A stretch of DNA of 64,000 nt, taken from assembly GCF_026385505.1 (NCBI RefSeq), contig NZ_JANIDV010000003.1, forward strand, positions 186,001 to 250,000, in the 5' to 3' direction. A model generated the notes under the pieces. It was not told where the DNA came from. It saw only the letters and a program-made list of their open reading frames with translations, and searched no databases. The position numbers and the translations under genes were made by a program. Shown here piece by piece: positions 1 through 64,000 of this stretch (the first letter of the stretch is position 1; every line of letters starts with the position of its first letter). Source of the DNA: Bombella dulcis. Its GTDB lineage: Bacteria > Pseudomonadota > Alphaproteobacteria > Acetobacterales > Acetobacteraceae.

Positions 1-638
1 AGGAGCCTTATGTTGTTGTTGCTGTGCAGGCATCTTGTGCCTGCAAAATGTGGCAGAATCCTGTAGGTTGGTTGGAGATAGTGAAATACCTCAAGAAAAT
101 GGGGTATCGGGTTGTTTGTATCGATAAAGATCCTGTGGTGGGGAATAATATTTATTGGAATCATATACCTCATGGGGTCGAGGATGAAACAGGAGAGCGT
201 CCGTTAGCGGAACGTGCTCGATGGTTGAAGCATGCGGAGTTTTTTATAGGCTTATCATCGGGATTATCGTGGTTGGCTTGGGCGGTGGGGACTCCGGTCA
301 TTATGATTAGTGGATTCACGGAACCAATGAATGAATTTTTTACACCTTATCGAGTGTTTAGTAATCACGGGTGTAATAGCTGTTGGCATGACATTCGAAC
401 GCCATTTAAGCATGATGATTATCTTTTTTGTCCTCACCATAAAGGAACAGATAAAATGTTCGAATGTACACGGAACATAAGTGTGTCTTACGTGTTGTCG
501 ACTGTAAAGCGGTTATGTAGGGATTATGGTTATACTCCTCCAGCTGCGGGTGGGGTGTGCCCTGACAGTGAAGAACGAGAAGAATCTGAGCTGTTGCAAG
601 GATATGAACGAAAGCATGTGGCTTATTGGGAGCTTTGA
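1..638 (+). CDS. Autotransporter O-heptosyltransferase, C-terminal part (5' end outside window)
   Basis: The reading frame is open from base 3, so the gene starts before the window; the GTG at 24 is internal. The visible part matches the C-terminal catalytic half of the TibC/Aah-type (BAHT) glycosyltransferases, which add heptose to serines of self-associating autotransporters in the cytoplasm. Seen: a GLSSGLSWLAWA segment typical of the sugar-nucleotide binding domain, then four cysteines (CNSC, FCPHH, FECTR) like the iron-binding cysteine set of TibC. An autotransporter substrate gene is expected upstream. The DNA is clearly more AT-rich than the rest of the window, suggesting transfer. Family call is from recognised motifs; donor sugar is inferred. 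Confidence 0.8.
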   Translation, partial: EPYVVVAVQASCACKMWQNPVGWLEIVKYLKKMGYRVVCIDKDPVVGNNIYWNHIPHGVEDETGERPLAERARWLKHAEFFIGLSSGLSWLAWAVGTPVIMISGFTEPMNEFFTPYRVFSNHGCNSCWHDIRTPFKHDDYLFCPHHKGTDKMFECTRNISVSYVLSTVKRLCRDYGYTPPAAGGVCPDSEEREESELLQGYERKHVAYWEL

Positions 639-755
639 GATATCGTCGGATCTAATTATTGCACGCTTCTCTATGTCCGTCGGAGGGGTGCCCCTGATGG
701 GACCAGCCTGCTAGAAGGACAGTCAGGTTCCTTCTTTGCGAGAATGGTTGACTGA

Positions 756-1700
756 ATGACGGATACATCCCTGCCGGTCTGCGTGGCCGCCCTTTATCAT
801 TTCACCTCGTTTGAGGATCATGCAGCCCTGCGCCAGCCGCTTCTGGAACTGTGCCAGAGGGAAGGCGTCAAGGGCAGTCTTCTGCTGGCCCGTGAGGGCA
901 TCAATGGCACGATTGCCGGGTCGGATGCGGGCATTGATGCCGTACTGGCCCACATAAACGGCCTGCCGGGCTGTGTCGGGTTTGATTACAAGAAGTCCCG
1001 TGCAAGGACGATGCCCTTCCTGCGCATGAAAGTACGGCTGAAGAAAGAGATTGTCACGATGGGGCAGCCGGACATTGATCCGCATGTCTGCGTTGGTCGT
1101 TATGTCGAGCCGAAGGACTGGAATGCCCTGATCTCCGATCCTGACACGGTCGTGATGGACACACGCAATGATTATGAAGTGGCCATCGGGACATTCCGTG
1201 GGGCCGTGGACCCGAACCTGAAGACCTTCCGGGCCTTCCCGGAGTGGTTCCGCAACTGGCGGAAAGAGGTGGAAGCGCAGGGCCGCACTCCGAAGATCGC
1301 CATGTTCTGCACCGGGGGTATCCGGTGTGAGAAATCCACCGCCTTTGCCCGGCAGGAAGGCGTGGAGGACGTGTATCATCTCAAAGGCGGCATCCTGAAA
1401 TATCTGGAAGAAATTCCGGAAGAAGAAAGCCTGTGGGATGGGGAATGTTTCGTATTCGACCAACGTGTGTCAGTCGGGCACGGACTGAAGCTGGGCAGGT
1501 ATGATCTCTGCCATGCCTGCCGTGCGCCCATCAGTGCGGAAGATAAACAGTCTTCTCATTATGAGGAAGGGGTGAGCTGCCCGCACTGTTATGACCAGAA
1601 AACGGAGGCTCAGCGTCAGCGGTACCGTGAACGCCAGCGTCAGGCCCAGCTGGCGGAACAGCAGGGGCGTATCCATCTGGGTGATGAGGCGCAGGGCTGA
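756..1700 (+). CDS. trhO: tRNA U34 hydroxylase TrhO (rhodanese-domain protein, YceA family)
   Basis: Oxygen-dependent hydroxylation of uridine 34 in tRNA, giving 5-hydroxyuridine, is the known role of this family. The 314-residue protein has the N-terminal acylphosphatase-like region (ending near GREGINGT-type residues), a rhodanese domain with active-site loop [10 protein letters not shown], and a C-terminal CxxC pair (CHAC and CPHC) with a basic, glutamine-rich tail. It stands alone between the AT-rich glycosyltransferase gene and a convergent TonB receptor gene; a bidirectional hairpin follows. ATG at 756 gives the expected N-terminus although its ribosome site is weak. Confidence 0.95.
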
Positions 1701-1726
1701 AGGTAGAATCCGGGCTTTGTCATAGG

Positions 1727-1760
1727 AAAAGGCGTCTTTCGTAATGAGGGACGCCTTTTT
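1727..1760. terminator. Bidirectional rho-independent terminator
   Basis: AAAAGGCGTC (1727-1736) and GACGCCTTTT (1750-1759) form a 10-bp stem with a 13-nt loop. T-runs follow on the plus side and A-run/T-run symmetry serves the minus side, so it can end both trhO and the convergent TonB receptor transcript. Confidence 0.85.
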
Positions 1761-1765
1761 CGTGT

Positions 1766-3991
1766 TCAGAAATGCTCCCGCAGGGTCAGATTGACCGAAC
1801 GGCCCACGCCCAGAACAGGGCCGGGAGGGTTGCCTGCCGTGCTGACGGCCCGCCCGCCCAGTGGCAGGGCGTAACGCTGGTTCAGCAGGTTGTCGAGGCT
1901 GACATCCAGCTGAAGATAGCGGGACCAGTGATACCCGGCTCCGAGATTGAACAGCGCATAGCCGGGTGTCCGGGGTTCGTTGCGGACCCAGTCCACCGTG
2001 TGCTTGGCCTTGACCAGCACGACCTCTGCCATGCCGTGCCACGGGCCGAAATGTTCATGCAGACGGATGGTGCCGTTAAGGGGGATCTGCTGATACAGGC
2101 CGGAATGGGTCTTGAAGTCCTGCCCCCGCACCCAGTTCAGATTGGCGGAGAGTTCCCCCGTGCCCCAGTGCGTGTTGTCCCATAACGTCGTCCGGCCGGA
2201 GGCGTTTATGCCGTAGCTCTGGGCATTATGGTTGGCGAACTGGAGCAGGCTGAAGCCCCGTGAGAGGGCATCGATGCGCACGACGTTAATGTAATTGTGC
2301 GTGTAGGTGTAGAAAGGCTGGATCATGGCCTCCCACTGGTGATCATCCGCATCATGAAAGCGGAATGTTACACTGGCGGTATTGGCAACTTCAGGCTTCA
2401 GGTTCAGATTGCCGACATAGCCATTGCCATCACCAAACCAGTTGATCATCCGGGCCGTCATGCTGTCCCGGCTCCAGCCATAGCGTTCATACAGGTTGGG
2501 GGAGCGTGTCTTGCGGGCATAGCCGCCTTCGATGTTCAGATAGGCACTGGCCCTGTAGCGCAGAAGGGCCGTGACATCGAAATTGTCATCCGTGCGTCCC
2601 CGGCGGGCACTGTTGAAGGCACGGGCCGCTGCCTGATTGGCACTGTCCATGCTCATGCCGCCCATGCCCGTCATGGACATTCCTCCCATGCCCATGTCGC
2701 TTATGGAGGACAGGCCCTGATAGGGGGAAACCGGGCCGGTATTCATCATGATGACATCACTGCGCATACCGAGTTCGGAGGAGAGGCGGGGCGTCCATTG
2801 GGCATTCCACTGGATGAAATGGCCAAGATGGTCCCGGTGGGCACCGTTCAGGCTGTGGAATGTGCCCGGCCCCATCATCATGCTGCCCATGACGGGTGGC
2901 CACCAGTCATTGAGACCATCATGACTGAAGGAGCTTCCTATCTTGAGCTGATGGCTCCGGCCAAGCGGTATTGTGGCAACGAGACTGTAACCTGCCGTCC
3001 GGCCATCGCTGTTCATGGGCATACCGGTGGTGGCACTATGGCCGCCCTTGTCGGCCAGCATGTTCATGGCATGGGTCACACGCTGCCAGTAGCCCCGGGC
3101 CTCCAGCGTGCCCCAGCTGAACGTGCCGGTATATTTGCCGTTCACGAAGGTGGAGCGGTTGTTGGTCTCATCCATATACTGGTTGGGGAAGCCCTCATAG
3201 GGCGTGTCCTGCTGGCCGAATGTCAGGCTGAAGAGGTGGTTCTTCAGTTTCAGTCCGGCCGTCACGTCATGGTTGAAGCTGAGATAGCTGCTGGAGAGAA
3301 CCCGTCCCCCGCGTCCTCCGGCCGTGTAATCGCTGGCATGGGTGTAGGAGCCACTATAGCGCAGGCTGAGCATGTCATTGGCAACCGTGATGGAACCACC
3401 GGCACCGGAGCCTCCGCCATTGCTGCGCCAGTCTTCCCGCCCGTCGCCTGTCACGAGGATTTTGCCTTCCCTGGCGAATTGCGGGTCTTTCCGTTCCACG
3501 GAGATGGTGCCTCCCGTGCTGTCTCCACCAAGGCTGACAGGCGTGATCCCCGCAATGGCCACGCTGTGGGAGACTTCATCAAGGCTGATCTGGGAGAGGG
3601 CGGGATTCATGTGGTTGGGGCAGTCTGACATCAGGGGCATCCCATCCACAAAGGTGGCGACCCGGTCATCCGCCATGCCGTTGAGAACGGGCAGGCTGGC
3701 GATGCCCCCCGTCCTGTAACTGCTGAAACCCGGCACGTCACGGAACAGGGCTGCCGTATCCGCTGCCTGCGTGACGGGTCGCCGGGTGGCCGTGACGCTG
3801 ATCTGTTCGACAGGAGGCGTGCTGGTGGATAGGGTCGTCGCTGTCTGTCTGATGGGAGAAAAGTGCTGCGGGGCTGCCGGTAAAGGGGATGAAGGCGCGT
3901 CGGGCAGCGGTGCCGTCTGGGCGGCGGCAGGAAGGGTTACGCTGCCCAGAAGAAGACTGGTGAGGGCGGAAAAAGATGACAGGCGGCGCAT
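1766..3991 (-). CDS. TonB-dependent outer membrane receptor, OprC/NosA-like (probable copper)
   Basis: A 741-residue outer membrane receptor: signal peptide (MRRLSSFSALTSLLLGS...AAAQ), plug domain to about residue 175, then a beta-barrel ending in an aromatic-rich C-terminus. Copper is suggested by C124-x3-M128 in the plug (SDCPNHM) and H307-x-M309 in the barrel, the same CxxxM and HxM pair reported to bind copper in Pseudomonas OprC, plus a Met-rich insertion (MGMGGMSM repeated). Start chosen at 3991 because a GGAGG site precedes it and the signal peptide begins there; an upstream start at 4027 would add 12 residues. It is last in a run with a His-rich DUF2946 protein and an SMR pump. Substrate is inferred. 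Confidence 0.85.
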   Translation of the reverse strand: MRRLSSFSALTSLLLGSVTLPAAAQTAPLPDAPSSPLPAAPQHFSPIRQTATTLSTSTPPVEQISVTATRRPVTQAADTAALFRDVPGFSSYRTGGIASLPVLNGMADDRVATFVDGMPLMSDCPNHMNPALSQISLDEVSHSVAIAGITPVSLGGDSTGGTISVERKDPQFAREGKILVTGDGREDWRSNGGGSGAGGSITVANDMLSLRYSGSYTHASDYTAGGRGGRVLSSSYLSFNHDVTAGLKLKNHLFSLTFGQQDTPYEGFPNQYMDETNNRSTFVNGKYTGTFSWGTLEARGYWQRVTHAMNMLADKGGHSATTGMPMNSDGRTAGYSLVATIPLGRSHQLKIGSSFSHDGLNDWWPPVMGSMMMGPGTFHSLNGAHRDHLGHFIQWNAQWTPRLSSELGMRSDVIMMNTGPVSPYQGLSSISDMGMGGMSMTGMGGMSMDSANQAAARAFNSARRGRTDDNFDVTALLRYRASAYLNIEGGYARKTRSPNLYERYGWSRDSMTARMINWFGDGNGYVGNLNLKPEVANTASVTFRFHDADDHQWEAMIQPFYTYTHNYINVVRIDALSRGFSLLQFANHNAQSYGINASGRTTLWDNTHWGTGELSANLNWVRGQDFKTHSGLYQQIPLNGTIRLHEHFGPWHGMAEVVLVKAKHTVDWVRNEPRTPGYALFNLGAGYHWSRYLQLDVSLDNLLNQRYALPLGGRAVSTAGNPPGPVLGVGRSVNLTLREHF

Positions 3992-4092
3992 GGGGCCTCC
4001 GCCTGTGTAACAGGGGAAAATAGACAAAACTCATCCATTCTGAAGCAAGCATACGGAAAGGCCGATGCGCAGCCTTCTTCAGGCTGGATCGG

Positions 4093-4626
4093 TCAGGTCA
4101 GTGCGTGATTCAGGATGAATGGGGGTGGCCCACGGCTGGGGGGGCGTTGTCGGGCTGGTTCCGGCGGAGCCTGTGCAGGGTGAGCGGCCTGCCAGACCTG
4201 CCGGGAAAGGCGGGTGCAGCTGAGCAGTACGGCAAGGACCATCAGGGCCAGCAGGACATGGTCCAGCAGGGGGCAGAGTGGGCAGTCCAGCCCGTGACGA
4301 TGATGCCCGCCAGAATGATGGTGACTTTGCACCTGATGATGGGAAGGCTCCGGCAGGCAGTGTGCTGGCTGGTCGTCCTGCATCATGCGGGCATGGTCCA
4401 TGTCGGGCATGGCGGATGCAGGCTGTGCAACGGCCGTGGGAGCAATATCAATGCCCGTCAGGCGCAGGATGGCGGTCCGGGGGCTTTCATCTGGCAGGGT
4501 GGAGGCCGTGAGAAGAAGCTGTGCCCCGAAGCCCAGCAGCATGACCAGTCCCATGAGGAGGCGTAACGGACGCCAGCGCAGCAGGGCAGAGAGGGTCATC
4601 AGGCTGTGGGTGGGGGCGGCAGTCAT
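4093..4626 (-). CDS. DUF2946-like His/Met-rich membrane protein
   Basis: 177 residues with an N-terminal membrane segment (about 17-42), a periplasmic-looking middle rich in His and Met (MPDMDHARMM, then HHQVQSHHHSGGHHRHG), a CPLC motif and a second hydrophobic segment (about 122-140). This layout is that of DUF2946 proteins, which are often found beside copper-responsive TonB receptors. It starts 3 bases after the SMR gene stops and precedes the OprC-like receptor, so co-expression is likely. A metal-binding or copper-sensing role is inference only. Confidence 0.7.
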   Translation of the reverse strand: MTAAPTHSLMTLSALLRWRPLRLLMGLVMLLGFGAQLLLTASTLPDESPRTAILRLTGIDIAPTAVAQPASAMPDMDHARMMQDDQPAHCLPEPSHHQVQSHHHSGGHHRHGLDCPLCPLLDHVLLALMVLAVLLSCTRLSRQVWQAAHPAQAPPEPARQRPPSRGPPPFILNHALT

Positions 4627-4629
4627 GCT

Positions 4630-4968
4630 TCAGTGACGGACCCCGCCGGAGAGACAGGCCAGCAATGTTCCCAGCATGATCAGCCCGACTCCCAGATAGG
4701 CCGTCAGGCTGAGGGGCTGGCGGAAGATGGTCACGCCGATGAGGACGATGCAGACGATCCCCACTCCGCACCAGACGGCATAGGCAATCCCGAGAGGGAC
4801 GCATTTCAGGGCCTGCGCCAGACAGAAGAAGGCGGCTCCATAGAGCAGGAGCGAGCCGATTGTGGGCAGGGGCCTGCGGAACCCGTTGGAGATGTTCAGC
4901 AGGCTTGTTGCCAGAACCTCCAGAAGGATGGCCCCGAACAGGAAGAGCCAGGCAAGAAAAGGCGTCAT
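4630..4968 (-). CDS. Small multidrug resistance (SMR) transporter, EmrE/Qac-like
   Basis: 112 residues with four membrane helices. The proton- and substrate-binding glutamate is E17 (GAILLEVLATSLL), and the helix-3 signature GIAYAVWCGVG is present; sequence resembles EmrE along its whole length rather than the guanidinium exporters. It works as a dimer in the inner membrane, exporting cationic compounds against protons. It sits 14 bases after uvrA and 3 before the DUF2946 gene, which is an unusual place for an SMR pump. Confidence 0.9.
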   Translation of the reverse strand: MTPFLAWLFLFGAILLEVLATSLLNISNGFRRPLPTIGSLLLYGAAFFCLAQALKCVPLGIAYAVWCGVGIVCIVLIGVTIFRQPLSLTAYLGVGLIMLGTLLACLSGGVRH

Positions 4969-4982
4969 GGCCGTGTTCTATA

Positions 4983-7913
4983 TCAGGCTTTCCTTTTTTT
5001 GCCACTTTTTCGGACAGGTCCGTCCGGTGTCTGGCTGGGGGTGGAGCGACCGGCGGCCAGCATGGGGGCGAGGAACTGCCCGGTATGGCTCTCCTTGCAG
5101 GCAGCAATGTCTTCCGGCGTGCCGGTGGCGACAACCTGCCCCCCGCCTGCACCGCCTTCCGGCCCGATGTCGATCACCCAGTCCGCCGTCTTGATGAGAT
5201 CAAGATTATGCTCGATGACCAGCACTGTGTTGCCTTGCTCAACCAGAGCGTGAAGAACATTCAGAAGCTTGTGAACGTCTTCGGTGTGCAGCCCGGTTGT
5301 GGGTTCATCAAGCACATAGAGGGTCCGACCTGTGGCACGGCGGGCGAGTTCCTTGGCGAGCTTCACACGCTGGGCCTCACCACCGGAGAGGGTGGTGGCC
5401 TGTTGGCCAAGGGCCACATAGCCCAGCCCCACCTGCTGGAGAATGGAGAGACGGTCTGCAATGCGGGGCACGGCACTGAAGAACGGCACGGCCTCATCCA
5501 CTGTCATGGCCAGAACATCCGCAATGGACTTGCCCTTGAACTTGATCTCCAGCGTTTCCCGGTTGTAGCGGGCACCCTTGCAGGTATCGCAGGTGACGAA
5601 CACATCCGGCAGGAAGTGCATCTCGATCTTCAGTACACCGTCACCCTGACAGGCTTCGCAGCGTCCCCCCTTGACGTTGAAGGAGAAACGCCCCGGCTTG
5701 TAGCCCCGTGCTTTGGCCTCCGGCAGTTCGGCAAACCAGTCTCGGATGGGAGCAAAGAGGTCCGTATAGGTGGCGGGGTTGGAGCGGGGCGTCCGCCCGA
5801 TGGGGGACTGGTCGATCTCGATGATCTTGTCGAGCTGCTCGGTGCCTTCCAGTCGTCCGTAAGGGAGAGGAACGGCAGCAGATTTCATGATCTGCCGGGC
5901 CAGCCCCTTATAGAAGGTATCGGTAATCAGTGTGGACTTTCCGCTGCCGGACACCCCTGTGATGGCAATGAAGGTGCCAAGCGGAAATTTCACGCTGACA
6001 TTCTTGAGGTTGTTCCCCTTGGCTCCGTGGATGCTCACCCAGCGTTTGCTTTTGCGGCGTGTGGCGGGGACGGGGATGCCCCGGCGGCCTGCCAGCCATG
6101 CGCCGGTCAGACTGTCGGGATTCCGGGCGACTTCCTCCGGTGTGCCACAGGCGATGACATGGCCGCCCTGTGTTCCGGCTCCCGGCCCCATATCTATGAG
6201 ATAGTCCGCCTGCCGGATGGCATCTTCATCATGTTCCACGACAAGGACGGTATTGCCGAGATTCCGCAGTCTCTCCAGCATGGTGAGCAGGCGGGCATTG
6301 TCCCGCTGGTGCAGCCCGATGGAGGGTTCATCCAGCACATAGAGAACGCCTGTCAGGCCGGAGCCGATCTGCGAGGCCAGCCGGATACGCTGGCTCTCCC
6401 CGCCGGAGAGAGTGCCGGAGCTGCGGGAGAGGGTGAGATAATCCAGCCCTACACGGTCGAGAAAGTGCAGCCGCTCGGTGATTTCCTTGAGGATGCGGCG
6501 GGCGATCTCGGCCCGCTGGGGTGTCAGGCTGGCCTCCACGGTGCTGAACCATGAGAGGGCGTCGCTGATGGTCAGTTCCGAGGCTTCGGCAATGTTGCTG
6601 TCATTGACCTTCACGCAGAGGGCTTCCGGCCGCAGGCGGGCACCGTGACAGGCGGGGCAGGGCATGGCGGACTGATACCGGCCCAGAGCCTCCCGGACAT
6701 GGACGCTGCTGCTCTGTGCCAGACGGCGTTGCAGATGGCTGATGATACCCTCAAAGGGCCGGTTGATGGTGTAGGTCTTTCCCTTGCCATCCTGATAGGG
6801 GATGCTGACAGGCTCGGCAGCACCGTTCAGGAGGAACTGGCGGGAGCTGTCCCTCAGTTTATTCCAGGGCGTGTCCAGTGTTTCTCCGTAATGGCGGGCC
6901 AGGGCGGCGAGGGTCTGGTCGAAGAGCGGGTCCTGTTCATTCCGCCACGGGGCAATGGCCCCTTCCCGCAGGGTCAGGCTGTCATCGGGAATGATGAGGT
7001 TGGGGTCGAAATGTGTTTCTGTGCCCAGCCCGTCACAGGTCGGGCAGGCCCCCATCGGGGCATTGAAGGAGAACAGGCGGGGTTCCACACTTTCCAGCAT
7101 GAAGCCGGATTCCGGGCAGGAATAGCGGGAGGAGAAAGAGGCTTTCAGCGGCTCACGCTCTTCCCCGTTGCGGAGGACTTCCTCGACAGAGGCCAGACCG
7201 TCCGAGAGTTCCAGAGCGGTTTCAAAACTGTCAGCCAGTCGGGTTTCCACACCCTCTTTCAGCACGACACGGTCCACCACGACATCCACATTATGGCGTG
7301 TCTTGCGGTTCAGTTTCGGGGCTTCGCTGATCTCGTAGAGCGTGCCATCAATCCGCACGCGGGCGAAGCCACGGCGGGTCAACTCGGCCAGTTCTTTTGC
7401 ACAGTCGCCCTTGCGGTCCCGCACGACCGGGGCCAGCAGCATGAGCCGTGTGCCAGTGGGCATGGCCATGACACGGTCCACCATCTGGCTGATGCTCTGG
7501 GCTTCGATGGGCAGGCCGGTGGCAGGGGAGTAGGGAACGCCCGCCCGTGCCCAGAGCAGACGCATATAGTCGTGAATTTCGGTGATCGTGCCGACGGTGG
7601 AGCGTGGATTACGGGAGGTAGTTTTCTGCTCGATGGAAATGGCTGGGGAGAGGCCTTCAATGGAATCCACGTCCGGCTTGCCCATCAGCTCCAGAAACTG
7701 GCGGGCATAGGCGGAGAGGCTTTCGACATAGCGCCGCTGCCCTTCGGCATAGATGGTGTCGAAGGCGAGGGAGGACTTGCCGGAACCGGAAAGTCCCGTC
7801 AGCACGGTCAGCCTGTCCCGTGGAATGGTGACATTGACGTTCTGTAGATTATGCGTGCGGGCACCACGGACGATGATGTGGCTTGTACTGGCGGGAGGGG
7901 CTGTATCTGTCAC
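4983..7913 (-). CDS. uvrA: Excinuclease ABC subunit A
   Basis: DNA-damage recognition ATPase of nucleotide excision repair; dimer that loads UvrB. The 976-residue protein has two ABC domains, each with Walker A ([12 protein letters not shown] and [11 protein letters not shown]) and signature sequences ([16 protein letters not shown]), and zinc-finger cysteines (CPTC, CEAC...CDTC). Length and N-terminus ([11 protein letters not shown]) are standard. It is divergent from ssb across 139 bases, an arrangement common in proteobacteria, and reads towards the SMR/DUF2946/TonB genes with only 14 bases to the next start. Confidence 0.98.
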
Positions 7914-8052
7914 GCTATGTCCTCAATTAAGGCCTTGCTGGCAGCGATGGATGCATGGGCGACCCATCTGTGCAATATAGGCAATATGGGTGCACGGTGC
8001 CAGAATCGAACCGTGACAGTGAAAAGTTCTTGAGAGAAGTGGAAGAAGACAT

Positions 8053-8625
8053 ATGGCAGGAAGCGTAAACAAGGTCATTCTGGTGGGGAATCTCGGGCGT
8101 GACCCGGAGGTCCGCAACACCCAGTCCGGCAGCAAGATCGTCAATCTGGCCATCGCCACGAGCGACACATGGAATGACCGTAACACGGGTGAACGGCGGG
8201 ACCGTACGGAATGGCACCGTGTCGTCATCTTCAACGAGCGTGTCGGCGAGGTGGCGGAACGCTATCTGCGCAAGGGCCGTAAGGTCTACATCGAGGGCGA
8301 ACTGCGGACCCGCAAATGGACGGACCAGCAGGGCGTGGAAAAATACACGACCGAGGTGGTGATTGACCGCTTCCGTGGCAATCTGGTGCTGCTGGACAGT
8401 CAGCGCAGCGGCGGTGATGGCGGCTTCGGCGATGAAGGCTATGACGGCGGTTATGGTGATGGCGGAAGCAGCTGGGGGGACAACAAGTCCGCTCCTGCGG
8501 GGCGTGGTGGTCCGGGTGGAAACCGCAGCCAGCCGGGCGGCAGCTTTGGTGGTAGCTCCGGTTCCGGCTGGGACAGCTCGTCCGGCCACGGTGATCAGGG
8601 GCTGGATGACGAGATTCCTTTCTGA
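8053..8625 (+). CDS. ssb: Single-stranded DNA-binding protein
   Basis: 190 residues: OB-fold over about 1-110 beginning MAGSVNKVILVGNLGRDPE, a Gly/Ser-rich flexible linker, and the acidic tip DDEIPF that binds partner proteins. It coats single-stranded DNA in replication and repair. Start at 8053 follows a purine-rich GGAAGAAG site. It is divergent from uvrA; I found no LexA-type box (GTTC-N7-GTTC or GAAC-N7-GAAC) in the shared spacer, so SOS control cannot be claimed. Confidence 0.98.
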   Translation: MAGSVNKVILVGNLGRDPEVRNTQSGSKIVNLAIATSDTWNDRNTGERRDRTEWHRVVIFNERVGEVAERYLRKGRKVYIEGELRTRKWTDQQGVEKYTTEVVIDRFRGNLVLLDSQRSGGDGGFGDEGYDGGYGDGGSSWGDNKSAPAGRGGPGGNRSQPGGSFGGSSGSGWDSSSGHGDQGLDDEIPF

Positions 8626-8645
8626 ACCGTACTCCTGAGGTGAAT

Positions 8646-8671
8646 GGCCCGGTGGCGGAGACCATCGGGCC
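8646..8671 (+). other. Intercistronic hairpin after ssb
   Basis: GGCCCGGTGG (8646-8655) pairs with CCATCGGGCC (8662-8671): 10 bp including one G-U, 6-nt loop. No T-run follows, so it is more likely an RNA-stabilising or weak termination structure than a classical terminator. Confidence 0.4.
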
Positions 8672-8708
8672 ACGAGGAAGAGACGGCCAGAAGACGGGAA
8701 CATTGGGG

Positions 8709-9362
8709 ATGAATGGAGCAGGCAACAGGCGGGCCGTGAGAGGCCGTGTGCAGGCTGGTGTGTTACTGGTACTGGTCGGGGGCGTGATGGCTGGCTGTGC
8801 AACGGCACCGCCCCGGAACCCCAACAATCTCTGTTCCATTTTTGAGGAAAAGCGGAGCTGGTACCACACCGCCATGAGGCAGGAGGCGAAATGGCACATT
8901 CCTGCTTCTGTCCCCATGGCCATCATGAATCAGGAATCCAGCTTCAGGGCCAATGCACGGACCAGACGGACCTATATCCTCTGGATCATCCCGTGGGGGC
9001 ACATCAGCACGGCCTATGGCTATGCGCAGGCCAAGGATGAAATCTGGCATGATTACCAGCGGCAGACCGGTGCCGGTGGCAGCCGGACGGACTATGCCGA
9101 TGCCCTCAATTTCATGAACTGGTATATTACCAACAGTCACAAGGTGGACCGCATCGCCCTGACGGATGCGACAAGGCAGTATCTGGCCTATCACGAGGGC
9201 TGGGCCGGCTATCGCCGCCGGACTTATGCTTCAAAGGGCTGGCTGGTAACGGTGGCCCACAAGGTAGGCCACCGTGCCCAGCAGTACCAGCGGCAATATG
9301 ATGCCTGTAAGGACAGGCTCAAGGGCGGCTGGTGGGAGAACTTTCTGGACTGGCTGTTCTGA
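8709..9362 (+). CDS. Lipoprotein with lytic-transglycosylase (SLT-like) domain
   Basis: 217 residues with a lipoprotein signal ending LLVLVGGVMAGC, so likely anchored in the membrane facing the periplasm. The catalytic-type segment IMNQESSFRANA carries the Glu-Ser pair of SLT/lysozyme-fold transglycosylases, followed by YGYAQAKDEIW and a YLAYHEGWAGY region. This type is seen in proteobacteria as a peptidoglycan-acting lipoprotein. ATG 8709 was chosen because the signal peptide starts there; a GTG at 8640 is in frame but would put the preceding hairpin inside the gene. Ends one base before the convergent membrane-protein gene. Confidence 0.75.
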   Translation: MNGAGNRRAVRGRVQAGVLLVLVGGVMAGCATAPPRNPNNLCSIFEEKRSWYHTAMRQEAKWHIPASVPMAIMNQESSFRANARTRRTYILWIIPWGHISTAYGYAQAKDEIWHDYQRQTGAGGSRTDYADALNFMNWYITNSHKVDRIALTDATRQYLAYHEGWAGYRRRTYASKGWLVTVAHKVGHRAQQYQRQYDACKDRLKGGWWENFLDWLF

Positions 9363-10145
9363 TCAGCTGTCCTTTTTGGGGCTGGTCAGGCCATTGGCCA
9401 AGGCTGCTGCTGCGCCGGGGCTGTGCGGGGCCTTCGTGGGGGCACCGTCCCGGCCATCATGTCGTGTGTGCGGGATGACATTCCCATCCATGAGGACGTA
9501 ACGGAACTGGCCATCCTTGATTTCGGCCAGGAAGATGTCTTCCAGCTTTTCGATGTTCCGTTTCTTCATGTCTTCCATGAAGTCTTCTTCGGAGAGACCG
9601 GCATCTTCAAGATCATTGGCCCGGATGACGCCATCATAATAGATGATGAGCGCAGGGAGCTTCTTCCTGTCCGTAATGGCAGTAATGGCACCGCTCGGCT
9701 CGACCTGGGCAAAGTAGACATCATCGAATGAATAGATGCCCTGGATGTTGAGCTGGGAAGCGATATTGAGCATGTCGATCTTGTTGTTCTTGTCGCGGAT
9801 GTTTTCCATGAGGAAACGGCCATCCTTGATGATCGGAATCTGCCTGCCGATCGTCACGTTTCTGAACATGTTGATCTTTCTGCAGAAACGTGTCAGGGCT
9901 AGGAGGATACCAACCCCGATGAGCAGGGCGATGACATATTCATGGAAGGATATGTTCGTCGTATAGAGGACACCGCCAACGAGTCCACCAAGGATGAAGT
10001 TGCCGACGAGGTCGATGGCATTCATCTGGGAGACCTGGCTGCGCCCGGAAACGTTGAGATAGGCGATGATGATGGCGAAGCCGGTGACGAGCTTCAGAAA
10101 CATCCAGATGTTGAGCGTCAGATTCGGGAAAAGCTGGTGAATCAT
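9363..10145 (-). CDS. DUF421/YetF-family membrane protein
   Basis: About 260 residues. Three N-terminal membrane helices (about 10-30, 38-60, 64-84) are followed by a soluble alpha/beta YetF domain (near 90-230) and a low-complexity Ala/Pro tail. Family members are inner membrane proteins with no settled biochemical function. The start at 10145 matches the usual family N-terminus (MIHQLFPN...); in-frame starts at 10217 and 10253 would add 24 or 36 residues that look like untranslated leader. The gene is convergent with the upstream lipoprotein gene and divergent from the HAD gene. Confidence 0.75.
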   Translation of the reverse strand: MIHQLFPNLTLNIWMFLKLVTGFAIIIAYLNVSGRSQVSQMNAIDLVGNFILGGLVGGVLYTTNISFHEYVIALLIGVGILLALTRFCRKINMFRNVTIGRQIPIIKDGRFLMENIRDKNNKIDMLNIASQLNIQGIYSFDDVYFAQVEPSGAITAITDRKKLPALIIYYDGVIRANDLEDAGLSEEDFMEDMKKRNIEKLEDIFLAEIKDGQFRYVLMDGNVIPHTRHDGRDGAPTKAPHSPGAAAALANGLTSPKKDS

Positions 10146-10395
10146 TACGGGAACCTTGTGATGAAGAATGCACAGGAGTCCCCCCTTATGGAGAACTCCT
10201 ACTACGGTATATAGCATATGGGATGTGTGCGTCATTTTTGTATATGAGAGCAACCTCTATGTTATTAGTAGCATAAGGGGCATTAACTGTTTTTCAAGGT
10301 GTTGCGATCTTTTTCCTGCCTGTTACTCTTGAATGCAGAGAACAGGCGTCGAGAGTTTCAGAGACCGAATCAGGTAAGGCAAATAAGGAGCGTTC

Positions 10396-11142
10396 ATGAG
10401 CAAGCATACGAATTTTCCGATTCCCGATCAGGCCCCTGCTGCCGTGCTGCCCACGGGGCGTCTTGAGATGATCATTTTTGACTGTGATGGCGTGCTGGTG
10501 GGGGGAGAGCATCTCTCCACGGCTCTGATGTCCGAGGATGCCCGCAATCACGGCTGGGACATCAGCGATGAGGAAGGCAACAAACTCTTCGGTGGTGGTG
10601 AGCTGGCCAAGATTGGCGAGATGATTGCCGAGAAGACCGGCGACAAGCTGCCGGACGACTGGGACATGATCATGCAGGACCGCATCGTGGACATGATGCG
10701 GAAGAAGGCGAAGGAAGTGCCCGGTGCTACGAAGATGCTGCGGGATATCGTCAATGAGATCCGCCTGCCGATCCGTGTCGGGTCCAACTCCTCCGAGGCG
10801 GAGATGGAAGCCAAGTTCTCCAGCACGGGTCTGGACAAGATCCTGAAGGAAGAGCGCATCCATTCCGGCCGTGACCTGAACATGCCCAAGCCCCGCCCGG
10901 ACATCTACCTCTATGGTGCCCGGAAAGAGGGGATTGATCCTGCCCACTGTCTGGTGCTGGAAGATTCTGATGCGGGCGTCGAGGCAGCCCATCGGGCTGG
11001 CATGGCCTGCGTGCTGCTGCGTGATTTCGACAAGCCTGCCCCGTCATGGCCGGGCCTGCTGCGCATCGCCCATCTCGACGAGTTCGTGCCGCTGCTGAAG
11101 AAGATCATCGCTGCACAGGAAGAGTACCACAACAAGGGCTGA
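10396..11142 (+). CDS. HAD-family hydrolase, beta-phosphoglucomutase/sugar-phosphatase type
   Basis: 248 residues with all four HAD motifs: DCDGVLV (nucleophile and general acid Asp), VGSNSS, the Lys in MPKPRPDIY, and EDSDAGVEAA for Mg2+. The helical cap lies between motifs I and II (subclass I), typical of small-molecule phosphatases and phosphoglucomutases. It is 99 bases upstream of mannitol dehydrogenase on the same strand, so a polyol- or hexose-phosphate substrate is plausible but unproved. A 7-bp hairpin (GCCTGTT 10318-10324 with AACAGGC 10341-10347) sits in its leader. Confidence 0.85.
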   Translation: MSKHTNFPIPDQAPAAVLPTGRLEMIIFDCDGVLVGGEHLSTALMSEDARNHGWDISDEEGNKLFGGGELAKIGEMIAEKTGDKLPDDWDMIMQDRIVDMMRKKAKEVPGATKMLRDIVNEIRLPIRVGSNSSEAEMEAKFSSTGLDKILKEERIHSGRDLNMPKPRPDIYLYGARKEGIDPAHCLVLEDSDAGVEAAHRAGMACVLLRDFDKPAPSWPGLLRIAHLDEFVPLLKKIIAAQEEYHNKG

Positions 11143-11241
11143 GAACAGGCCTGCCCTGCATGGCCGGTACCCGCCCAGCCTCTGCTGGAGCGGACCGGTC
11201 GTGGTGCCTGTTTCGTTCATTGAGCCTGCTGGAGACATGTT

Positions 11242-12705
11242 ATGCTGACATATGATGGTCTGAAATCTCTGCCCGAGAATGTGGCCGGTCCTACCTACGA
11301 CGTGCGCAAGGTGACATCGGGCATCGTGCATTTCGGTGTGGGTAATTTCTTCCGTGCCCATCTGGGCTATTACGTGGACCGTGTCCTGGCTCTGCCCGAT
11401 CATGAGGGCTGGGGCATTACCGGGGTTGGCCTGCGTTCCGGCGGGAATTCCGACAGGAAGGCGGAGGAGTTTCAGGCACAGGAGGGGCTGTACTCCCTGA
11501 CGGAGATTGCTGCTGACGGCAAGGCAGGCATCCGTGTCATGGGGTGCATGAAGGCCTATCTTCAGGCTCCTGATGAGCCGGAAAAGGTGCTCGCCCTTCT
11601 GGCGGACAAGAGCACGAAGATTGTCTCCATGACCATCACGGAAGGTGGGTACAACATTGATGAGACAACCGGGGAATTCCGCACGTCTCTTCCCGCCGTG
11701 CAGGAGGACCTTGCCAACCCGAAGAATCCCGGGACCATTTTCGGCTTTGTGGTCGAGGGGCTGCGCCGTCGCCGTGAGGCAGGGCATGGCGGCCTGACCA
11801 TCATGTCCTGTGACAATCTGCGCCATAATGGTGACGTGTCCCGCAAGGCTTTTGTCGGCTATGCCCGTGCCGTGGACGCTGATCTGGCGGCATGGATTGA
11901 ACAGAATGTGACGTTCCCCAATGCAATGGTGGACCGCATCACGCCGTCCGTATCGTCAGAGGGGAAAGCAAAGCTGAATGAACGGAGCGGGCTGGATGAT
12001 CTTCAGCCCCTTCTGGCTGAGGATTTCATCCAGTGGGTGATTGAGGACAGGTTTGCAGCGGGCCGGCCGGCTTTTGAGAAAGTGGGCGTGCAGTTCACCG
12101 ATCAGGTGAGTGCTTATGAACATGCCAAGATACGGATGCTCAACTCCAGCCATCTCATTCTCAGTGCTGCGGGCATGCTGCTGAATCTTGCGCTTGTGGA
12201 TGAGGTTCTGGCAGAGCCACGTGTGCATAAGTTTGTGGATTCCGTTCTGGAAAAGGATGTGATCCCGACCCTCAAGGCTCCGCCGGGGGTGGACCTGCAT
12301 AAGTACAAGGCAACCCTGCTGACCCGTTTCTCCAACGCTGCCATGGCGGATCAGGTGGCCCGTATTGCGTCTGATGCGACATCCAAGGCTCAGGTGTTCT
12401 GGACGGAAACGGTCCGCTCCGTGCTGGAGAGTGGCCGTGACCGGACCCGCATCGTGTACTGCCTGGCCCTGCTGCTGGAGCTGCTGCGTGGCGTGGACGA
12501 AAAGGGCGAAAAAATCACGCTGAGTGAGCCATTCCTCACAGAAGAGCAGCTGAAGGTTGCGGCTTCTGATGATCTCAGGAAATCCATCAGTCTGCCCGCT
12601 TTTGACAGCTGGCGTGACCTGCTGACACCGGAGATTGAGCAGGAGATTGCCCGCAACCGTGAACTGATCCGCAAGGAAGGCGTGCTGGCCAGCCTGCCGG
12701 TGTGA
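11242..12705 (+). CDS. Mannitol dehydrogenase (long-chain polyol dehydrogenase family)
   Basis: 487-residue NAD(P)-dependent oxidoreductase of the mannitol-2-dehydrogenase/fructuronate reductase family, interconverting mannitol and fructose in the cytosol. Seen: N-terminal nucleotide-binding segment VHFGVGNFFRAH, the family motif SCDNLRHNG, and the catalytic KIRMLNSSH (K-x4-N-x2-H). In acetic acid bacteria such enzymes reduce fructose to mannitol. Close uronate reductases share the motifs, so mannitol is favoured by overall resemblance only. A strong terminator follows. Confidence 0.9.
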   Translation: MLTYDGLKSLPENVAGPTYDVRKVTSGIVHFGVGNFFRAHLGYYVDRVLALPDHEGWGITGVGLRSGGNSDRKAEEFQAQEGLYSLTEIAADGKAGIRVMGCMKAYLQAPDEPEKVLALLADKSTKIVSMTITEGGYNIDETTGEFRTSLPAVQEDLANPKNPGTIFGFVVEGLRRRREAGHGGLTIMSCDNLRHNGDVSRKAFVGYARAVDADLAAWIEQNVTFPNAMVDRITPSVSSEGKAKLNERSGLDDLQPLLAEDFIQWVIEDRFAAGRPAFEKVGVQFTDQVSAYEHAKIRMLNSSHLILSAAGMLLNLALVDEVLAEPRVHKFVDSVLEKDVIPTLKAPPGVDLHKYKATLLTRFSNAAMADQVARIASDATSKAQVFWTETVRSVLESGRDRTRIVYCLALLLELLRGVDEKGEKITLSEPFLTEEQLKVAASDDLRKSISLPAFDSWRDLLTPEIEQEIARNRELIRKEGVLASLPV

Positions 12706-12745
12706 TGGTGCCGGAAAAATGAGTTCGTGCTGACTGCACTGGAAA

Positions 12746-12770
12746 GGGGAGGCTCTGGCCTCCCCTTTTT
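12746..12770 (+). terminator. Rho-independent terminator of mannitol dehydrogenase
   Basis: GGGGAGGC and GCCTCCCC form an 8-bp stem with a 4-nt TCTG loop (12746-12765), directly followed by five T. Confidence 0.9.
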
Positions 12771-12900
12771 CATGTCTGTGGTCATTTTTGTGGATAAGTT
12801 CATTGTCTGGTGTGTGAGGCTCCTCATGAGAGATGTGTTTCTCTTCTGAATGAATTGTGAAAAGGGTTGCGCAAAAATGGATGTTAAATTTATATTTAAG

Positions 12901-12984
12901 TTGGTACGTTCTTTGACAGTAAAAAAAGAATTATATTACATAGGTTATGGGAAGTCTGTTCCCCGCCTACGCGGGGATGAGTCA
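12901..12984 (+). CRISPR. Orphan type I-E-like CRISPR leader with a single degenerate repeat
   Basis: An AT-rich stretch runs into a 29-base block (12956-12984) containing GTTCCCCGC, a 4-base turn and GCGGGGATGA, the core of type I-E repeats; its 3' end (GTCA) departs from the usual AACCG. Upstream, TTGGTA (12901) and ATAGGTTATG (12940-12949) lie at almost the same distances from the repeat as in the Escherichia coli type I-E leader as I remember it; GGTTATG is 8 bases from GTTCCCC in both. No second repeat, spacer or cas gene is in the window. A chance palindrome or REP-like element is the alternative. Confidence 0.5.
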
Positions 12985-13031
12985 TATAAGTTCGCTTCCT
13001 GCCCAGACCTCTGCTGTGTCCTGTTCACTGA

Positions 13032-14342
13032 TCATGGTCTGTCGTGAGTTCCCCAGAGCCATTCCAGAGCCTCAGGGAGGGTCTGCTCTATGGTCGGGCC
13101 ATCGACGTGCTGGGCGTTGCGGGAAAAGACGAACTGGTAGTCATAGCCTTTTCCGCCAAGTACACGGGCCAGATTTTCGCCAGCCAGCACCCAGTCATGC
13201 ATTCCATCCGGCATGGGGCGTACAGGGTAGAAGAGGTCTTGGTCGCCCACTTCGTACCAGATGTGCAGTGGTGCCCGTGGTGCAGCGGGGATGAGGGCTG
13301 CTCCGGGCTGGGGCGGTACGGCGTGCGGTGTGCCCGCCCAGGGAGAATGTAGCTGCCAGCCACCACCGGGCAGGGCCGGGTCATGTGGCCATTGCTGATT
13401 GACCAGAGAGGGTGAGTAGGCCAGTACCCGGTGATAGAGATTCGGCCGGAACCATGCCATTGCAAAGGCCGCCGCTCCGCTGGAGCTGAACCCCATGGTG
13501 GCCCGTTCTTCCGGGTCGTGGGAGAGGGTGACGCTGGCTTTCTGCTCCACGAGGGGCAGAATATGGGTTTCCACCCAGTCCGCATAAGCACCGGACATGG
13601 TGTCATATTCCCGCCCCCGCTCGCTGCCCTGGGCATCACCACCGTCCGAACCCACACCAATGACGATCATGGGCGGAATGCGATGGTCCTTCACCAGCCT
13701 GTCGACCAGAGCGAACAGGTCCCTGCCCGGATAGATGCCGTCATTGCCCCCGTCACCGAAGATCAGGAAGGGCAGGGGATGGTCAGCAGGGACATTGGGA
13801 GGAACATAGACATCCACCGTGCGGATCCACGGGGCGGGGTGCGCACCGGGTACGTTCAGGATGGAAGGATCGCCCGGCTGACTGGTGGAGACGTTCCTCA
13901 TGCCTATGGCGCAGGGTTCCGGTTCATCCCGGATGGTCCCGGGACTGTAGCCGCTGGTGGAGGAGGATGTCAGCGTGAAGCTGATGAGCCGTCCCCGTGC
14001 AGGCTGTATGGTCTGCCATTCGGCGGGCAGGGTGTGGGTCGGGCCAAGAATGTAATTGCCCGTCCTGTCTGCTGGTGGGAGCGTTGCATCCGGCAGGTCA
14101 GTGGCCTGCGGGTAGAGCGGATTGTGAGGGTCATGCACGGGCATGGCACCGGTTCCGTTCTGAAGCCCGGATGTATCAATAAAGAATGGTTTCCGCGGGT
14201 CTGCCGTGTTGGGCTGTGGCGGCTGGAGGGCTTCCAGTGGTTTGCAGTCGGCAGAGGCCGCCTGCGCCTGGCAGGGAGCAGGACTTCCGAGGGACAGCAT
14301 CAGGGCACTGGCAGAAAGGCCGTGCTTCCAGAAGCGGAACAT
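13032..14342 (-). CDS. Secreted alpha/beta-hydrolase, putative esterase (PF00756-like)
   Basis: About 436 residues with a signal peptide (MFRFWKHGLSASALMLSLG...). The hydrolase fold begins near residue 180 (VDVYVPPN, FLIFGDGG), the nucleophile is in MGFSSSGAAAF, and a GDQDLFYP acid region and NAQHVDG histidine follow, the order expected for esterase D/enterochelin-esterase-like enzymes. The N-terminal 170 residues are Pro/Ser/Thr-rich. Start at 14342 rather than 14372 because the signal peptide begins there. Substrate unknown; siderophore or acyl-sugar esters are possibilities. It stands alone. Confidence 0.75.
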   Translation of the reverse strand: MFRFWKHGLSASALMLSLGSPAPCQAQAASADCKPLEALQPPQPNTADPRKPFFIDTSGLQNGTGAMPVHDPHNPLYPQATDLPDATLPPADRTGNYILGPTHTLPAEWQTIQPARGRLISFTLTSSSTSGYSPGTIRDEPEPCAIGMRNVSTSQPGDPSILNVPGAHPAPWIRTVDVYVPPNVPADHPLPFLIFGDGGNDGIYPGRDLFALVDRLVKDHRIPPMIVIGVGSDGGDAQGSERGREYDTMSGAYADWVETHILPLVEQKASVTLSHDPEERATMGFSSSGAAAFAMAWFRPNLYHRVLAYSPSLVNQQWPHDPALPGGGWQLHSPWAGTPHAVPPQPGAALIPAAPRAPLHIWYEVGDQDLFYPVRPMPDGMHDWVLAGENLARVLGGKGYDYQFVFSRNAQHVDGPTIEQTLPEALEWLWGTHDRP

Positions 14343-14500
14343 CTGATGGCGGAGGAGAGAATCTGCAAACATGAAGCCGTCACGGAAAAAGGAAAAAGAC
14401 CGTCTCCCCCGACGCTACCATAATTCAGCTCATGGAAAAGCCATAGTTTTCCGGGTGTGGCAGGTTCCATGCTGTCGGGCGGAACCTGCCACGGACGGGA

Positions 14501-15403
14501 TCAGCCCGGCTGATGGGCTTTGATCAGGGAAGCAAGCTTTTCTGCATCCTGTGCAAAAACACTCTGAAGTGGACAGGGCAGCGCATGGGCACCAGCCAGC
14601 CCCATGATCTCCGCTGCCGAGGCGATGACACGCAGGGAGCCACCATAACGGGCACTCATCTCCCAGAAGGGCGTGAAGAGAGCGTTGATGCGGGCTACCT
14701 CGTCCTTCTGTCCGGCCAGAGCAGCATCCGTCAGCTGGCGTGCCAGACGGGGGAACAGGCCACCCCATTCAGAATACCAGATGCGGGCACCCTGCATCAG
14801 AGCATTGCCAGCAGTCGGGTCACCGCTGATGCCGGGAGAGATGCTTTCAGGCAGGGCAGGCAGCAGGCGTTTCATCCGGGCGGAGGCGTCTTCTGCCGTG
14901 GGGGAGCCGCTGGGGAGCTTGATGGAGCGGACATGCTTCAGCTCACAGATGCGCTGCATCAGGGCATCCGAGAAATGGAACTGCGTCGTGCCGGGTGTGT
15001 CATAAACCACCAGCGGCACGGAGACGTGCCTGTTGACGGTTTCATACAGCGTGAAGACTTCCTCGTCCCGCAGGGGGAAGTAGCTCATGGGGGGCAGCAG
15101 CAGAGCCTTGACGCCTGCTTTCTGGGCGTCTTCAGCCAGCAGTAGCGTGTCCCGCAGATTGATGGCCCCGATGCTGACGAGGACCGGCGTCGTGCCAGCC
15201 TCTTTGACAGCCAGACGGGCGATTTTCTCCCGTTCACCCCGTGTCAGGAAGGCATAGCTGCCGGTGGAGCCGAGGGCACCGATGGAATCCACCTTTGCGT
15301 CCACCAGCCGGGAGATCAGCGTGGCGAAGCGGGCTTCATCGGGAGCGTCCTGATGCATGGGAGTGATGGGGAAGGCACTCAGCCCTGTGAAGGAAAATGT
15401 CAT
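14501..15403 (-). CDS. DHDPS/NAL-family aldolase, specificity unknown
   Basis: 300-residue TIM-barrel class I aldolase. The Schiff-base lysine is in RSIKLPSG and the catalytic tyrosine in VVYDTPGTTQF. The usual GxTGE motif reads GSTGSY, so the Glu typical of true DapA is missing, arguing against lysine biosynthesis and for a 2-keto-acid or sugar-acid aldolase/dehydratase. SD AAAGGA precedes ATG 15403. An AraC-type regulator gene lies 76 bases upstream on the same strand and may control it. Confidence 0.8.
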   Translation of the reverse strand: MTFSFTGLSAFPITPMHQDAPDEARFATLISRLVDAKVDSIGALGSTGSYAFLTRGEREKIARLAVKEAGTTPVLVSIGAINLRDTLLLAEDAQKAGVKALLLPPMSYFPLRDEEVFTLYETVNRHVSVPLVVYDTPGTTQFHFSDALMQRICELKHVRSIKLPSGSPTAEDASARMKRLLPALPESISPGISGDPTAGNALMQGARIWYSEWGGLFPRLARQLTDAALAGQKDEVARINALFTPFWEMSARYGGSLRVIASAAEIMGLAGAHALPCPLQSVFAQDAEKLASLIKAHQPG

Positions 15404-15479
15404 GGAATCTGTCCTTTCCGTTTAAGGTCTGGACATCATGGCGGGAAGGCAGGCGTGCCGTATAGAAGGAATGTGACCG

Positions 15480-16196
15480 TTAGGGCTTTTCATAGGGAAT
15501 GGGGCCTTCCCGGTAGCGGCCCGGTGTCGTGCCGAATGTCCGGCGGAAGAGGCGGCCCATGTGGCTCTGGTCGGCAAAGCCTGCATCCATGGCGGCCTGA
15601 AGGCTGCTGATGCCGGAGCGCAGCTGTGCCTTGGCATGGTTGAGCTGCTGGAGCAGGCGGAAGGCCTGCGGTGCCAGCCCGTAATGACGCTGGAAGCGGC
15701 GGGAATAGGCTTCCCGGCTCATCTTCGCCTGACGGGCGAGAGTCTGGATGGATTCCATGAAAGGACCATCCTGCATGGGCAGGGGAAGAGCGGGTGGTGA
15801 AGCGAAATGGATGTGTGAGGGCTGTTCACGTTCACCCAGATAATGCCTGATGAGGCCGGCACAGTCGGCCCGCTCCGTATAGAGGCCGGGCGTGAGATAG
15901 AGATTCAGGCCAAGTGTCTGCCCGACATGGGCCGGGTCGTCATCCTGCGAGAGGTGGGGCGTGCCTGCAGGAATGAACAGGGCCTGCCCTGCCGTGAGGC
16001 GGATGGACCGACCGGCAATGAGAAAATGACGGCAGCCTGACAGCAGGAAGGCGAGCTGGTCCTCCTGATGGAAATGCAGCGGCAGGGCGAGTGTCGTGCC
16101 CTGGGCCATGCTCATTTCTTTCACGTCGGGATGGCTGGCACGCCAGTAATGCCACGGTGGTCCGGACGGAAGCAGGGAGGAAGACGAAAGAAGCAT
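15480..16196 (-). CDS. AraC-family transcriptional regulator
   Basis: 238 residues: an N-terminal cupin-like sensor (LHFHQEDQLAFLLSG, LFIPAGTPH) and a C-terminal pair of helix-turn-helix motifs (SREAYSRRFQRHYGLAPQAF and MDAGFADQSHMGRLFRRTFG). It resembles small-ligand-sensing activators. The aldolase gene follows on the same strand, and the NemR-like gene is divergent upstream. No good ribosome site precedes 16196; a start at 16115 would remove part of the sensor's lead-in, so the longer form is kept. Confidence 0.85.
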   Translation of the reverse strand: MLLSSSSLLPSGPPWHYWRASHPDVKEMSMAQGTTLALPLHFHQEDQLAFLLSGCRHFLIAGRSIRLTAGQALFIPAGTPHLSQDDDPAHVGQTLGLNLYLTPGLYTERADCAGLIRHYLGEREQPSHIHFASPPALPLPMQDGPFMESIQTLARQAKMSREAYSRRFQRHYGLAPQAFRLLQQLNHAKAQLRSGISSLQAAMDAGFADQSHMGRLFRRTFGTTPGRYREGPIPYEKP

Positions 16197-16291
16197 GGTG
16201 TCATTTCAAGGCATGTCGGGTCCCGAAGGGTGTCAGAATAATCTGTCTGGCGTGATGCCGTCCACCGGGTGGATAAGGGTGCAAAAATAGA

Positions 16292-16306
16292 ATGACCGGT
16301 CTATTT
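16292..16306. promoter_or_regulatory. Operator-like site 1, NemR/AcuR-like regulator
   Basis: ATGACCGGTCTATTT with partial dyad about GACCGGTC (16294-16301), 42 bases before the regulator's start. The same 15 bases recur exactly at 17011-17025. Placement fits autorepression. Confidence 0.6.
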
Positions 16307-16347
16307 GTAAAATGGACAGGATGGAACCTTTCTGTTACAAAGGCAGC

Positions 16348-16941
16348 ATGACAGTCGCAGAGAAACATGTGCAGGCCCGTCGGCGCATTCTGGAGTCCGC
16401 CCGTCCCCTGATCGGGGTGAGGGGGTTTTCTGCCGTGGGGCTGAGCCAGATTCTGGAGGCCGCCAATATCCCCAAAGGCTCGTTCTACCATTATTTTGAG
16501 TCGAAGGAGCATTTCGGGGCGGCCCTGCTGGAACTCTATAACGAGCAGTACATGGAGAAGCTTGATGCCCTCATTGCCCAGACGGGCAGAACGGGGCTCG
16601 AGAAGCTGTCTCTCTACTGTCAGTGCTGGGTGGATGCCCAGCAGAATGGGTGTCTGAGCGAGAAGTGCCTTGTCGTCAAGCTGGCGGCCGAGGTGTCTGA
16701 TCTTTCCGAAAAGATGCGTCTGATTCTTGAGGAAGGAACGACCGGGATCGTGGACCGTCTGGCCCGCATCATTGAGGAAGGCCAGAAGGACGGGTCCATT
16801 ACGAAAGGGCTGCCCGCCCGGCAGATGGCCTCCGTGGTCTATCAGACATGGCTTGGGGCGACCCTTCTGGTGAAGGTGACGCATCAGCCTGCACCGTTTG
16901 AAGAGGCTTTTGCGGCAACAAGGCAGCTTGTGGCCGCCTGA
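16348..16941 (+). CDS. TetR-family regulator, NemR/AcuR-like
   Basis: 197 residues. N-terminal helix-turn-helix near 25-50 (GLSQILEAANIPKGSFYHYF) is classic TetR. The ligand domain has NGCLSEKCLVVKLAAEV and DLSEKMR, resembling Escherichia coli NemR, which responds to electrophiles such as aldehydes and quinones through cysteines in this region. ATG 16348 has AAAGG five bases upstream; the in-frame ATG at 16312 overlaps the operator region. It precedes a YqhD-type reductase and an aldehyde dehydrogenase, with identical operator-like motifs before itself and before the reductase. Confidence 0.85.
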   Translation: MTVAEKHVQARRRILESARPLIGVRGFSAVGLSQILEAANIPKGSFYHYFESKEHFGAALLELYNEQYMEKLDALIAQTGRTGLEKLSLYCQCWVDAQQNGCLSEKCLVVKLAAEVSDLSEKMRLILEEGTTGIVDRLARIIEEGQKDGSITKGLPARQMASVVYQTWLGATLLVKVTHQPAPFEEAFAATRQLVAA

Positions 16942-17010
16942 AATTCCCGGAATTCTGTCATTTCTGGAAGGGGTACATGTTTTTTTTGAGAAGGCCCTTT
17001 CATTTATGAG

Positions 17011-17025
17011 ATGACCGGTCTATTT
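17011..17025. promoter_or_regulatory. Operator-like site 2
   Basis: ATGACCGGTCTATTT, identical to the motif at 16292-16306, in the spacer before the YqhD-type reductase gene. Confidence 0.6.
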
Positions 17026-17115
17026 TTAAGCTGTTCCCGATGAAGATGAAGGGCCGAGTCCATGAGACGGTCCGGTCACGAGGGAAGAGAGTTTACAGGC
17101 GGCGTCAGTTTATAG

Positions 17116-17130
17116 ATGACCAGTCTATTA
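17116..17130. promoter_or_regulatory. Operator-like site 3
   Basis: ATGACCAGTCTATTA differs from sites 1 and 2 at two of 15 positions and is framed by TAGA and TCTA half-sites (17113-17127). It ends 35 bases before the reductase start. Confidence 0.5.
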
Positions 17131-17165
17131 TTCGACGTGGCCTTCAGAGTGGAAGAGAGGATGTT

Positions 17166-18326
17166 ATGGATAATTTTGAATTCTATAACCCGACAAAAAT
17201 TCTCTTTGGCAAAGGGATGATTGCCAGGCTGGATGAGCAGCTGGACCGGCAGGCACGGGTTCTCATCCTCTATGGCGGGGCCAGTGCAGAGAAGAGCGGC
17301 ACGCTCGGCGAGGTCCGCAAGGCTCTCGGGAGCCGTCACTTCTGTGAGTTCGGTGGCATTGAGGCCAATCCGGCCTATGAGACCCTCATGAAGGCCGTTG
17401 ATGTCGCCCGTACGGAGAAGGTGGACTTCCTTCTGGCCGTGGGTGGTGGTTCCGTCATGGATGGCACGAAATTCGTGGCCGCTGCCGTGCCCTATCAGGG
17501 TGAGCCGTGGGACATCCTGCTGAAGCAGGGTGAAACGGTCAGGGAGGCCCTGCCGCTTGGTACGGTCGTGACCCTGCCAGCCACCGGGTCGGAAATGAAC
17601 AACATTGCCGTGATCTCCCGCAAGGAGACAGGCGACAAGCTGGCTTTCTCAAGCCCGCATGTTTTCCCGACTTTCTCCATTCTGGACCCGACACGCACCT
17701 TCAGCCTTCCGGCCCGTCAGGTGGCCAATGGCGTGGCGGATTCCTTCGTGCATGTGATGGAAGCGTATATGACCCTGCCGCAGGATGCGATGGTGCAGGA
17801 CCGTTACGCAGAAGGGCTGCTGCTCAGCCTGCATGACATTGCGGAACGTATCACCAGGGCACCTGCTGATGATTATGACCTGCGGGCCAATCTGATGTGG
17901 GTGGCGACACAGGCCCTGAATGGCCTGATCGGTGCCGGTGTGAAGCAGGACTGGGCGACCCATGCCATCGGCCATGAGCTGACGGCAAAATATGGGATCG
18001 ACCATGCCCGTACGCTGGCCATCGTCTTCCCGGCCATGCTGAAGGAACGCCGGGAGCAGAAGCGGGCCAAGCTGCTGCAATATGCCACCCGTGTTCTGGG
18101 GCTGACTGAAGGAACGGAGGATGAGCGCATTGATGCCGCCATCACCCGTATCGAAGCCTTCTTCACGGGACTGGATATTCCTGTCCGTCTGTCCGCTTAT
18201 GAGGTTGACCGTACCGGCATTGATCCCATCATAGCCCAGCTTGAAGCTCATGACATGACAGCTCTCGGTGAGGCGCAGGAGATTACGCCAGAAATCAGTC
18301 GCAAGGTTCTGGAAAGAGCTCTGTAA
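17166..18326 (+). CDS. NADPH-dependent aldehyde reductase, YqhD type (iron-containing ADH family)
   Basis: 386 residues, starting MDNFEFYNPTKILFGKG like YqhD/BdhA; an SD-like AGAGAGG precedes ATG 17166. Motifs: GGGSVMDGTKF for the cofactor, ATGSEMNN, and metal ligands in VADSFVHVMEAY and HAIGHELTAKYGIDH. These cytosolic enzymes reduce short-chain and reactive aldehydes to alcohols with NADPH. Two operator-like motifs upstream suggest derepression by the neighbouring NemR-like protein; an aldehyde dehydrogenase follows. Confidence 0.9.
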   Translation: MDNFEFYNPTKILFGKGMIARLDEQLDRQARVLILYGGASAEKSGTLGEVRKALGSRHFCEFGGIEANPAYETLMKAVDVARTEKVDFLLAVGGGSVMDGTKFVAAAVPYQGEPWDILLKQGETVREALPLGTVVTLPATGSEMNNIAVISRKETGDKLAFSSPHVFPTFSILDPTRTFSLPARQVANGVADSFVHVMEAYMTLPQDAMVQDRYAEGLLLSLHDIAERITRAPADDYDLRANLMWVATQALNGLIGAGVKQDWATHAIGHELTAKYGIDHARTLAIVFPAMLKERREQKRAKLLQYATRVLGLTEGTEDERIDAAITRIEAFFTGLDIPVRLSAYEVDRTGIDPIIAQLEAHDMTALGEAQEITPEISRKVLERAL

Positions 18327-18343
18327 GTTCCCATATGTAATTG

Positions 18344-18414
18344 GGGTGGTGCACGGGCAGTCCGTTTACCACCCTGAAGCAGCCTCGGGCAGGAGTGTGT
18401 TCCAGCTGCCCGTG
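18344..18414 (+). other. Mutually exclusive hairpins between reductase and aldehyde dehydrogenase
   Basis: GGGTGGT (18344-18350) can pair with ACCACCC (18368-18374), and CGGGCAG (18386-18392) with CTGCCCG (18406-18412). Alternatively CACGGGCAG (18352-18360) pairs over 9 bp with CTGCCCGTG (18406-18414). No T-run is present. Could set relative expression of the two genes. Confidence 0.4.
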
Positions 18415-18461
18415 TCACGAGGTTCCACCAGAGAGCGGGACCGAGAGGAGTGAGGTATTTT

Positions 18462-19853
18462 ATGGCCTACGCCACGACCAATCCTTATACAAATGAAGTT
18501 ATCAAGACATTTCCTGAGGCAACTGATCAGGAAGTGCAGGCTGCTCTGACCCATGGTCACAAGGCCTATGAAGCATGGCGGGAAACCAGCTTTGCTGAAC
18601 GTGCCAAGCTCATGAAGAACATCGGTGCCCTGCTGCGTCGGGATGCTGATAAGCTGGCCCGTCTGGCTGCTCTAGAAATGGGCAAGGTGCTGGCCGAAGG
18701 TAAGGCCGAGGTCATCCTTTCTGCTGAAATCTGCGAATATTACGCCGAACATGCAGAAGAGCTTCTGAAACCGGAGAAACTGAAGGTAGCCAATCCTTCT
18801 GAGGGGCGCCCCACTCTGGTGCATGAGCCGCAGGGGATCGTGCTGGCTATCGAGCCGTGGAACTTCCCTTATTATCAGGTGATCCGCATTGCGGCTCCGC
18901 AGATTTCTGCTGGTAATGCCGTTATTCTCAAACATGCTGGCAACCTGCCGCAGTGTGCTGCTGCCTGTCAGGCATTGATTGAGGAAGCTGGTGCGCCGAA
19001 AGGTCTGTTCCAGAATCTCTATCTGGCCCGCCATCACACGGAAGTGGTGCTGAATGATCCCCGTACCTGTGGCGTGGCCCTGACGGGTTCGGAAGGGGCT
19101 GGTTCCGTCGTGGCTGGCATCGCAGGCAAGGCCCTGAAGAAAGCCACTATGGAGCTTGGTGGCAGTGATGCCTTCATCGTGCTGGATGATGCCGACCTTG
19201 AGAAGACCGTCAAATGGGCCGTATTTGGCCGCCATTGGAATGCCGGTCAGGTTTGCGTGTCTGCCAAGCGCATCATCGTGGTGGACAGCCTCTATGACCG
19301 TTTCGTGGAGCTGTACAAGAAAGGCATCGCTGAGCTGAAGGCTGGTGATCCGCTGGACCCCAACACCAATTTTGCGCCGCTTTCCTCCCAGAAGGCAGCA
19401 GATGATCTGCGTGCTCAGGTGGAAGAGGCCAAGAAGCACGGTGCAAAGGTGGAGACCATTCCTGTGCCCGTTCCCAATCAGGGGGCTTTTTTCCAGCCGA
19501 TGATCATGACAGGGCTGGACGGGAAGAACGAAGCCCGTCACTGGGAGTTCTTTGGTCCGGTCACGCAGCTTTATCGTGCGAAGGACGAGGCTGATGCCAT
19601 TCGCATCGCCAATGATTCCCCTTATGGGTTGGGTGGGTCTGTCTTCACGAAGGACGAAGTCCGTGGCGCCCGTGTGGCAGCGAAAATCCGTACAGGTATG
19701 GTATTTATTAATCATCCGACCGGCACTAAGGCTGATTTGCCCTTCGGTGGTATTGCCCGCTCCGGGTATGGACGGGAATTGATGGGGCTTGGCATCAAGG
19801 AGTTTGTGAACCACAAGCTCATTAATATCGTGGATATTGACGCTCCATTCTGA
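18462..19853 (+). CDS. Aldehyde dehydrogenase, succinate-semialdehyde type (Sad/YneI-like)
   Basis: 463 residues; start at 18462 has GAGGAGTGAGG upstream and gives MAYATTNPYTNE. Catalytic set: N134 (EPWNFP), K157, E231 (MELGGSD) and C265 (NAGQVCVSAKR). Closest resemblance is to E. coli Sad, which oxidises succinate semialdehyde to succinate with NAD+. In this cluster with an aldehyde reductase and NemR-like regulator it may act on a broader set of aldehydes. It ends before a very strong terminator. Confidence 0.9.
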   Translation: MAYATTNPYTNEVIKTFPEATDQEVQAALTHGHKAYEAWRETSFAERAKLMKNIGALLRRDADKLARLAALEMGKVLAEGKAEVILSAEICEYYAEHAEELLKPEKLKVANPSEGRPTLVHEPQGIVLAIEPWNFPYYQVIRIAAPQISAGNAVILKHAGNLPQCAAACQALIEEAGAPKGLFQNLYLARHHTEVVLNDPRTCGVALTGSEGAGSVVAGIAGKALKKATMELGGSDAFIVLDDADLEKTVKWAVFGRHWNAGQVCVSAKRIIVVDSLYDRFVELYKKGIAELKAGDPLDPNTNFAPLSSQKAADDLRAQVEEAKKHGAKVETIPVPVPNQGAFFQPMIMTGLDGKNEARHWEFFGPVTQLYRAKDEADAIRIANDSPYGLGGSVFTKDEVRGARVAAKIRTGMVFINHPTGTKADLPFGGIARSGYGRELMGLGIKEFVNHKLINIVDIDAPF

Positions 19854-19880
19854 GAAATGGCTAGGTTTGTATTTCCGACC

Positions 19881-19926
19881 TAATACAGAAAAGGCGGCCT
19901 TCTTATGGGCCGCCTTTTCTGTATTA
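19881..19926. terminator. Bidirectional terminator with 19-bp perfect arms
   Basis: Arms 19881-19899 and 19908-19926 are exact reverse complements around an 8-nt loop. Each strand ends the GC part (GGCGGCC/GGCCGCC) with TTTT. It separates the aldehyde dehydrogenase gene from the convergent cytochrome b561 gene. Confidence 0.92.
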
Positions 19927-19938
19927 GATGTCTGGTTC

Positions 19939-20487
19939 TTACCGCCCCAGCATGGACCCCATGACACCATCACGCCGGATGACACCGTGCAGTAGGGCGG
20001 CTCCGATATGGGCGATGATGAGCAGGATCAGCCCATAGGCCAGCAGGCTGTGCAGGCAGCGCAGCGCACCCCAGAGATGGGGATGAAACCCCATGAGCGG
20101 CGGAATGTGGCATCCACCCCACAGGGTGATCGGGTACCCGCCAGCCGAGAGCATGGCCCAGCCTACCAGCGGCAGGGCGATCATGAAGCCATAGAGCAGG
20201 ATATGGGACAGGTGCGCTGCCAGCTTCATGGGGGCAGGCAGATCATCGGGCAGGGTCGGTGTGCGGTTGGTGAAGCGGTTGATAAGCCGGACAATCACCA
20301 GCAGCAGGATGAGAAAGCCCACCGTGCGGTGCAGCGTGAACAGCCCTGCATAATGAATGGTGGAATCATGCGCCATGACCAGCCCGACAAACAGCATGAC
20401 GATGATGAGAGCTGCCATCACCCAGTGAAGCAGGATGGACAGGCGGGGAAAAGGCGCGGCATGGCCCGTGTTCTGTGAGAAAGACAT
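19939..20487 (-). CDS. Cytochrome b561
   Basis: 182-residue inner membrane protein with four helices. Haem-ligand histidines are in SILLHWVMA, TLHRTVGF, and the LHSLLAYGLILLIIAHIGAAL helix. Family members pass electrons between quinone and a periplasmic partner. It begins 3 bases after the catalase-related peroxidase stops, so the two are almost certainly co-expressed, with the b561 as a likely electron donor to the peroxidase. Confidence 0.92.
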   Translation of the reverse strand: MSFSQNTGHAAPFPRLSILLHWVMAALIIVMLFVGLVMAHDSTIHYAGLFTLHRTVGFLILLLVIVRLINRFTNRTPTLPDDLPAPMKLAAHLSHILLYGFMIALPLVGWAMLSAGGYPITLWGGCHIPPLMGFHPHLWGALRCLHSLLAYGLILLIIAHIGAALLHGVIRRDGVMGSMLGR

Positions 20488-20490
20488 GGC

Positions 20491-21585
20491 TTACTGGCCC
20501 TTTCCGTCCGGGGTGAGAGTGGGATTGGTCACGTCGCCGGGTGTGACCATGCTGGGTGCCTTATGCTCGGCAGAGCGTGTCGCATAGGAGCGCATATAGA
20601 CCGATGAGCGCAGGGCCAGCAGCGGGTCATCCGAAACGCTGATGCCATCAGGCAGAATGGTGGGATCAAACACCATGGGGCCACAGGGGCTTTCATCTTC
20701 GCTATAGGCTTTTGTGAAGGTCACGGTACCGACTGTCACCTTCTGGTCAGCCGCATCCCATGGCTGACTGGGATCGTTGACAGGGTCTCCATCACGGGCA
20801 ATCGTGGCAACGATGTCCCAGCTGAGAGGCCGCTGGTCCAGCGTCTGGACCAGACGTTTGAAGAGATAGTTTCCGTCATTGGCACCGCTGCCTTCTGCCG
20901 GGGCAAAAGGTTCCTTGGCCACGACGGACCAGCGGACAGCTGTTTTCTTCCCGGTGCTGTCGGTCAGGATGAAACTGTCGAGGCTGTTATAGCTGTCATT
21001 GGTCAGATCAGATGTCTGCTTATGGGCTTTGGCCTGTTCAAAGGCCGTTTTCAGCCAAGGGCGCTGGACCGCATAGGTCTGGACAGCCACAGGGTCAGGT
21101 TTGTGCGTGGCAGGGTCCAGCTTGGCTGCACCGAAGAATGCATAGGCATCGGCAATGTCCCGCATGGACTGGAGCGGAACATCGACCAGAGCCATCCGCC
21201 AGTCATCTCCCTTTGGAGACAGTATCTGGAGGGCCAGGCTGCGGGCCACGGCCGGGTTGTCCGGCAGGTAGGGCAGCGGTGGTGCCAGTGAGAAACGCCC
21301 CATGACAGGTAAATGCTCTCCTTTGAAGATGCCGGAGCGTGAAAGGGCCTGTCCCTTTGGAGAGGGGTCGAACCAGCCTGTGACACACATGCCTTTTGCA
21401 TGGGCACGGCGGAAGCCATCACCCAGAGCACCAGCATTGTGGAAGCGTTGCATGAAATGGGAAGGAGATATGGAGGGCGGCCTGAAGACGCCGGCCGTCC
21501 AGGCCATCAGGCCACCAAGACAGAGTGGCGGCAGAACGACCGCCGCCCAGCGGGCCGGACTGCCCTTGCGGGGGGAATGCGCCAT
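20491..21585 (-). CDS. Catalase-related haem peroxidase (SrpA-like), exported
   Basis: 364 residues with an N-terminal membrane/signal segment (about 12-34: WAAVVLPPLCLGGLMAW). The catalase fold is reduced: distal region FRRAHAKGMCV, a NSLDSF motif and the proximal haem region FDPTILPDGI...RSSVYMRSYATR containing the ligand Tyr. These minimal catalase-like proteins act as organic-substrate or quinol peroxidases. Paired with cytochrome b561, a membrane-coupled periplasmic peroxide reductase is likely. Confidence 0.85.
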   Translation of the reverse strand: MAHSPRKGSPARWAAVVLPPLCLGGLMAWTAGVFRPPSISPSHFMQRFHNAGALGDGFRRAHAKGMCVTGWFDPSPKGQALSRSGIFKGEHLPVMGRFSLAPPLPYLPDNPAVARSLALQILSPKGDDWRMALVDVPLQSMRDIADAYAFFGAAKLDPATHKPDPVAVQTYAVQRPWLKTAFEQAKAHKQTSDLTNDSYNSLDSFILTDSTGKKTAVRWSVVAKEPFAPAEGSGANDGNYLFKRLVQTLDQRPLSWDIVATIARDGDPVNDPSQPWDAADQKVTVGTVTFTKAYSEDESPCGPMVFDPTILPDGISVSDDPLLALRSSVYMRSYATRSAEHKAPSMVTPGDVTNPTLTPDGKGQ

Positions 21586-21691
21586 TGGAGGATCTCCTCA
21601 ACAGGTGATAGAATTTGTCCTCAGGCCGTATCAGATGTCATCCATTGCGCAAAGTGAAAGTAACGGAATGGAAAGAGAATGAACGCACCCA

Positions 21692-21719
21692 CCCACCCTG
21701 TCTGGTGTGACAGGGTGGG
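21692..21719 (-). terminator. Candidate terminator of the RND operon
   Basis: CCCACCCTGTC (21692-21702) and GACAGGGTGGG (21709-21719) are perfect 11-bp arms with a 6-nt loop, 15 bases past the stop of the outer membrane channel gene. The T-run on the minus strand is poor, so termination may be partial. Confidence 0.6.
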
Positions 21720-21734
21720 GTTACACGGTTTCCT

Positions 21735-23402
21735 TCAGGGCATGGCCCCGATGGGCAGTGGCTTGAGATGGGCATTGGTGCCACGGCCCACGGCATCCGG
21801 GGCATCATGGGTCAGGTCCTCATGGGCCTCGGGATGTTCGGAGGCATTGACGTCACCAACCTGTTTGGGATGGTGCAGCCCTTCATACTGGAAGGCTCCG
21901 ACAGACAGGGTCTCTGCCATGGTGGGCAGGTTCCTGGAATCCCATCCACCGCCCAGGCTGCGGATCAGGGAAACGTCAGCCTGATAGAGCCTTGTGGCCA
22001 CCTCCACCTGCGTGATGCGGCTGTGGAGCGTGTTTTCTTGACTGAAAATGGCATCCAGATAGGTGCCCACACCGCCCTGATAGAGCGTCATGGTCATGTT
22101 CTGGGTTTCCAGATTGGCATTGACGGCCTTCTCCAGAGCCTGATTTTCCAGATTCAGGCGGTTGGTGCGGGAGAGGCCATCTTCCACTTCCCGGAAAGCG
22201 GAGAGAACGGTCGTGCGGTACTGGTCCCGTGTTTCCCGGTAAGCCGACCATGACCGCTGGAGTTCCGCCCGGTGCACGCCGCCATCAAAGAGCGGAATGT
22301 TCATGCGGGCACCATAGGTCCAGAGTGAATTGGCCAGATTGGCCAGCTTGAAGCCATTGGCTTCGAACCCGGCATCCGCATTGAGGGAGAAATGCGGATA
22401 GAAAGCGGCACGGGCGATCCCGATGGCCCGGTTGGCCTGGGCCATTTCACGCTCCGCACTGGCAATGTCCGGCCGCCGCTGGAGCAGGCCGGAGGGTACA
22501 CCCGTGGGGATGGAGGGCTGGTGGAAGTCCAGTGCCTTGACCGGGTCGATATGGAAGCTGGAAGGTGCACTGTTGGTCAGCACGGCAATGGCGTGCTCCG
22601 TCACCTCACGGGCGGCCTGGATGTCATACAGGGCAGCCTGCGTGGTGTAGAGCTGGGCCTCGGCACGAGCGAGGTCCAGCCGTGGAGCGGCCTTGTATTG
22701 CAGCTGGGTGCGGGTGACGTCCAGTGCCCGCTTATAATAGGCGATGGACTGCTGGTAGATGGCGACCTGTGCATCATAGCCACGCAGCTGGATGTAATCG
22801 GTGGCCAGTTCCGCTTCCAGGCTCAGCCGGGCCATGGCGAAGCGGGCGGCTTCCTGCTGGGCAGCCTGCCGGTTCATGCGGACACGGTTGCGGATGGCAG
22901 ACCAGATGTCCGGCTCCCATGAGGCCAGACCGGCATATTCTTCCTGCGTCTGGGTCAGCGTGGCCCCGTTACGGAAGAGCCTGTCAGCCGACTGCTTGTT
23001 GTCCGACCCGCCAGCATCAAGGCTGAGATGGGGGAGCAGGTCCGCCCGGGCCTTGGCTACGAGAGAGCGGGCCTGAAGGAAGCGTTCCGCCGCTGCCTGG
23101 AGGTCGCCATTCTCGGCAATGGCCCGGTCTTCCAGCTCGTTCAGCAGCGGGTCACGGAAGAGTGTCCACCAGTCGCTGGGGAGGGTCATGTCCGCCGGTC
23201 TGGCGACGGCGAAGGGAGCCTGCCCTTCCCAGCTGTCCGGCACGACAAAATGGGGCGGTTCGTAGCGGGGAGCGAGGTCGCAGGCCCCAAGGCTCGTGAG
23301 GGCCAGCAGGCCGCTCCCGAGGGCTGCCTGGCGGGCCAGACGGCCCAGCCTGTGACGGGTCTTCTTCATGGGGGAGAAACGTTCAGAGATCACGGTGGTC
23401 AT
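21735..23402 (-). CDS. Outer membrane efflux channel lipoprotein (OprM/NodT family)
   Basis: 555 residues with a lipoprotein signal ending LTSLGAC, followed by PRYEPPHFVVPDSW typical of OprM/NodT proteins and two outer-membrane-efflux-protein repeats. It forms the trimeric exit duct of the RND pump. Its ATG overlaps the adaptor stop (TGATG), with GGAG ten bases upstream, so translation is probably coupled; a second ATG at 23369 lies directly at the signal peptide. The C-terminal 45 residues are His/Glu-rich and non-conserved in look. Confidence 0.9.
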   Translation of the reverse strand: MTTVISERFSPMKKTRHRLGRLARQAALGSGLLALTSLGACDLAPRYEPPHFVVPDSWEGQAPFAVARPADMTLPSDWWTLFRDPLLNELEDRAIAENGDLQAAAERFLQARSLVAKARADLLPHLSLDAGGSDNKQSADRLFRNGATLTQTQEEYAGLASWEPDIWSAIRNRVRMNRQAAQQEAARFAMARLSLEAELATDYIQLRGYDAQVAIYQQSIAYYKRALDVTRTQLQYKAAPRLDLARAEAQLYTTQAALYDIQAAREVTEHAIAVLTNSAPSSFHIDPVKALDFHQPSIPTGVPSGLLQRRPDIASAEREMAQANRAIGIARAAFYPHFSLNADAGFEANGFKLANLANSLWTYGARMNIPLFDGGVHRAELQRSWSAYRETRDQYRTTVLSAFREVEDGLSRTNRLNLENQALEKAVNANLETQNMTMTLYQGGVGTYLDAIFSQENTLHSRITQVEVATRLYQADVSLIRSLGGGWDSRNLPTMAETLSVGAFQYEGLHHPKQVGDVNASEHPEAHEDLTHDAPDAVGRGTNAHLKPLPIGAMP

Positions 23403-24601
23403 CAGTCATCATCTCCGGATTCTTCCCAGCCGCTCTGGTTATAGCCCCGGGCGGGCGTCACGATATGGACGGGGTCGCCTTCCAGCAGGTCGGCAGGCGG
23501 GTTGTTGATGATGCGGTCATCAGCCGTGATGCCTGCCTGAACTTCAGTGGAGCTGTCCGCCATCTTGCCGACACGGATATTCTTGAAGTGGACGGTATTC
23601 TTCTGGTCCACGGTGGCGACCTGCATCCCTTTTTCCTGGAAGACGAGAGACCCCGTGGGAATCTTCAGCAGGTGGGAGGCGTTGTTGTTGGCCTTCAGTG
23701 AGACGGAGGCGAAGGTGCCCGGCCAGAGGGCATGGTCAGAATTCTCGACGGTGAATTCGGAAACGGCCGTGCGGGTATTGGGGTCATAGCCGAGGGAGGC
23801 TGTCAGGAATTTGGCCGTGAAGATGCGGTCCGGATACTGGGGAACGTGGATTTCTGCCGTCAGGCCGTCCGTCAGCATGTAGGAGAAGATTTCCGGGACG
23901 GAGATGAACAGGCGCAGGCGGTGCGTGTCGGCCACGGTGAAAAGTTCGGAAGCCCCGCCAGCGGCGTTGAGCTGGCCGCCCCCGCTGTTGACGTAATCAC
24001 CCACATTGATGGAACGGGCCGTCACGACGCCATCGAACGGAGCCACGATCTGCTTGAACTTTTCCAGTGCGGCGAAGTGGTCCACGTTGCGCTGGGCCGC
24101 TTCCATCTTGGCATAGGCGGCCTGCTCGTCTGCCGTGGCAACGGAGACGGACTGACCGGATACGGCCTGGGAGTGGCCCATGGCCCGCCAGCGGCTGGCG
24201 GTCACCGAGGCCAGATTGTACTTGGCCTTCTGGGCGTCCAGGTCAGCCAGAGCCTGGGCGTACTGGGCATCCAGTGCCGGAGCGTTGATCTCGGCCAGCA
24301 CGTCACCCTGATGAACGATGGCACCGTAATCCTTGTACCACATTTTCACATAGCCGGAGACCTGCGCATAGATCGGGGCCTGATACCAGGCATCAATCGT
24401 GCCGGGGAGGGTCAGGCTCACCCTGCTGTCTGCCTTGTGGGGAAGGATGATGGCCACGTTGGGGACGGCACTTTCCTCGGCCACGTCGTGCAGATGGGCA
24501 TTGTGGGCGATGCGGCCGAACAGAAGCACGATGATGTACAGGCCAAGCACCAGGGCGATCAGGCCGAGCAGTAATTTATGTTTACGGGACATGCTGGCCA
24601 T
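23402..24601 (-). CDS. RND efflux periplasmic adaptor (membrane fusion protein)
   Basis: 399 residues: N-terminal membrane anchor (about 8-30), lipoyl-like region (VSGYVKMWYKDYGAIVHQGDVLAEI), alpha-helical hairpin rich in Ala/Gln, and beta-barrel domains. It joins the inner membrane pump to the outer membrane duct. Start and stop overlap both neighbours (TGATG junctions), indicating a tightly coupled three-gene operon. Confidence 0.92.
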   Translation of the reverse strand: MASMSRKHKLLLGLIALVLGLYIIVLLFGRIAHNAHLHDVAEESAVPNVAIILPHKADSRVSLTLPGTIDAWYQAPIYAQVSGYVKMWYKDYGAIVHQGDVLAEINAPALDAQYAQALADLDAQKAKYNLASVTASRWRAMGHSQAVSGQSVSVATADEQAAYAKMEAAQRNVDHFAALEKFKQIVAPFDGVVTARSINVGDYVNSGGGQLNAAGGASELFTVADTHRLRLFISVPEIFSYMLTDGLTAEIHVPQYPDRIFTAKFLTASLGYDPNTRTAVSEFTVENSDHALWPGTFASVSLKANNNASHLLKIPTGSLVFQEKGMQVATVDQKNTVHFKNIRVGKMADSSTEVQAGITADDRIINNPPADLLEGDPVHIVTPARGYNQSGWEESGDDD

Positions 24602-27600
24602 CAGACGGTCTCCTTATGACGCGCAGTACGGTTGTGAATGATTGCATAGACACAGGGAACAAAGAGCAGCGTGGAAAGCGTGGCGACAATTAGCCCGCCA
24701 ATCACGGCCCGGCCCAGTGGGGCATTGGTGGAGTTGGAGGTGGCCATGGGGATCATGCCGACCACCATGGCAAGGGCGGTCATCAGCACGGGGCGGATAC
24801 GCTCCCGTCCGGCTTCTGTTGCGGCCCGGAGAGCATCGCCATGCAGCTCGATCCGCTCTCTGGCGAAGGACACCACAAGGATGGAGTTCGCCGTGGCCGT
24901 CCCCATGCACATGATAGCTCCCGTTAGGGCCGGGACGGACAGGCGTGTCCCGGTCAGGAACAGGGCCCAGGCGATCCCTGCCAGCGCACCGGGCAGAGCC
25001 GTGATGATGATGAACGGGTCCATCCAGGACTGGAAGTTGACGACGATCAGCAGATAGATCAGCACGACGGAAACCATCAGCCCGATGATGAGCTGGCTGT
25101 AGGCCCCATACATGGTCACGGCTGCCCCGTGAATCTCCGTTGCGGCCGTTTTGGGCAGCAGGGATTTCGTATCGTTGATGACCTTCTTGACGTCCGTCAG
25201 GACAGCCCCCAGGTCCCGGCCTTCGGTGGAGACATAGATGTCCACCTCCGGCATGGAGTTGAAGTGGGACACTTCACCCGGCGTTCCGGTCGGTACGACG
25301 GTGCTGATGCTGCCCAGAAGCTGGTCTCCTGACCCGGTCGGGTTGCCGTCGCCCTTGTCCACCGGGATGGTCAGCAGGTCGCTCAGATGTGTCAGCTGGT
25401 CCTGTGAGACGTAGGTGTTCAGCGGGAAAGTGACGTCATTGCTGGGGTCGAGCCAGAACTGGGGATCAACCGTGCTGGAGCCGGAAAGCGTCATCAGCTG
25501 GTTGTTGGCTAGGTCCGCTTCGGTCAGGCCGGTGGCCTGGCTGAAGGTCCGGTTGCCACGGATCATCAGGGTCGGTGTCTTCATCGTCTGCTGGATGACG
25601 ACATCGGCCGCACCCGGAATATGACGCAGGCGAGCTATGATCTTGCGGGCATAATCATAATTGTCTGCAATGTCCGGCCCGTTGATCTGGATGTCGATGG
25701 GTGCGGGGGAGCCGAAATTGAGAATCTTGGCTGTCAGGTCCGCCGGCTGGAAGGTGAAGACCGTCCCGGGGAAGCGGGCGGACAGGTCCTTTCGCAGCAG
25801 GGCACGGTAATCCCAGACGGGGGAGGCTTCATCCTTCAGGGCCACGGTCAGGTCGCAGTCCTGTGTGCCGATGGTCGGGGTGGGGATGAAGGCCTGGTTA
25901 TGTGCCCCTTCCGGCAGGCCGCAGTTGCTGACGATCTCTTCGACCTGACCCGGCAGATCATGCTCGATGCGGTCGGAGACCAGGGCGGCAATGCGTCCGG
26001 CAACTTCAATACGGGTTCCCAGCGGGGCACGCATGTGCATCTGGAGTGCATTGGACTTCGTCTCCGGGAAGAAGTCCCGTCCCGCCGTGAAATACAGTCC
26101 CAGTGACAGGACCGAGAGGCCGAGGAAGATGCCGACGAATATTTTGCGCTGTTCCACACAGCGGACCAGCAGGGCGTAGTAGCTGTCCCGGAAGCTGTTG
26201 AATTTCTCTTCAAACCCCTGCTGGAAGCGGATGAAGAAGCCCATGATGCCCGTGCGTGACGGCAGCGGGGTGGAACGGTTGCTGCTGTCCGTTCCGTCCC
26301 CCCGGTTGACGGGATGACCGGCTGCTACGGCGGCGGCATTGGCATCTGCCGTATGCTGTGCCCTGTCGGGTATGTCGTGACCGTGGGTGTGATCGGCCAG
26401 CAGATATTTCGCCATGGTCGGGACAAGGGTCCGGGACAGGACGAAAGAGGCGATCATGGCAAAGATGATGGCTTCTGCCATCGGGCGGAAGAGGTAGCCT
26501 GCCACGCCATCCAGTTCGAAGAGAGGTAGCCACACGATGCAGATGCAGGAGGTGGAGACGAAAGTCGCCGTCACGATCTGGTTAGCGGCGTCAATGATGG
26601 CAGGTTCGAGTTCCTTGCCCATTTCGAGGTGGGTGTCGATGTTCTCGATCATCACCGTGGCGTCATCCACGAGGATACCGACGGCCAGAGCCAGCCCACC
26701 CAGTGTCATGACATTGATGGACTCACCTGCCCAGCCCAGCCCGATGACTGAACAGAGAATGGCCAGCGGGATGGAGGTGGCAATGATGATGGTGGACCGC
26801 CACGATCCGAGGAAGAGCAGCACCACGATCCCGGTCAGGAAGGCGGCGGTGACCATCTCCCGCACCACGTCCTTGATGGCGTCCTTCACGAAGATGGAGG
26901 CATCGGTAAGGATGCTGACCTTCACGTCATCCGGCAGGACGGCACGCAGGCGGGGAAGGGCCTTCTTGACGCCATCCACCACGTCCAGCGTGGAGGCCTC
27001 ACCACTCTTCATGACGACGACTTCAACACCCTGACGGCCCTTCACCAGCACGAGGTTGGTCTGCGGGTGTCCGCCCCGGTACACATCCGCCACGTCATGG
27101 ACATAGATCATCGCATTGCCGACCCGCTTGACCGGAATGTTGCCAATGGCCTTCATGCTCTTGGGGGTGGCATTGGTCTGCACCATCCAGTCCACGGCGT
27201 CGATCTTCTGGTCACCGGCAGGCAGGACGATGTTCTGGTCATGCATGGCATTCTGCACGTCCATGGCGGAGAGGTGATGCGCCCGGAGCTGGTCCTGATT
27301 CAGCGTGACCATCACGAAACTGTCCATCCCGCCATAAGGATGTGGCACCACGGCACCTTCCACGGTGACCAGAAGCGGGCGGACCCGGATCATGGCCAGC
27401 TTGTAGAGGTCGGACGGTGTCTGCTTGTCGGATGTGATCTGGAGGGAAATGACAGGAACGGACGAGGCATCCAGCCGCATGATCATCGGGGCGGGGATGT
27501 TCACCGGCAGCTGCTTGATGACCGTCTGGGAAATGGCGGTCACTTCCGCTTCTGCCTCGCCAATCTCCGAACCGGGCTGGAAGAAGATCGTCACGATCCC

Positions 27601-27870
27601 GCGCCCGTAATAGGAGTTGGATTCCATGTGCTCGATGCCCTCCACAGTGGAGGTCACCATCAGCTCATAGTTGTAAATGATACGGCCCGCGAACTCTTCT
27701 GGCAGCATCCCGCCATAGGTCCAGACAGCGGAGACCACCGGGATCTTGATATTTGGAAAGACGTCAGTCGGTGTTTTGAAGACTGACATCACCCCGAACA
27801 TCACGATCAGGATGGACAGTACCACAAAGGTCAGAGGCCGCTTTAATGCGGTGATGACAATGGCATTCAT
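24601..27870 (-). CDS. RND efflux permease (hydrophobe/amphiphile type)
   Basis: About 1089 residues with the AcrB-like plan: helix 1, large periplasmic loop, helices 2-6, a cytoplasmic insertion, then the second repeat. The proton relay LVDDATVMIENI carries the paired Asp of drug-type pumps, unlike metal-type CusA proteins. ATG 27870 (MNAIVITALKRPLTF) is the normal family start; an in-frame TTG at 27927 adds 19 residues unlike the family. Substrates unknown. No local regulator gene is present, so control is probably from elsewhere. Confidence 0.92.
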   Translation of the reverse strand: MNAIVITALKRPLTFVVLSILIVMFGVMSVFKTPTDVFPNIKIPVVSAVWTYGGMLPEEFAGRIIYNYELMVTSTVEGIEHMESNSYYGRGIVTIFFQPGSEIGEAEAEVTAISQTVIKQLPVNIPAPMIMRLDASSVPVISLQITSDKQTPSDLYKLAMIRVRPLLVTVEGAVVPHPYGGMDSFVMVTLNQDQLRAHHLSAMDVQNAMHDQNIVLPAGDQKIDAVDWMVQTNATPKSMKAIGNIPVKRVGNAMIYVHDVADVYRGGHPQTNLVLVKGRQGVEVVVMKSGEASTLDVVDGVKKALPRLRAVLPDDVKVSILTDASIFVKDAIKDVVREMVTAAFLTGIVVLLFLGSWRSTIIIATSIPLAILCSVIGLGWAGESINVMTLGGLALAVGILVDDATVMIENIDTHLEMGKELEPAIIDAANQIVTATFVSTSCICIVWLPLFELDGVAGYLFRPMAEAIIFAMIASFVLSRTLVPTMAKYLLADHTHGHDIPDRAQHTADANAAAVAAGHPVNRGDGTDSSNRSTPLPSRTGIMGFFIRFQQGFEEKFNSFRDSYYALLVRCVEQRKIFVGIFLGLSVLSLGLYFTAGRDFFPETKSNALQMHMRAPLGTRIEVAGRIAALVSDRIEHDLPGQVEEIVSNCGLPEGAHNQAFIPTPTIGTQDCDLTVALKDEASPVWDYRALLRKDLSARFPGTVFTFQPADLTAKILNFGSPAPIDIQINGPDIADNYDYARKIIARLRHIPGAADVVIQQTMKTPTLMIRGNRTFSQATGLTEADLANNQLMTLSGSSTVDPQFWLDPSNDVTFPLNTYVSQDQLTHLSDLLTIPVDKGDGNPTGSGDQLLGSISTVVPTGTPGEVSHFNSMPEVDIYVSTEGRDLGAVLTDVKKVINDTKSLLPKTAATEIHGAAVTMYGAYSQLIIGLMVSVVLIYLLIVVNFQSWMDPFIIITALPGALAGIAWALFLTGTRLSVPALTGAIMCMGTATANSILVVSFARERIELHGDALRAATEAGRERIRPVLMTALAMVVGMIPMATSNSTNAPLGRAVIGGLIVATLSTLLFVPCVYAIIHNRTARHKETV

Positions 27871-28144
27871 GGGTGAGACTGTTCCAGTTATTCCAGAGGC
27901 AGAAGGAAGTCGGGACAACTTAGGCAAAAATGGCGGAAAGGCGTATTAAATACTGTTTTATTCTGATTCATGACGGCCCTGTAAGGAAGGCCATTATTGC
28001 CTGAAGATCAGGGAAAAAGGTCCCTCTTCATGGAGGATGCTCTCTGGGGATGCCGTTTCCGGTGCAAGGAATGTTACAGGAATGTCACGAGTTCCTGTGG
28101 GGGCGGAAGCACGTCCGTGGTGAATTCGCCCCTTTTTGCCTGGT

Positions 28145-29521
28145 TCAGTTCTTGGGGAGCTGGGCCGGGGTTTCCAGTTGTGGCAGGTGCTGGCGGACAC
28201 GCCGGACGGCTCCTTCCTTCACGCCTTTGCTGTTGTTCCCCCAGCTCTGTCGGATGAAGCTGACGAGATCGGCAATTTCTTTGTCGGAGAGCGTGTCCGC
28301 AAAGCTGGGCATGGTGAAGGCAGAGGCGGAGGTGCGCAGGGCGTGCGTGCTGTCCCCTGCCAGAATGATGTGGATGAGTGACGTGGCATCATCCGTCATG
28401 ACGACCGGATTGCCCGCCAGTGGCGGGAAGACCGTGCCATAGCCGGCTCCGTCCGTGCGGTGGCAGGCTGCACAGCGGTCAATGTAGGTCTGCGCTCCCG
28501 GCCGGGAGACATCAGCACGGCGCAGCTCCTCGGTCGTCGTGGGGTCATAGACCCACGGTTTTTCCTTCCGGGCGGGGGCAAGTTGCATCAGGTATCTGGC
28601 GATGGCGTGGAGGTCGTCATCCTTGAAGGCATGGGCACTATGGACGATGACAGGCGTCATGCCGCCAAAGCTGGCCCCTGTCCGTGCCCGCCCGGTGCGG
28701 AGGAAGGCCACGATGTCCTGCTCGCTCCAGCGGCCCAGTCCCGTCCGGTTTTCCTGCCGGATGGAAGGAACGACCCACTGTTCCACCACGCCGCCGCCGG
28801 AGAGGAAGAGTGGCCCGTCCTTGGCGGTCTGGGCCTTCTCGTTGAGGGCGATGCTGCGGGGGCTGTGACAGGCCCCGCAATGGCCCGGCCCTTCCACCAG
28901 ATAGGCCCCACGGGCGAGGACAGGGTCGGAAAACTGGTTGTTGGTGCGGAGCTGGGCTGCCTGGATGGAGGGTGAGAACAGCCACCGCCAGATATGCAGG
29001 GGCCAGCGCATGGAAAGCGGCCAGATGATCCCATTGGCAGGCGGATCAACCGGCTGTGGCGTGACGCCCCGCTGGAAGAAGACATAGAGGGCGTGAATGT
29101 CCGCCTTGCTCAGCCGTGCGTAGGAAGGATAGGGCATGGCCGGATAGAGCGCACTGCCATCCTTGCGGATACCAAGCTGGACGGCACGGGCAAATTCGGC
29201 CTCGGAATAGCGGCCGATGCCGTGAACGGGGTCTGGTGAAATGTTGGTGGAATAGATGGTGCCGATGGGCAGCTTGAAGGGCATGCCCCCGCTATAGGCG
29301 GGGCGTCCGGGCTGGGTATGGCAGGCGGCGCAGTCGCCCAGAACGGCCTGATAGTGGCCTTCTTCGATCAGTCCGGCAGGCAGGGGGTCTTCTTCTGCCT
29401 GTGCGGGACGTGCGGACAGGCTGGCATTCATGAGGCCGAGCAGGCCCAGCCCTGCCATCATCAGGCAGCGGCGGAAGGGCCTGCGTTTCGTGCCGGTGGA
29501 ACGGGAGAGGAGGGGGGTCAT
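28145..29521 (-). CDS. Tri-haem cytochrome c subunit of membrane gluconate/polyol dehydrogenase
   Basis: 458 residues with a signal peptide (ends near SARPAQAEE) and three haem c sites: CAACH, CGACH and CAACH. A C-terminal amphipathic/membrane-associating region is expected. It takes electrons from the FAD subunit and passes them to ubiquinone at the periplasmic face. Its ATG overlaps the stop of the FAD-subunit gene (ATGA). Confidence 0.93.
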   Translation of the reverse strand: MTPLLSRSTGTKRRPFRRCLMMAGLGLLGLMNASLSARPAQAEEDPLPAGLIEEGHYQAVLGDCAACHTQPGRPAYSGGMPFKLPIGTIYSTNISPDPVHGIGRYSEAEFARAVQLGIRKDGSALYPAMPYPSYARLSKADIHALYVFFQRGVTPQPVDPPANGIIWPLSMRWPLHIWRWLFSPSIQAAQLRTNNQFSDPVLARGAYLVEGPGHCGACHSPRSIALNEKAQTAKDGPLFLSGGGVVEQWVVPSIRQENRTGLGRWSEQDIVAFLRTGRARTGASFGGMTPVIVHSAHAFKDDDLHAIARYLMQLAPARKEKPWVYDPTTTEELRRADVSRPGAQTYIDRCAACHRTDGAGYGTVFPPLAGNPVVMTDDATSLIHIILAGDSTHALRTSASAFTMPSFADTLSDKEIADLVSFIRQSWGNNSKGVKEGAVRRVRQHLPQLETPAQLPKN

Positions 29522-31311
29522 GCGCTTACCATCGGGCCGGGATTGCGGAGATAGGTCCGGCGGATGTGGTGGGCGGACCAGTAGGCCAGTGCGGCAACCA
29601 GTCCTGTCGGGTTGTAGCCCATTCCCTGCGGGAAGGCACTGGAACCGATGACGAACAGGTTCGGCACATCCCAGCTCTGGAGGTAGCGGTTCAGGGCACT
29701 GGTTTTCGGGTTCTCCCCCATGATGACACCGCCATTGAGGTGGGTTGTCTGATAGACACGGCTGTCGAAAGACTGCCCCGGCTGGAGGCTGTTCAGGCTG
29801 GTCCGTGTGGCTCCCATGGCCTGGGCAATCTCACCAATGTGGCTGACGACATGCTGGTTCATGCGGATGTCGTTGTCCTTCCATGTGAAGGTCATCCGCA
29901 GCATGGGCTGGCCGTAAGCGTTGGTCCATGTCGGGTCGAGGTCAAGATAGACGTCCCGATAGGCCATGTTGCTGCCGTGGGCATCAATGGCGAATGAGTG
30001 CCTGTACTGGTCGATCATGGCCGATTTGTAGGTGCTGCCCCAGCGTGGTGCCTCTTTGCCTCCGCTGCTCTGTGCCGCTGCAATGGGTTTGAGTCCGGAC
30101 TGGTTGACCCAGATGGGTGAGCCGCCGATGAAGCCCGCCTTGCCACGGTCAAAACTGGGCTGGTTGAAGTCATCAATGGCGACACCGGCCCCGCCCGCAC
30201 CGACGAACTGGTTGGTGAAGCGGTCTTCCGGCAGCCAGATGCGGGAGGAGGTGATCGTCTGATAGGTGAAGTTGCGGCCTATCGTTCCAGTCCGGGTAAC
30301 GGGGTTGTAGGGCGTGCCGATGCCGGAGACCAGCATGAGATGGACATTATGGAGCTGGAAGGCACTGAGGATGACGAGATCAGCTTCCAGTGTCTTTTCG
30401 GACCGGGTCTTGAGGTCGACATACCGCACGCCGGTGGCTTTCTTGCGGGTGTCATCCAGCATGATCTCCAGGACCTGTGCCTCGGTGATGAGGGTGAACC
30501 GTCTGTCCCGCCGCAGGGCGGGCAGGATGTTCACGTTGGGAGAGGCCTTGGAGTAGAGATAGCAGGCATAGCCGCTGCAATAGCCGCAGAAATTGCACGG
30601 CCCCATCTGGCAGCCATAAGGGTTCGTGTAGGGCTGGGACGCATTGGCGGCGGGCATGCTGAAGGGATGGTATCCCGTGTCCGTGGTGGCAGCCCGGAAC
30701 ACGCTGGCCGAGAAGGTGTCGGCCATGGGCGGCAGGGGGAAATGGTCGGACCGGTCCGGTGCGAAGATGTTGCCTTTCCCGGTTTTCTGCCCCCGTACGG
30801 AGGAGGCTTCTCCGGACGTGCCGAAGACCTTTTCGGCCTTGTCGAAGAAGGGTTCCAGTTCTTCGTAGCTGACACCGTAATCCTGAAGATGCATGTCCTC
30901 GGGGATGAAGTTCTCCCCATACCGTTCAGCGGTGACGCTGCGCAGGCGGAGATCATCCTCCGTGGCCCGGAAGTGGCAGCCCGACCAGTGCAGGCCCGCG
31001 CCACCCACCCCTTCTCCCGGCAGGAAGGCCGCCAGCTGGCGGTAGGGCAGGGCTGTCTGGTCCGGGCGGTTGCGGATGGTCAGGGAGGTGCGGGACAGCT
31101 TCTGGAAGAGGCGTTTGCGTGCGACGCCCCGCAGTTCGTCGATCGAAGCGGGGTAGGTGCCTTCCACGGCCGTGCTGTGGTCGTGTCCCCGTTCCAGCAT
31201 GGTGACGTTCAGGCCGGCCTCAGTCAGTTCCTTGGCCATGATGCTGCCAGCCCAGCCACCACCGATGATCAGTACATCCGGTCTGGCGGGGCGAGATGTG
31301 TCGTCAGTCAT
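29518..31311 (-). CDS. FAD (GMC) large subunit, probable D-gluconate 2-dehydrogenase
   Basis: 597-residue GMC oxidoreductase. FAD-binding motif near the N-terminus (DVLIIGGGWAGSIMAKELTEAG, abbreviated as GGGWAGS), conserved GPCNFCGYCSGYAC cysteines, and the C-terminal VIGSSAFPQGMGYNPTGL. It oxidises D-gluconate or a related ketoaldonate in the periplasm, using the small subunit for export. 2-Ketogluconate dehydrogenase and other three-subunit members look similar, so the sugar acid is uncertain. Middle gene of the operon. Confidence 0.88.
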   Translation of the reverse strand: MTDDTSRPARPDVLIIGGGWAGSIMAKELTEAGLNVTMLERGHDHSTAVEGTYPASIDELRGVARKRLFQKLSRTSLTIRNRPDQTALPYRQLAAFLPGEGVGGAGLHWSGCHFRATEDDLRLRSVTAERYGENFIPEDMHLQDYGVSYEELEPFFDKAEKVFGTSGEASSVRGQKTGKGNIFAPDRSDHFPLPPMADTFSASVFRAATTDTGYHPFSMPAANASQPYTNPYGCQMGPCNFCGYCSGYACYLYSKASPNVNILPALRRDRRFTLITEAQVLEIMLDDTRKKATGVRYVDLKTRSEKTLEADLVILSAFQLHNVHLMLVSGIGTPYNPVTRTGTIGRNFTYQTITSSRIWLPEDRFTNQFVGAGGAGVAIDDFNQPSFDRGKAGFIGGSPIWVNQSGLKPIAAAQSSGGKEAPRWGSTYKSAMIDQYRHSFAIDAHGSNMAYRDVYLDLDPTWTNAYGQPMLRMTFTWKDNDIRMNQHVVSHIGEIAQAMGATRTSLNSLQPGQSFDSRVYQTTHLNGGVIMGENPKTSALNRYLQSWDVPNLFVIGSSAFPQGMGYNPTGLVAALAYWSAHHIRRTYLRNPGPMVSA

Positions 31312-31317
31312 GAAAGG

Positions 31318-32097
31318 TCAGCTCTCCTCATCATTCTGGAAAGCAGGGCTGTACGGGTCAGGCCTGGGAGGCATTCCGATCGGCCCGAAGGGATAGGGCG
31401 CACCGTCCTGATTGATCCAGTCCATGAAATCTGCCCGCGCTCCTGGAAAGCCCATCATTTTCCAGCCTTCCATGCCGTGATTGCCCCCATAGGCGGGGTC
31501 GGAGAAGGCCCCTTCCAGTGTATTGGTCCGCAGCTGTTCGAAGAAGGTGGCACCGGGAATGTCGTTGAAGCGGAGCCTGTTGCTTTCCATGTCACGAAGA
31601 ACGGCGTCCTGCTGCTCCGGGGGGAGGACGGCGAAGAGGGCATCATGCACCATGAGGCAGTGGGTGTTGATGGGCGTGATGGCCCCCCGATACAGGTCCC
31701 GTGGGCTGTAAGGAAGCTGGTAGCCGAGTTCGGGCGGTCCTTCCTGAAAAGGGGGCTTCATGTACCAGAGGTCGCCGAAGCCATAAGGCGTGTTCATCTG
31801 CCTGTCGATGAAACGGGGAACGCCGAGTGCCTGTGCTCCCGGCCCGTTTTCATCCTGCGGGAAGATGCGCTCGCAGGCATGGCAGAGGAAAAGATATTCT
31901 TCCTGATTGAAGAAGGTGGGTCTGTACTGGGCCGGATCGCTGGCATCGGGCGTCTTCTGCGGCCTGCTGTCGGGTTCAGCCTGCGCCGCATGGCTGAGCA
32001 GGGGGATGCTGGAGAGTGACGCCGCTCCTCCCATGAAGCCACGACGGGACAGCGGGGCCGACATACCGTGAGAAGGGGGAGGAGAAGATGATGTCAT
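31318..32097 (-). CDS. Gluconate 2-dehydrogenase subunit 3 (Tat-exported small subunit)
   Basis: 259 residues with a twin-arginine signal (LSRRGFMGGAASL) and a Gluconate_2-dh3 domain (FFNQEEYLFL, DENGPGAQALGVPRFIDRQM, NHGMEGWKMMGFPGARADF). It escorts the FAD subunit through Tat and stabilises the complex. The presence of this domain distinguishes the complex from FAD-sorbitol dehydrogenase. First gene of the operon; in-frame starts at 32097 and 32064 are both possible, neither with a clear ribosome site. Confidence 0.92.
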   Translation of the reverse strand: MTSSSPPPSHGMSAPLSRRGFMGGAASLSSIPLLSHAAQAEPDSRPQKTPDASDPAQYRPTFFNQEEYLFLCHACERIFPQDENGPGAQALGVPRFIDRQMNTPYGFGDLWYMKPPFQEGPPELGYQLPYSPRDLYRGAITPINTHCLMVHDALFAVLPPEQQDAVLRDMESNRLRFNDIPGATFFEQLRTNTLEGAFSDPAYGGNHGMEGWKMMGFPGARADFMDWINQDGAPYPFGPIGMPPRPDPYSPAFQNDEES

Positions 32098-32159
32098 CGC
32101 ACGGTGCGGCCCGGTCCTGAATATGAAGAAAATGCCCGAAAGGATGCCAGAATGCGGGA

Positions 32160-32194
32160 AATGACAGCAGAAAACAAGTTAATCTGCTGTCATT
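32160..32194. repeat. 11-bp perfect inverted repeat upstream of the gluconate dehydrogenase operon
   Basis: AATGACAGCAG (32160-32170) and CTGCTGTCATT (32184-32194), 13-nt AT-rich spacer. It lies 46 bases past the lipoprotein gene's stop and 63 before the dehydrogenase operon. No T-run flanks it, so an operator is as likely as a terminator. Confidence 0.55.
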
Positions 32195-32240
32195 CCACCT
32201 TTCCGGTTTCTTTATTTTTGATGAAGGTGTTTCTTCTTTA

Positions 32241-33104
32241 TTACTGCGGCAGGCTGAGAAAACCCGGCGGCGGGGAGTGGATACGGGAGGCAGGGGCTGT
32301 CTGGCCCATGCCTGTATCAGTCTGGTTCTGCCAGTTACTTGTCGCCGTGCCAGCTGTTCCTGCGGCATTATTCACGGAGCGGTTTGCCGTTGCCGTGGAG
32401 CCGGTCAGCACGGCACCGGCCGCTGGCTGTGCGCTGGCTGCACCCGGCGCGGGCAGGTCTGAACCATTCAGGTCCTGGCTCTGGATGGTGGCATTGAGCG
32501 GGGTGCCGGTGGCGTCTGTCAGCCATGAGGACAGATGACTGCGGACCTGATATTCCAGCTCGACATTCATGTCGTCCATCAGCTGCGTGTTAAGCGTATG
32601 GAGGTTATGCTCCAGACCAAGCTTGCCGGGGGCATCAATCGTGCGCTGGACATGGGCGGTGACGAAGCCATGATGGTTATGCGCCACGTCATCGACATGG
32701 AGCTGGACCGTATAGCTCCCGCTGAGGGCGTGGTGGGGAGCCTTGGTCATCTCGATCTTCGTGATGGCGAGGTTGGCCGTACCGGAGGGCCCCGTGGCGT
32801 GCAGACGCTGATGGCCCATCAGGGCCAGCGTGTCGGCGGGGTTGGTCGGGCTTCTGTAGGAGAGATCATCACTGTCCAGCCGTGCCTGGTTGCTCACGTC
32901 AACCTGGCTGACATTCAGGTTGAGCGGGGGCAGGTAGCTGTAATCCGGCGCAGGAAAGTTTTCCTCGCTGGGATTGCTGGAGGCACAGCCCGCCAGCAGG
33001 GTCAGCCCACAGAATAGCAGCCCCAGAACGGAGACAGAGGGACGCAGCTTCAGGCGGCTGACCGGATGGGGCCTTCTGGCACTATGGTTCGTCATGGTTT
33101 TCAT
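32241..33104 (-). CDS. Unknown lipoprotein
   Basis: About 287 residues. The signal LGLLFCGLTLLAGCASS has a clear lipobox. The body contains NLNVSQVDVSNQ and a stretch NLAITKIEMT...YTVQLHVDD suggestive of a beta-rich outer-membrane-facing domain, then an Ala/Thr/Gln-rich low-complexity tail. No family recognised. ATG 33104 overlaps the end of the preceding gene by about 23 bases, implying coupled expression. Sits at the end of the argD-argF-hslO transcript direction. Confidence 0.65.
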   Translation of the reverse strand: MKTMTNHSARRPHPVSRLKLRPSVSVLGLLFCGLTLLAGCASSNPSEENFPAPDYSYLPPLNLNVSQVDVSNQARLDSDDLSYRSPTNPADTLALMGHQRLHATGPSGTANLAITKIEMTKAPHHALSGSYTVQLHVDDVAHNHHGFVTAHVQRTIDAPGKLGLEHNLHTLNTQLMDDMNVELEYQVRSHLSSWLTDATGTPLNATIQSQDLNGSDLPAPGAASAQPAAGAVLTGSTATANRSVNNAAGTAGTATSNWQNQTDTGMGQTAPASRIHSPPPGFLSLPQ

Positions 33105-34161
33105 GTCCGGCGTCTGTTTTCTCTTCGTGATTCGGCGGAGGGGATTTCTTCCAGCGTTCCCTGTCCGGCAGGCCGGCCGCCTGACCGGCTCCGAAGAAGG
33201 AAGACCGCACCCAGATTTCAGATGAAAATGGAAAAGATGTGCGGGTTTGTCCAGTCTCTTCGTGTTTTTCGATGGACGGGAGGGTAACCGGGGCCATTTC
33301 CTCCCACAGGGCGGAGGCCCGCCCCACGCCGTAATCTTCCAGCCGGAAGGGATGGGCATGTTTCAGCTCTTCCACACAGTGGGGATTACTGATGAACCAG
33401 GACAGCAGAAAGACAGGCACCAGCGGGACAAAAGGCCCGTCTCCCAGAAGAAGCTGGTCTCCGGGGTAATAGACAACAGGTGTCTGGTCTTTGGGAGGTG
33501 TCGTCTGCCCCGTGGAGCTGTACCAGAGCAGGTAGAATGTCTGCCCCGCTTCTTCATCACTGAAGCGGCAGGCCACGCCCTTTTCTGTCGGCATGGTCAG
33601 TTCGGTCCGCAATATCCGCCCGCTGAAGGGGGAGCTGGTCAGGGTATGGGGGCCGGAGGGACGGGTGTCGAGCAGGCTTCTGAGGCGTCTGGGCGGGAGG
33701 GACGTGTCAGGCTGTATGTCGTCTTCCTGCATCAGGGATGAGGGGGAGAGCAGATGCAGGCTGCTGCTGGTGGTTGCCTGAAACCAGAGTCCCAGAAGCT
33801 GGAGCTGGGCGATGGATGGCAGGCTGGTCAGGGAGATGAGAGCCTCATGCAGGGCATCGCTGTCTTCCGGCAATGGTGATTCGCCACTCAGCAGGGCGGC
33901 ACTGAGCTGCTGGAGGGCAGGGCCTATGGCGGACAGAACCTCTCCGTTCCACTCGCTGTCCAGCGCAAGGGCGTGACAGGCCAGAATTTCATCATCGGGC
34001 GTGAGCCACCAGCAGGCTTCCTGCCCCGTTTTTTCATGCTGGAGTGTCAGGACATCCAGTCCGGCGGGGCCACGATAGCGTGCGACGGCCAGCCAGCCAG
34101 GATAAAGCCGTTTCAGCGGGTGCCCGTCCCTGCGAAGAGAGGCTGGAAGTCCGGTCTTCAT
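33082..34161 (-). CDS. Unknown protein following hslO
   Basis: 359 residues, no signal peptide or membrane helix, and no family I recognise. Rich in Ser, Leu and Pro; contains a PSSLMQEDDIQ region and a very acidic/His tail (NHEEKTDAGHENHDEP). Its ATG overlaps the hslO stop by 4 bases and its end overlaps the lipoprotein start, so the three are translated as a unit. Sustained coding character and tight coupling argue it is real. Confidence 0.65.
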   Translation of the reverse strand: MKTGLPASLRRDGHPLKRLYPGWLAVARYRGPAGLDVLTLQHEKTGQEACWWLTPDDEILACHALALDSEWNGEVLSAIGPALQQLSAALLSGESPLPEDSDALHEALISLTSLPSIAQLQLLGLWFQATTSSSLHLLSPSSLMQEDDIQPDTSLPPRRLRSLLDTRPSGPHTLTSSPFSGRILRTELTMPTEKGVACRFSDEEAGQTFYLLWYSSTGQTTPPKDQTPVVYYPGDQLLLGDGPFVPLVPVFLLSWFISNPHCVEELKHAHPFRLEDYGVGRASALWEEMAPVTLPSIEKHEETGQTRTSFPFSSEIWVRSSFFGAGQAAGLPDRERWKKSPPPNHEEKTDAGHENHDEP

Positions 34162-35126
34162 GATGTTTCAGTGCTGCTGTCGAGCAGGTTGTCACGATTG
34201 AATGTGAAGGCCGTATTGCAGAAATGGCATTTCATGGAGATCACGCCATCCTGGGCCATGTGGTCGAGGTCATCCTTGCCGAAACGTTCCAGCACGCTCC
34301 GCAGACGTGTCCTGTTGCACCGGCAGCCGAAGGAGAGCGGCCGTGTCGGGGCCAGCTCCACATTCAGCGTCCCGAACAGGCGGCTGATGAGTGTGGCCGG
34401 GGGAATGGTCGGGTCGAACAGTTCATCAGCCGTGAGGGTCTGGCCAAAGGTGCAGGCCGTTTCCCACAGGTCCTGGATGGTGGCATCGGCATGTTTCTGG
34501 TCATCGTTCCCGGCAAGGGGCGTGCTGTCCGGCAGGCGTTCCAGAACCAGGGCACCGGCCTGCCAGCCTGCCTCCGTATGGCGGGAAAAGAGGTGGATGG
34601 CACAGTCATGCTGTTCACTGGTCTGGAAATAATGGACCGCCATTTCAGCCAGGTCCTTGCCTTCCAGCCCAACGATGCCCTGATAAAGCTCCGTGTTCGG
34701 CCCCTGATCCACGGTGAAGGCCATGTAGCCTTTCCCCAGAAGGCCGGGTGCATCCTCCGGCAGAGGCGTGGCGTGGTCCTCCGCCATGCGGGCGGTGAAG
34801 CGCAGTTCGCCCGCATCGGTACAGTCTGCCAGAAAGAGGGAAACGGGACCGTCCCCTTTGACCTGAAGGGAGAAGGACCCCTTGAACTTGAGGGCCGTTG
34901 ACATGGCCGCCACAAGGGCAAGGGCCTGCCCGCCAAGCAGGCGGACCTGTTCAGGCAGCTCTGCATGGCGGGAGAGGATGGCACCCGCCAGCGGGCCGAG
35001 CGTGATCAGCCGCCCACGGACGGGAACATGGCCCAGATGGAAGGGCGTGATGGCATGGGCGACCGTGAGGTCGGACACATCATGCGGACGGACGGCGGGG
35101 GTGGTGGTCTCTGTCGCCGGGGTCAT
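34158..35126 (-). CDS. hslO: Redox-regulated chaperone Hsp33
   Basis: 322 residues; start at 35126 with GAGAGG upstream. C-terminal zinc/redox switch cysteines are CRC and CHFC, the CxC...CxxC arrangement that releases zinc on oxidation and turns on holdase activity. The N-terminal substrate-binding domain includes LLGGQALALVAAMSTALKF and the GYMAFTVDQG strand. Cytosolic; protects proteins from oxidative unfolding, sensible in a strong aerobic oxidiser. Preceded by a long inverted repeat after argF. Confidence 0.95.
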   Translation of the reverse strand: MTPATETTTPAVRPHDVSDLTVAHAITPFHLGHVPVRGRLITLGPLAGAILSRHAELPEQVRLLGGQALALVAAMSTALKFKGSFSLQVKGDGPVSLFLADCTDAGELRFTARMAEDHATPLPEDAPGLLGKGYMAFTVDQGPNTELYQGIVGLEGKDLAEMAVHYFQTSEQHDCAIHLFSRHTEAGWQAGALVLERLPDSTPLAGNDDQKHADATIQDLWETACTFGQTLTADELFDPTIPPATLISRLFGTLNVELAPTRPLSFGCRCNRTRLRSVLERFGKDDLDHMAQDGVISMKCHFCNTAFTFNRDNLLDSSTETS

Positions 35127-35148
35127 AATCCTCTCTTTCCGGCCTGCT

Positions 35149-35194
35149 TGTCCTTCATCCTGACGGCTCCCGGCCGGAGGCCGGATGAAGGACA
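35149..35194. repeat. 12-bp inverted repeat between argF and hslO
   Basis: TGTCCTTCATCC (35149-35160) and GGATGAAGGACA (35183-35194) pair perfectly; the 22-nt interior is itself GC-rich with GGCTCC/GGAGGCC complementarity. It fills most of the 77-base gap. Without a T-run it is likely an mRNA-processing or stabilising structure. Confidence 0.6.
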
Positions 35195-35203
35195 GGCGAG
35201 GGC

Positions 35204-36172
35204 CTAGCCCTGATAGTCTGAAAGGTCGTCCTTTTCCATGCACCAGAGCAGCAGACCCTTCTGGGCGTGCAGGCGGTTTTCTGCTTCATCGAACACGACA
35301 GAGGCCGGGCTTTCAAACACGGCCTTGCTGACTTCTTCCCCTATATGGGCAGGCAGGCAGTGCATGAACAGGGCTTCCGGCGAGGCGAGGGCCATGAGGG
35401 CTTTATCGACATGGTAGGGACGGAAAATCCTGAGGCGGTTTTCCGCATCCTTGTCCCCCATGCTGACCCATGTGTCCGTGATGACGGCATCAGCCCCTTC
35501 TGCGGCTTCCCTGGGGTCATGTGTCAGCCGGATGTCGCCCCCATTGTCCCGTGCCCATTTCACGGCGGTTTCGGAAGGCGTGAACTCGCCTTCCGGTGTG
35601 GCCAGGTGCAGGGAGAAGCCCAGACGGGCGGCCGCTTCGATCATGGAGGTGGCAACATTGTTGCCATCGCCGATCCAGGCGAGTTTCCGACCCGTGATCG
35701 GGCCACGATGTTCCTCAAAGGTGAGGATGTCGGCCAGAATCTGCACGGGATGGGAGACCGGCGTCAGCCCGTTGATGACGGGGACGCTGCTCCAGCGGGC
35801 CAGTTCCCGCAGGTTGGCATCCGTACCCGTGCGCAGGGTGATGACGTCCAGAAAACGGGACAGGACACGGGCCGTGTCGGCAATGGATTCACCACGGCCC
35901 AGCTGCATCTCGGAGGGCGACAGGACATTGACGGTTCCGCCAAGCTGTTTCATGCCGATTTCAAAGGAGACACGGGTGCGTGTGGAGGGGCGGGACATCA
36001 TCAGCCCCAGCGCACGGCCAGCCAGAGGCAGGCCGGGGCAGAGCGGGTGCCTGCGGCCCTGCTGGAGAGCCTTGATCCGTGCGGCGAGCGTGAGGATGTG
36101 CCGCAGTGTCTCGGTGGAGTGATCCTTGATGTCAAGGAAGTGACGGGGCGATGAGGCTTTGCGGGTGCTCAT
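35204..36172 (-). CDS. argF: Ornithine carbamoyltransferase
   Basis: Makes citrulline from ornithine and carbamoyl phosphate in arginine synthesis (cytosol, trimer). 322 residues with the carbamoyl-phosphate loop SRPSTRTR, HPVQILAD and the ornithine-side motif HCLPAHIGEEV. It starts 12 bases after argD ends, so the pair is an operon. Confidence 0.97.
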   Translation of the reverse strand: MSTRKASSPRHFLDIKDHSTETLRHILTLAARIKALQQGRRHPLCPGLPLAGRALGLMMSRPSTRTRVSFEIGMKQLGGTVNVLSPSEMQLGRGESIADTARVLSRFLDVITLRTGTDANLRELARWSSVPVINGLTPVSHPVQILADILTFEEHRGPITGRKLAWIGDGNNVATSMIEAAARLGFSLHLATPEGEFTPSETAVKWARDNGGDIRLTHDPREAAEGADAVITDTWVSMGDKDAENRLRIFRPYHVDKALMALASPEALFMHCLPAHIGEEVSKAVFESPASVVFDEAENRLHAQKGLLLWCMEKDDLSDYQG

Positions 36173-36184
36173 GCACGGGTCTCC

Positions 36185-37360
36185 TTACTTGATGTCGAGG
36201 GCGTGAGCGGCATGCCCGATGCGGGTGCAGGCTTCCTGACAGTCAGCCTCGGTTGCGATGAGAGAGGGAACCAGACGCAGCACGTTGTCGCCTGCGCCTA
36301 TGGCCAGCAGGCCTTCTTCCATGACGGCTGCCAGAACGTCACCGGCAGGAATGCGGCAGCGCAGCCCCCGCATCAGCCCGACACCACGGGCTTCCTCGAA
36401 GATGTTGGGATGGTCCGTCACGCATTTCTGGAGCATGATCCCGAAGGCCTCGCCCGTTTTGCGGACATGATCCAGAAAGCCCGGGGCCAGAATTTCGTTC
36501 ACCACGGCAAATCCGGCGGCACAGGCCAGCGGGTTGCCGCCATAGGTCGTGCCGTGCGTGCCGGGGGTGAGGTGCTGTGCCAGAGCCTCCCGTGCCAGAA
36601 CGGCCCCAAGGGGGAAGCCGCCTCCGATGCCCTTGGCGGAAGAGACGACATCCGGCGTGATGCCCGCCTGCTCGAAGGCGAAGAGCGTGCCAGTACGGCC
36701 CATGCCGCTCTGCACTTCATCAATGCCCAGATACAGGCCCTTCTCGTCACACAGGGCACGGAGCGCACGGAGGAAGGCATGGTCTGCTGTCCGGATGCCG
36801 CTTTCGCCTTGTACGGGTTCCAGCAGGATACCGGCTGTCTGGTCCGTCACGGCAGCCTGAACGGCCCTGATGTCATTGAAGGGAACGTGGTCGAACCCGT
36901 CCACCGGTGTTCCGAACCCTTCCAGATAGGCCGGGTTGCCGGTGGCGGAGATGGTGGCCAGTGTCCGGCCATGAAAGGCGTTGTTGAAGCAGATGATCCG
37001 TGTGCGTTCGGGATGGCCGTTTTTGTACTGTGCCCGCCGGATCAGCTTGATGAGGCCTTCATTGGCCTCTGCTCCGGAATTGCAGAAAAGGACGGAATCC
37101 GCAAAGCTGTTCGCCACCAGCAGATCTGCCAGAGCTTTGGCCTGCGGCACCTGATAGAGGTTCGAGACGTGGATGAGTTTCCCTGCCTGGCGGGTGATGG
37201 CCTCCACAAGGGCAGGATGGCTGTGACCGAGGGAGGATACGGCAATGCCTGCTCCGAAATCCAGATAACGTCGCCCGTTCGTGCCGGTAAGCCAGAGGCC
37301 TTCGCCATGCTCGAAGGCGAGGTCGAAGCGTTTGTAGTTCGGCATGATGGAGGCGATCAT
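36185..37360 (-). CDS. argD: Acetylornithine aminotransferase
   Basis: PLP-dependent class III aminotransferase converting N-acetylglutamate semialdehyde to N-acetylornithine. About 391 residues; PLP lysine in SSAKGIGGGFPLG and cofactor-holding IDEVQSGMGRTG. Start at 37360 (MIASIMPNYKRFDLAFEHG) matches the family; an in-frame GTG at 37396 would add 12 residues. First gene of the arg-hslO run. Confidence 0.95.
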   Translation of the reverse strand: MIASIMPNYKRFDLAFEHGEGLWLTGTNGRRYLDFGAGIAVSSLGHSHPALVEAITRQAGKLIHVSNLYQVPQAKALADLLVANSFADSVLFCNSGAEANEGLIKLIRRAQYKNGHPERTRIICFNNAFHGRTLATISATGNPAYLEGFGTPVDGFDHVPFNDIRAVQAAVTDQTAGILLEPVQGESGIRTADHAFLRALRALCDEKGLYLGIDEVQSGMGRTGTLFAFEQAGITPDVVSSAKGIGGGFPLGAVLAREALAQHLTPGTHGTTYGGNPLACAAGFAVVNEILAPGFLDHVRKTGEAFGIMLQKCVTDHPNIFEEARGVGLMRGLRCRIPAGDVLAAVMEEGLLAIGAGDNVLRLVPSLIATEADCQEACTRIGHAAHALDIK

Positions 37361-37564
37361 TGTGGACGCATTTCCCGGTCTGAAGACTGACGACACGCAG
37401 CCCGCGTTCCCTGCTACATGGCCTGTTCCGTGCCCCCAACAGAAAACGCCCCTGTCCGTATCACCAGATCAGGGGAGACTGCACTGCCATACTGCGTGCA
37501 GAAAAAAGAATCGTCAAATCCTGTTTTGCCGGCATGGCGTATGGCATGACGGGAAAAGCGACCC

Positions 37565-39211
37565 TTACAGGCGGTGATAGACAAGGTTCCGTGCCAGCCA
37601 GCAGCTGATGCGTACCTGATGGATGCGCCCGTTGCGCCGCTGGAAGTGCAGTGTCCAGTCGCCCGGCGGCGTATGGTCGAGGGCACGGGGGCAGGGGAAG
37701 GTCCACAGGTCTGGCCCCAGATGGGTCAGCCGCTCCATCCGTCCGGTCCCCAGAAGGCCGGAGAAGCCCCCATGAAGCAGCCCGCCCTGGCGGGTGATGG
37801 TGAAGCGGGAACCGTCCAGCTCTTCGCAGCCATAGTCTCCCGCCAGCTCTGCCGGATCAGTCTGGGGCGTGTCGGGATAGGGGCGGAGAAGCACATGACG
37901 GTTTTCTCCCGGCCGTCCCATGATGAGATGGGGGCCGGAGGCTCCCTGTGCGTGGCCCTGCATGTGTTCGCCCTGGATATAACGGACACGGACATTTCCG
38001 GCCTCGGCAAGCTGGGGCGTGATGATGTCCAGCGTTTCCGGCAGCATGAGGTAGCGGAGCTGGAGTTTCCCGGCTCCCGCAGCGGTGATGCGGGCGGAGA
38101 GGCCGGTTTCCTCATCCAGCCACAGCCCTTCCAGCGCATGAGGTGTCCGGTCGCTGGATGAGCTGGATGAAGTGGCCCTGACGGCCGGTTTTTCCTCTTC
38201 GCCCAGAAAGGCCCGGAACAGGCTGGCAGCGGCCTGCTGGGCGGGTGACATGTGATTGAAAAGGACGATGACCGAAAGGCGCAGGGCAGTACAGTGCAGC
38301 CGGTTGGACCGCCAGCCCCGCAGGGCACCGCCGTGGGCCGTGATGTCGTGTCCGGCGATCTTTCCATGCTGTAGTCCGAAGCCATAGGGGGCTTTGTGCC
38401 CGTTATCGAACTGCACGGGGCGGCTCAGGCGGTTATAGAGGCCATTGGGGTCATCACGCTGCTGGTCGATGAACTGTTCCCAGGCGATCATGTCATCCAG
38501 TGAGGCGGCCATTCCGGCATCGCCTGTCCAGTAGATGTGGTTGCGGGCGGGCCAGTATCCGCCCTCCTGCGTGCCTTCATAACCGGTCGTGCCATCGGGC
38601 AGGGCACTGGTTTCCGCGGCCAGGATGGCCCGTTTCATGCCGACCCTGTCGAAAATATGCTGCTGGAGTAGTTCGGCAAAGCTCAGCCCGCTTTCATCTT
38701 CCATTGCTTCGGAAATGAGACGGAAATTCTGGTTGACGTAGGAATAGGACGTGCCGGGGAGAAACTGGAGAGAGCGGGTCCCGGCAATGACATGGTCGGA
38801 ATCTGCCGGGCTGAACATGCCTTCGATGGCGGCTCCGTGCAGCATGGCGACGGCCCAGTAATCCCGCAGGCCGGACTGATTATGGGCAAGCTGCGTGACG
38901 GTCGGCGGGTCGGACCGGAGATGGGGCAGGCGTTTCCTGACATGGGGGGCGAGGATTTCGGGGTCCTCATACCGGTCCAGCATGGTTGCACAGGTGAACT
39001 GCTTGGTAATGGAGCAGATGCGGAACAGGCTGGATGAGGTGAAAGGCAGTCTGCGTTCCAGGGACGCATAGCCCCAGCAGTGCCGTGCGATCACCCTGCC
39101 CTCGTGCAGGACGGCCACAGCTCCCCCCGGCCCCGGATAACGTTCGGCTATGGCCTGCATCTCTGTCTGTATGCGCTCGGTTCGGGGCAGGGCGGAGCGT
39201 TGTGCGTGCAT
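37565..39211 (-). CDS. Serine-dependent D-aminopeptidase-like hydrolase (DAP, class C fold)
   Basis: 548 residues. The N-terminal penicillin-recognising domain has S67-x-x-K70 (SITK), Y158-x-N160 (SYVN) and HGG in the third motif (ITAHGGALRGW). A long C-terminal part with two beta-barrel-like domains gives the overall size of Ochrobactrum anthropi D-aminopeptidase, which releases N-terminal D-residues. No signal peptide is visible, which fits a cytosolic enzyme and argues against a secreted beta-lactamase. Substrate is inferred. Stands alone between argD and recX. Confidence 0.75.
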   Translation of the reverse strand: MHAQRSALPRTERIQTEMQAIAERYPGPGGAVAVLHEGRVIARHCWGYASLERRLPFTSSSLFRICSITKQFTCATMLDRYEDPEILAPHVRKRLPHLRSDPPTVTQLAHNQSGLRDYWAVAMLHGAAIEGMFSPADSDHVIAGTRSLQFLPGTSYSYVNQNFRLISEAMEDESGLSFAELLQQHIFDRVGMKRAILAAETSALPDGTTGYEGTQEGGYWPARNHIYWTGDAGMAASLDDMIAWEQFIDQQRDDPNGLYNRLSRPVQFDNGHKAPYGFGLQHGKIAGHDITAHGGALRGWRSNRLHCTALRLSVIVLFNHMSPAQQAAASLFRAFLGEEEKPAVRATSSSSSSDRTPHALEGLWLDEETGLSARITAAGAGKLQLRYLMLPETLDIITPQLAEAGNVRVRYIQGEHMQGHAQGASGPHLIMGRPGENRHVLLRPYPDTPQTDPAELAGDYGCEELDGSRFTITRQGGLLHGGFSGLLGTGRMERLTHLGPDLWTFPCPRALDHTPPGDWTLHFQRRNGRIHQVRISCWLARNLVYHRL

Positions 39212-39303
39212 GAAAACTCACTGGCGGGTAATGTGACGGAGGCCTGTCTTCCAGTGATGAAGATTTTGGACGGACGGAGCAAGACAGGTTATGGACTGAT
39301 CGC

Positions 39304-39909
39304 ATGGATGTTATCCCACCTTCACCAGATCATCAGACATTGAGAGAAGCGGCCCTGGCCCATCTGGCCCGGTTTGCCACGACCCGGCAGAATCTGAAGC
39401 AGATGCTGCAGCGGCGTGTCCGCCGCTGGGGTGTGCGGGCCGTCAGGGCGGGCATGTTCGCTGAAGATGCCGCCATGCATGAGGAAGCCTGCCAGCCCCT
39501 GATAGAGCAGATCGTGGACGAGATGGAACAGCTCGGGGCGGTGGATGATGCCGGTTTTTCCCGCTCCAGGGCGCGTAATCTGGCCCGTTCAGGGCGATCC
39601 CGTCGGGCGGTGCAGGCGCATCTTCAGGCGAAAGGTGTTGATGGTGAGACCGTCCGTCAGGCCGTGGATGAAAGTCTTGGGGAGGCGGGCGACGAGCGTG
39701 CCCGTCAGGCCGAGCTGGCGGCGGCACTCGTTCTGGCCCGCAAGAGGACTGTCGGCCCGTTTCACAGACCGGACAGGCCGGAGAAAGACCGCATGAAAGT
39801 GCTGGCCATCTTCGCCCGGAACGGTTTCTCGCAGGATGTTGCGACGAAGGCCCTTGAGATGGATAGGGAAGAAGCAGAAGACCTCATCATTGAGTTCCGG
39901 TCCCTGTGA
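39304..39909 (+). CDS. recX: RecX-family regulator of RecA
   Basis: 201 residues, almost all helix, with tandem three-helix repeats. Characteristic segments are LAHLARFATTRQNLKQMLQRR, GAVDDAGFSRSRARNLARSG and SRRAVQAHLQAKGV. RecX blocks RecA filament extension. recA is not adjacent here. ATG 39304 gives a normal family length for alphaproteobacteria. Confidence 0.85.
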   Translation: MDVIPPSPDHQTLREAALAHLARFATTRQNLKQMLQRRVRRWGVRAVRAGMFAEDAAMHEEACQPLIEQIVDEMEQLGAVDDAGFSRSRARNLARSGRSRRAVQAHLQAKGVDGETVRQAVDESLGEAGDERARQAELAAALVLARKRTVGPFHRPDRPEKDRMKVLAIFARNGFSQDVATKALEMDREEAEDLIIEFRSL

Positions 39910-39991
39910 GGGGGAAGCTGTCAGGGGCCAGATTCGGCCTCAATGGCCGGGTAGATGTCTGGCGTGAGACAAGAACAGGAATGAGGTAGAC

Positions 39992-40483
39992 GTGGAAGGA
40001 AGCCGGTCCGTCATGGAGAGGCAGGAGAATCATGCCCGGTGGGGCGTGATGGCTGTCCTGCTGGCCTGCCTCACTCTCGGGGCGTGCAGTTCGGTCGGGT
40101 CCTATCATGGGCCGGTGCAGTGTGCGCCCTATGCCAGGCAGGTCAGTGGCATCAATCTGCGGGGGCGTGCGGCGAGCTGGTGGTGGGAGGCACGGGGCCA
40201 TTACCAGCGCAGTCACAGGCCGCAGCCGGGGAGTGTACTGGTCTTCCGGGCCAGTTCCCGCATTCCGGACGGGCATGTGTCGGTCGTGAGGCGTATCCGC
40301 ACGAAGCGGCGGATTGAGGTGGACCATGCCAACTGGGTGGGTGGCCGTATTGAACATGGCGTGCCGGTGGAGGATGTGTCCCCACGGGGTGACTGGTCAT
40401 CAGTCCGTGTCTGGTGGGCACCGGTGGGCAGCATGGGCAGGCGGGCCTATGCAACCTATGGTTTTATCCTGCCCCCGCACTAG
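39992..40483 (+). CDS. CHAP-domain lipoprotein (putative peptidoglycan amidase)
   Basis: 163 residues. Lipoprotein signal ends VLLACLTLGACSS. The CHAP-like core has the catalytic Cys in VQCAPYARQVSGI and His in IPDGHVSVVRR, with NW following later (HANWVGG). Such cysteine proteases/amidases cut peptide stems in the periplasm. GTG 39992 has GAGG five bases upstream; ATG 40013 is the alternative and keeps the signal peptide intact. Confidence 0.8.
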   Translation: MEGSRSVMERQENHARWGVMAVLLACLTLGACSSVGSYHGPVQCAPYARQVSGINLRGRAASWWWEARGHYQRSHRPQPGSVLVFRASSRIPDGHVSVVRRIRTKRRIEVDHANWVGGRIEHGVPVEDVSPRGDWSSVRVWWAPVGSMGRRAYATYGFILPPH

Positions 40484-40587
40484 GGTGAGGCCGTGACATG
40501 GCAGGGCGCATGGCCTGAGGGGTTGCACAATCCGTCCGCCCCTGCCACATGAAGGATGCCTTAAACCTCATTGGGGAGAATGGTCCT

Positions 40588-40875
40588 ATGGGTACCATGA
40601 GTCCGATTCACTGGATAATCCTTGCCGTTATTGTTCTGGTGCTGTTCGGTGGTGGCGGCAAGATCAGCAGCCTGATGGGGGATTTTGCCAAAGGGATCAA
40701 ATCCTTCAAGAAGGGCATGGCTGAGGACGACAAGGATGGGGCCAGCCCGAAACCGGCTGACGAGCGTCTGTCTGCTCCACAGGCCCAGCAGACCACCAGC
40801 CAGCCGCAGGGAACGGCAGCGCATCAGCAGCCCGATGCCCGCATGGCTGATGATGAAAGCCACCGGTCTCACTGA
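40588..40875 (+). CDS. tatA: Sec-independent translocase subunit TatA
   Basis: About 95 residues: one N-terminal helix ([16 protein letters not shown]), the FGGGGKI hinge, an amphipathic helix ([14 protein letters not shown]) and a Gln/Ala-rich tail, the standard TatA plan. It forms the pore of the Tat system that exports folded proteins, such as the gluconate dehydrogenase small subunit encoded in this window. tatB and tatC are not adjacent. Start at 40588 (MGTMSPIHW) chosen by fit; 40597 is possible. Confidence 0.93.
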
Positions 40876-40920
40876 CCGGCGCGGAACGGTCCTGACCCAT
40901 GATGACCTGATGATGCTGAC

Positions 40921-41853
40921 ATGACTTTCTGCACAGACTGGCGGGCCGTGCCCCGTGCCTGCTGGGGGGCGGCAGTCGCTCTGGGGAATTTTGACGGTGT
41001 GCATCGTGGCCATGTGCATCTGCTGCAGAGCCTGAGGATGGCCCGTCCCGGCTGCCGGCTGGGGGTGTTGACCTTCGAGCCGCATCCACGGTCTCTTTTC
41101 CGCCCGCAGGACCCGCCCTTCCGCCTCATGCGGCCGGAGGTGCGTGCCGCCGCCCTGAAGGAACAGGGCGTGAGCTGTCTTGTGCAGGCCGCCTTTGATG
41201 AGGCTTTTTCCCATCTGGGGGCAGAAGCCTTTGTCCGGGATGTGCTGATCGAGGGGCTTCATGTGGCCCATGTGGCCTGCGGAGCGGACTTTGCCTTCGG
41301 GCACAGGCGTGAGGGGGATGTCACGCTGCTGGAGCAGCTCCTGGTGGAGCATGGGGTCGGTGTCAGCATCGTTCCGCAGCTGGCGGATGTGGCTGGTCCT
41401 GTCTCATCCAGCCGGATACGCCGCCTCCTTCAGGAAGGCTATCCGGAGAAAGCGGCGGAACTTCTGGGGCGCAACTGGGCCATTACGGGGGAAGTCGTCA
41501 GGGGGGACCAGCGGGGCCGCCTTCTGGGGTTCCCGACAGCGAATATTGCGCTGGGGGACCATATGGAACCTGCCCGAGGGGTCTATGCCGTGCGGGTGAG
41601 GATGCCGGATGGCAGGCTCGTGCCCGGTGTGGCCAATATCGGCCGCCGCCCGACCATTAATGACGGGCGGGAGAGCCGGCTGGAGGCGCATCTGTTCGGT
41701 CTGGATGAGGACCTGTACGGCCAGACGCTCAGCGTGGAGCTGGTCGCCCTGCTGCGGGATGAAAAACGCTTCTCTTCCCTTGAAGAGCTGAAGGCCCATA
41801 TCGCCGCCGATGCGGCACAGGCGAAGACGGTGCTCGGCAAGACAGGGGGTTGA
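40921..41853 (+). CDS. ribF: Bifunctional riboflavin kinase / FAD synthetase
   Basis: 310 residues. N-terminal FMN adenylyltransferase domain with GNFDGVHRGH (HxGH-type nucleotide motif) and SSSRIRRLL; C-terminal flavokinase with GRLLGFPTANI and the GVANIGRRPT stretch. It makes FMN and FAD, needed for the flavoproteins encoded nearby (gluconate and lactate dehydrogenases, ThyX). Upstream of ileS-lspA, a conserved proteobacterial order. No FMN riboswitch is seen. Confidence 0.95.
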   Translation: MTFCTDWRAVPRACWGAAVALGNFDGVHRGHVHLLQSLRMARPGCRLGVLTFEPHPRSLFRPQDPPFRLMRPEVRAAALKEQGVSCLVQAAFDEAFSHLGAEAFVRDVLIEGLHVAHVACGADFAFGHRREGDVTLLEQLLVEHGVGVSIVPQLADVAGPVSSSRIRRLLQEGYPEKAAELLGRNWAITGEVVRGDQRGRLLGFPTANIALGDHMEPARGVYAVRVRMPDGRLVPGVANIGRRPTINDGRESRLEAHLFGLDEDLYGQTLSVELVALLRDEKRFSSLEELKAHIAADAAQAKTVLGKTGG

Positions 41854-41927
41854 CCGGGCGGGCAGGCTCTCTCCATAAGTAGAGGTATTTTTCTTCCGAT
41901 ACTTTTGAGAGCTGGCGCATCTATTCC

Positions 41928-44897
41928 ATGTCTGAGCCTGTAGAAAAGACCGACACCGTTTTCCGTGAGCAGCAGGAGCGTTACCGGGGGACGGTCTTCC
42001 TGCCCAAGACGTCTTTCCCCATGCGGGGGAACCTGCCGAAGCGGGAACCGGACATGCTGGCCCGCTGGGTGGAGATGGGGCTGGACAGCCAGATAGCGGA
42101 CGCCGGACGCAGGGCGGACAGTGTCTTCACGCTGCATGATGGCCCGCCCTATGCCAACGGGCATATCCATATCGGTCATGCGCTCAACAAGGTGATGAAA
42201 GACGTCATCAACCGTGCCCAGCGCATGAACGGGGCGCAGGTGCGCTACATGCCGGGCTGGGACTGTCACGGCCTGCCGATTGAATGGAAAGTTGAAGAAG
42301 AATACCGCCGGAAGGGCAAGGACAAGGACGCCGTACCGGTTCTCCAGTTCCGTGCGGAATGTCGGGAATACGCCGCAAAATGGGTGGAGGCCCAGCGGGA
42401 AGATTTCAAGCGTCTGGGGATTCAGGCGGAGTGGGACAACCGCTATGTGACGATGGATTTCTCGTCCGAGGCACAGATTGCGGAGGAAATCGGCAAGTTC
42501 CTGCTCAATGGCCGTCTCTATCGGGGGCTGCGCCCCGTCATGTGGAGTCCGGTCGAGAAGACGGCACTGGCCGAGGCGGAAGTTGAATATCACGACATCA
42601 TCTCGACGACCCTGTTCGTGGCCTTCCCCAATGTGAAGGACCCGACGGAAGGGCAGCTCCTTTCCGGTGCGTCAGCGGTGATCTGGACCACGACCCCGTG
42701 GACGATCCCCGTCAACCGTGCGCTCGCTGCCGGGCCGGACATCACCTACACTGTCATCCATGTTACGGGCGTGAATGAAGAGAGCCTCGTGCCCGTCGGG
42801 GCGAAGCTCATCATTGCTGAGGACCGTCTGGCAGACTTCCTGACCGGTGCTGGCATCAGCGGGCATGAGGTCCTGCATACCCTGCCCGGCAGTGCGCTGG
42901 AGGGGGCCGTGTTCGCCCATCCACTGCGGGGGAGTGGGTTCGATTATGACGTGCCGCTGCTGCTTGGTGATTTCGTCACGACCGATGCCGGTACGGGTCT
43001 GGTCCATATGGCCCCGGCTCATGGTCATGATGACTTCATGCTTTGCCGTGCCCACGGCGTGGAAGTGACGGAAGAAGTCTGTGACAACGGCACCTATGTC
43101 GAGTGGATGCCGGAACTGGGGGGCATTCATGTCTTCAAGGCGACGCAGCCTGTCTGTGACCTGCTGACACAGGTGCGGGAGCAGGCCCAGCAGGAGAAGG
43201 GTCCGGCCCGTGGGCTGATGGCCCGTGCAGAGATCATCCATTCCTATCCCCATTCATGGCGGTCCAAGAAGCCGGTGATTTTCCGGGCCACGCCGCAGTG
43301 GTTCATTGCCATGGAACCCCGTGAAGGGGATGAAGGCGGCCCCGGCCTGCGTGACCGTGCCCTGAAGGCTCTTGATGACATCAGTTTCGTTCCGGCCAGC
43401 TCCCGCCGTCGCCTGACGAGCATGATCGAGCAGCGGCCTGACTGGTGCATTTCCCGCCAGCGGTCATGGGGCGTGCCGATTGCCGTTTTCGTGGAGAAGC
43501 GTACCGGAGAGGTTCTGCGGGATGCGGACGTCATGGCCCGCATCGTGCAGAGCTTCCGGGAGCGTGGGGCTGATGCATGGTATGACACGGACCCTGCCGT
43601 CTATCTCGGTGAAGGCCGTAACCCGGAAGACTATGATCAGGTCTTCGATATTGTTGATGTCTGGTTCGAGAGCGGATGCAGCCATCGGTTCGTCCTGCAT
43701 CAGGAGGGTGTGAACTATCCGGCGGACCTGTATCTGGAAGGGTCCGACCAGCATCGTGGCTGGTTCCAGTCCTCCCTGCTGGAGAGCGTGGGGGCGGAAG
43801 GCGTGGCCTCCTACAGGACGGTCGTGACGAATGGTTTCGTGCTGGACGGGCAGGGGCGCAAGATGTCTAAGTCTCTCGGCAACACCATCGTGCCTGATGA
43901 CGTGACGAAGACGCTGGGTGCGGACGTGCTGCGCCTGTGGGTCCTGAACTCCGACACCAATGAAGACCTGCGGATCAGTCAGGAGATTCTCAAGCAGCAG
44001 GGTGAACTGTACCGCCGTGTGCGGAATACGCTGCGTTGGCTGCTCGGGGCACTGGATGGTTTCACGCAGGCGGAGGCCCTGCCTCTGGGCTGGGATGACG
44101 TGTCCGCTCCGGTGGATGTGGTGCTGGACAGGCTGGTGCCGGATGAAGCCGCCCGTGCCCTCCGTCACAGGGCAACGGTGAAGGCCCGCAAGGCACTGCC
44201 ATTGCTGGAACAGTATATCCTGCATCGCCTGTACGAGCTGTATCAGCGTGTACAGGAGGCCGTGCGGACCCATCAGTGGAATGGCGTCTACCCGCTGCTG
44301 CATAATTTCTGCAATAACGAGCTGTCGGCCTTCTATTTCGACATCCGCAAGGATGTCCTCTACTGTGATCCGGCAGATTCCCACACACGCCGTGCCGCCC
44401 GCACCGTGCTGGATGTGCTGCACCGTGCCCTGACGACATGGCTGGCCCCGGCTCTTGTCTTCACGGCAGAGGAATCATGGCAGGCCCGGTTTGGTGAGGA
44501 AGGCAGCGTGCATCTGGAACGCTTCTTCGTGCCGGAAGAAGGCTGGCATGACCCTGAACTGGCGGAACGCTGGGAGAGCCTGCGCCAGACACGCCGCCGC
44601 GTCACCACGGCTCTGGAAGGGGCACGCCGTGAAGGGATGATCGGCTCTTCGCTGGAAGCCCAGGTCCATCTGCCCCTGACGACGGAGGAGCAGGTCGTGT
44701 CCGAAGGGATCGACTGGGCGGAACTCTGCCTTGCTTCCGAGGTTCATGTCCAGGATGGGCAGGCCGAGGATGAGGTGAAGGTCAGCCGTGCGGACGGGCA
44801 GAAATGTGCCCGCTGCTGGCGTGTCCTGCCGGATGTCGGTCAGAATGAGGATCACAGCCATCTCTGCCTGCGCTGCTTTGATGCGGTGAGTGCATGA
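41928..44897 (+). CDS. ileS: Isoleucyl-tRNA synthetase
   Basis: 989 residues, class Ia. HIGH motif in [20 protein letters not shown] in [10 protein letters not shown], an editing domain with WTTTPWTIP, and a C-terminal zinc site (CARC...CLRC). Full length for bacterial type I IleRS. Its last bases overlap the lspA start (ATGA), giving translational coupling. Confidence 0.98.
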
Positions 44898-45397
44898 GAC
44901 TGAACGGAACGGAGCAGTCCCTGGCCCGCTGGCGGCTGATCGGGCTGGCAACGGCCCTGATCGTCCTGTTTGTGGATCAGATGAGCAAGGAATGGGTTCT
45001 CTACTGGCTGGACCTGCCATTACGGAGAACCATGCCCGTGGTGCCCTGCCTCAATTTCACGATGGTCTGGAATTATGCCGTGACGTTCGGGATGTTCGGG
45101 GGGCATGGGCGGTGGCTGTTCATTGTGATTTCCCTGCTGGCCGTGCTGGGGCTGCTGGTCGTTCTGGTCCGCTCCCGCCGCCGTCTGGTCAGTCTGTCCT
45201 GCGGGGGGATCATCGGCGGGGCCATCGGCAACGTGATTGACCGTCTCCGTTATGGGGCCGTGGTGGATTTCCTGCATTTCCATATCGGGGACTGGTCCTG
45301 GTACGTCTTCAATATTGCTGACTCTGCCATCGTCTGTGGTGTCGGGCTGTGGCTGCTGGACTCCTTTCTGGCAGAGCGTCGCAGCCGTCATGGTTAA
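44894..45397 (+). CDS. lspA: Lipoprotein signal peptidase
   Basis: Aspartic peptidase that cuts prolipoproteins before the lipidated Cys in the inner membrane. 167 residues, four helices, with the catalytic Asp pair in [16 protein letters not shown] and [11 protein letters not shown]. It serves the many lipoproteins encoded in this window and acts before Lnt (62889). Overlaps ileS by four bases. Confidence 0.97.
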
Positions 45398-45476
45398 CGT
45401 GACAAGCGGCTTGCCCATTGCAGGCAGGCCCTATAGGATTGGTCATCTTCTTGTGAGTGCAGTGCGGGAACCTGTC

Positions 45477-46013
45477 ATGCGGCTTTTTGCTCCTTCAGTT
45501 ATGCGTTATTGGGTCCGGTTGGGTGTTCTGGCCGCGTTCGGGCTGTCGCTGGCTGGGTGCTCTGGCAGTGACGTGGCCCGTGGTTTCGGCCTTCAGCGCA
45601 GCCTGCCGGATGAATATACCGTAACGACCCGTGCGCCGCTCTCCATGCCGCCGTCAGAGAAGCTGGCCCTTCCGGGAGCTGCCAGTGCCAACCGCCCGGA
45701 TGAAAGCCCCCGGATGCAGGCTCTGGAGACGCTGGACCCGGATGTGGCCCTGCACCCGGATGCAGGCACGGACAGTGCCGGTCAGGAAGCTCTGGTGCAG
45801 AGTGCCACATCGGCGGCCCATGCGCCGGATAATGCGGAACTTGGCGACGCTGATGCCGGTTTCGTGGACAGCCTGCTGTTCTGGCGTGGTGGCCGTGCCG
45901 GCAATGTCGTGGATGGTGAGGCGGAGAACCGCCGTATCCAGAAGGATGCAGCACTGGGACAGAATTTTACCGAGGGCGCAACGCCAACCCTGCGCAAGGG
46001 TGGCAGCAAGTAA
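45477..46013 (+). CDS. DUF3035 lipoprotein (BamF-like)
   Basis: About 178 residues. Lipoprotein signal ends AAFGLSLAGCSG; then PDEYTVTTRAPLSMPPS, the hallmark of DUF3035 proteins. In Caulobacter a member (BamF) belongs to the outer membrane protein assembly complex. It follows lspA, a conserved alphaproteobacterial order. ATG 45477 starts the signal peptide and has a GCGGGAA site upstream. Confidence 0.8.
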   Translation: MRLFAPSVMRYWVRLGVLAAFGLSLAGCSGSDVARGFGLQRSLPDEYTVTTRAPLSMPPSEKLALPGAASANRPDESPRMQALETLDPDVALHPDAGTDSAGQEALVQSATSAAHAPDNAELGDADAGFVDSLLFWRGGRAGNVVDGEAENRRIQKDAALGQNFTEGATPTLRKGGSK

Positions 46014-46085
46014 AGGCCATTCCGCCCCCGCTTTCCGGTCAGTCCCGTTCTGCCTCATGGTCATGTGTGTGAGGAGGTGTTCGTG

Positions 46086-48008
46086 GTGCGGCCTGTCATC
46101 CGTCGTCTTTCCAATCATGTTGTGGACCTCATCGCTGCCGGTGAAGTGGTGGAGCGTCCGGCTGCCGCCCTCAAGGAGCTGGTGGAAAACGCTCTGGATG
46201 CCGGGGCGACACGCCTTGATGTCACGCTGCGGGGTGGCGGCTGCGAGCTGATCGAGGTCAGCGACAATGGTCAGGGCATGGAGGCTGATGAGCTGCCTCT
46301 GGCTGTGGAGCGGCACTGTACGTCCAAACTGCCGGATGATGACCTGACCTCCATAAAGACACTGGGCTTCCGTGGGGAGGCCCTGCCGTCCATCGGGGCC
46401 AGTGCCCGCCTTTTCCTGACATCACGGACCGAAACATCCGATACGGCATGGGAACTTTCCGTGCAGGGGGGTGTCATTGAAGGGCCGGTGCCGTCTGCAG
46501 GGGCTGTGGGAACCCGTGTCGTGGTGCGGGACCTGTTCTTTGCGACCCCCGCCCGCCGGAAATTCCTGAAGACGGCACGGGTAGAGGGCAGTCATGCCGA
46601 AGCCGTCATGCGGCGTGTGGCCCTGAGTGCACCGGGCTGTGCCATCAGTTTTACACTGGACGGGCGGGAGGTGTTCAATCTGCCGCCGCAGGATGTGCAG
46701 ACACGTGTTGCCACCGTGCTGGGGGTACCGACGGATGGCCTGCTGGCTCTTGACGAGCAGCGGGGGGCCATGCGTCTGACCGGCTATATCTGCGGGCCGG
46801 GTGAGACCAGACGGACCGGGAACGGACAGTTCATGCTGGTCAACCATCGTCCCGTGGTGGACCCCATCCTGCGTACTGCCGTGCGGGTGGCCTATCGCCC
46901 CGTGATCGAGAAGGGGCGTTTCCCGGTGCTGCTCCTGCATCTGCAGCTGCCGCTGGACCGGGTGGATGTGAATGTCCATCCTGCCAAGACGGAACTGCGC
47001 TTTGCTGATGAGGCCGAAGTCAGGGCGTTCGTCATCGGGGCTGTCGGGCGTGCTCTGGCCCGTGGTGCGGGAGAAGGCGGGGGCATACAGGCGGACCTGG
47101 GCATCATCGGCCGCCGTGCATCCCGTGCCGCCTCCATCGGGCAGAAGGTGCCGGGGTCTTCCTATTCATATGACCATACGGGTGCGACCGGGACACCAGC
47201 GGCTGATCTCGGTTTTGGTCCGTCTGTCCGGCAGTTTCCCTCCCCGCCGGTGGCGAAGCGGCCTTCCCCCGGAAAGGCGCAGACAGCCGTCTCCGGCCTT
47301 GAGGAAAGACAGCGGACCTACGCACCATCTCCCGGCTGGGACATGGAGACGGGAGAATGCCTGGAGGGTCCGGCGACCAGCCCTGCCGGAGAGGAAGAAC
47401 CGCCCGTGCAGCCGCTCGGTGTGCCCATCGGGCAGATTCATGCAACCTACATCCTGTCCATTGCCCCTGACGGAGACCTGATCCTGACGGATCAGCACGC
47501 TGCCCATGAGCGTCTGACACATGAACGCCTGCGTGCCCGTTTTGCTGAAGGTGAGGTACGGGCACAGGCCCTGCTGCTGCCGGAGGTGGTGGACCTGCCC
47601 CATGAATCAGCCGAGGCTCTGGTGCGGTGTGCGGAGGAGCTGGCCAGTTTCGGGCTGGAGATTGAGGCCTTCGGGAGTGGCAGTGTTCTGGTGCGCAGTA
47701 TTCCGGCCCCGCTGAGTGGCGGGGATGTGTCCGGGCTTCTGCGGGATGTAGCGGAAGAACTTGTCCAGATGCCTGACTTTTCGGCACGGCAGACGGACAG
47801 TCTGGATGGACGGTTCGAGGCCATCATGGCCCGGATGGCCTGTCATGGCAGCATCCGTGCGGGGCGGCGTCTCAAGCAGGAAGAAATGGAGGCCCTTCTG
47901 CGGGGCATGGAGCAGCATCCCCGTGCCAATACCTGCCCGCATGGCCGCCCCACATGGCTGAAGCTGGACAGGGACGGACTGGAAAAACTGTTTGGCCGGA
48001 CCAAGTAA
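46086..48008 (+). CDS. mutL: DNA mismatch repair protein MutL
   Basis: About 640 residues. GHKL ATPase motifs: ENALDAGAT, DNGQGM, GFRGEALPSIG, and the GTRVVVRDLFFATPARRKF-type segment (shown as TRVVVRDLFF). The C-terminal domain has DQHAAHERLTHE, matching the DQHA-x2-E-x4-E endonuclease motif, and CPHGRP, so this MutL should nick DNA as in organisms without MutH. GTG 46086 lies 8 bases after GAGGAGG; GTG 46083 is equally possible. Confidence 0.96.
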   Translation: MRPVIRRLSNHVVDLIAAGEVVERPAAALKELVENALDAGATRLDVTLRGGGCELIEVSDNGQGMEADELPLAVERHCTSKLPDDDLTSIKTLGFRGEALPSIGASARLFLTSRTETSDTAWELSVQGGVIEGPVPSAGAVGTRVVVRDLFFATPARRKFLKTARVEGSHAEAVMRRVALSAPGCAISFTLDGREVFNLPPQDVQTRVATVLGVPTDGLLALDEQRGAMRLTGYICGPGETRRTGNGQFMLVNHRPVVDPILRTAVRVAYRPVIEKGRFPVLLLHLQLPLDRVDVNVHPAKTELRFADEAEVRAFVIGAVGRALARGAGEGGGIQADLGIIGRRASRAASIGQKVPGSSYSYDHTGATGTPAADLGFGPSVRQFPSPPVAKRPSPGKAQTAVSGLEERQRTYAPSPGWDMETGECLEGPATSPAGEEEPPVQPLGVPIGQIHATYILSIAPDGDLILTDQHAAHERLTHERLRARFAEGEVRAQALLLPEVVDLPHESAEALVRCAEELASFGLEIEAFGSGSVLVRSIPAPLSGGDVSGLLRDVAEELVQMPDFSARQTDSLDGRFEAIMARMACHGSIRAGRRLKQEEMEALLRGMEQHPRANTCPHGRPTWLKLDRDGLEKLFGRTK

Positions 48009-48180
48009 TTCCCTCCGTTCATCAGGTCATTTCACATTTCTTTGACAGGAAAACAGGTCTGTCCTCCGGTCCTGTCTATGGTTATCCGGGGGAGATGGGG
48101 GCTAGTATCCTTCCTTATTTCATGGATGTGACCTTTTCTCTCCGGTATCTGGATGATGGAAAGGACAGGAAGAGGATGGA

Positions 48181-49896
48181 ATGGCCGATATTGTTGATGA
48201 GCTGAAGTCTGTTGTCGGAACCAGACATGTCCTGACGTCAGAGAGTGCAACCTATGGCTACCGCAAGGGATTCCGGTTCGGGGATGGCCGGGTGGAGGCC
48301 GTTGTCGTGCCGGGGTCTCTCGTCGAGCTGTGGCGTGTCTCGAAGCTGGCCGTGGACTCAGGGCGCATCGTGCTCATGCAGGCGGCCAATACCGGGCTGA
48401 CGGGTGGCTCCACTCCTGATGGTGACGATTATGACAGGCCCATCATTCTTATCAGTACACGCAGGCTGAAAGGCATCCAGCTTCTGGGGGAAGGGAAACA
48501 GGTTGTCTGCCTGCCGGGAGACGATCTGTACGAGCTGGAAGACAGACTGGCTCCTTTGGGGCGGGAACCTCATTCCGTCATCGGGTCATCCTGCATCGGG
48601 GCGTCTGTCCTTGGCGGGGTGAGCAACAATTCCGGTGGGGCACTGGTGCAGCGTGGCCCGGCCTATACGGAAATGGCCCTCTATGGGCAGGTGGATGCCC
48701 AGGGCAGGCTTCATCTGGTCAATCATCTGGGCATTCGCTTCCCGAATGAAGAGGTGGCGGAATCCGTTCTGGATGCGCTGGAACATGGCCGCTACAGCCC
48801 GGATGACGTGGACTGGTCGGGCAGGCAGAAGGCTCATGATGATGACTATGTCAATCGCATCCGTCAGGTCGATGAGGCTTCACCGGGGCGGTATAATGCC
48901 GATCCGGGCCGCCTGTTTGAGGCATCCGGCAATGCGGGCAAGCTGATCGTCTTTGCCGTGCGGCTGGATACCTTCCCAGCGGCGAAGGATACGGCCGTGT
49001 TCTATATTGGCAGCAACAGGACGGACACGCTGGAGAAAGTCCGCCGCCATCTACTGACAGCTTTTGATGAGCTGCCGATTGCCGGTGAATACATGCACCG
49101 GGATGCTTTCGCCATTGCGGACAAATATGGCCGGGATACGGTGGCTCTCATCCGTTTTCTGGGGACGAAATATCTGCCTGCCATGTTCCGCATGAAGGCA
49201 TGGATGGATTCTTTTGCACGGCGCATCTCATGGGTGCCGGACGGGCTGAGTGACCTGCTGATGCAGTTCGGCAGCCGGTTTCTTCCGTCTCAGGTTCCGG
49301 CCCGCATGATGGATTATCACAGGAACTATGATCATCACCTCATGCTGCGTGTCTCCGGGACGCTGGCCCAGCAGGTCCGTCCGTGGCTGAAGAGCTTCTT
49401 TGCAGAGGAGCAGGTTGAGGATGGAGCTTTCTTTGAATGCACGACACAGGAAGGCACGCTGGCTTTTCTGCACCGTTTTGCGGCGGCCGGGGCAGCCAAC
49501 CGCTATGTTGCCGTCCACTCCAGAAGCACGGGCGGTATGATGGCACTGGATGTTGCCCTGCGTCGGAATGACTGGGAATGGCTGGAGCGTCTGCCACAGG
49601 AGGTGGACGATCAGCTGGTGCTGAAGCTCTATTACGGGCACTTCCTCTGTCATGTCATGCATCAGGATTATGTCGTCAGACCCGGTGTGGACCCCATGGA
49701 GGTTGAACAGAAGATGATGTGGCCTCTTCTGGACAAACGGGGTGCCCGCTATCCTGCCGAGCATAATGTGGGTCATCTCTATCATGCACCGCAGAGCATG
49801 GTGGACCATTACCGGTCACTTGACCCCTGCAACTGTTTAAATCCCGGTATCGGCCGTCAGACGAAGATGAAGAACTGGGCCGCTGAAAGCGTCTGA
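48181..49896 (+). CDS. dld: Quinone-dependent D-lactate dehydrogenase
   Basis: 571 residues, aligning end to end with E. coli Dld. FAD-binding PCMH domain with MQAANTGLTGGSTP, VIGSSCIGASVLGGVSNN and QRGPAYTEM; C-terminal cap with YPAEHNVGHLY. A peripheral membrane flavoprotein that oxidises D-lactate to pyruvate and feeds the quinone pool. 172 bases separate it from mutL. It ends two bases before the convergent DUF1643 gene. Confidence 0.96.
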   Translation: MADIVDELKSVVGTRHVLTSESATYGYRKGFRFGDGRVEAVVVPGSLVELWRVSKLAVDSGRIVLMQAANTGLTGGSTPDGDDYDRPIILISTRRLKGIQLLGEGKQVVCLPGDDLYELEDRLAPLGREPHSVIGSSCIGASVLGGVSNNSGGALVQRGPAYTEMALYGQVDAQGRLHLVNHLGIRFPNEEVAESVLDALEHGRYSPDDVDWSGRQKAHDDDYVNRIRQVDEASPGRYNADPGRLFEASGNAGKLIVFAVRLDTFPAAKDTAVFYIGSNRTDTLEKVRRHLLTAFDELPIAGEYMHRDAFAIADKYGRDTVALIRFLGTKYLPAMFRMKAWMDSFARRISWVPDGLSDLLMQFGSRFLPSQVPARMMDYHRNYDHHLMLRVSGTLAQQVRPWLKSFFAEEQVEDGAFFECTTQEGTLAFLHRFAAAGAANRYVAVHSRSTGGMMALDVALRRNDWEWLERLPQEVDDQLVLKLYYGHFLCHVMHQDYVVRPGVDPMEVEQKMMWPLLDKRGARYPAEHNVGHLYHAPQSMVDHYRSLDPCNCLNPGIGRQTKMKNWAAESV

Positions 49897-49898
49897 AA

Positions 49899-50456
49899 TC
49901 AGAAATCGTCTTCCGTCAGCGGGACGGGTGTCAGGCTGGCTGGCAGATAGAGAGGGTGTTCGGGGCGGTGGCCTTTGCGACTCAGTCGCAGGGCCGTGAC
50001 CCTGTGACCAGCCCTGAGCAGCAGGCGGGCGACTTCCGGGCCACGGTAGCGGAGTTCTTTCGCCTGTGGTGTTCCATAGGCCAGAACGATGAGGTCAGCC
50101 TGTCCGGCCATTTCCAGCAGGTAATGGTCGGTTTCCGGGCCGACAGGATCGGCAACTTCCAGCAGGCGTTTCTGGTCCGTGCAGCGATAGGCGAAACTGT
50201 TGCCGACAAACATGCCTCCATAACCCCACTGGCGGCTGTAACGCTGGCATTTGGCCACCGAGCGGTCATCCCCATATTCCGTGGCTACGGAGGGGTTCAT
50301 CATGATCCACATGATGAAAGGCCTTGTCTCATCCCATGACCGCCTGAGCGTGTAACGGTAGCAGTCGCCCGGACCGGCATAGAGGGCCGTGCTGGTGACG
50401 TCATCGGCCAGACGGAGCGGTTTCGCCGTGCCGACATGATGGGGTGTCCGTGACAT
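49899..50456 (-). CDS. DUF1643-family protein
   Basis: 185 residues, soluble. Signature features: YRYTLRRSWD, the IMMNPSVATEYGDDRSVAKCQRYS block (given here in part: MMNPSVATE) and GNSFAYRCTD. Family function is unknown; members are scattered, which suggests transfer between bacteria. It is followed 20 bases upstream on its strand by the transglycosylase gene, so both may share a promoter. Confidence 0.85.
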   Translation of the reverse strand: MSRTPHHVGTAKPLRLADDVTSTALYAGPGDCYRYTLRRSWDETRPFIMWIMMNPSVATEYGDDRSVAKCQRYSRQWGYGGMFVGNSFAYRCTDQKRLLEVADPVGPETDHYLLEMAGQADLIVLAYGTPQAKELRYRGPEVARLLLRAGHRVTALRLSRKGHRPEHPLYLPASLTPVPLTEDDF

Positions 50457-50476
50457 GCTGCTGCCTTCTCTGTCCG

Positions 50477-51697
50477 TCAGGGTGCGCCGGGAGGGATGGT
50501 GATGCAGTCCATGGTGCCACGCAGGCGTTTGCAGGCTCCCGTGGCCTGGCTGTGTGTCAGGTTGATCAGGCGGGCACGGTATAATGTTCCCCTGACGGTA
50601 CGGACCGGCATGACGTGAACGGTTGCATTGTCCGCAATGGGTGTGATGCGGGGGCGCAGCTGTGTGGCAACCATGAGGGCCTGTCGCTCGCCACCGTAAC
50701 TGCCCAGCTGGATGGCCCAGTCATGGGTTGATTCAGCAACCATGTCCGTGGCGCCTCTCCGGCTGGCAGGGGCATCGGCCAGCGGAATGGAACGGATGCG
50801 CAGGGTGTTCCCGTCCGTTTCAGGGGAAGGATTCTGGGGTGGAGCCACACGCGGGCGGGCTGGAACGGCGGGACGTGGCTGTGGAGCAGAGAAGCCACGG
50901 GCAGCCCAGGCCGCCCGGATGTCCTGTGTTTCGGCTGTCTGCACGACCTGTTCGGTACTGGTTTCGCTGCTGCTGTCCAGCGGTGTGTCCTCACTCATGC
51001 TGCGGGGGACCTGAGCTGTCCTGTCATGGCGGGCCACGATGAGGTCATTGCGGGACCGTTCGCGAGGCCATATGCCCATGATTTTCGGGGCAATGGCGGC
51101 AACATAGTTGCGGGTTTCCCGTGGAAGGGCACGGTTCTGGCGGAGGTAGTGATCCAGGCTGCCGGGGCCATAATTATAGGCAGCGAGGAAGCCGGGTGAC
51201 CCATAGATGTCGTACATCTGGCGGATATAGGCTGTCCCGGCGAGAATGTTGTCGTGCGGGTCGTAAGGGTCTGGCCCCAGATTGTACTGGGCACGCAGGT
51301 CATCATAGGCCGGTGGCATGATCTGCATGAGTCCCATGGCTCCGGGCGTGGAGGTGATGAAATTGCCGTAGCGGTCATAGAGGTGGCCGCCGGATTCCTG
51401 ATGCATGACAGCCCGAATCCACTCGGTCGGAACATCGAACCGGCTGGAAGCTTCATCGATATACGGTCCCCACGGGTCGCTGTCCGGCCCGGGTGGCGTA
51501 TAGTGGGACCGGGCATGAGCCTGATAGTCTGCCTGTTCTTCCATGACGGGCATGGTCGGGCCATTGACGCTGGGCTGGGTGGCGCAGGCTGCCAGAAGGG
51601 CAGGAAACAGCAGTGCCAGACAGAGGCGGATCATGCGCACGGGGGAAGAAGGGGCGGCAGAGCGTATCATGGGGGTTTCCTGAGCAGGGACATGCAT
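50477..51697 (-). CDS. Lytic transglycosylase lipoprotein with SPOR domain
   Basis: 406 residues. Lipoprotein signal ends FPALLAACATQ. SLT domain at about 75-210 with catalytic Glu in MHQESGGHLYDRYG, then GAMGLMQIMP and AYNYGPGSLDHYL. A Pro/Ser-rich linker leads to a C-terminal SPOR-like domain (WAIQLGSYGGERQALMVATQL) that binds denuded septal glycan, so a role at division is likely. ATG 51697 has GGGGAGGAAG upstream. Confidence 0.88.
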   Translation of the reverse strand: MHVPAQETPMIRSAAPSSPVRMIRLCLALLFPALLAACATQPSVNGPTMPVMEEQADYQAHARSHYTPPGPDSDPWGPYIDEASSRFDVPTEWIRAVMHQESGGHLYDRYGNFITSTPGAMGLMQIMPPAYDDLRAQYNLGPDPYDPHDNILAGTAYIRQMYDIYGSPGFLAAYNYGPGSLDHYLRQNRALPRETRNYVAAIAPKIMGIWPRERSRNDLIVARHDRTAQVPRSMSEDTPLDSSSETSTEQVVQTAETQDIRAAWAARGFSAPQPRPAVPARPRVAPPQNPSPETDGNTLRIRSIPLADAPASRRGATDMVAESTHDWAIQLGSYGGERQALMVATQLRPRITPIADNATVHVMPVRTVRGTLYRARLINLTHSQATGACKRLRGTMDCITIPPGAP

Positions 51698-51935
51698 GAG
51701 GCTTCCTCCCCTATCATGGAAATGATTCAGGGCAGAGATGAGGTTGGGTTTTATAAGTAAACATCATGTTATAAAAGGGGTTTGCAGGGAGACAGGGATT
51801 GAAAAGTGTCCGGAAACCGGCGTATTGCGGGGATGAATGTCTCACTGGCGGCCACATGACTGCTGTCATGCCGTGGCCTTCATGTGGAGCTGTGGCGAGT
51901 CACAGGCTTATCATATAGGGGAAAAGGTACAGAAG

Positions 51936-52154
51936 ATGTCTTACGCTGCACTGGATGCTGGCCGGGTTGCCGGAGCTGCCGAGCGGGCCTTGCAGACACT
52001 GGCTGCGGAGAAGGAGACATCTGACGTACACCAGCGCAAGACGATCCTGATAGAGCGTATTCATGCTCTTGCAAAGGCTGCCGCAGAGACGGTGGGTCAG
52101 GGTACCGTGACGCTGACCTCGGAAGAGTTTTGGCTGATTTCCAAAAACTGGTAA
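51936..52154 (+). CDS. Small unknown protein
   Basis: 72 residues, predicted mostly helical, charged, with no signal or membrane segment (MSYAALDAGRVAGAAERALQ...). Not recognised. It precedes the GT8-like gene by 80 bases, with a perfect dyad between them. Start chosen at the first ATG that yields a compact protein; upstream in-frame codons look like leader. Confidence 0.55.
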   Translation: MSYAALDAGRVAGAAERALQTLAAEKETSDVHQRKTILIERIHALAKAAAETVGQGTVTLTSEEFWLISKNW

Positions 52155-52159
52155 ATGAG

Positions 52160-52177
52160 GCCTTAACCAGTTAAGGC
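52160..52177. promoter_or_regulatory. Perfect dyad GCCTTAAC-CA-GTTAAGGC
   Basis: Eight-base arms separated by 2 bases, immediately after the small gene's stop and 57 bases before the transferase. The loop is too short for a stable hairpin, so an operator is more likely than a terminator. Confidence 0.45.
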
Positions 52178-52234
52178 AGGGTGAATGACCGACCATATTG
52201 TTCTGACAGATTGGGTATTGGGGAGCGTTGAGGG

Positions 52235-53101
52235 ATGAAGTGGTTTTTTGCGATTACGGAGGCGACGTTGGGGAATGACCCTGATCATGGCTTCATCGAC
52301 TGTATCCGGGTGGCCGTGCAGTCTGCCCGTGAGAACACGACGCTGATTCCGCATATGGTGTTCGACGGCAATGAGTGTGATTTCACACGGGAGATGCGGG
52401 CTGCGGGTGTGAATGTCATTTTCCATCGTCTGCACTTCTATGACCGTCTGCTGGATGCTCAGCGTCGCCTGAAGCCGGAATGGCCAAATTACATCCTTAC
52501 GGCTGCCGGGGCTTTCATGCGCTTGGAGCTGCCTCTGCTGGAGCAGGATGATCAGTACGTTCTGTATACTGACTGTGACGTGATGTTTATGAAGGATCCG
52601 CAGGTCGAGTTTTGCAAGCCGGAAATTTTCGCGGCCTGTGGCCAGTTTGGAAAGCAGGACTACTATGTGGACATGAATTCGGGGGTCATGGTGATGAACC
52701 TCGAGCGCATGCGCCGTGACCTGCCAGCTATGGTGGATTTCCTGTGTGACAATCTTGATTATGTTGCCGGGTACGATCAGGAGTTGTTGCGTATCTTTTA
52801 CAATGCCCAGTGGAGTCCGCTTTCCGCCCGGTTCAACTGGAAGCCGTACTGGGGCGTGGATGATCATGCTACCATCGTGCATTTCCATGCGGCCAAGCCG
52901 CCAGCAGCACGGCATCTTCTGGATGACCCGGCCTATCGTGAGCATGACCATGTTTTCCATGCATGGCGTCACTGGTTCTTCCAGAATCCGGCAGGTTATG
53001 GCTATTACGTCCCGCAGTGGGAAGCCTATCTGGAAAAGGCCCGTCAGGAATATAGGCCTGACATGGTTAATGAATTTGATGCCCTGCGCATAGACGGCTG
53101 A
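52235..53101 (+). CDS. GT8-like glycosyltransferase
   Basis: 288 residues with the GT-A nucleotide-sugar fold. The metal-binding DxD is in YVLYTDCDVMFM; other typical segments are FMRLELPLLEQ, DMNSGVMVMNLERM and a late IVHFHAAKP resembling the HxxG-type end of GT8. It would transfer a sugar from a nucleotide donor in the cytosol, to lipopolysaccharide or another surface glycan. No further polysaccharide genes surround it. Confidence 0.8.
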   Translation: MKWFFAITEATLGNDPDHGFIDCIRVAVQSARENTTLIPHMVFDGNECDFTREMRAAGVNVIFHRLHFYDRLLDAQRRLKPEWPNYILTAAGAFMRLELPLLEQDDQYVLYTDCDVMFMKDPQVEFCKPEIFAACGQFGKQDYYVDMNSGVMVMNLERMRRDLPAMVDFLCDNLDYVAGYDQELLRIFYNAQWSPLSARFNWKPYWGVDDHATIVHFHAAKPPAARHLLDDPAYREHDHVFHAWRHWFFQNPAGYGYYVPQWEAYLEKARQEYRPDMVNEFDALRIDG

Positions 53102-53143
53102 GGTACGGTCCTGCTACCTTCGAGTGGCCGCCTGGGTGTGGAG

Positions 53144-53171
53144 TGGCTCTCCTTCATGGAGGGCCATTTTT
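53144..53171 (+). terminator. Rho-independent terminator after the glycosyltransferase
   Basis: TGGCTCTCC (53144-53152) pairs with GGAGGGCCA (53158-53166) with one mismatch and a 5-nt loop, followed by five T. Confidence 0.85.
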
Positions 53172-53195
53172 GTATTCGAGTCCGGTTTTTCCGGT

Positions 53196-54311
53196 TCAGT
53201 CGCCGGGGGACTGGGCCAGCTGCTCCGTTGCCGGTGTGGTGCGGGCATGACGCTCCAGCCAGCGGCCCAGCGGGCGGGCTATGGCAGGGCCAAGCGTGAT
53301 GACGGCCACCATGCGCGCTGTCTGCATGGCGATGATGAAGGGCAGGGCGATCGGTATGTTGGCACTGATGACGATGATGGTATCCAGCCCGCCGGGGCTT
53401 GTGGCCAGATAGGCACTCAGAAGATCAATTCTGGCAAAATGGGCTACGGGAAATGCCAGCAGCGCACAGATGGCGATGAGTATGGCTGAAGAAAGCGCAA
53501 CAGCTGGGATGGAGCGCAGGGCATAGCGCAGGACCGGTGCGGTAAAGCGCAGACCGATGGACCAGCCGATGGTCAGATAGGCCGGAATCCGTATCCAGAA
53601 GGGGGCACTGATCTGGAACAGCCCGCTCAGCTGGGCCGTGGCTCCGGCGAGAATTGTCAGGAGCAGTGTTGCTGCCGGGGAGCGCAGCCTGAGACCGATG
53701 ACCGTACTGACGGCAATCAGCAGCAGGGTGGGCAGAAGATCACCCCGGACAGGCGGCGGCGCAATGCTGGCCTTGTGGCTGGTGCGTATGACGATCCATG
53801 AGACCAGAGAGGTGGCCACGGCCACCATGATGACCCTGAAATAGAGCATGAAGGCGGTCAGCCGTGAATCAGCTCCGAAGGAGCTGCACAGCATGACCAT
53901 GGTGGAGGCCGCTCCGGGTGATGTGCCCCACAGGGCCGTCGTACCGGGCATGACACCAAACCAGGCAAGTCCCGCCCCTGTGGTGAAGCTGACAACAATG
54001 ACTGACAGGACACTGAACAGCACCAGTGCCCAGTGCGACAGAATGTGATGGAGTACGGAAAAGGTCAGGCTATTGACGACGACGCAGGCCAAGATGGCCT
54101 GTGCCATCGTGAAGAAGACGGGCCTGATGGTCACGCCACGATTCTTGATGGACATGATGATGCCCGCCACCATGGGGCCGAGCATCATGCCCGCCGTCAG
54201 ATGAAGCAGAAGGAACAGGCCGGAAATCAGGGCGGAAAAAAAAAGAAGTCCCGTCCACCGTATCATGCAGGACCGCCAGAGGGGGGACGATGGGGTCACA
54301 TGTCCGGTCAC
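53196..54311 (-). CDS. AbrB-family membrane protein (PF05145-like)
   Basis: 371 residues with about ten membrane helices in two homologous halves; the family motifs LLHLTAGMMLGPMVAG and SPGGLDTIIVIS/ TSPGAASTMVML appear in each half. Members are called AbrB or putative ammonia monooxygenase, but the function is a predicted inner membrane transporter. It starts 5 bases after sspB stops, so it is probably on the same transcript as sspB. Confidence 0.85.
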   Translation of the reverse strand: MTGHVTPSSPLWRSCMIRWTGLLFFSALISGLFLLLHLTAGMMLGPMVAGIIMSIKNRGVTIRPVFFTMAQAILACVVVNSLTFSVLHHILSHWALVLFSVLSVIVVSFTTGAGLAWFGVMPGTTALWGTSPGAASTMVMLCSSFGADSRLTAFMLYFRVIMVAVATSLVSWIVIRTSHKASIAPPPVRGDLLPTLLLIAVSTVIGLRLRSPAATLLLTILAGATAQLSGLFQISAPFWIRIPAYLTIGWSIGLRFTAPVLRYALRSIPAVALSSAILIAICALLAFPVAHFARIDLLSAYLATSPGGLDTIIVISANIPIALPFIIAMQTARMVAVITLGPAIARPLGRWLERHARTTPATEQLAQSPGD

Positions 54312-54316
54312 CCTGT

Positions 54317-54925
54317 TCAGCTGCTTTTGCCGTCGGAGGATGGTTTCTTGCGGAATGCTGCCAGACTGACAACTTCGGCTCCCTCATGGGAGGAGTCCCC
54401 GTGAGTGGAGCCGGTTTCTGCGTCGTGGCTGCATGTCAGGGGGTGGAGCTTGTGGATTCCGGCCGTGTCGATATCGGTCAGGCCGTCTTCAGCGGAAGAG
54501 GGTTCCTCTGTCTCATCATCCGGACGGAACGTGAAATGAAGGACCAGATGAATGTGCGGGTCCGCAAAGGCCGTGATGGCCCTGAAGGGAATATGCAGCG
54601 TGCTGGGAATACCCCCAAAGGACAGGCCGACCGACATGGAACGGTTTTTATGATCGAGTATCAGGTTCTGGAACTGATGCTGCAGGACGATGGTCATTTC
54701 TTCCGGGTAGCGTTCCTTTAGGCGGGCGGGGATGTCCACGCCCGGAACACCGGTGCGGAAGGTCATGTAGAAATGATGATCTCCCGGCAGGCCATGTTCA
54801 CTGACATATTCCAGTGCGTTGAGCATGACGTTGCGCTGGGCTTCTTCTATCCATCTATCATAAGGGAGGAGACTTGCGGGAATGGAAGGACCGAACCCGT
54901 CCGGGCCGTTGGTATCGTCACTCAT
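54317..54925 (-). CDS. sspB: ClpXP adaptor SspB (alphaproteobacterial type)
   Basis: 202 residues. The SspB-alpha core is obvious: LPYDRWIEEAQRNVML, HGLPGDHHFYMTFRTG, RLKERYPEEMTIVLQHQF, FGGIPSTLHIPF. The tail is long and acidic, ending SLAAFRKK, a C-terminal ClpX-docking type segment. It tethers ssrA-tagged proteins to ClpXP. The ssrA gene encoding that tag lies about 125 bases upstream on the same strand. Confidence 0.93.
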   Translation of the reverse strand: MSDDTNGPDGFGPSIPASLLPYDRWIEEAQRNVMLNALEYVSEHGLPGDHHFYMTFRTGVPGVDIPARLKERYPEEMTIVLQHQFQNLILDHKNRSMSVGLSFGGIPSTLHIPFRAITAFADPHIHLVLHFTFRPDDETEEPSSAEDGLTDIDTAGIHKLHPLTCSHDAETGSTHGDSSHEGAEVVSLAAFRKKPSSDGKSS

Positions 54926-55049
54926 CGAGGGAGACCATCACCTGTTGCATCTGAAAGTATTTCAGGTGTGCGACAGGCAGCGTGAAATCGCAAGGGTCCA
55001 GATCTGATATTCTGTTTATTAAGGGATGGTGTCTCAGAAATGAGACAGG

Positions 55050-55333
55050 TGGGGGGGCTTCTGTTGCCCGGTGCACCCCCCGGACCGCGCTTATCGCTTA
55101 TGCAGCAACAGCGAGCACCTCAGAGTTATCGTTGGCACTTGTAAAGTCAGCCCGATGACGGCGGAACAATACCGGGCAAAAAGTAGATCTTTACCATGCG
55201 TGTCGAGCCTGTTTCGTCCCCATAGCGTCAGCCCGTGAAGCTGATGGTGGAGACGCCGGGCACTGCCCCCGGGTCCACAACACTTATTTCATCTACCGTT
55301 TATCGCCATAGCCAAGGCCGAAGCCTCCAGCAG
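55050..55333 (-). ncRNA. ssrA: tmRNA, circularly permuted two-piece form
   Basis: On the minus strand the RNA runs acceptor piece first. Acceptor end: T-stem CCGGG/CCCGG (55272-55256) with 7-nt loop, 3' acceptor strand CGTCTCC (55255-55249), A, then CCA (55247-55245). A 23-base spacer with hairpin TCAGC/GCTGA follows, then the coding piece begins GGGGACG (55221-55215), pairing over 7 bp (one G-U) with CGTCTCC. The tag reading frame 55136-55098 encodes ANDNSEVLAVAA and a TAA stop. This permuted order is known in Alphaproteobacteria. It rescues stalled ribosomes and adds a ClpXP degradation tag. Outer ends are estimates; a G6/C6 hairpin (55051-55081) may mark the 3' end. Confidence 0.93.
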
Positions 55334-55338
55334 GAAAG

Positions 55339-55367
55339 ACCATAGGCTTTTTCCCCTGTGGTGGCAA
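55339..55367 (-). promoter_or_regulatory. Promoter candidate for ssrA
   Basis: -35 TTGCCA (55367-55362), 17-base spacer, -10 TATGGT (55344-55339). Predicted start near 55332 fits the expected 5' end of the acceptor piece. Confidence 0.65.
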
Positions 55368-55399
55368 GGTGAAACGGGCTTTCATTCTGCCATCCAGAT

Positions 55400-55415
55400 G
55401 GCTACATCTGTAGCC
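55400..55415. promoter_or_regulatory. Dyad GGCTACA-TC-TGTAGCC between ssrA and thyX
   Basis: Perfect 7-base arms with a 2-base centre, 33 bases upstream of the ssrA -35 and 75 before thyX. Possible operator for either gene. Confidence 0.4.
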
Positions 55416-55489
55416 GAGGGAAGCGGGCAGTCGTGCTGATCTGCTTTTATGAATCATCCGGTACAGCCGAGCGAGTGGGAGAGACCGTC

Positions 55490-56395
55490 ATGGCCCTGAC
55501 AGAAGAACAGCGTTCCGAGATAGAGGCCGTGCGTGCCGCTCCTTACCAGACAGTCCGGCCCACCGTCCCGGCCATGGAAGAGCTTCTGTTCGAGCCGTTC
55601 CCGCTGCTGGATCATGGTTTCATCCGTGTCGTGGATTATATGGGGGATGATTCGGCCGTTGTGCAGGCGGCGCGTGTTTCCTATGGCAGGGGGACCAGGA
55701 AGACATCTGAAGATGCCGGACTGATCCGCTATCTGATGCGGCACCGCCATTCCACGCCTTTTGAGATGTGCGAGATCAAGTTCCACGTGAAACTGCCGCT
55801 TTTCGTGGCCCGGCAGTGGATTCGCCATCGTATGGCCAGCGTGAATGAATATTCCGCCCGCTATTCCGTGCTGGACCGTGAATTTTATCTGCCGGAGGCC
55901 ACGCAGATCGCCGCCCAGAGCAGGGTCAATCATCAGGGGCGGGGCGATGTTCTCAGTGCCGAGACGGCGCAGGAGGTCCTGTCCATTCTCCAGCGTGATG
56001 CGCTGCAATGTTATGGCGATTATGAGCAGATGCTCGACCCGGAAGGGATGGCTGTGGCCCGTGAGCTGGCCCGCATCAATCTGACACTCAATACCTATAC
56101 GCAGTGGTACTGGAAGATTGACCTGCATAATCTCATGCACTTCCTGGCCCTGCGGGCGGATTCCCATGCCCAGTATGAAATCCGTGTCTATGCCCAGAAG
56201 ATGATCGAGATTCTCAGGGCATGGGTGCCGCATACGGCGCAGGCTTTTGAGGAATACCGTCTCGGAGCCTACAGCTTCTCGGCCAGCATGCTGAAGGTTC
56301 TGCGCCGTCGTCTTGCTGGTGAGACGGTCACGCAGGAGACATCCGGCCTCACGAAGCGTGAATGGACGGAAATGCAGGCTGTTCTGGAAGGCTGA
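55490..56395 (+). CDS. thyX: FAD-dependent thymidylate synthase ThyX
   Basis: 301 residues. The ThyX signature RHR-x3-S-x-NEYSxRY is seen as [14 protein letters not shown] (112-125). It makes dTMP from dUMP with methylenetetrahydrofolate, NADPH and FAD. ATG 55490 has GGGAGAG upstream. It is divergent from ssrA. Replaces classical ThyA in function; no thyA is in the window. Confidence 0.97.
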
Positions 56396-56397
56396 TC

Positions 56398-56715
56398 TTG
56401 TCCCGTTCTGATCCCTTTCATGATGATGAAGACCGGCCAGCCGGTCCCGTTCAGGATGCTGAAGCCCTGTTGCGGGAAGGGCGACGGTTCCAGATGGAAA
56501 ACGGCATCCCGCCGCTGCTGGGGCGTAAACCCCGTTTCTGGCCCTGGGCCGTGCTGGCTGTGCTGCTGATGGTCCTGTCTCTGGGCATAGAACTGTTCTG
56601 GCCGCTGCCGGGACGGCATGGCCCGTTGCCGGAATGCGGGCAGGCTGGCGTGGGGACCGTGTCCTGCCAGAATACGCAGGCACAGGGGCCTGCGTCCCAT
56701 ATGTCCGGCAGGTAG
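56398..56715 (+). CDS. Small single-helix membrane protein, unknown
   Basis: About 105 residues from TTG 56398, which lies 6 bases after GGAAGG and 2 after the thyX stop. N-terminal acidic cytosolic part (SDPFHDDEDRP), basic FWP-flanked region, one membrane helix (WAVLAVLLMVLSLGIELFW) and a short Cys-containing outside tail. Not recognised. Position suggests co-transcription with thyX. The TTG start is inferred from spacing. Confidence 0.5.
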   Translation: MSRSDPFHDDEDRPAGPVQDAEALLREGRRFQMENGIPPLLGRKPRFWPWAVLAVLLMVLSLGIELFWPLPGRHGPLPECGQAGVGTVSCQNTQAQGPASHMSGR

Positions 56716-56724
56716 GCTGACTGC

Positions 56725-57837
56725 CTATGCGGGGCGGGCTATGCTGCGCCCCCGTGCTCCCAGAGTAAGGAAGCTGTCCGTCAGCCGCTGGATGACGCTG
56801 GCTTCCCCGGCTCCCATCCAGCGGCGGATGTCATAATATTTCTTGAGAGGGCGTCCCGTATTCGGTGAGACCTGATGGGCGAAGGCCTCTTCATGTTCGG
56901 TCATGTACTGGGCGACACCCCGTGCGTAGGCAAACTGGGTGTCCGTATCAATGTTGAACTTGAATACGCCATGACTGACAGCCTGCCGGATGGCGTTTTC
57001 TTCCGACCCCGAGCCCCCATGAAAGACCAGCGGGACAGGGTTGGGGCCTGTACGGAGCGTTTCGGAAACGAGGGTCTGGGACTCACGCAGGATGTCCGGG
57101 CGGAGGCGGACATTGCCGGGGGCATAGACACCATGCACGTTCCCGAAGGATGCGGCGATGGAGAGCATTCCCAGAGGGGACAGTGTTTTCCATGCCGTCA
57201 GCACGTCATGCGGGCTGGTATAGAGGGAGGCCTTGTCGGTGTGGTCGTGCAGTTCCGTTCCGATGCCGTCTTCTTCGCCGCCCGTCATGCCCAGTTCGAT
57301 CTCTAGACCGATTCCGAGCGGTGCCAGTTTCCTGATGAGGGTCTCTGCCGTGGCGATGTTGTCGGGTACGGACTCTGTTGAAAGGTCCAGCATGTGAGAG
57401 GAGAACAGGGGCTGGCCTGTCCGGTCATGATGATGGCGGCTTTCTTCCACCAGCCCGTCAATCCAGCCCAGCAGGGGGCGGTTGGCGTGGTCCGTGTGCA
57501 GGATGACGGCCACGCCATGATGACGGGCCAGCAGGTGCACATGCTGGGCCAGGGCCGTGGCACCGAGAATCTGTGCCTGTCTTTCATCGGGCAGGGACTG
57601 GCCTGCGTAGAAGCGTGCCCCTCCGGCGGAAATCTGGATGACAATGTCCGACCGGTTGGCCCGTGCGGCTGCCAGAACGGCATTGGCCGCCGTGGAGCTG
57701 CTGACATTGACGGCAGGCAGGGCATACCCCCCTGCACGGCAGGCTGCCAGCAGAGTCCTGTAGGTGTCTCCACTGACAACACCTGGCGGGATGAGGGCTG
57801 GCTGGCGGGGGGTGGAAGAAGGGAAGGAGGGCGTCAT
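56725..57837 (-). CDS. fbaA: Fructose-bisphosphate aldolase, class II
   Basis: 370 residues. Zinc and catalytic motifs: ILHTDHAN (D116, H117), LEIELGMTGGEEDG, GNVHGVY and VFHGGSGS, the pattern of FbaA-type class IIa enzymes. It cleaves or forms fructose 1,6-bisphosphate; in acetic acid bacteria, whose glycolysis is often incomplete, it mainly serves gluconeogenesis. Divergent from the nfu-like gene. The Pro-rich first 18 residues are atypical, so a later start is possible. Confidence 0.95.
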   Translation of the reverse strand: MTPSFPSSTPRQPALIPPGVVSGDTYRTLLAACRAGGYALPAVNVSSSTAANAVLAAARANRSDIVIQISAGGARFYAGQSLPDERQAQILGATALAQHVHLLARHHGVAVILHTDHANRPLLGWIDGLVEESRHHHDRTGQPLFSSHMLDLSTESVPDNIATAETLIRKLAPLGIGLEIELGMTGGEEDGIGTELHDHTDKASLYTSPHDVLTAWKTLSPLGMLSIAASFGNVHGVYAPGNVRLRPDILRESQTLVSETLRTGPNPVPLVFHGGSGSEENAIRQAVSHGVFKFNIDTDTQFAYARGVAQYMTEHEEAFAHQVSPNTGRPLKKYYDIRRWMGAGEASVIQRLTDSFLTLGARGRSIARPA

Positions 57838-58001
57838 GGCGTGTCTCGGGCTGGAGAGGACGGAAGAGGGCGAATCATCACGAAGGGCGGCGGTTCTGCC
57901 AGTCTGATATATTTTGCCGGGAAACAGGACTATAAAGGTCCAGAGTAATTGAATTGTGTAAAAGGGTACTCATTTCATGGGTATCTGATAAGAGAGGCGT
58001 T

Positions 58002-58583
58002 ATGACACGGAATGACCTTATGATGATCGAAACAGAAGATACGCCCAATCCGGCAACACTGAAGTTTCTGCCGGGGCGTGACGTGACGGGTGACCGTCCT
58101 TCCGTCGATTTTGCGGAAGCCAGTGTCGTGGCGGGGCGGTCTGCTCTGGCGGATTCCCTGTTCGGCATGGCTGACGTGAAGCGTGTCTTTCTGGGAAGTG
58201 ACTTTGTTTCCGTCACGAAGGATGACGGTGCTGACTGGGGAACGCTGCGCCCGCAGATTCTGGTGGCCCTGACGGATTTCTTCAAGGGGGGGCAGCCTGT
58301 CCTTGCAGAAGACATCGCTGCCCCGGAGGCTGACATTTCGCCTGAAGATGCCGACATCGTGGACCGTGTGAAGGAGCTGCTCGATACACGGGTGCGCCCT
58401 GCCGTGGCCAGTGATGGTGGCGACATCGTCTTCCGTGGTTACCGGGAAGGTGTGGTGTATCTGAGCATGCAGGGGGCCTGTTCCGGCTGTCCGTCATCCC
58501 GTGCCACGCTGCGTCATGGGGTGGAGAACATGCTGCGTCACTATATCCCGGAGGTGACGGCGGTTGAACCTGTAGAGGAGTAA
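58002..58583 (+). CDS. NifU/Nfu-type iron-sulfur carrier
   Basis: 193 residues: an N-terminal Nfu_N domain beginning IETEDTPNPATLKFLPG and a C-terminal NifU domain with CSGCPSS, the CxxC that holds a transient 4Fe-4S cluster. Eukaryote-like (NFU1) arrangement common in Alphaproteobacteria. It delivers clusters to client enzymes. ATG 58002 has AGAGAGG upstream. First of a close run with the nitroreductase, tsaB and rimI. Confidence 0.93.
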   Translation: MTRNDLMMIETEDTPNPATLKFLPGRDVTGDRPSVDFAEASVVAGRSALADSLFGMADVKRVFLGSDFVSVTKDDGADWGTLRPQILVALTDFFKGGQPVLAEDIAAPEADISPEDADIVDRVKELLDTRVRPAVASDGGDIVFRGYREGVVYLSMQGACSGCPSSRATLRHGVENMLRHYIPEVTAVEPVEE

Positions 58584-58589
58584 GAGCCG

Positions 58590-59228
58590 ATGACGGCATC
58601 ACCAGCCCCGGAGGGGCAGCAGCTAGTCGAGGGGCGGGGAGATGTGACGGCCAGTCCGGTGCTGGCCGAAGAGCTTTTCACCCGCTGCCGTACGGCGGAA
58701 GCCTTTTCTGACCGTCCGGTGGGTGATGATGTGCTGCATCGTCTCTATGATCTGCTCAGGCTGGGGCCGACATCGGGCAACTGCTCCCCGGCCCGTTTTG
58801 CTTTCCTGAAGACGGAGGAGGCCCGGCAGAAAATCCGTCCGGCCCTCTCTCTGGGGAATGTGGACCGGGCCATGACGGCACCGGTGCTGGTTGTCGTCGG
58901 GTATGATCCGCTGTTTTTTGAAAAATTTGAGACACTCAATCCGATGCCCGGTCTGCGGGACTGGTTCGCAGCGGATGTCGGGCTGGGTGATGAGACAGCC
59001 TTCCGCAATGGTACCCTTCAGGGAGCCTATCTCATCATGGCGGCCCGTGCGCTGGGGCTGGCCGTGCGGCCCATGTCCGGCTTTGACGCCGTGATGGTGG
59101 AGGAAGAATTTTTCCGGAAACAGGGCTGGCGGGCGAATTTTCTCGTGGCCCTTGGTTATCCGGAAGGGGATGTGTCCTCTCCCAGGGCACCCCGTCTGCC
59201 TCATGAGGAGGCCTGTCTGTGGCTGTGA
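58590..59228 (+). CDS. Nitroreductase family, malonic semialdehyde reductase (RutE) type
   Basis: 212 residues, FMN-dependent. RutE/HadB-like signatures: RTAEAFSDRPV, LLRLGPTSGNCSPARF, AFRNGTLQGAYLIMAARALGL, RPMSGFDAVMV. In uracil catabolism RutE reduces malonic semialdehyde; here no other rut genes are nearby, so a general enal/quinone reductase role is possible. Starts 6 bases after nfu and overlaps tsaB. Confidence 0.85.
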   Translation: MTASPAPEGQQLVEGRGDVTASPVLAEELFTRCRTAEAFSDRPVGDDVLHRLYDLLRLGPTSGNCSPARFAFLKTEEARQKIRPALSLGNVDRAMTAPVLVVVGYDPLFFEKFETLNPMPGLRDWFAADVGLGDETAFRNGTLQGAYLIMAARALGLAVRPMSGFDAVMVEEEFFRKQGWRANFLVALGYPEGDVSSPRAPRLPHEEACLWL

Positions 59229-59914
59229 GGCCGGAGCGGTGCCTTGTTCTCAATGGGGCTGGAGCCGGGCGCGGGAAAAGCAACCTGATTGCCCTGCTGG
59301 AGCAGGGTGTCGTGGTGGATGAGCAGGTACTGTCCGGGCGTGGGGCTTCGGAGCGGTTTGCACCAGCCGTACAGGCCATGCTGGCCCGTTCGGGCTGGGA
59401 TAAGCCACCGGAGAGGGTAGTGGCCGTGGTCGGGCCGGGGTCTTTCACCGGGCTGCGGGCTTCCCTGTCCCTGGCCGCAGGGCTGGTTCGTGGATGGAAC
59501 TGTCAGGGTATTGGCGTACGGCTGGGTGATGCTTTGCGGGCCACCATGCAGCGTGAGGATGCGACCATCCTCTGCCTTGCCCGTCGGAGGCGTGTTTTTG
59601 TCGATCCGCCGGGCCGGAAGGCTTATGCCCTGCCTGTTCCGGAGATTCAGCCGGGCTGCTGGCCTGCCGTGGCAGGGGATGCGGTCTATGGTGAAGATGC
59701 CCTGCCCGAGCTGAACGGGTCACAGGGAGAGGCCCTGCTGGGGCATCAGGTGATTCGTCTGCCTCATGCGGTTCCGACGGCTGCGGGTATTTTCGAGGCA
59801 TCCTGTCAGGCGACCACTCATGGTGATGTTCAGTCCCATGCGCTGGAGCCGCTTTATGTTGACCCGCCAGAGGCTAAGCCCCCGGCTGGGGGCCTGAGGC
59901 CAGCACCACGGTAA
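59219..59914 (+). CDS. tsaB: tRNA t6A synthesis protein TsaB
   Basis: 231 residues, ASKHA-fold. GPGSFTGLRASLSLAAGL is diagnostic. It partners TsaD in making threonylcarbamoyl-adenosine 37 in tRNA. GTG 59219 overlaps the nitroreductase by 10 bases and has GAGGAGG seven bases upstream. The first residues read NGAGAGRG instead of the usual DTS/T motif, which many degenerate TsaB proteins also lack. Confidence 0.9.
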   Translation: MAVRPERCLVLNGAGAGRGKSNLIALLEQGVVVDEQVLSGRGASERFAPAVQAMLARSGWDKPPERVVAVVGPGSFTGLRASLSLAAGLVRGWNCQGIGVRLGDALRATMQREDATILCLARRRRVFVDPPGRKAYALPVPEIQPGCWPAVAGDAVYGEDALPELNGSQGEALLGHQVIRLPHAVPTAAGIFEASCQATTHGDVQSHALEPLYVDPPEAKPPAGGLRPAPR

Positions 59915-60405
59915 TGTCCGCAGAACCGCATCCAGCAGAACAGGGGCCATGTGTTGTTGAGCTGAAAGAAGCAGGGCCGGAAGCGGCAGAGCTGCTGTCC
60001 ATCCTGCATCATGCGGCCTTTGAAGGGCGGGAGCCGTGGGATGCTGCGGCGTTCGGTCAGATTCTGGGCATGCCGGGCGTGGTGGTCTGGTTGGCCTGTG
60101 TGTCACAGTCTGAAGAGGCCGTGCCGGTTGGTTTTATTGTCAGCCGTCATGTAGTGGATGAGGGCGAGATTTTAAGTGTGGGTGTTCATCCCCAGTGGCA
60201 ACGCCGTGGTATTGCACGGGTACTTCTTGCCCATCTTGTGGGAAGGGCCAGCCAGATAGGCGAGACCCTGTTTCTGGAAGTGCGTTTCAGCAACAGGGCG
60301 GCTTCCAGCCTGTATGAGCAGACGGGTTTCTGGCAGGTGGCCGTGCGTCCCCGTTATTACGAAGATGGCGAGGATGCCCGTCTTCTGAAGTGGTCGCCTC
60401 GGTAA
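59914..60405 (+). CDS. rimI: Ribosomal-protein N-acetyltransferase, RimI-like (GNAT)
   Basis: 163 residues. GNAT acetyl-CoA loop VHPQWQRRGIARVLL, then LEVRFSNRAASSLYEQTGF, typical of RimI. It acetylates the N-terminus of S18 and possibly other proteins. Its start overlaps the tsaB stop (TAATG), a common tsaB-rimI pairing. Confidence 0.9.
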   Translation: MSAEPHPAEQGPCVVELKEAGPEAAELLSILHHAAFEGREPWDAAAFGQILGMPGVVVWLACVSQSEEAVPVGFIVSRHVVDEGEILSVGVHPQWQRRGIARVLLAHLVGRASQIGETLFLEVRFSNRAASSLYEQTGFWQVAVRPRYYEDGEDARLLKWSPR

Positions 60406-60849
60406 GGGGGACCTGTTCCCAGTATTCTAAATATGACCTGTGATTCTGGAATGGATGTCATGCCTTCAGGGAATATCCATGTCGTAATGGCGTGCTAATC
60501 GCAGATGGCTTTCATATTATTATTTTGTAGTAACCTTCTGTTCATGCCGGGTTCTGTAATGGTGCAAGGCCAAGAACTCCCTGGCCATGTGGTGAAGGAA
60601 TTTCTTGGGGAATGATGAGAATTTGTGAAAAAGTTAATATTTACCGATAAAATATAGTGTTATTATATCTCCCTCCTCAAGTTCAGTCATTCAATATAAC
60701 ATGACGTTTCAGAAAGGTTTTCTATACAGCTTTCGGAGGTCCTTATCCTATCAACAAGTAGTTACTATTACAGAGAAGGATTTTTTCTTGTTGTCTTTTG
60801 ATACCATCCGTTATAGATCGAACTAAATTTCTTGGGAGATAACTATTTT
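60406..60849. other. AT-rich non-coding region upstream of mucR
   Basis: No reading frame with coding character. The 3' two thirds is strikingly AT-rich with many TA steps (for example around 60620-60670), unlike the surrounding genes. MucR-type proteins are known to bind such DNA, so autoregulation is plausible. A small hairpin GGCCA/TGGCC (60568-60586) is the only clear structure. Confidence 0.6.
60788..60816 (+). promoter_or_regulatory. Promoter candidate for mucR
   Basis: TTGTTG (60788-60793), 17-base spacer, TTATAG (60811-60816). Start near 60823 would leave a leader of about 27 bases before ATG 60850. Confidence 0.5.
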
Positions 60850-61266
60850 ATGTCGTCTGAGACAGAAACACATGACCTACGGCAGCTGACAGCGCAGATC
60901 ATTACTGCTTACGTGAGCAGCCATGATGTTGCATCTGAGGCCCTGCCTGATCTGGTCCGTTCCGTTCATGCTGCTCTTGCCGGTGCCGGTACCCCGGTTG
61001 AGGCAGAACTGGAGAAGCCCGTTCCTGCCGTGCCGCCTCGCAAGTCCGTCTTCCCTGATTACATCATCTGTCTGGAAGACGGGAAGAAACTGAAGCTTCT
61101 GCGCCGTCATCTCAAGACAGCCTACAACATGACCCCGCAGGAATACCGTGAGCGTTGGGGCCTGCCGCCGGAATATCCGATGGTCGCGCCGAATTACGCC
61201 AATCATCGCTCATCCCTTGCACGGCGTATTGGTCTTGGCCGTCGTCGTGAGGATAGTGTTGATTAG
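60850..61266 (+). CDS. mucR: Ros/MucR-family transcriptional regulator
   Basis: 138 residues. C-terminal Ros/MucR domain: IICLEDGKKLKLLRRHLKTAYNMT, EYRERWGLPPEYPMVAPNYA. Zinc site shows C74, D77 and H87 but the final His is A91, so zinc binding may be weakened or absent, as in some rhizobial homologues. MucR proteins are H-NS-like silencers of surface and virulence genes. ATG 60850 follows GGGAG at 12 bases; TTG 60832 is the alternative. Confidence 0.9.
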   Translation: MSSETETHDLRQLTAQIITAYVSSHDVASEALPDLVRSVHAALAGAGTPVEAELEKPVPAVPPRKSVFPDYIICLEDGKKLKLLRRHLKTAYNMTPQEYRERWGLPPEYPMVAPNYANHRSSLARRIGLGRRREDSVD

Positions 61267-61400
61267 AGTTACTTGAATATGGTGGTAAAAATAAGTTGTG
61301 CCTGTTTTTTTGGAGCATAGTTTCTTAGAGCGAAAAAAGATGTCTTCAAGTTGTGTTGCGGATTGGACAAAGCGTATCCTAATCGGGTAGATCATAAGTT

Positions 61401-61946
61401 ATGGAGATGAGCGTAAAGAAAACGAGGCGTGGAAGAGTCGCATCCGGGGTAGCAGGGGAGGATTCCTCTATTGCGCGTCTCTGCGTTAAGCACGGTTTGA
61501 AAATGACGGGGCAGAGGCGTGTGATTGCACAGGTGCTTTCTGAGGCAGAAGATCATCCTGACGTGGAGGAGTTGTACCGTCGGGCCTCGGAACTGGATAG
61601 TCGTATATCTGTTGCGACTGTGTACCGGACGGTGCGTTTGTTGGAAGAAAAGGGTATCCTGGAACGGCGGGATTTTGGGGGAGGACGTGCTCGATATGAG
61701 GCGAGTGAGAACGGGCATCATTATCATTTGATTGATATTGATAGCGGTAATGTTATTGAGTTTGAGAATGATGATTTGCTTGGCTTGTTAGCAAGGATTG
61801 CGGCAGAGTTAGGGTTCGATCTGATGTCCCATCGGGCGGAGTTGTTTGGGCGGCGTACGGCTCTACAGGGGGGGGGAGAGGTTTCTTTTTCGACGAAAAA
61901 TAAGAAGAATCCCAGTCCATCAGGCCTGACACGGGAAGTGGATTAG
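61401..61946 (+). CDS. Fur-family metal-dependent regulator
   Basis: 181 residues. Winged helix with MTGQRRVIAQVL and ISVATVYRTVRLLEEKG; metal region NGHHYHLIDIDSGNVIEF, with Tyr where E. coli Fur has HHDH. C-terminal extension is basic. Could be Fur (iron), Mur (manganese) or an intermediate. No zinc CxxC pair is visible. Codon use is more AT-rich than in surrounding genes. It begins 135 bases after mucR and ends 6 bases before olsB. Confidence 0.88.
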   Translation: MEMSVKKTRRGRVASGVAGEDSSIARLCVKHGLKMTGQRRVIAQVLSEAEDHPDVEELYRRASELDSRISVATVYRTVRLLEEKGILERRDFGGGRARYEASENGHHYHLIDIDSGNVIEFENDDLLGLLARIAAELGFDLMSHRAELFGRRTALQGGGEVSFSTKNKKNPSPSGLTREVD

Positions 61947-61952
61947 TTTCGT

Positions 61953-62879
61953 ATGACCGAAAAGAATGTGTCAGATATCGTTGGGGGTGTGGGTATTGCC
62001 TCCCGAGATGTAGAGGGATTTGCCAGTAGCAGGAAGGCACAGCGGCAGATGGACACCCTGGCAACTCTTGCTCTCAATCGTGAGGGTGGTTTTCAGGAGT
62101 TGCGGGGTGGGAGCCTGGGGGTTCGCCTCGCAGCGACTGAAGAAGATATCCGGGCCGCACAGGCCCTGCGGTATCGTGTGTTTTTTGAAGAAATGGGTGC
62201 CCATCCCAGTGAGGAGGCCCTGAGAACCCGTCTTGATGCGGACAGGTTTGACGAGATTGCAGACCATCTGCTGGTCGTGGACCATGCCCTTGGGACAGGT
62301 GCAGCATCGGTCGTGGGGACGTACCGTCTGCTGCGTTCAGACGTTCTGGGGCCGGAAGGGCGTTTCTATACGGCGGATGAGTATGACATTTCCTGCCTGA
62401 CGGATTTTTCAGGCCGTCTGCTGGAGGTGGGACGCTCCTGCGTGGCCCGGGAATATCGTGGCCGTGCCGCCATGCAGCTTCTCTGGCGGGGTATTGCCTC
62501 GTACATCTTCCTGCACAGGATCGACATACTGTTCGGCTGTGCCAGCCTGCATGGCACGTCGCCGGATACGATGGGCGAAGAGCTGACATGGCTATATCAT
62601 AACCATCTGGCTCCGCCTGCGCTGCGCGTGAAGGCCTTGCCGGAGCGTTATGTGGAGATGCGCCGGATGGACCCTGCCATGCTGGACCGCCGTTCCTGTC
62701 TCAACAAGCTTCCGCCTCTCATCAAGGGCTATCTGCGTCTTGGTGGTTATGTTGGTGATGGCGCGGTCGTGGATGAACAGTTCAATACTACCGATGTGGC
62801 AGTACTGGTGAAGAGTGAACTGCTGGCCGACAAATATTACCGTCATTACGAGCGTCGTCTGAAGGACGCTCTGGACTAA
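61953..62879 (+). CDS. olsB: Ornithine-acyl-ACP N-acyltransferase OlsB
   Basis: 308 residues, GNAT-like. OlsB motifs: RYRVFFEEMGA, DEIADHLLVVD, LEVGRSCVAREYRGRAAMQLLWRGI. It makes lyso-ornithine lipid, first step to the phosphate-free ornithine lipids common in acetic acid bacteria. olsA, the second acyltransferase, is not adjacent. Starts six bases after the fur-like gene, indicating shared transcription. Confidence 0.9.
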   Translation: MTEKNVSDIVGGVGIASRDVEGFASSRKAQRQMDTLATLALNREGGFQELRGGSLGVRLAATEEDIRAAQALRYRVFFEEMGAHPSEEALRTRLDADRFDEIADHLLVVDHALGTGAASVVGTYRLLRSDVLGPEGRFYTADEYDISCLTDFSGRLLEVGRSCVAREYRGRAAMQLLWRGIASYIFLHRIDILFGCASLHGTSPDTMGEELTWLYHNHLAPPALRVKALPERYVEMRRMDPAMLDRRSCLNKLPPLIKGYLRLGGYVGDGAVVDEQFNTTDVAVLVKSELLADKYYRHYERRLKDALD

Positions 62880-62888
62880 GGGTCCCAT

Positions 62889-64000
62889 ATGTTCATGAAG
62901 GCACTGTGCGTCTTTCCGCAGCAGGGAGGATGGCGCAGTGCCATTTCCATGCTGGTCCTGGGGATGCTGGCAGCATTGGCCCTGCCTCCCCTGCATGTCA
63001 TTTTCATAGTGCCGCTGGCTCTGGGGTTGTTCTATCGGGCCGTGAGTGAGGCTCCCAGTCACAGATGGGCTGCCCTGTGGGGCTTCCTGTTTGGCATGGG
63101 GTATCATACGGCCGGGCTGTACTGGCTGACCAACGCCATCCTGACCCGTGTGCATGAGTTCTGGTGGGTGGTGCCTTTCGCAGCTCCTGGTGTTGCCTTG
63201 CTGATCGCACCACTCCTGATGGTTCCGGCCGTACTCTGCCGACTGGTGCCGGAAGGCTGGCCGCGGGTGATGCTGTTTGCTGGAACATGGACACTGGCCG
63301 ATATGGCACGGGTATTCTATTTCTCCGGCTTTCCATGGAATCCGCTGGGAAGTGCCCTTGAACTGTCAGGGGGGCTGGGTAACTGGCTCATCCAGCCTGC
63401 ATCCCTGATCGGGGTGGACGGGCTGACACTCATGCTTGTTCTGGCCTCGCTGGCTCTGTGGCAGGGTGGACGGGCTATCATGGCTGTTGGTGCCTGCGCC
63501 TTCATCTGGTGTGGCTGGGGGGCATGGCGTGCCAGTCATGACGCCGTGTTGGCCCGACATGTCAATCCGACGGTGGTCATCGTTCAGGGTAACGTGCCGG
63601 AGACTGAGGTTCTGGAGCGGGACAGTGCCCTGGCCCAGTTCAGGGCTTATCTGAAGCTGACGGAAGAGGGGGTAAGGCAGGCACGTCAGCTGGTGCCCGG
63701 CCGTCCCGCCGTGGTCGTGTGGCCGGAATCGGCATTTCCCGGCCTGCTTGATGAAGATGAAGGGGCACGTCAGGCCATTGCGGCGTCCGCATCCGGCTCT
63801 CCAGTCCTTCTCGGGTCGGACAGACGGGCCGATGGTCCGGACCGCTGGTATAACAGTCTGATGGCCCTGGCTCCGGACGGGCACATTGAAGCCACTTATG
63901 ACAAAAGCCGCCTTGTGCCGTTCGGGGAGTATGATCCCTGGATAGTGCCGTTTCATCTGCTGCCAGCGGAGGTGGTGCCAGGGCCGGGGCTGATGACATG
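62889..64000 (+). CDS. lnt: Apolipoprotein N-acyltransferase, N-terminal 370 residues
   Basis: Reading frame runs off the window. About six or seven membrane helices to near residue 210 (GYHTAGLYWLTNAI and FSGFPWNPLGS are Lnt-specific), then the nitrilase-like catalytic domain with the Glu in VVWPESAFPG and Lys in TYDKSRLVPFGEYD. The catalytic Cys would lie beyond the end. Lnt adds the third acyl chain to lipoproteins after LspA. It starts 9 bases after olsB. Confidence 0.95.
   Translation, partial: MFMKALCVFPQQGGWRSAISMLVLGMLAALALPPLHVIFIVPLALGLFYRAVSEAPSHRWAALWGFLFGMGYHTAGLYWLTNAILTRVHEFWWVVPFAAPGVALLIAPLLMVPAVLCRLVPEGWPRVMLFAGTWTLADMARVFYFSGFPWNPLGSALELSGGLGNWLIQPASLIGVDGLTLMLVLASLALWQGGRAIMAVGACAFIWCGWGAWRASHDAVLARHVNPTVVIVQGNVPETEVLERDSALAQFRAYLKLTEEGVRQARQLVPGRPAVVVWPESAFPGLLDEDEGARQAIAASASGSPVLLGSDRRADGPDRWYNSLMALAPDGHIEATYDKSRLVPFGEYDPWIVPFHLLPAEVVPGPGLMT

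Follow-up and report, generated by a model that had tools for sequence, protein, structure and literature searches.

Does the segment at positions 55050-55333 of the window (the whole 64-kb stretch of Bombella DNA that was analysed) carry a complete ssrA gene of the permuted, two-piece kind, as an earlier note on this DNA had claimed, and is there anything about such a gene that is out of the ordinary?

Identity and anatomy of the locus

A covariance-model search with the Rfam alpha_tmRNA model, RF01849, matched the minus strand at 55371-55050 over the full model, scoring 234.7 bits (E 8.1e-67); this is far beyond chance and above the gathering threshold of 50 bits. The tmRNA_permuted model RF04321 matched the same minus-strand gene at 145.5 bits, and ARAGORN independently called a permuted tmRNA (tmRNA*) at 55341-55007 with the tag ANDNSEVLAVAA, the sole tRNA or tmRNA gene that it detected in the 64-kb window. 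The order of the pieces is permuted, the acceptor with its CCA lying 5' of the coding piece, and the elements described in the earlier note, including the tag frame and its stop, are found where it had placed them. Its span was in the right place but somewhat short, the full feature being slightly longer by either program. The locus is thus almost certainly an ordinary, presumably functional alphaproteobacterial permuted two-piece ssrA. A gene of this kind is already known and is standard for alphaproteobacteria, and it is common to 115/120 genomes of the family Acetobacteraceae. What is gained is confirmation that a bee-associated acetic acid bacterium possesses the standard two-piece tmRNA together with its partners; the gene alone changes nothing.

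The anatomy was read directly from the alignment and the DNA (Table 1). The acceptor strand CGTCTCC is followed by A73 and the encoded CCA, with the 3' end at 55245, and the coding piece starts at 55221 with GGGGACG. The two pieces form an acceptor stem of 7 bp, as had been predicted, in which the third pair is G.U; this G3.U pair is the known alanine identity element. The tag opens with AND and closes in a degron-like AA. Folded as a single strand, the acceptor half is no more stable than its shuffles (z 0.07), a fold that leaves out the greater part of the coding piece along with its partner helices. The best promoter-like match for ssrA is weak (9/12), and a search downstream of the gene found no T-run terminator and no clear terminator of any kind.

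Table 1. Features of the Bombella ssrA locus and its neighbors, in window coordinates.
Feature	Position	Strand	Basis or remark
sspB, adaptor delivering ssrA-tagged proteins to ClpXP	54317..54925	-	PF04386, E 2e-38; 124 bp downstream of ssrA
3' hairpin TGTCTCA/TGAGACA, candidate terminator or processing site	55029..55047	-	Sequence
Coding piece, opening GGGGACG	55050..55221	-	Sequence and RF01849
Tag frame ANDNSEVLAVAA plus TAA	55098..55136	-	ARAGORN and translation
Spacer between the pieces, 23 nt, with TCAGC/GCTGA hairpin; presumably excised during maturation	55222..55244	-	Sequence
Acceptor piece (T-arm, CCA)	55245..55327	-	RF01849 alignment; 5' end placed near 55327 by analogy with the 83-nt Caulobacter chain B (PMC1168896)
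T-arm CCGGG-GGCAGTG-CCCGG, non-canonical T-loop	55256..55272	-	RF01849 alignment and relatives
Thy1-family gene, thyX-like	55433-56395		Divergent, upstream of ssrA

T-loop, spacer, and tag among relatives

The parsed set of relatives comprised 79 rows but 78 distinct genes, because the Bombella gene was entered twice (as L001 and from the window); a further 13 loci, which the search expression failed to match, were not counted. The T-loop GGCAGTG had been described as unusual, which holds against tRNAs and other tmRNAs but not against alphaproteobacterial tmRNAs: it occurs more often than any other form in the family (55 of the 78 distinct genes), the remainder having GGCAGTA or GGCGGTA, and the RF01849 consensus is GGCgGUA. 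It was therefore rejected as an oddity, being clade-wide. T-loops deviating from the U-U seen in other tmRNAs had already been noted for Caulobacter and for a mitochondrial tmRNA (PMC1168896).

The spacer was likewise correctly described in its length and hairpin but is nothing special. Across the parsed rows spacers run from 5 to 87 nt (median 28), 23 nt is among the commoner lengths, and 11 of the 79 rows are shorter still; the idea that it is unusually short was rejected. The minimum is reached in two permuted tmRNA genes (L036:51-355 and L061:51-342), where just 5 nt separate the CCA from the coding piece, raising the question of how a spacer of this length could be excised. Tags ending in AVAA predominate among the parsed genes, and ANDNSEVLAVAA itself recurs within Bombella and in several other genera.

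Complete permuted tmRNA genes were also seen on two plasmids, Acetobacter persici pAC1084_1 (219.1 bits, tag ANDNRVALAAVA), where the gene adjoins type I-F cas genes, and A. pasteurianus pAP22518-1 (237.1 bits, tag ANDNKVALAAVA). These were the only plasmid records sharing the plasmid tmRNA gene at >=90% identity. The tags of the Acetobacter plasmid loci (L107:2947-3360 and L108:2824-3173) end in AAVA, not AVAA or ALAA, and the plasmid tag-coding DNA had no match at <=2 mismatches in 397 family genomes. These may be plasmid-borne tmRNAs in which the degron is altered. Sinorhizobium phage Phosso matches the tmRNA tag region over a short stretch (PV764938.1:349626-349675), possibly a phage tmRNA.

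Maturation, copy number, and partner genes

Two-piece tmRNAs arise when tRNA-processing enzymes cleave the precursor; the resulting RNAs stay base-paired, are charged with alanine, and together with SmpB tag stalled proteins for degradation (PMC3968760, PMC11915505); in Caulobacter the tagged proteins are degraded through the SsrA/SspB pathway and ClpXP (PMC8119881). Judging from family membership, we infer that the Bombella gene is expressed and that its RNA would be processed, charged, and used in tagging and degradation in the same manner. Folding of the transcript would pair CGTCTCC with GGGGACG, and excision of the spacer by tRNA-processing enzymes would leave an acceptor RNA with a CCA end and a coding RNA beginning at 55221, the two staying joined through base pairs. 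Acting with SmpB and carrying alanine, this RNA would rescue stalled ribosomes by adding (A)ANDNSEVLAVAA, and proteins so tagged would be recognized by SspB and ClpXP and degraded. The spacer is short, and the two relatives with a 5-nt gap might likewise suggest that it is retained and that the RNA works as a single continuous permuted molecule; charging, however, requires that the encoded CCA be freed, and two-piece maturation is established in alphaproteobacteria such as Caulobacter (PMC3968760, PMC1168896), making an uncut RNA very improbable.

That the locus is instead a degraded copy or a duplicate, the functional ssrA lying elsewhere, is scarcely credible: we found nothing in its favor, whereas RF01849 has exactly one match in the 1.87-Mb, 27-contig assembly, the standard tmRNA model RF00023 gave only sub-threshold matches over the whole genome, the best five of which proved on checking to be tRNA genes, and the acceptor stem, the CCA, and the tag are undamaged and do not differ within Bombella. 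A second ssrA elsewhere in the genome, whose absence bears directly on the original claim, was rejected on the same matches.

The predicted two-piece tmRNA is accompanied by the partners it would need. Both smpB (PF01668, 164.4 bits) and clpX (657 bits) were observed in the same genome, and with sspB also present, the genome has the components for trans-translation and for breaking down tagged proteins. The position of sspB is shared widely: of the 59 genomes in a hand-entered family subset that have both genes on one contig, 50 have sspB downstream of ssrA, on the same strand and no more than 1.5 kb away. Class-wide, drawing about one genome per family and counting only those in which ssrA and sspB share a contig, the same arrangement is found in 49/57 alphaproteobacterial genomes, and in 47 the genes are within 300 bp. 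Adjacency, which was judged from match positions only, is thus conserved; that it marks a conserved transcription unit across the alphaproteobacteria is a tentative and rather doubtful proposal. Were the unit shared, tag and adaptor would be co-expressed, and the conserved neighborhood offers a simple, testable idea on the coupling of tagging and proteolysis. An open-access literature search by titles and abstract openings found no report of ssrA-sspB adjacency. The sspB leader (54926-55010) is itself strongly conserved within Bombella and contains a CACCTG/CAGGTG inverted repeat; a known RNA element there was rejected, as no Rfam family matched at better than chance level.

Likeness to known systems

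Among the closest counterparts are the genes of B. intestini, B. favorum, and strain B3987, whose RNA core and tag are identical to those of the Bombella gene (four records); what differs is a small number of substitutions, located in the spacer, close to the 3' end, and in the 3' hairpin. The spacer hairpin is kept in three other Bombella-type records, and a search for the spacer pattern matched only three records, from Bombella favorum, B. intestini, and Acetobacteraceae bacterium B3987. The 3' hairpin has undergone a compensatory change, being TGTTTC/GAAACA in the congeners versus TGTCTCA/TGAGACA here.

Relative to RF01849, the gene has the full-length match, the permuted order, the family-type T-loop, and a tag ending in AA, but past the tag its coding piece falls short of the consensus, lacking most of model positions about 274-330; the same short post-tag piece is found in other Acetobacteraceae genes displayed. 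The Caulobacter crescentus tmRNA resembles that of Bombella in having two chains, a chain B of 83 nt, and a non-canonical T-loop base (PMC1168896), whereas its chain A is 213 nt, against about 172 nt in Bombella.
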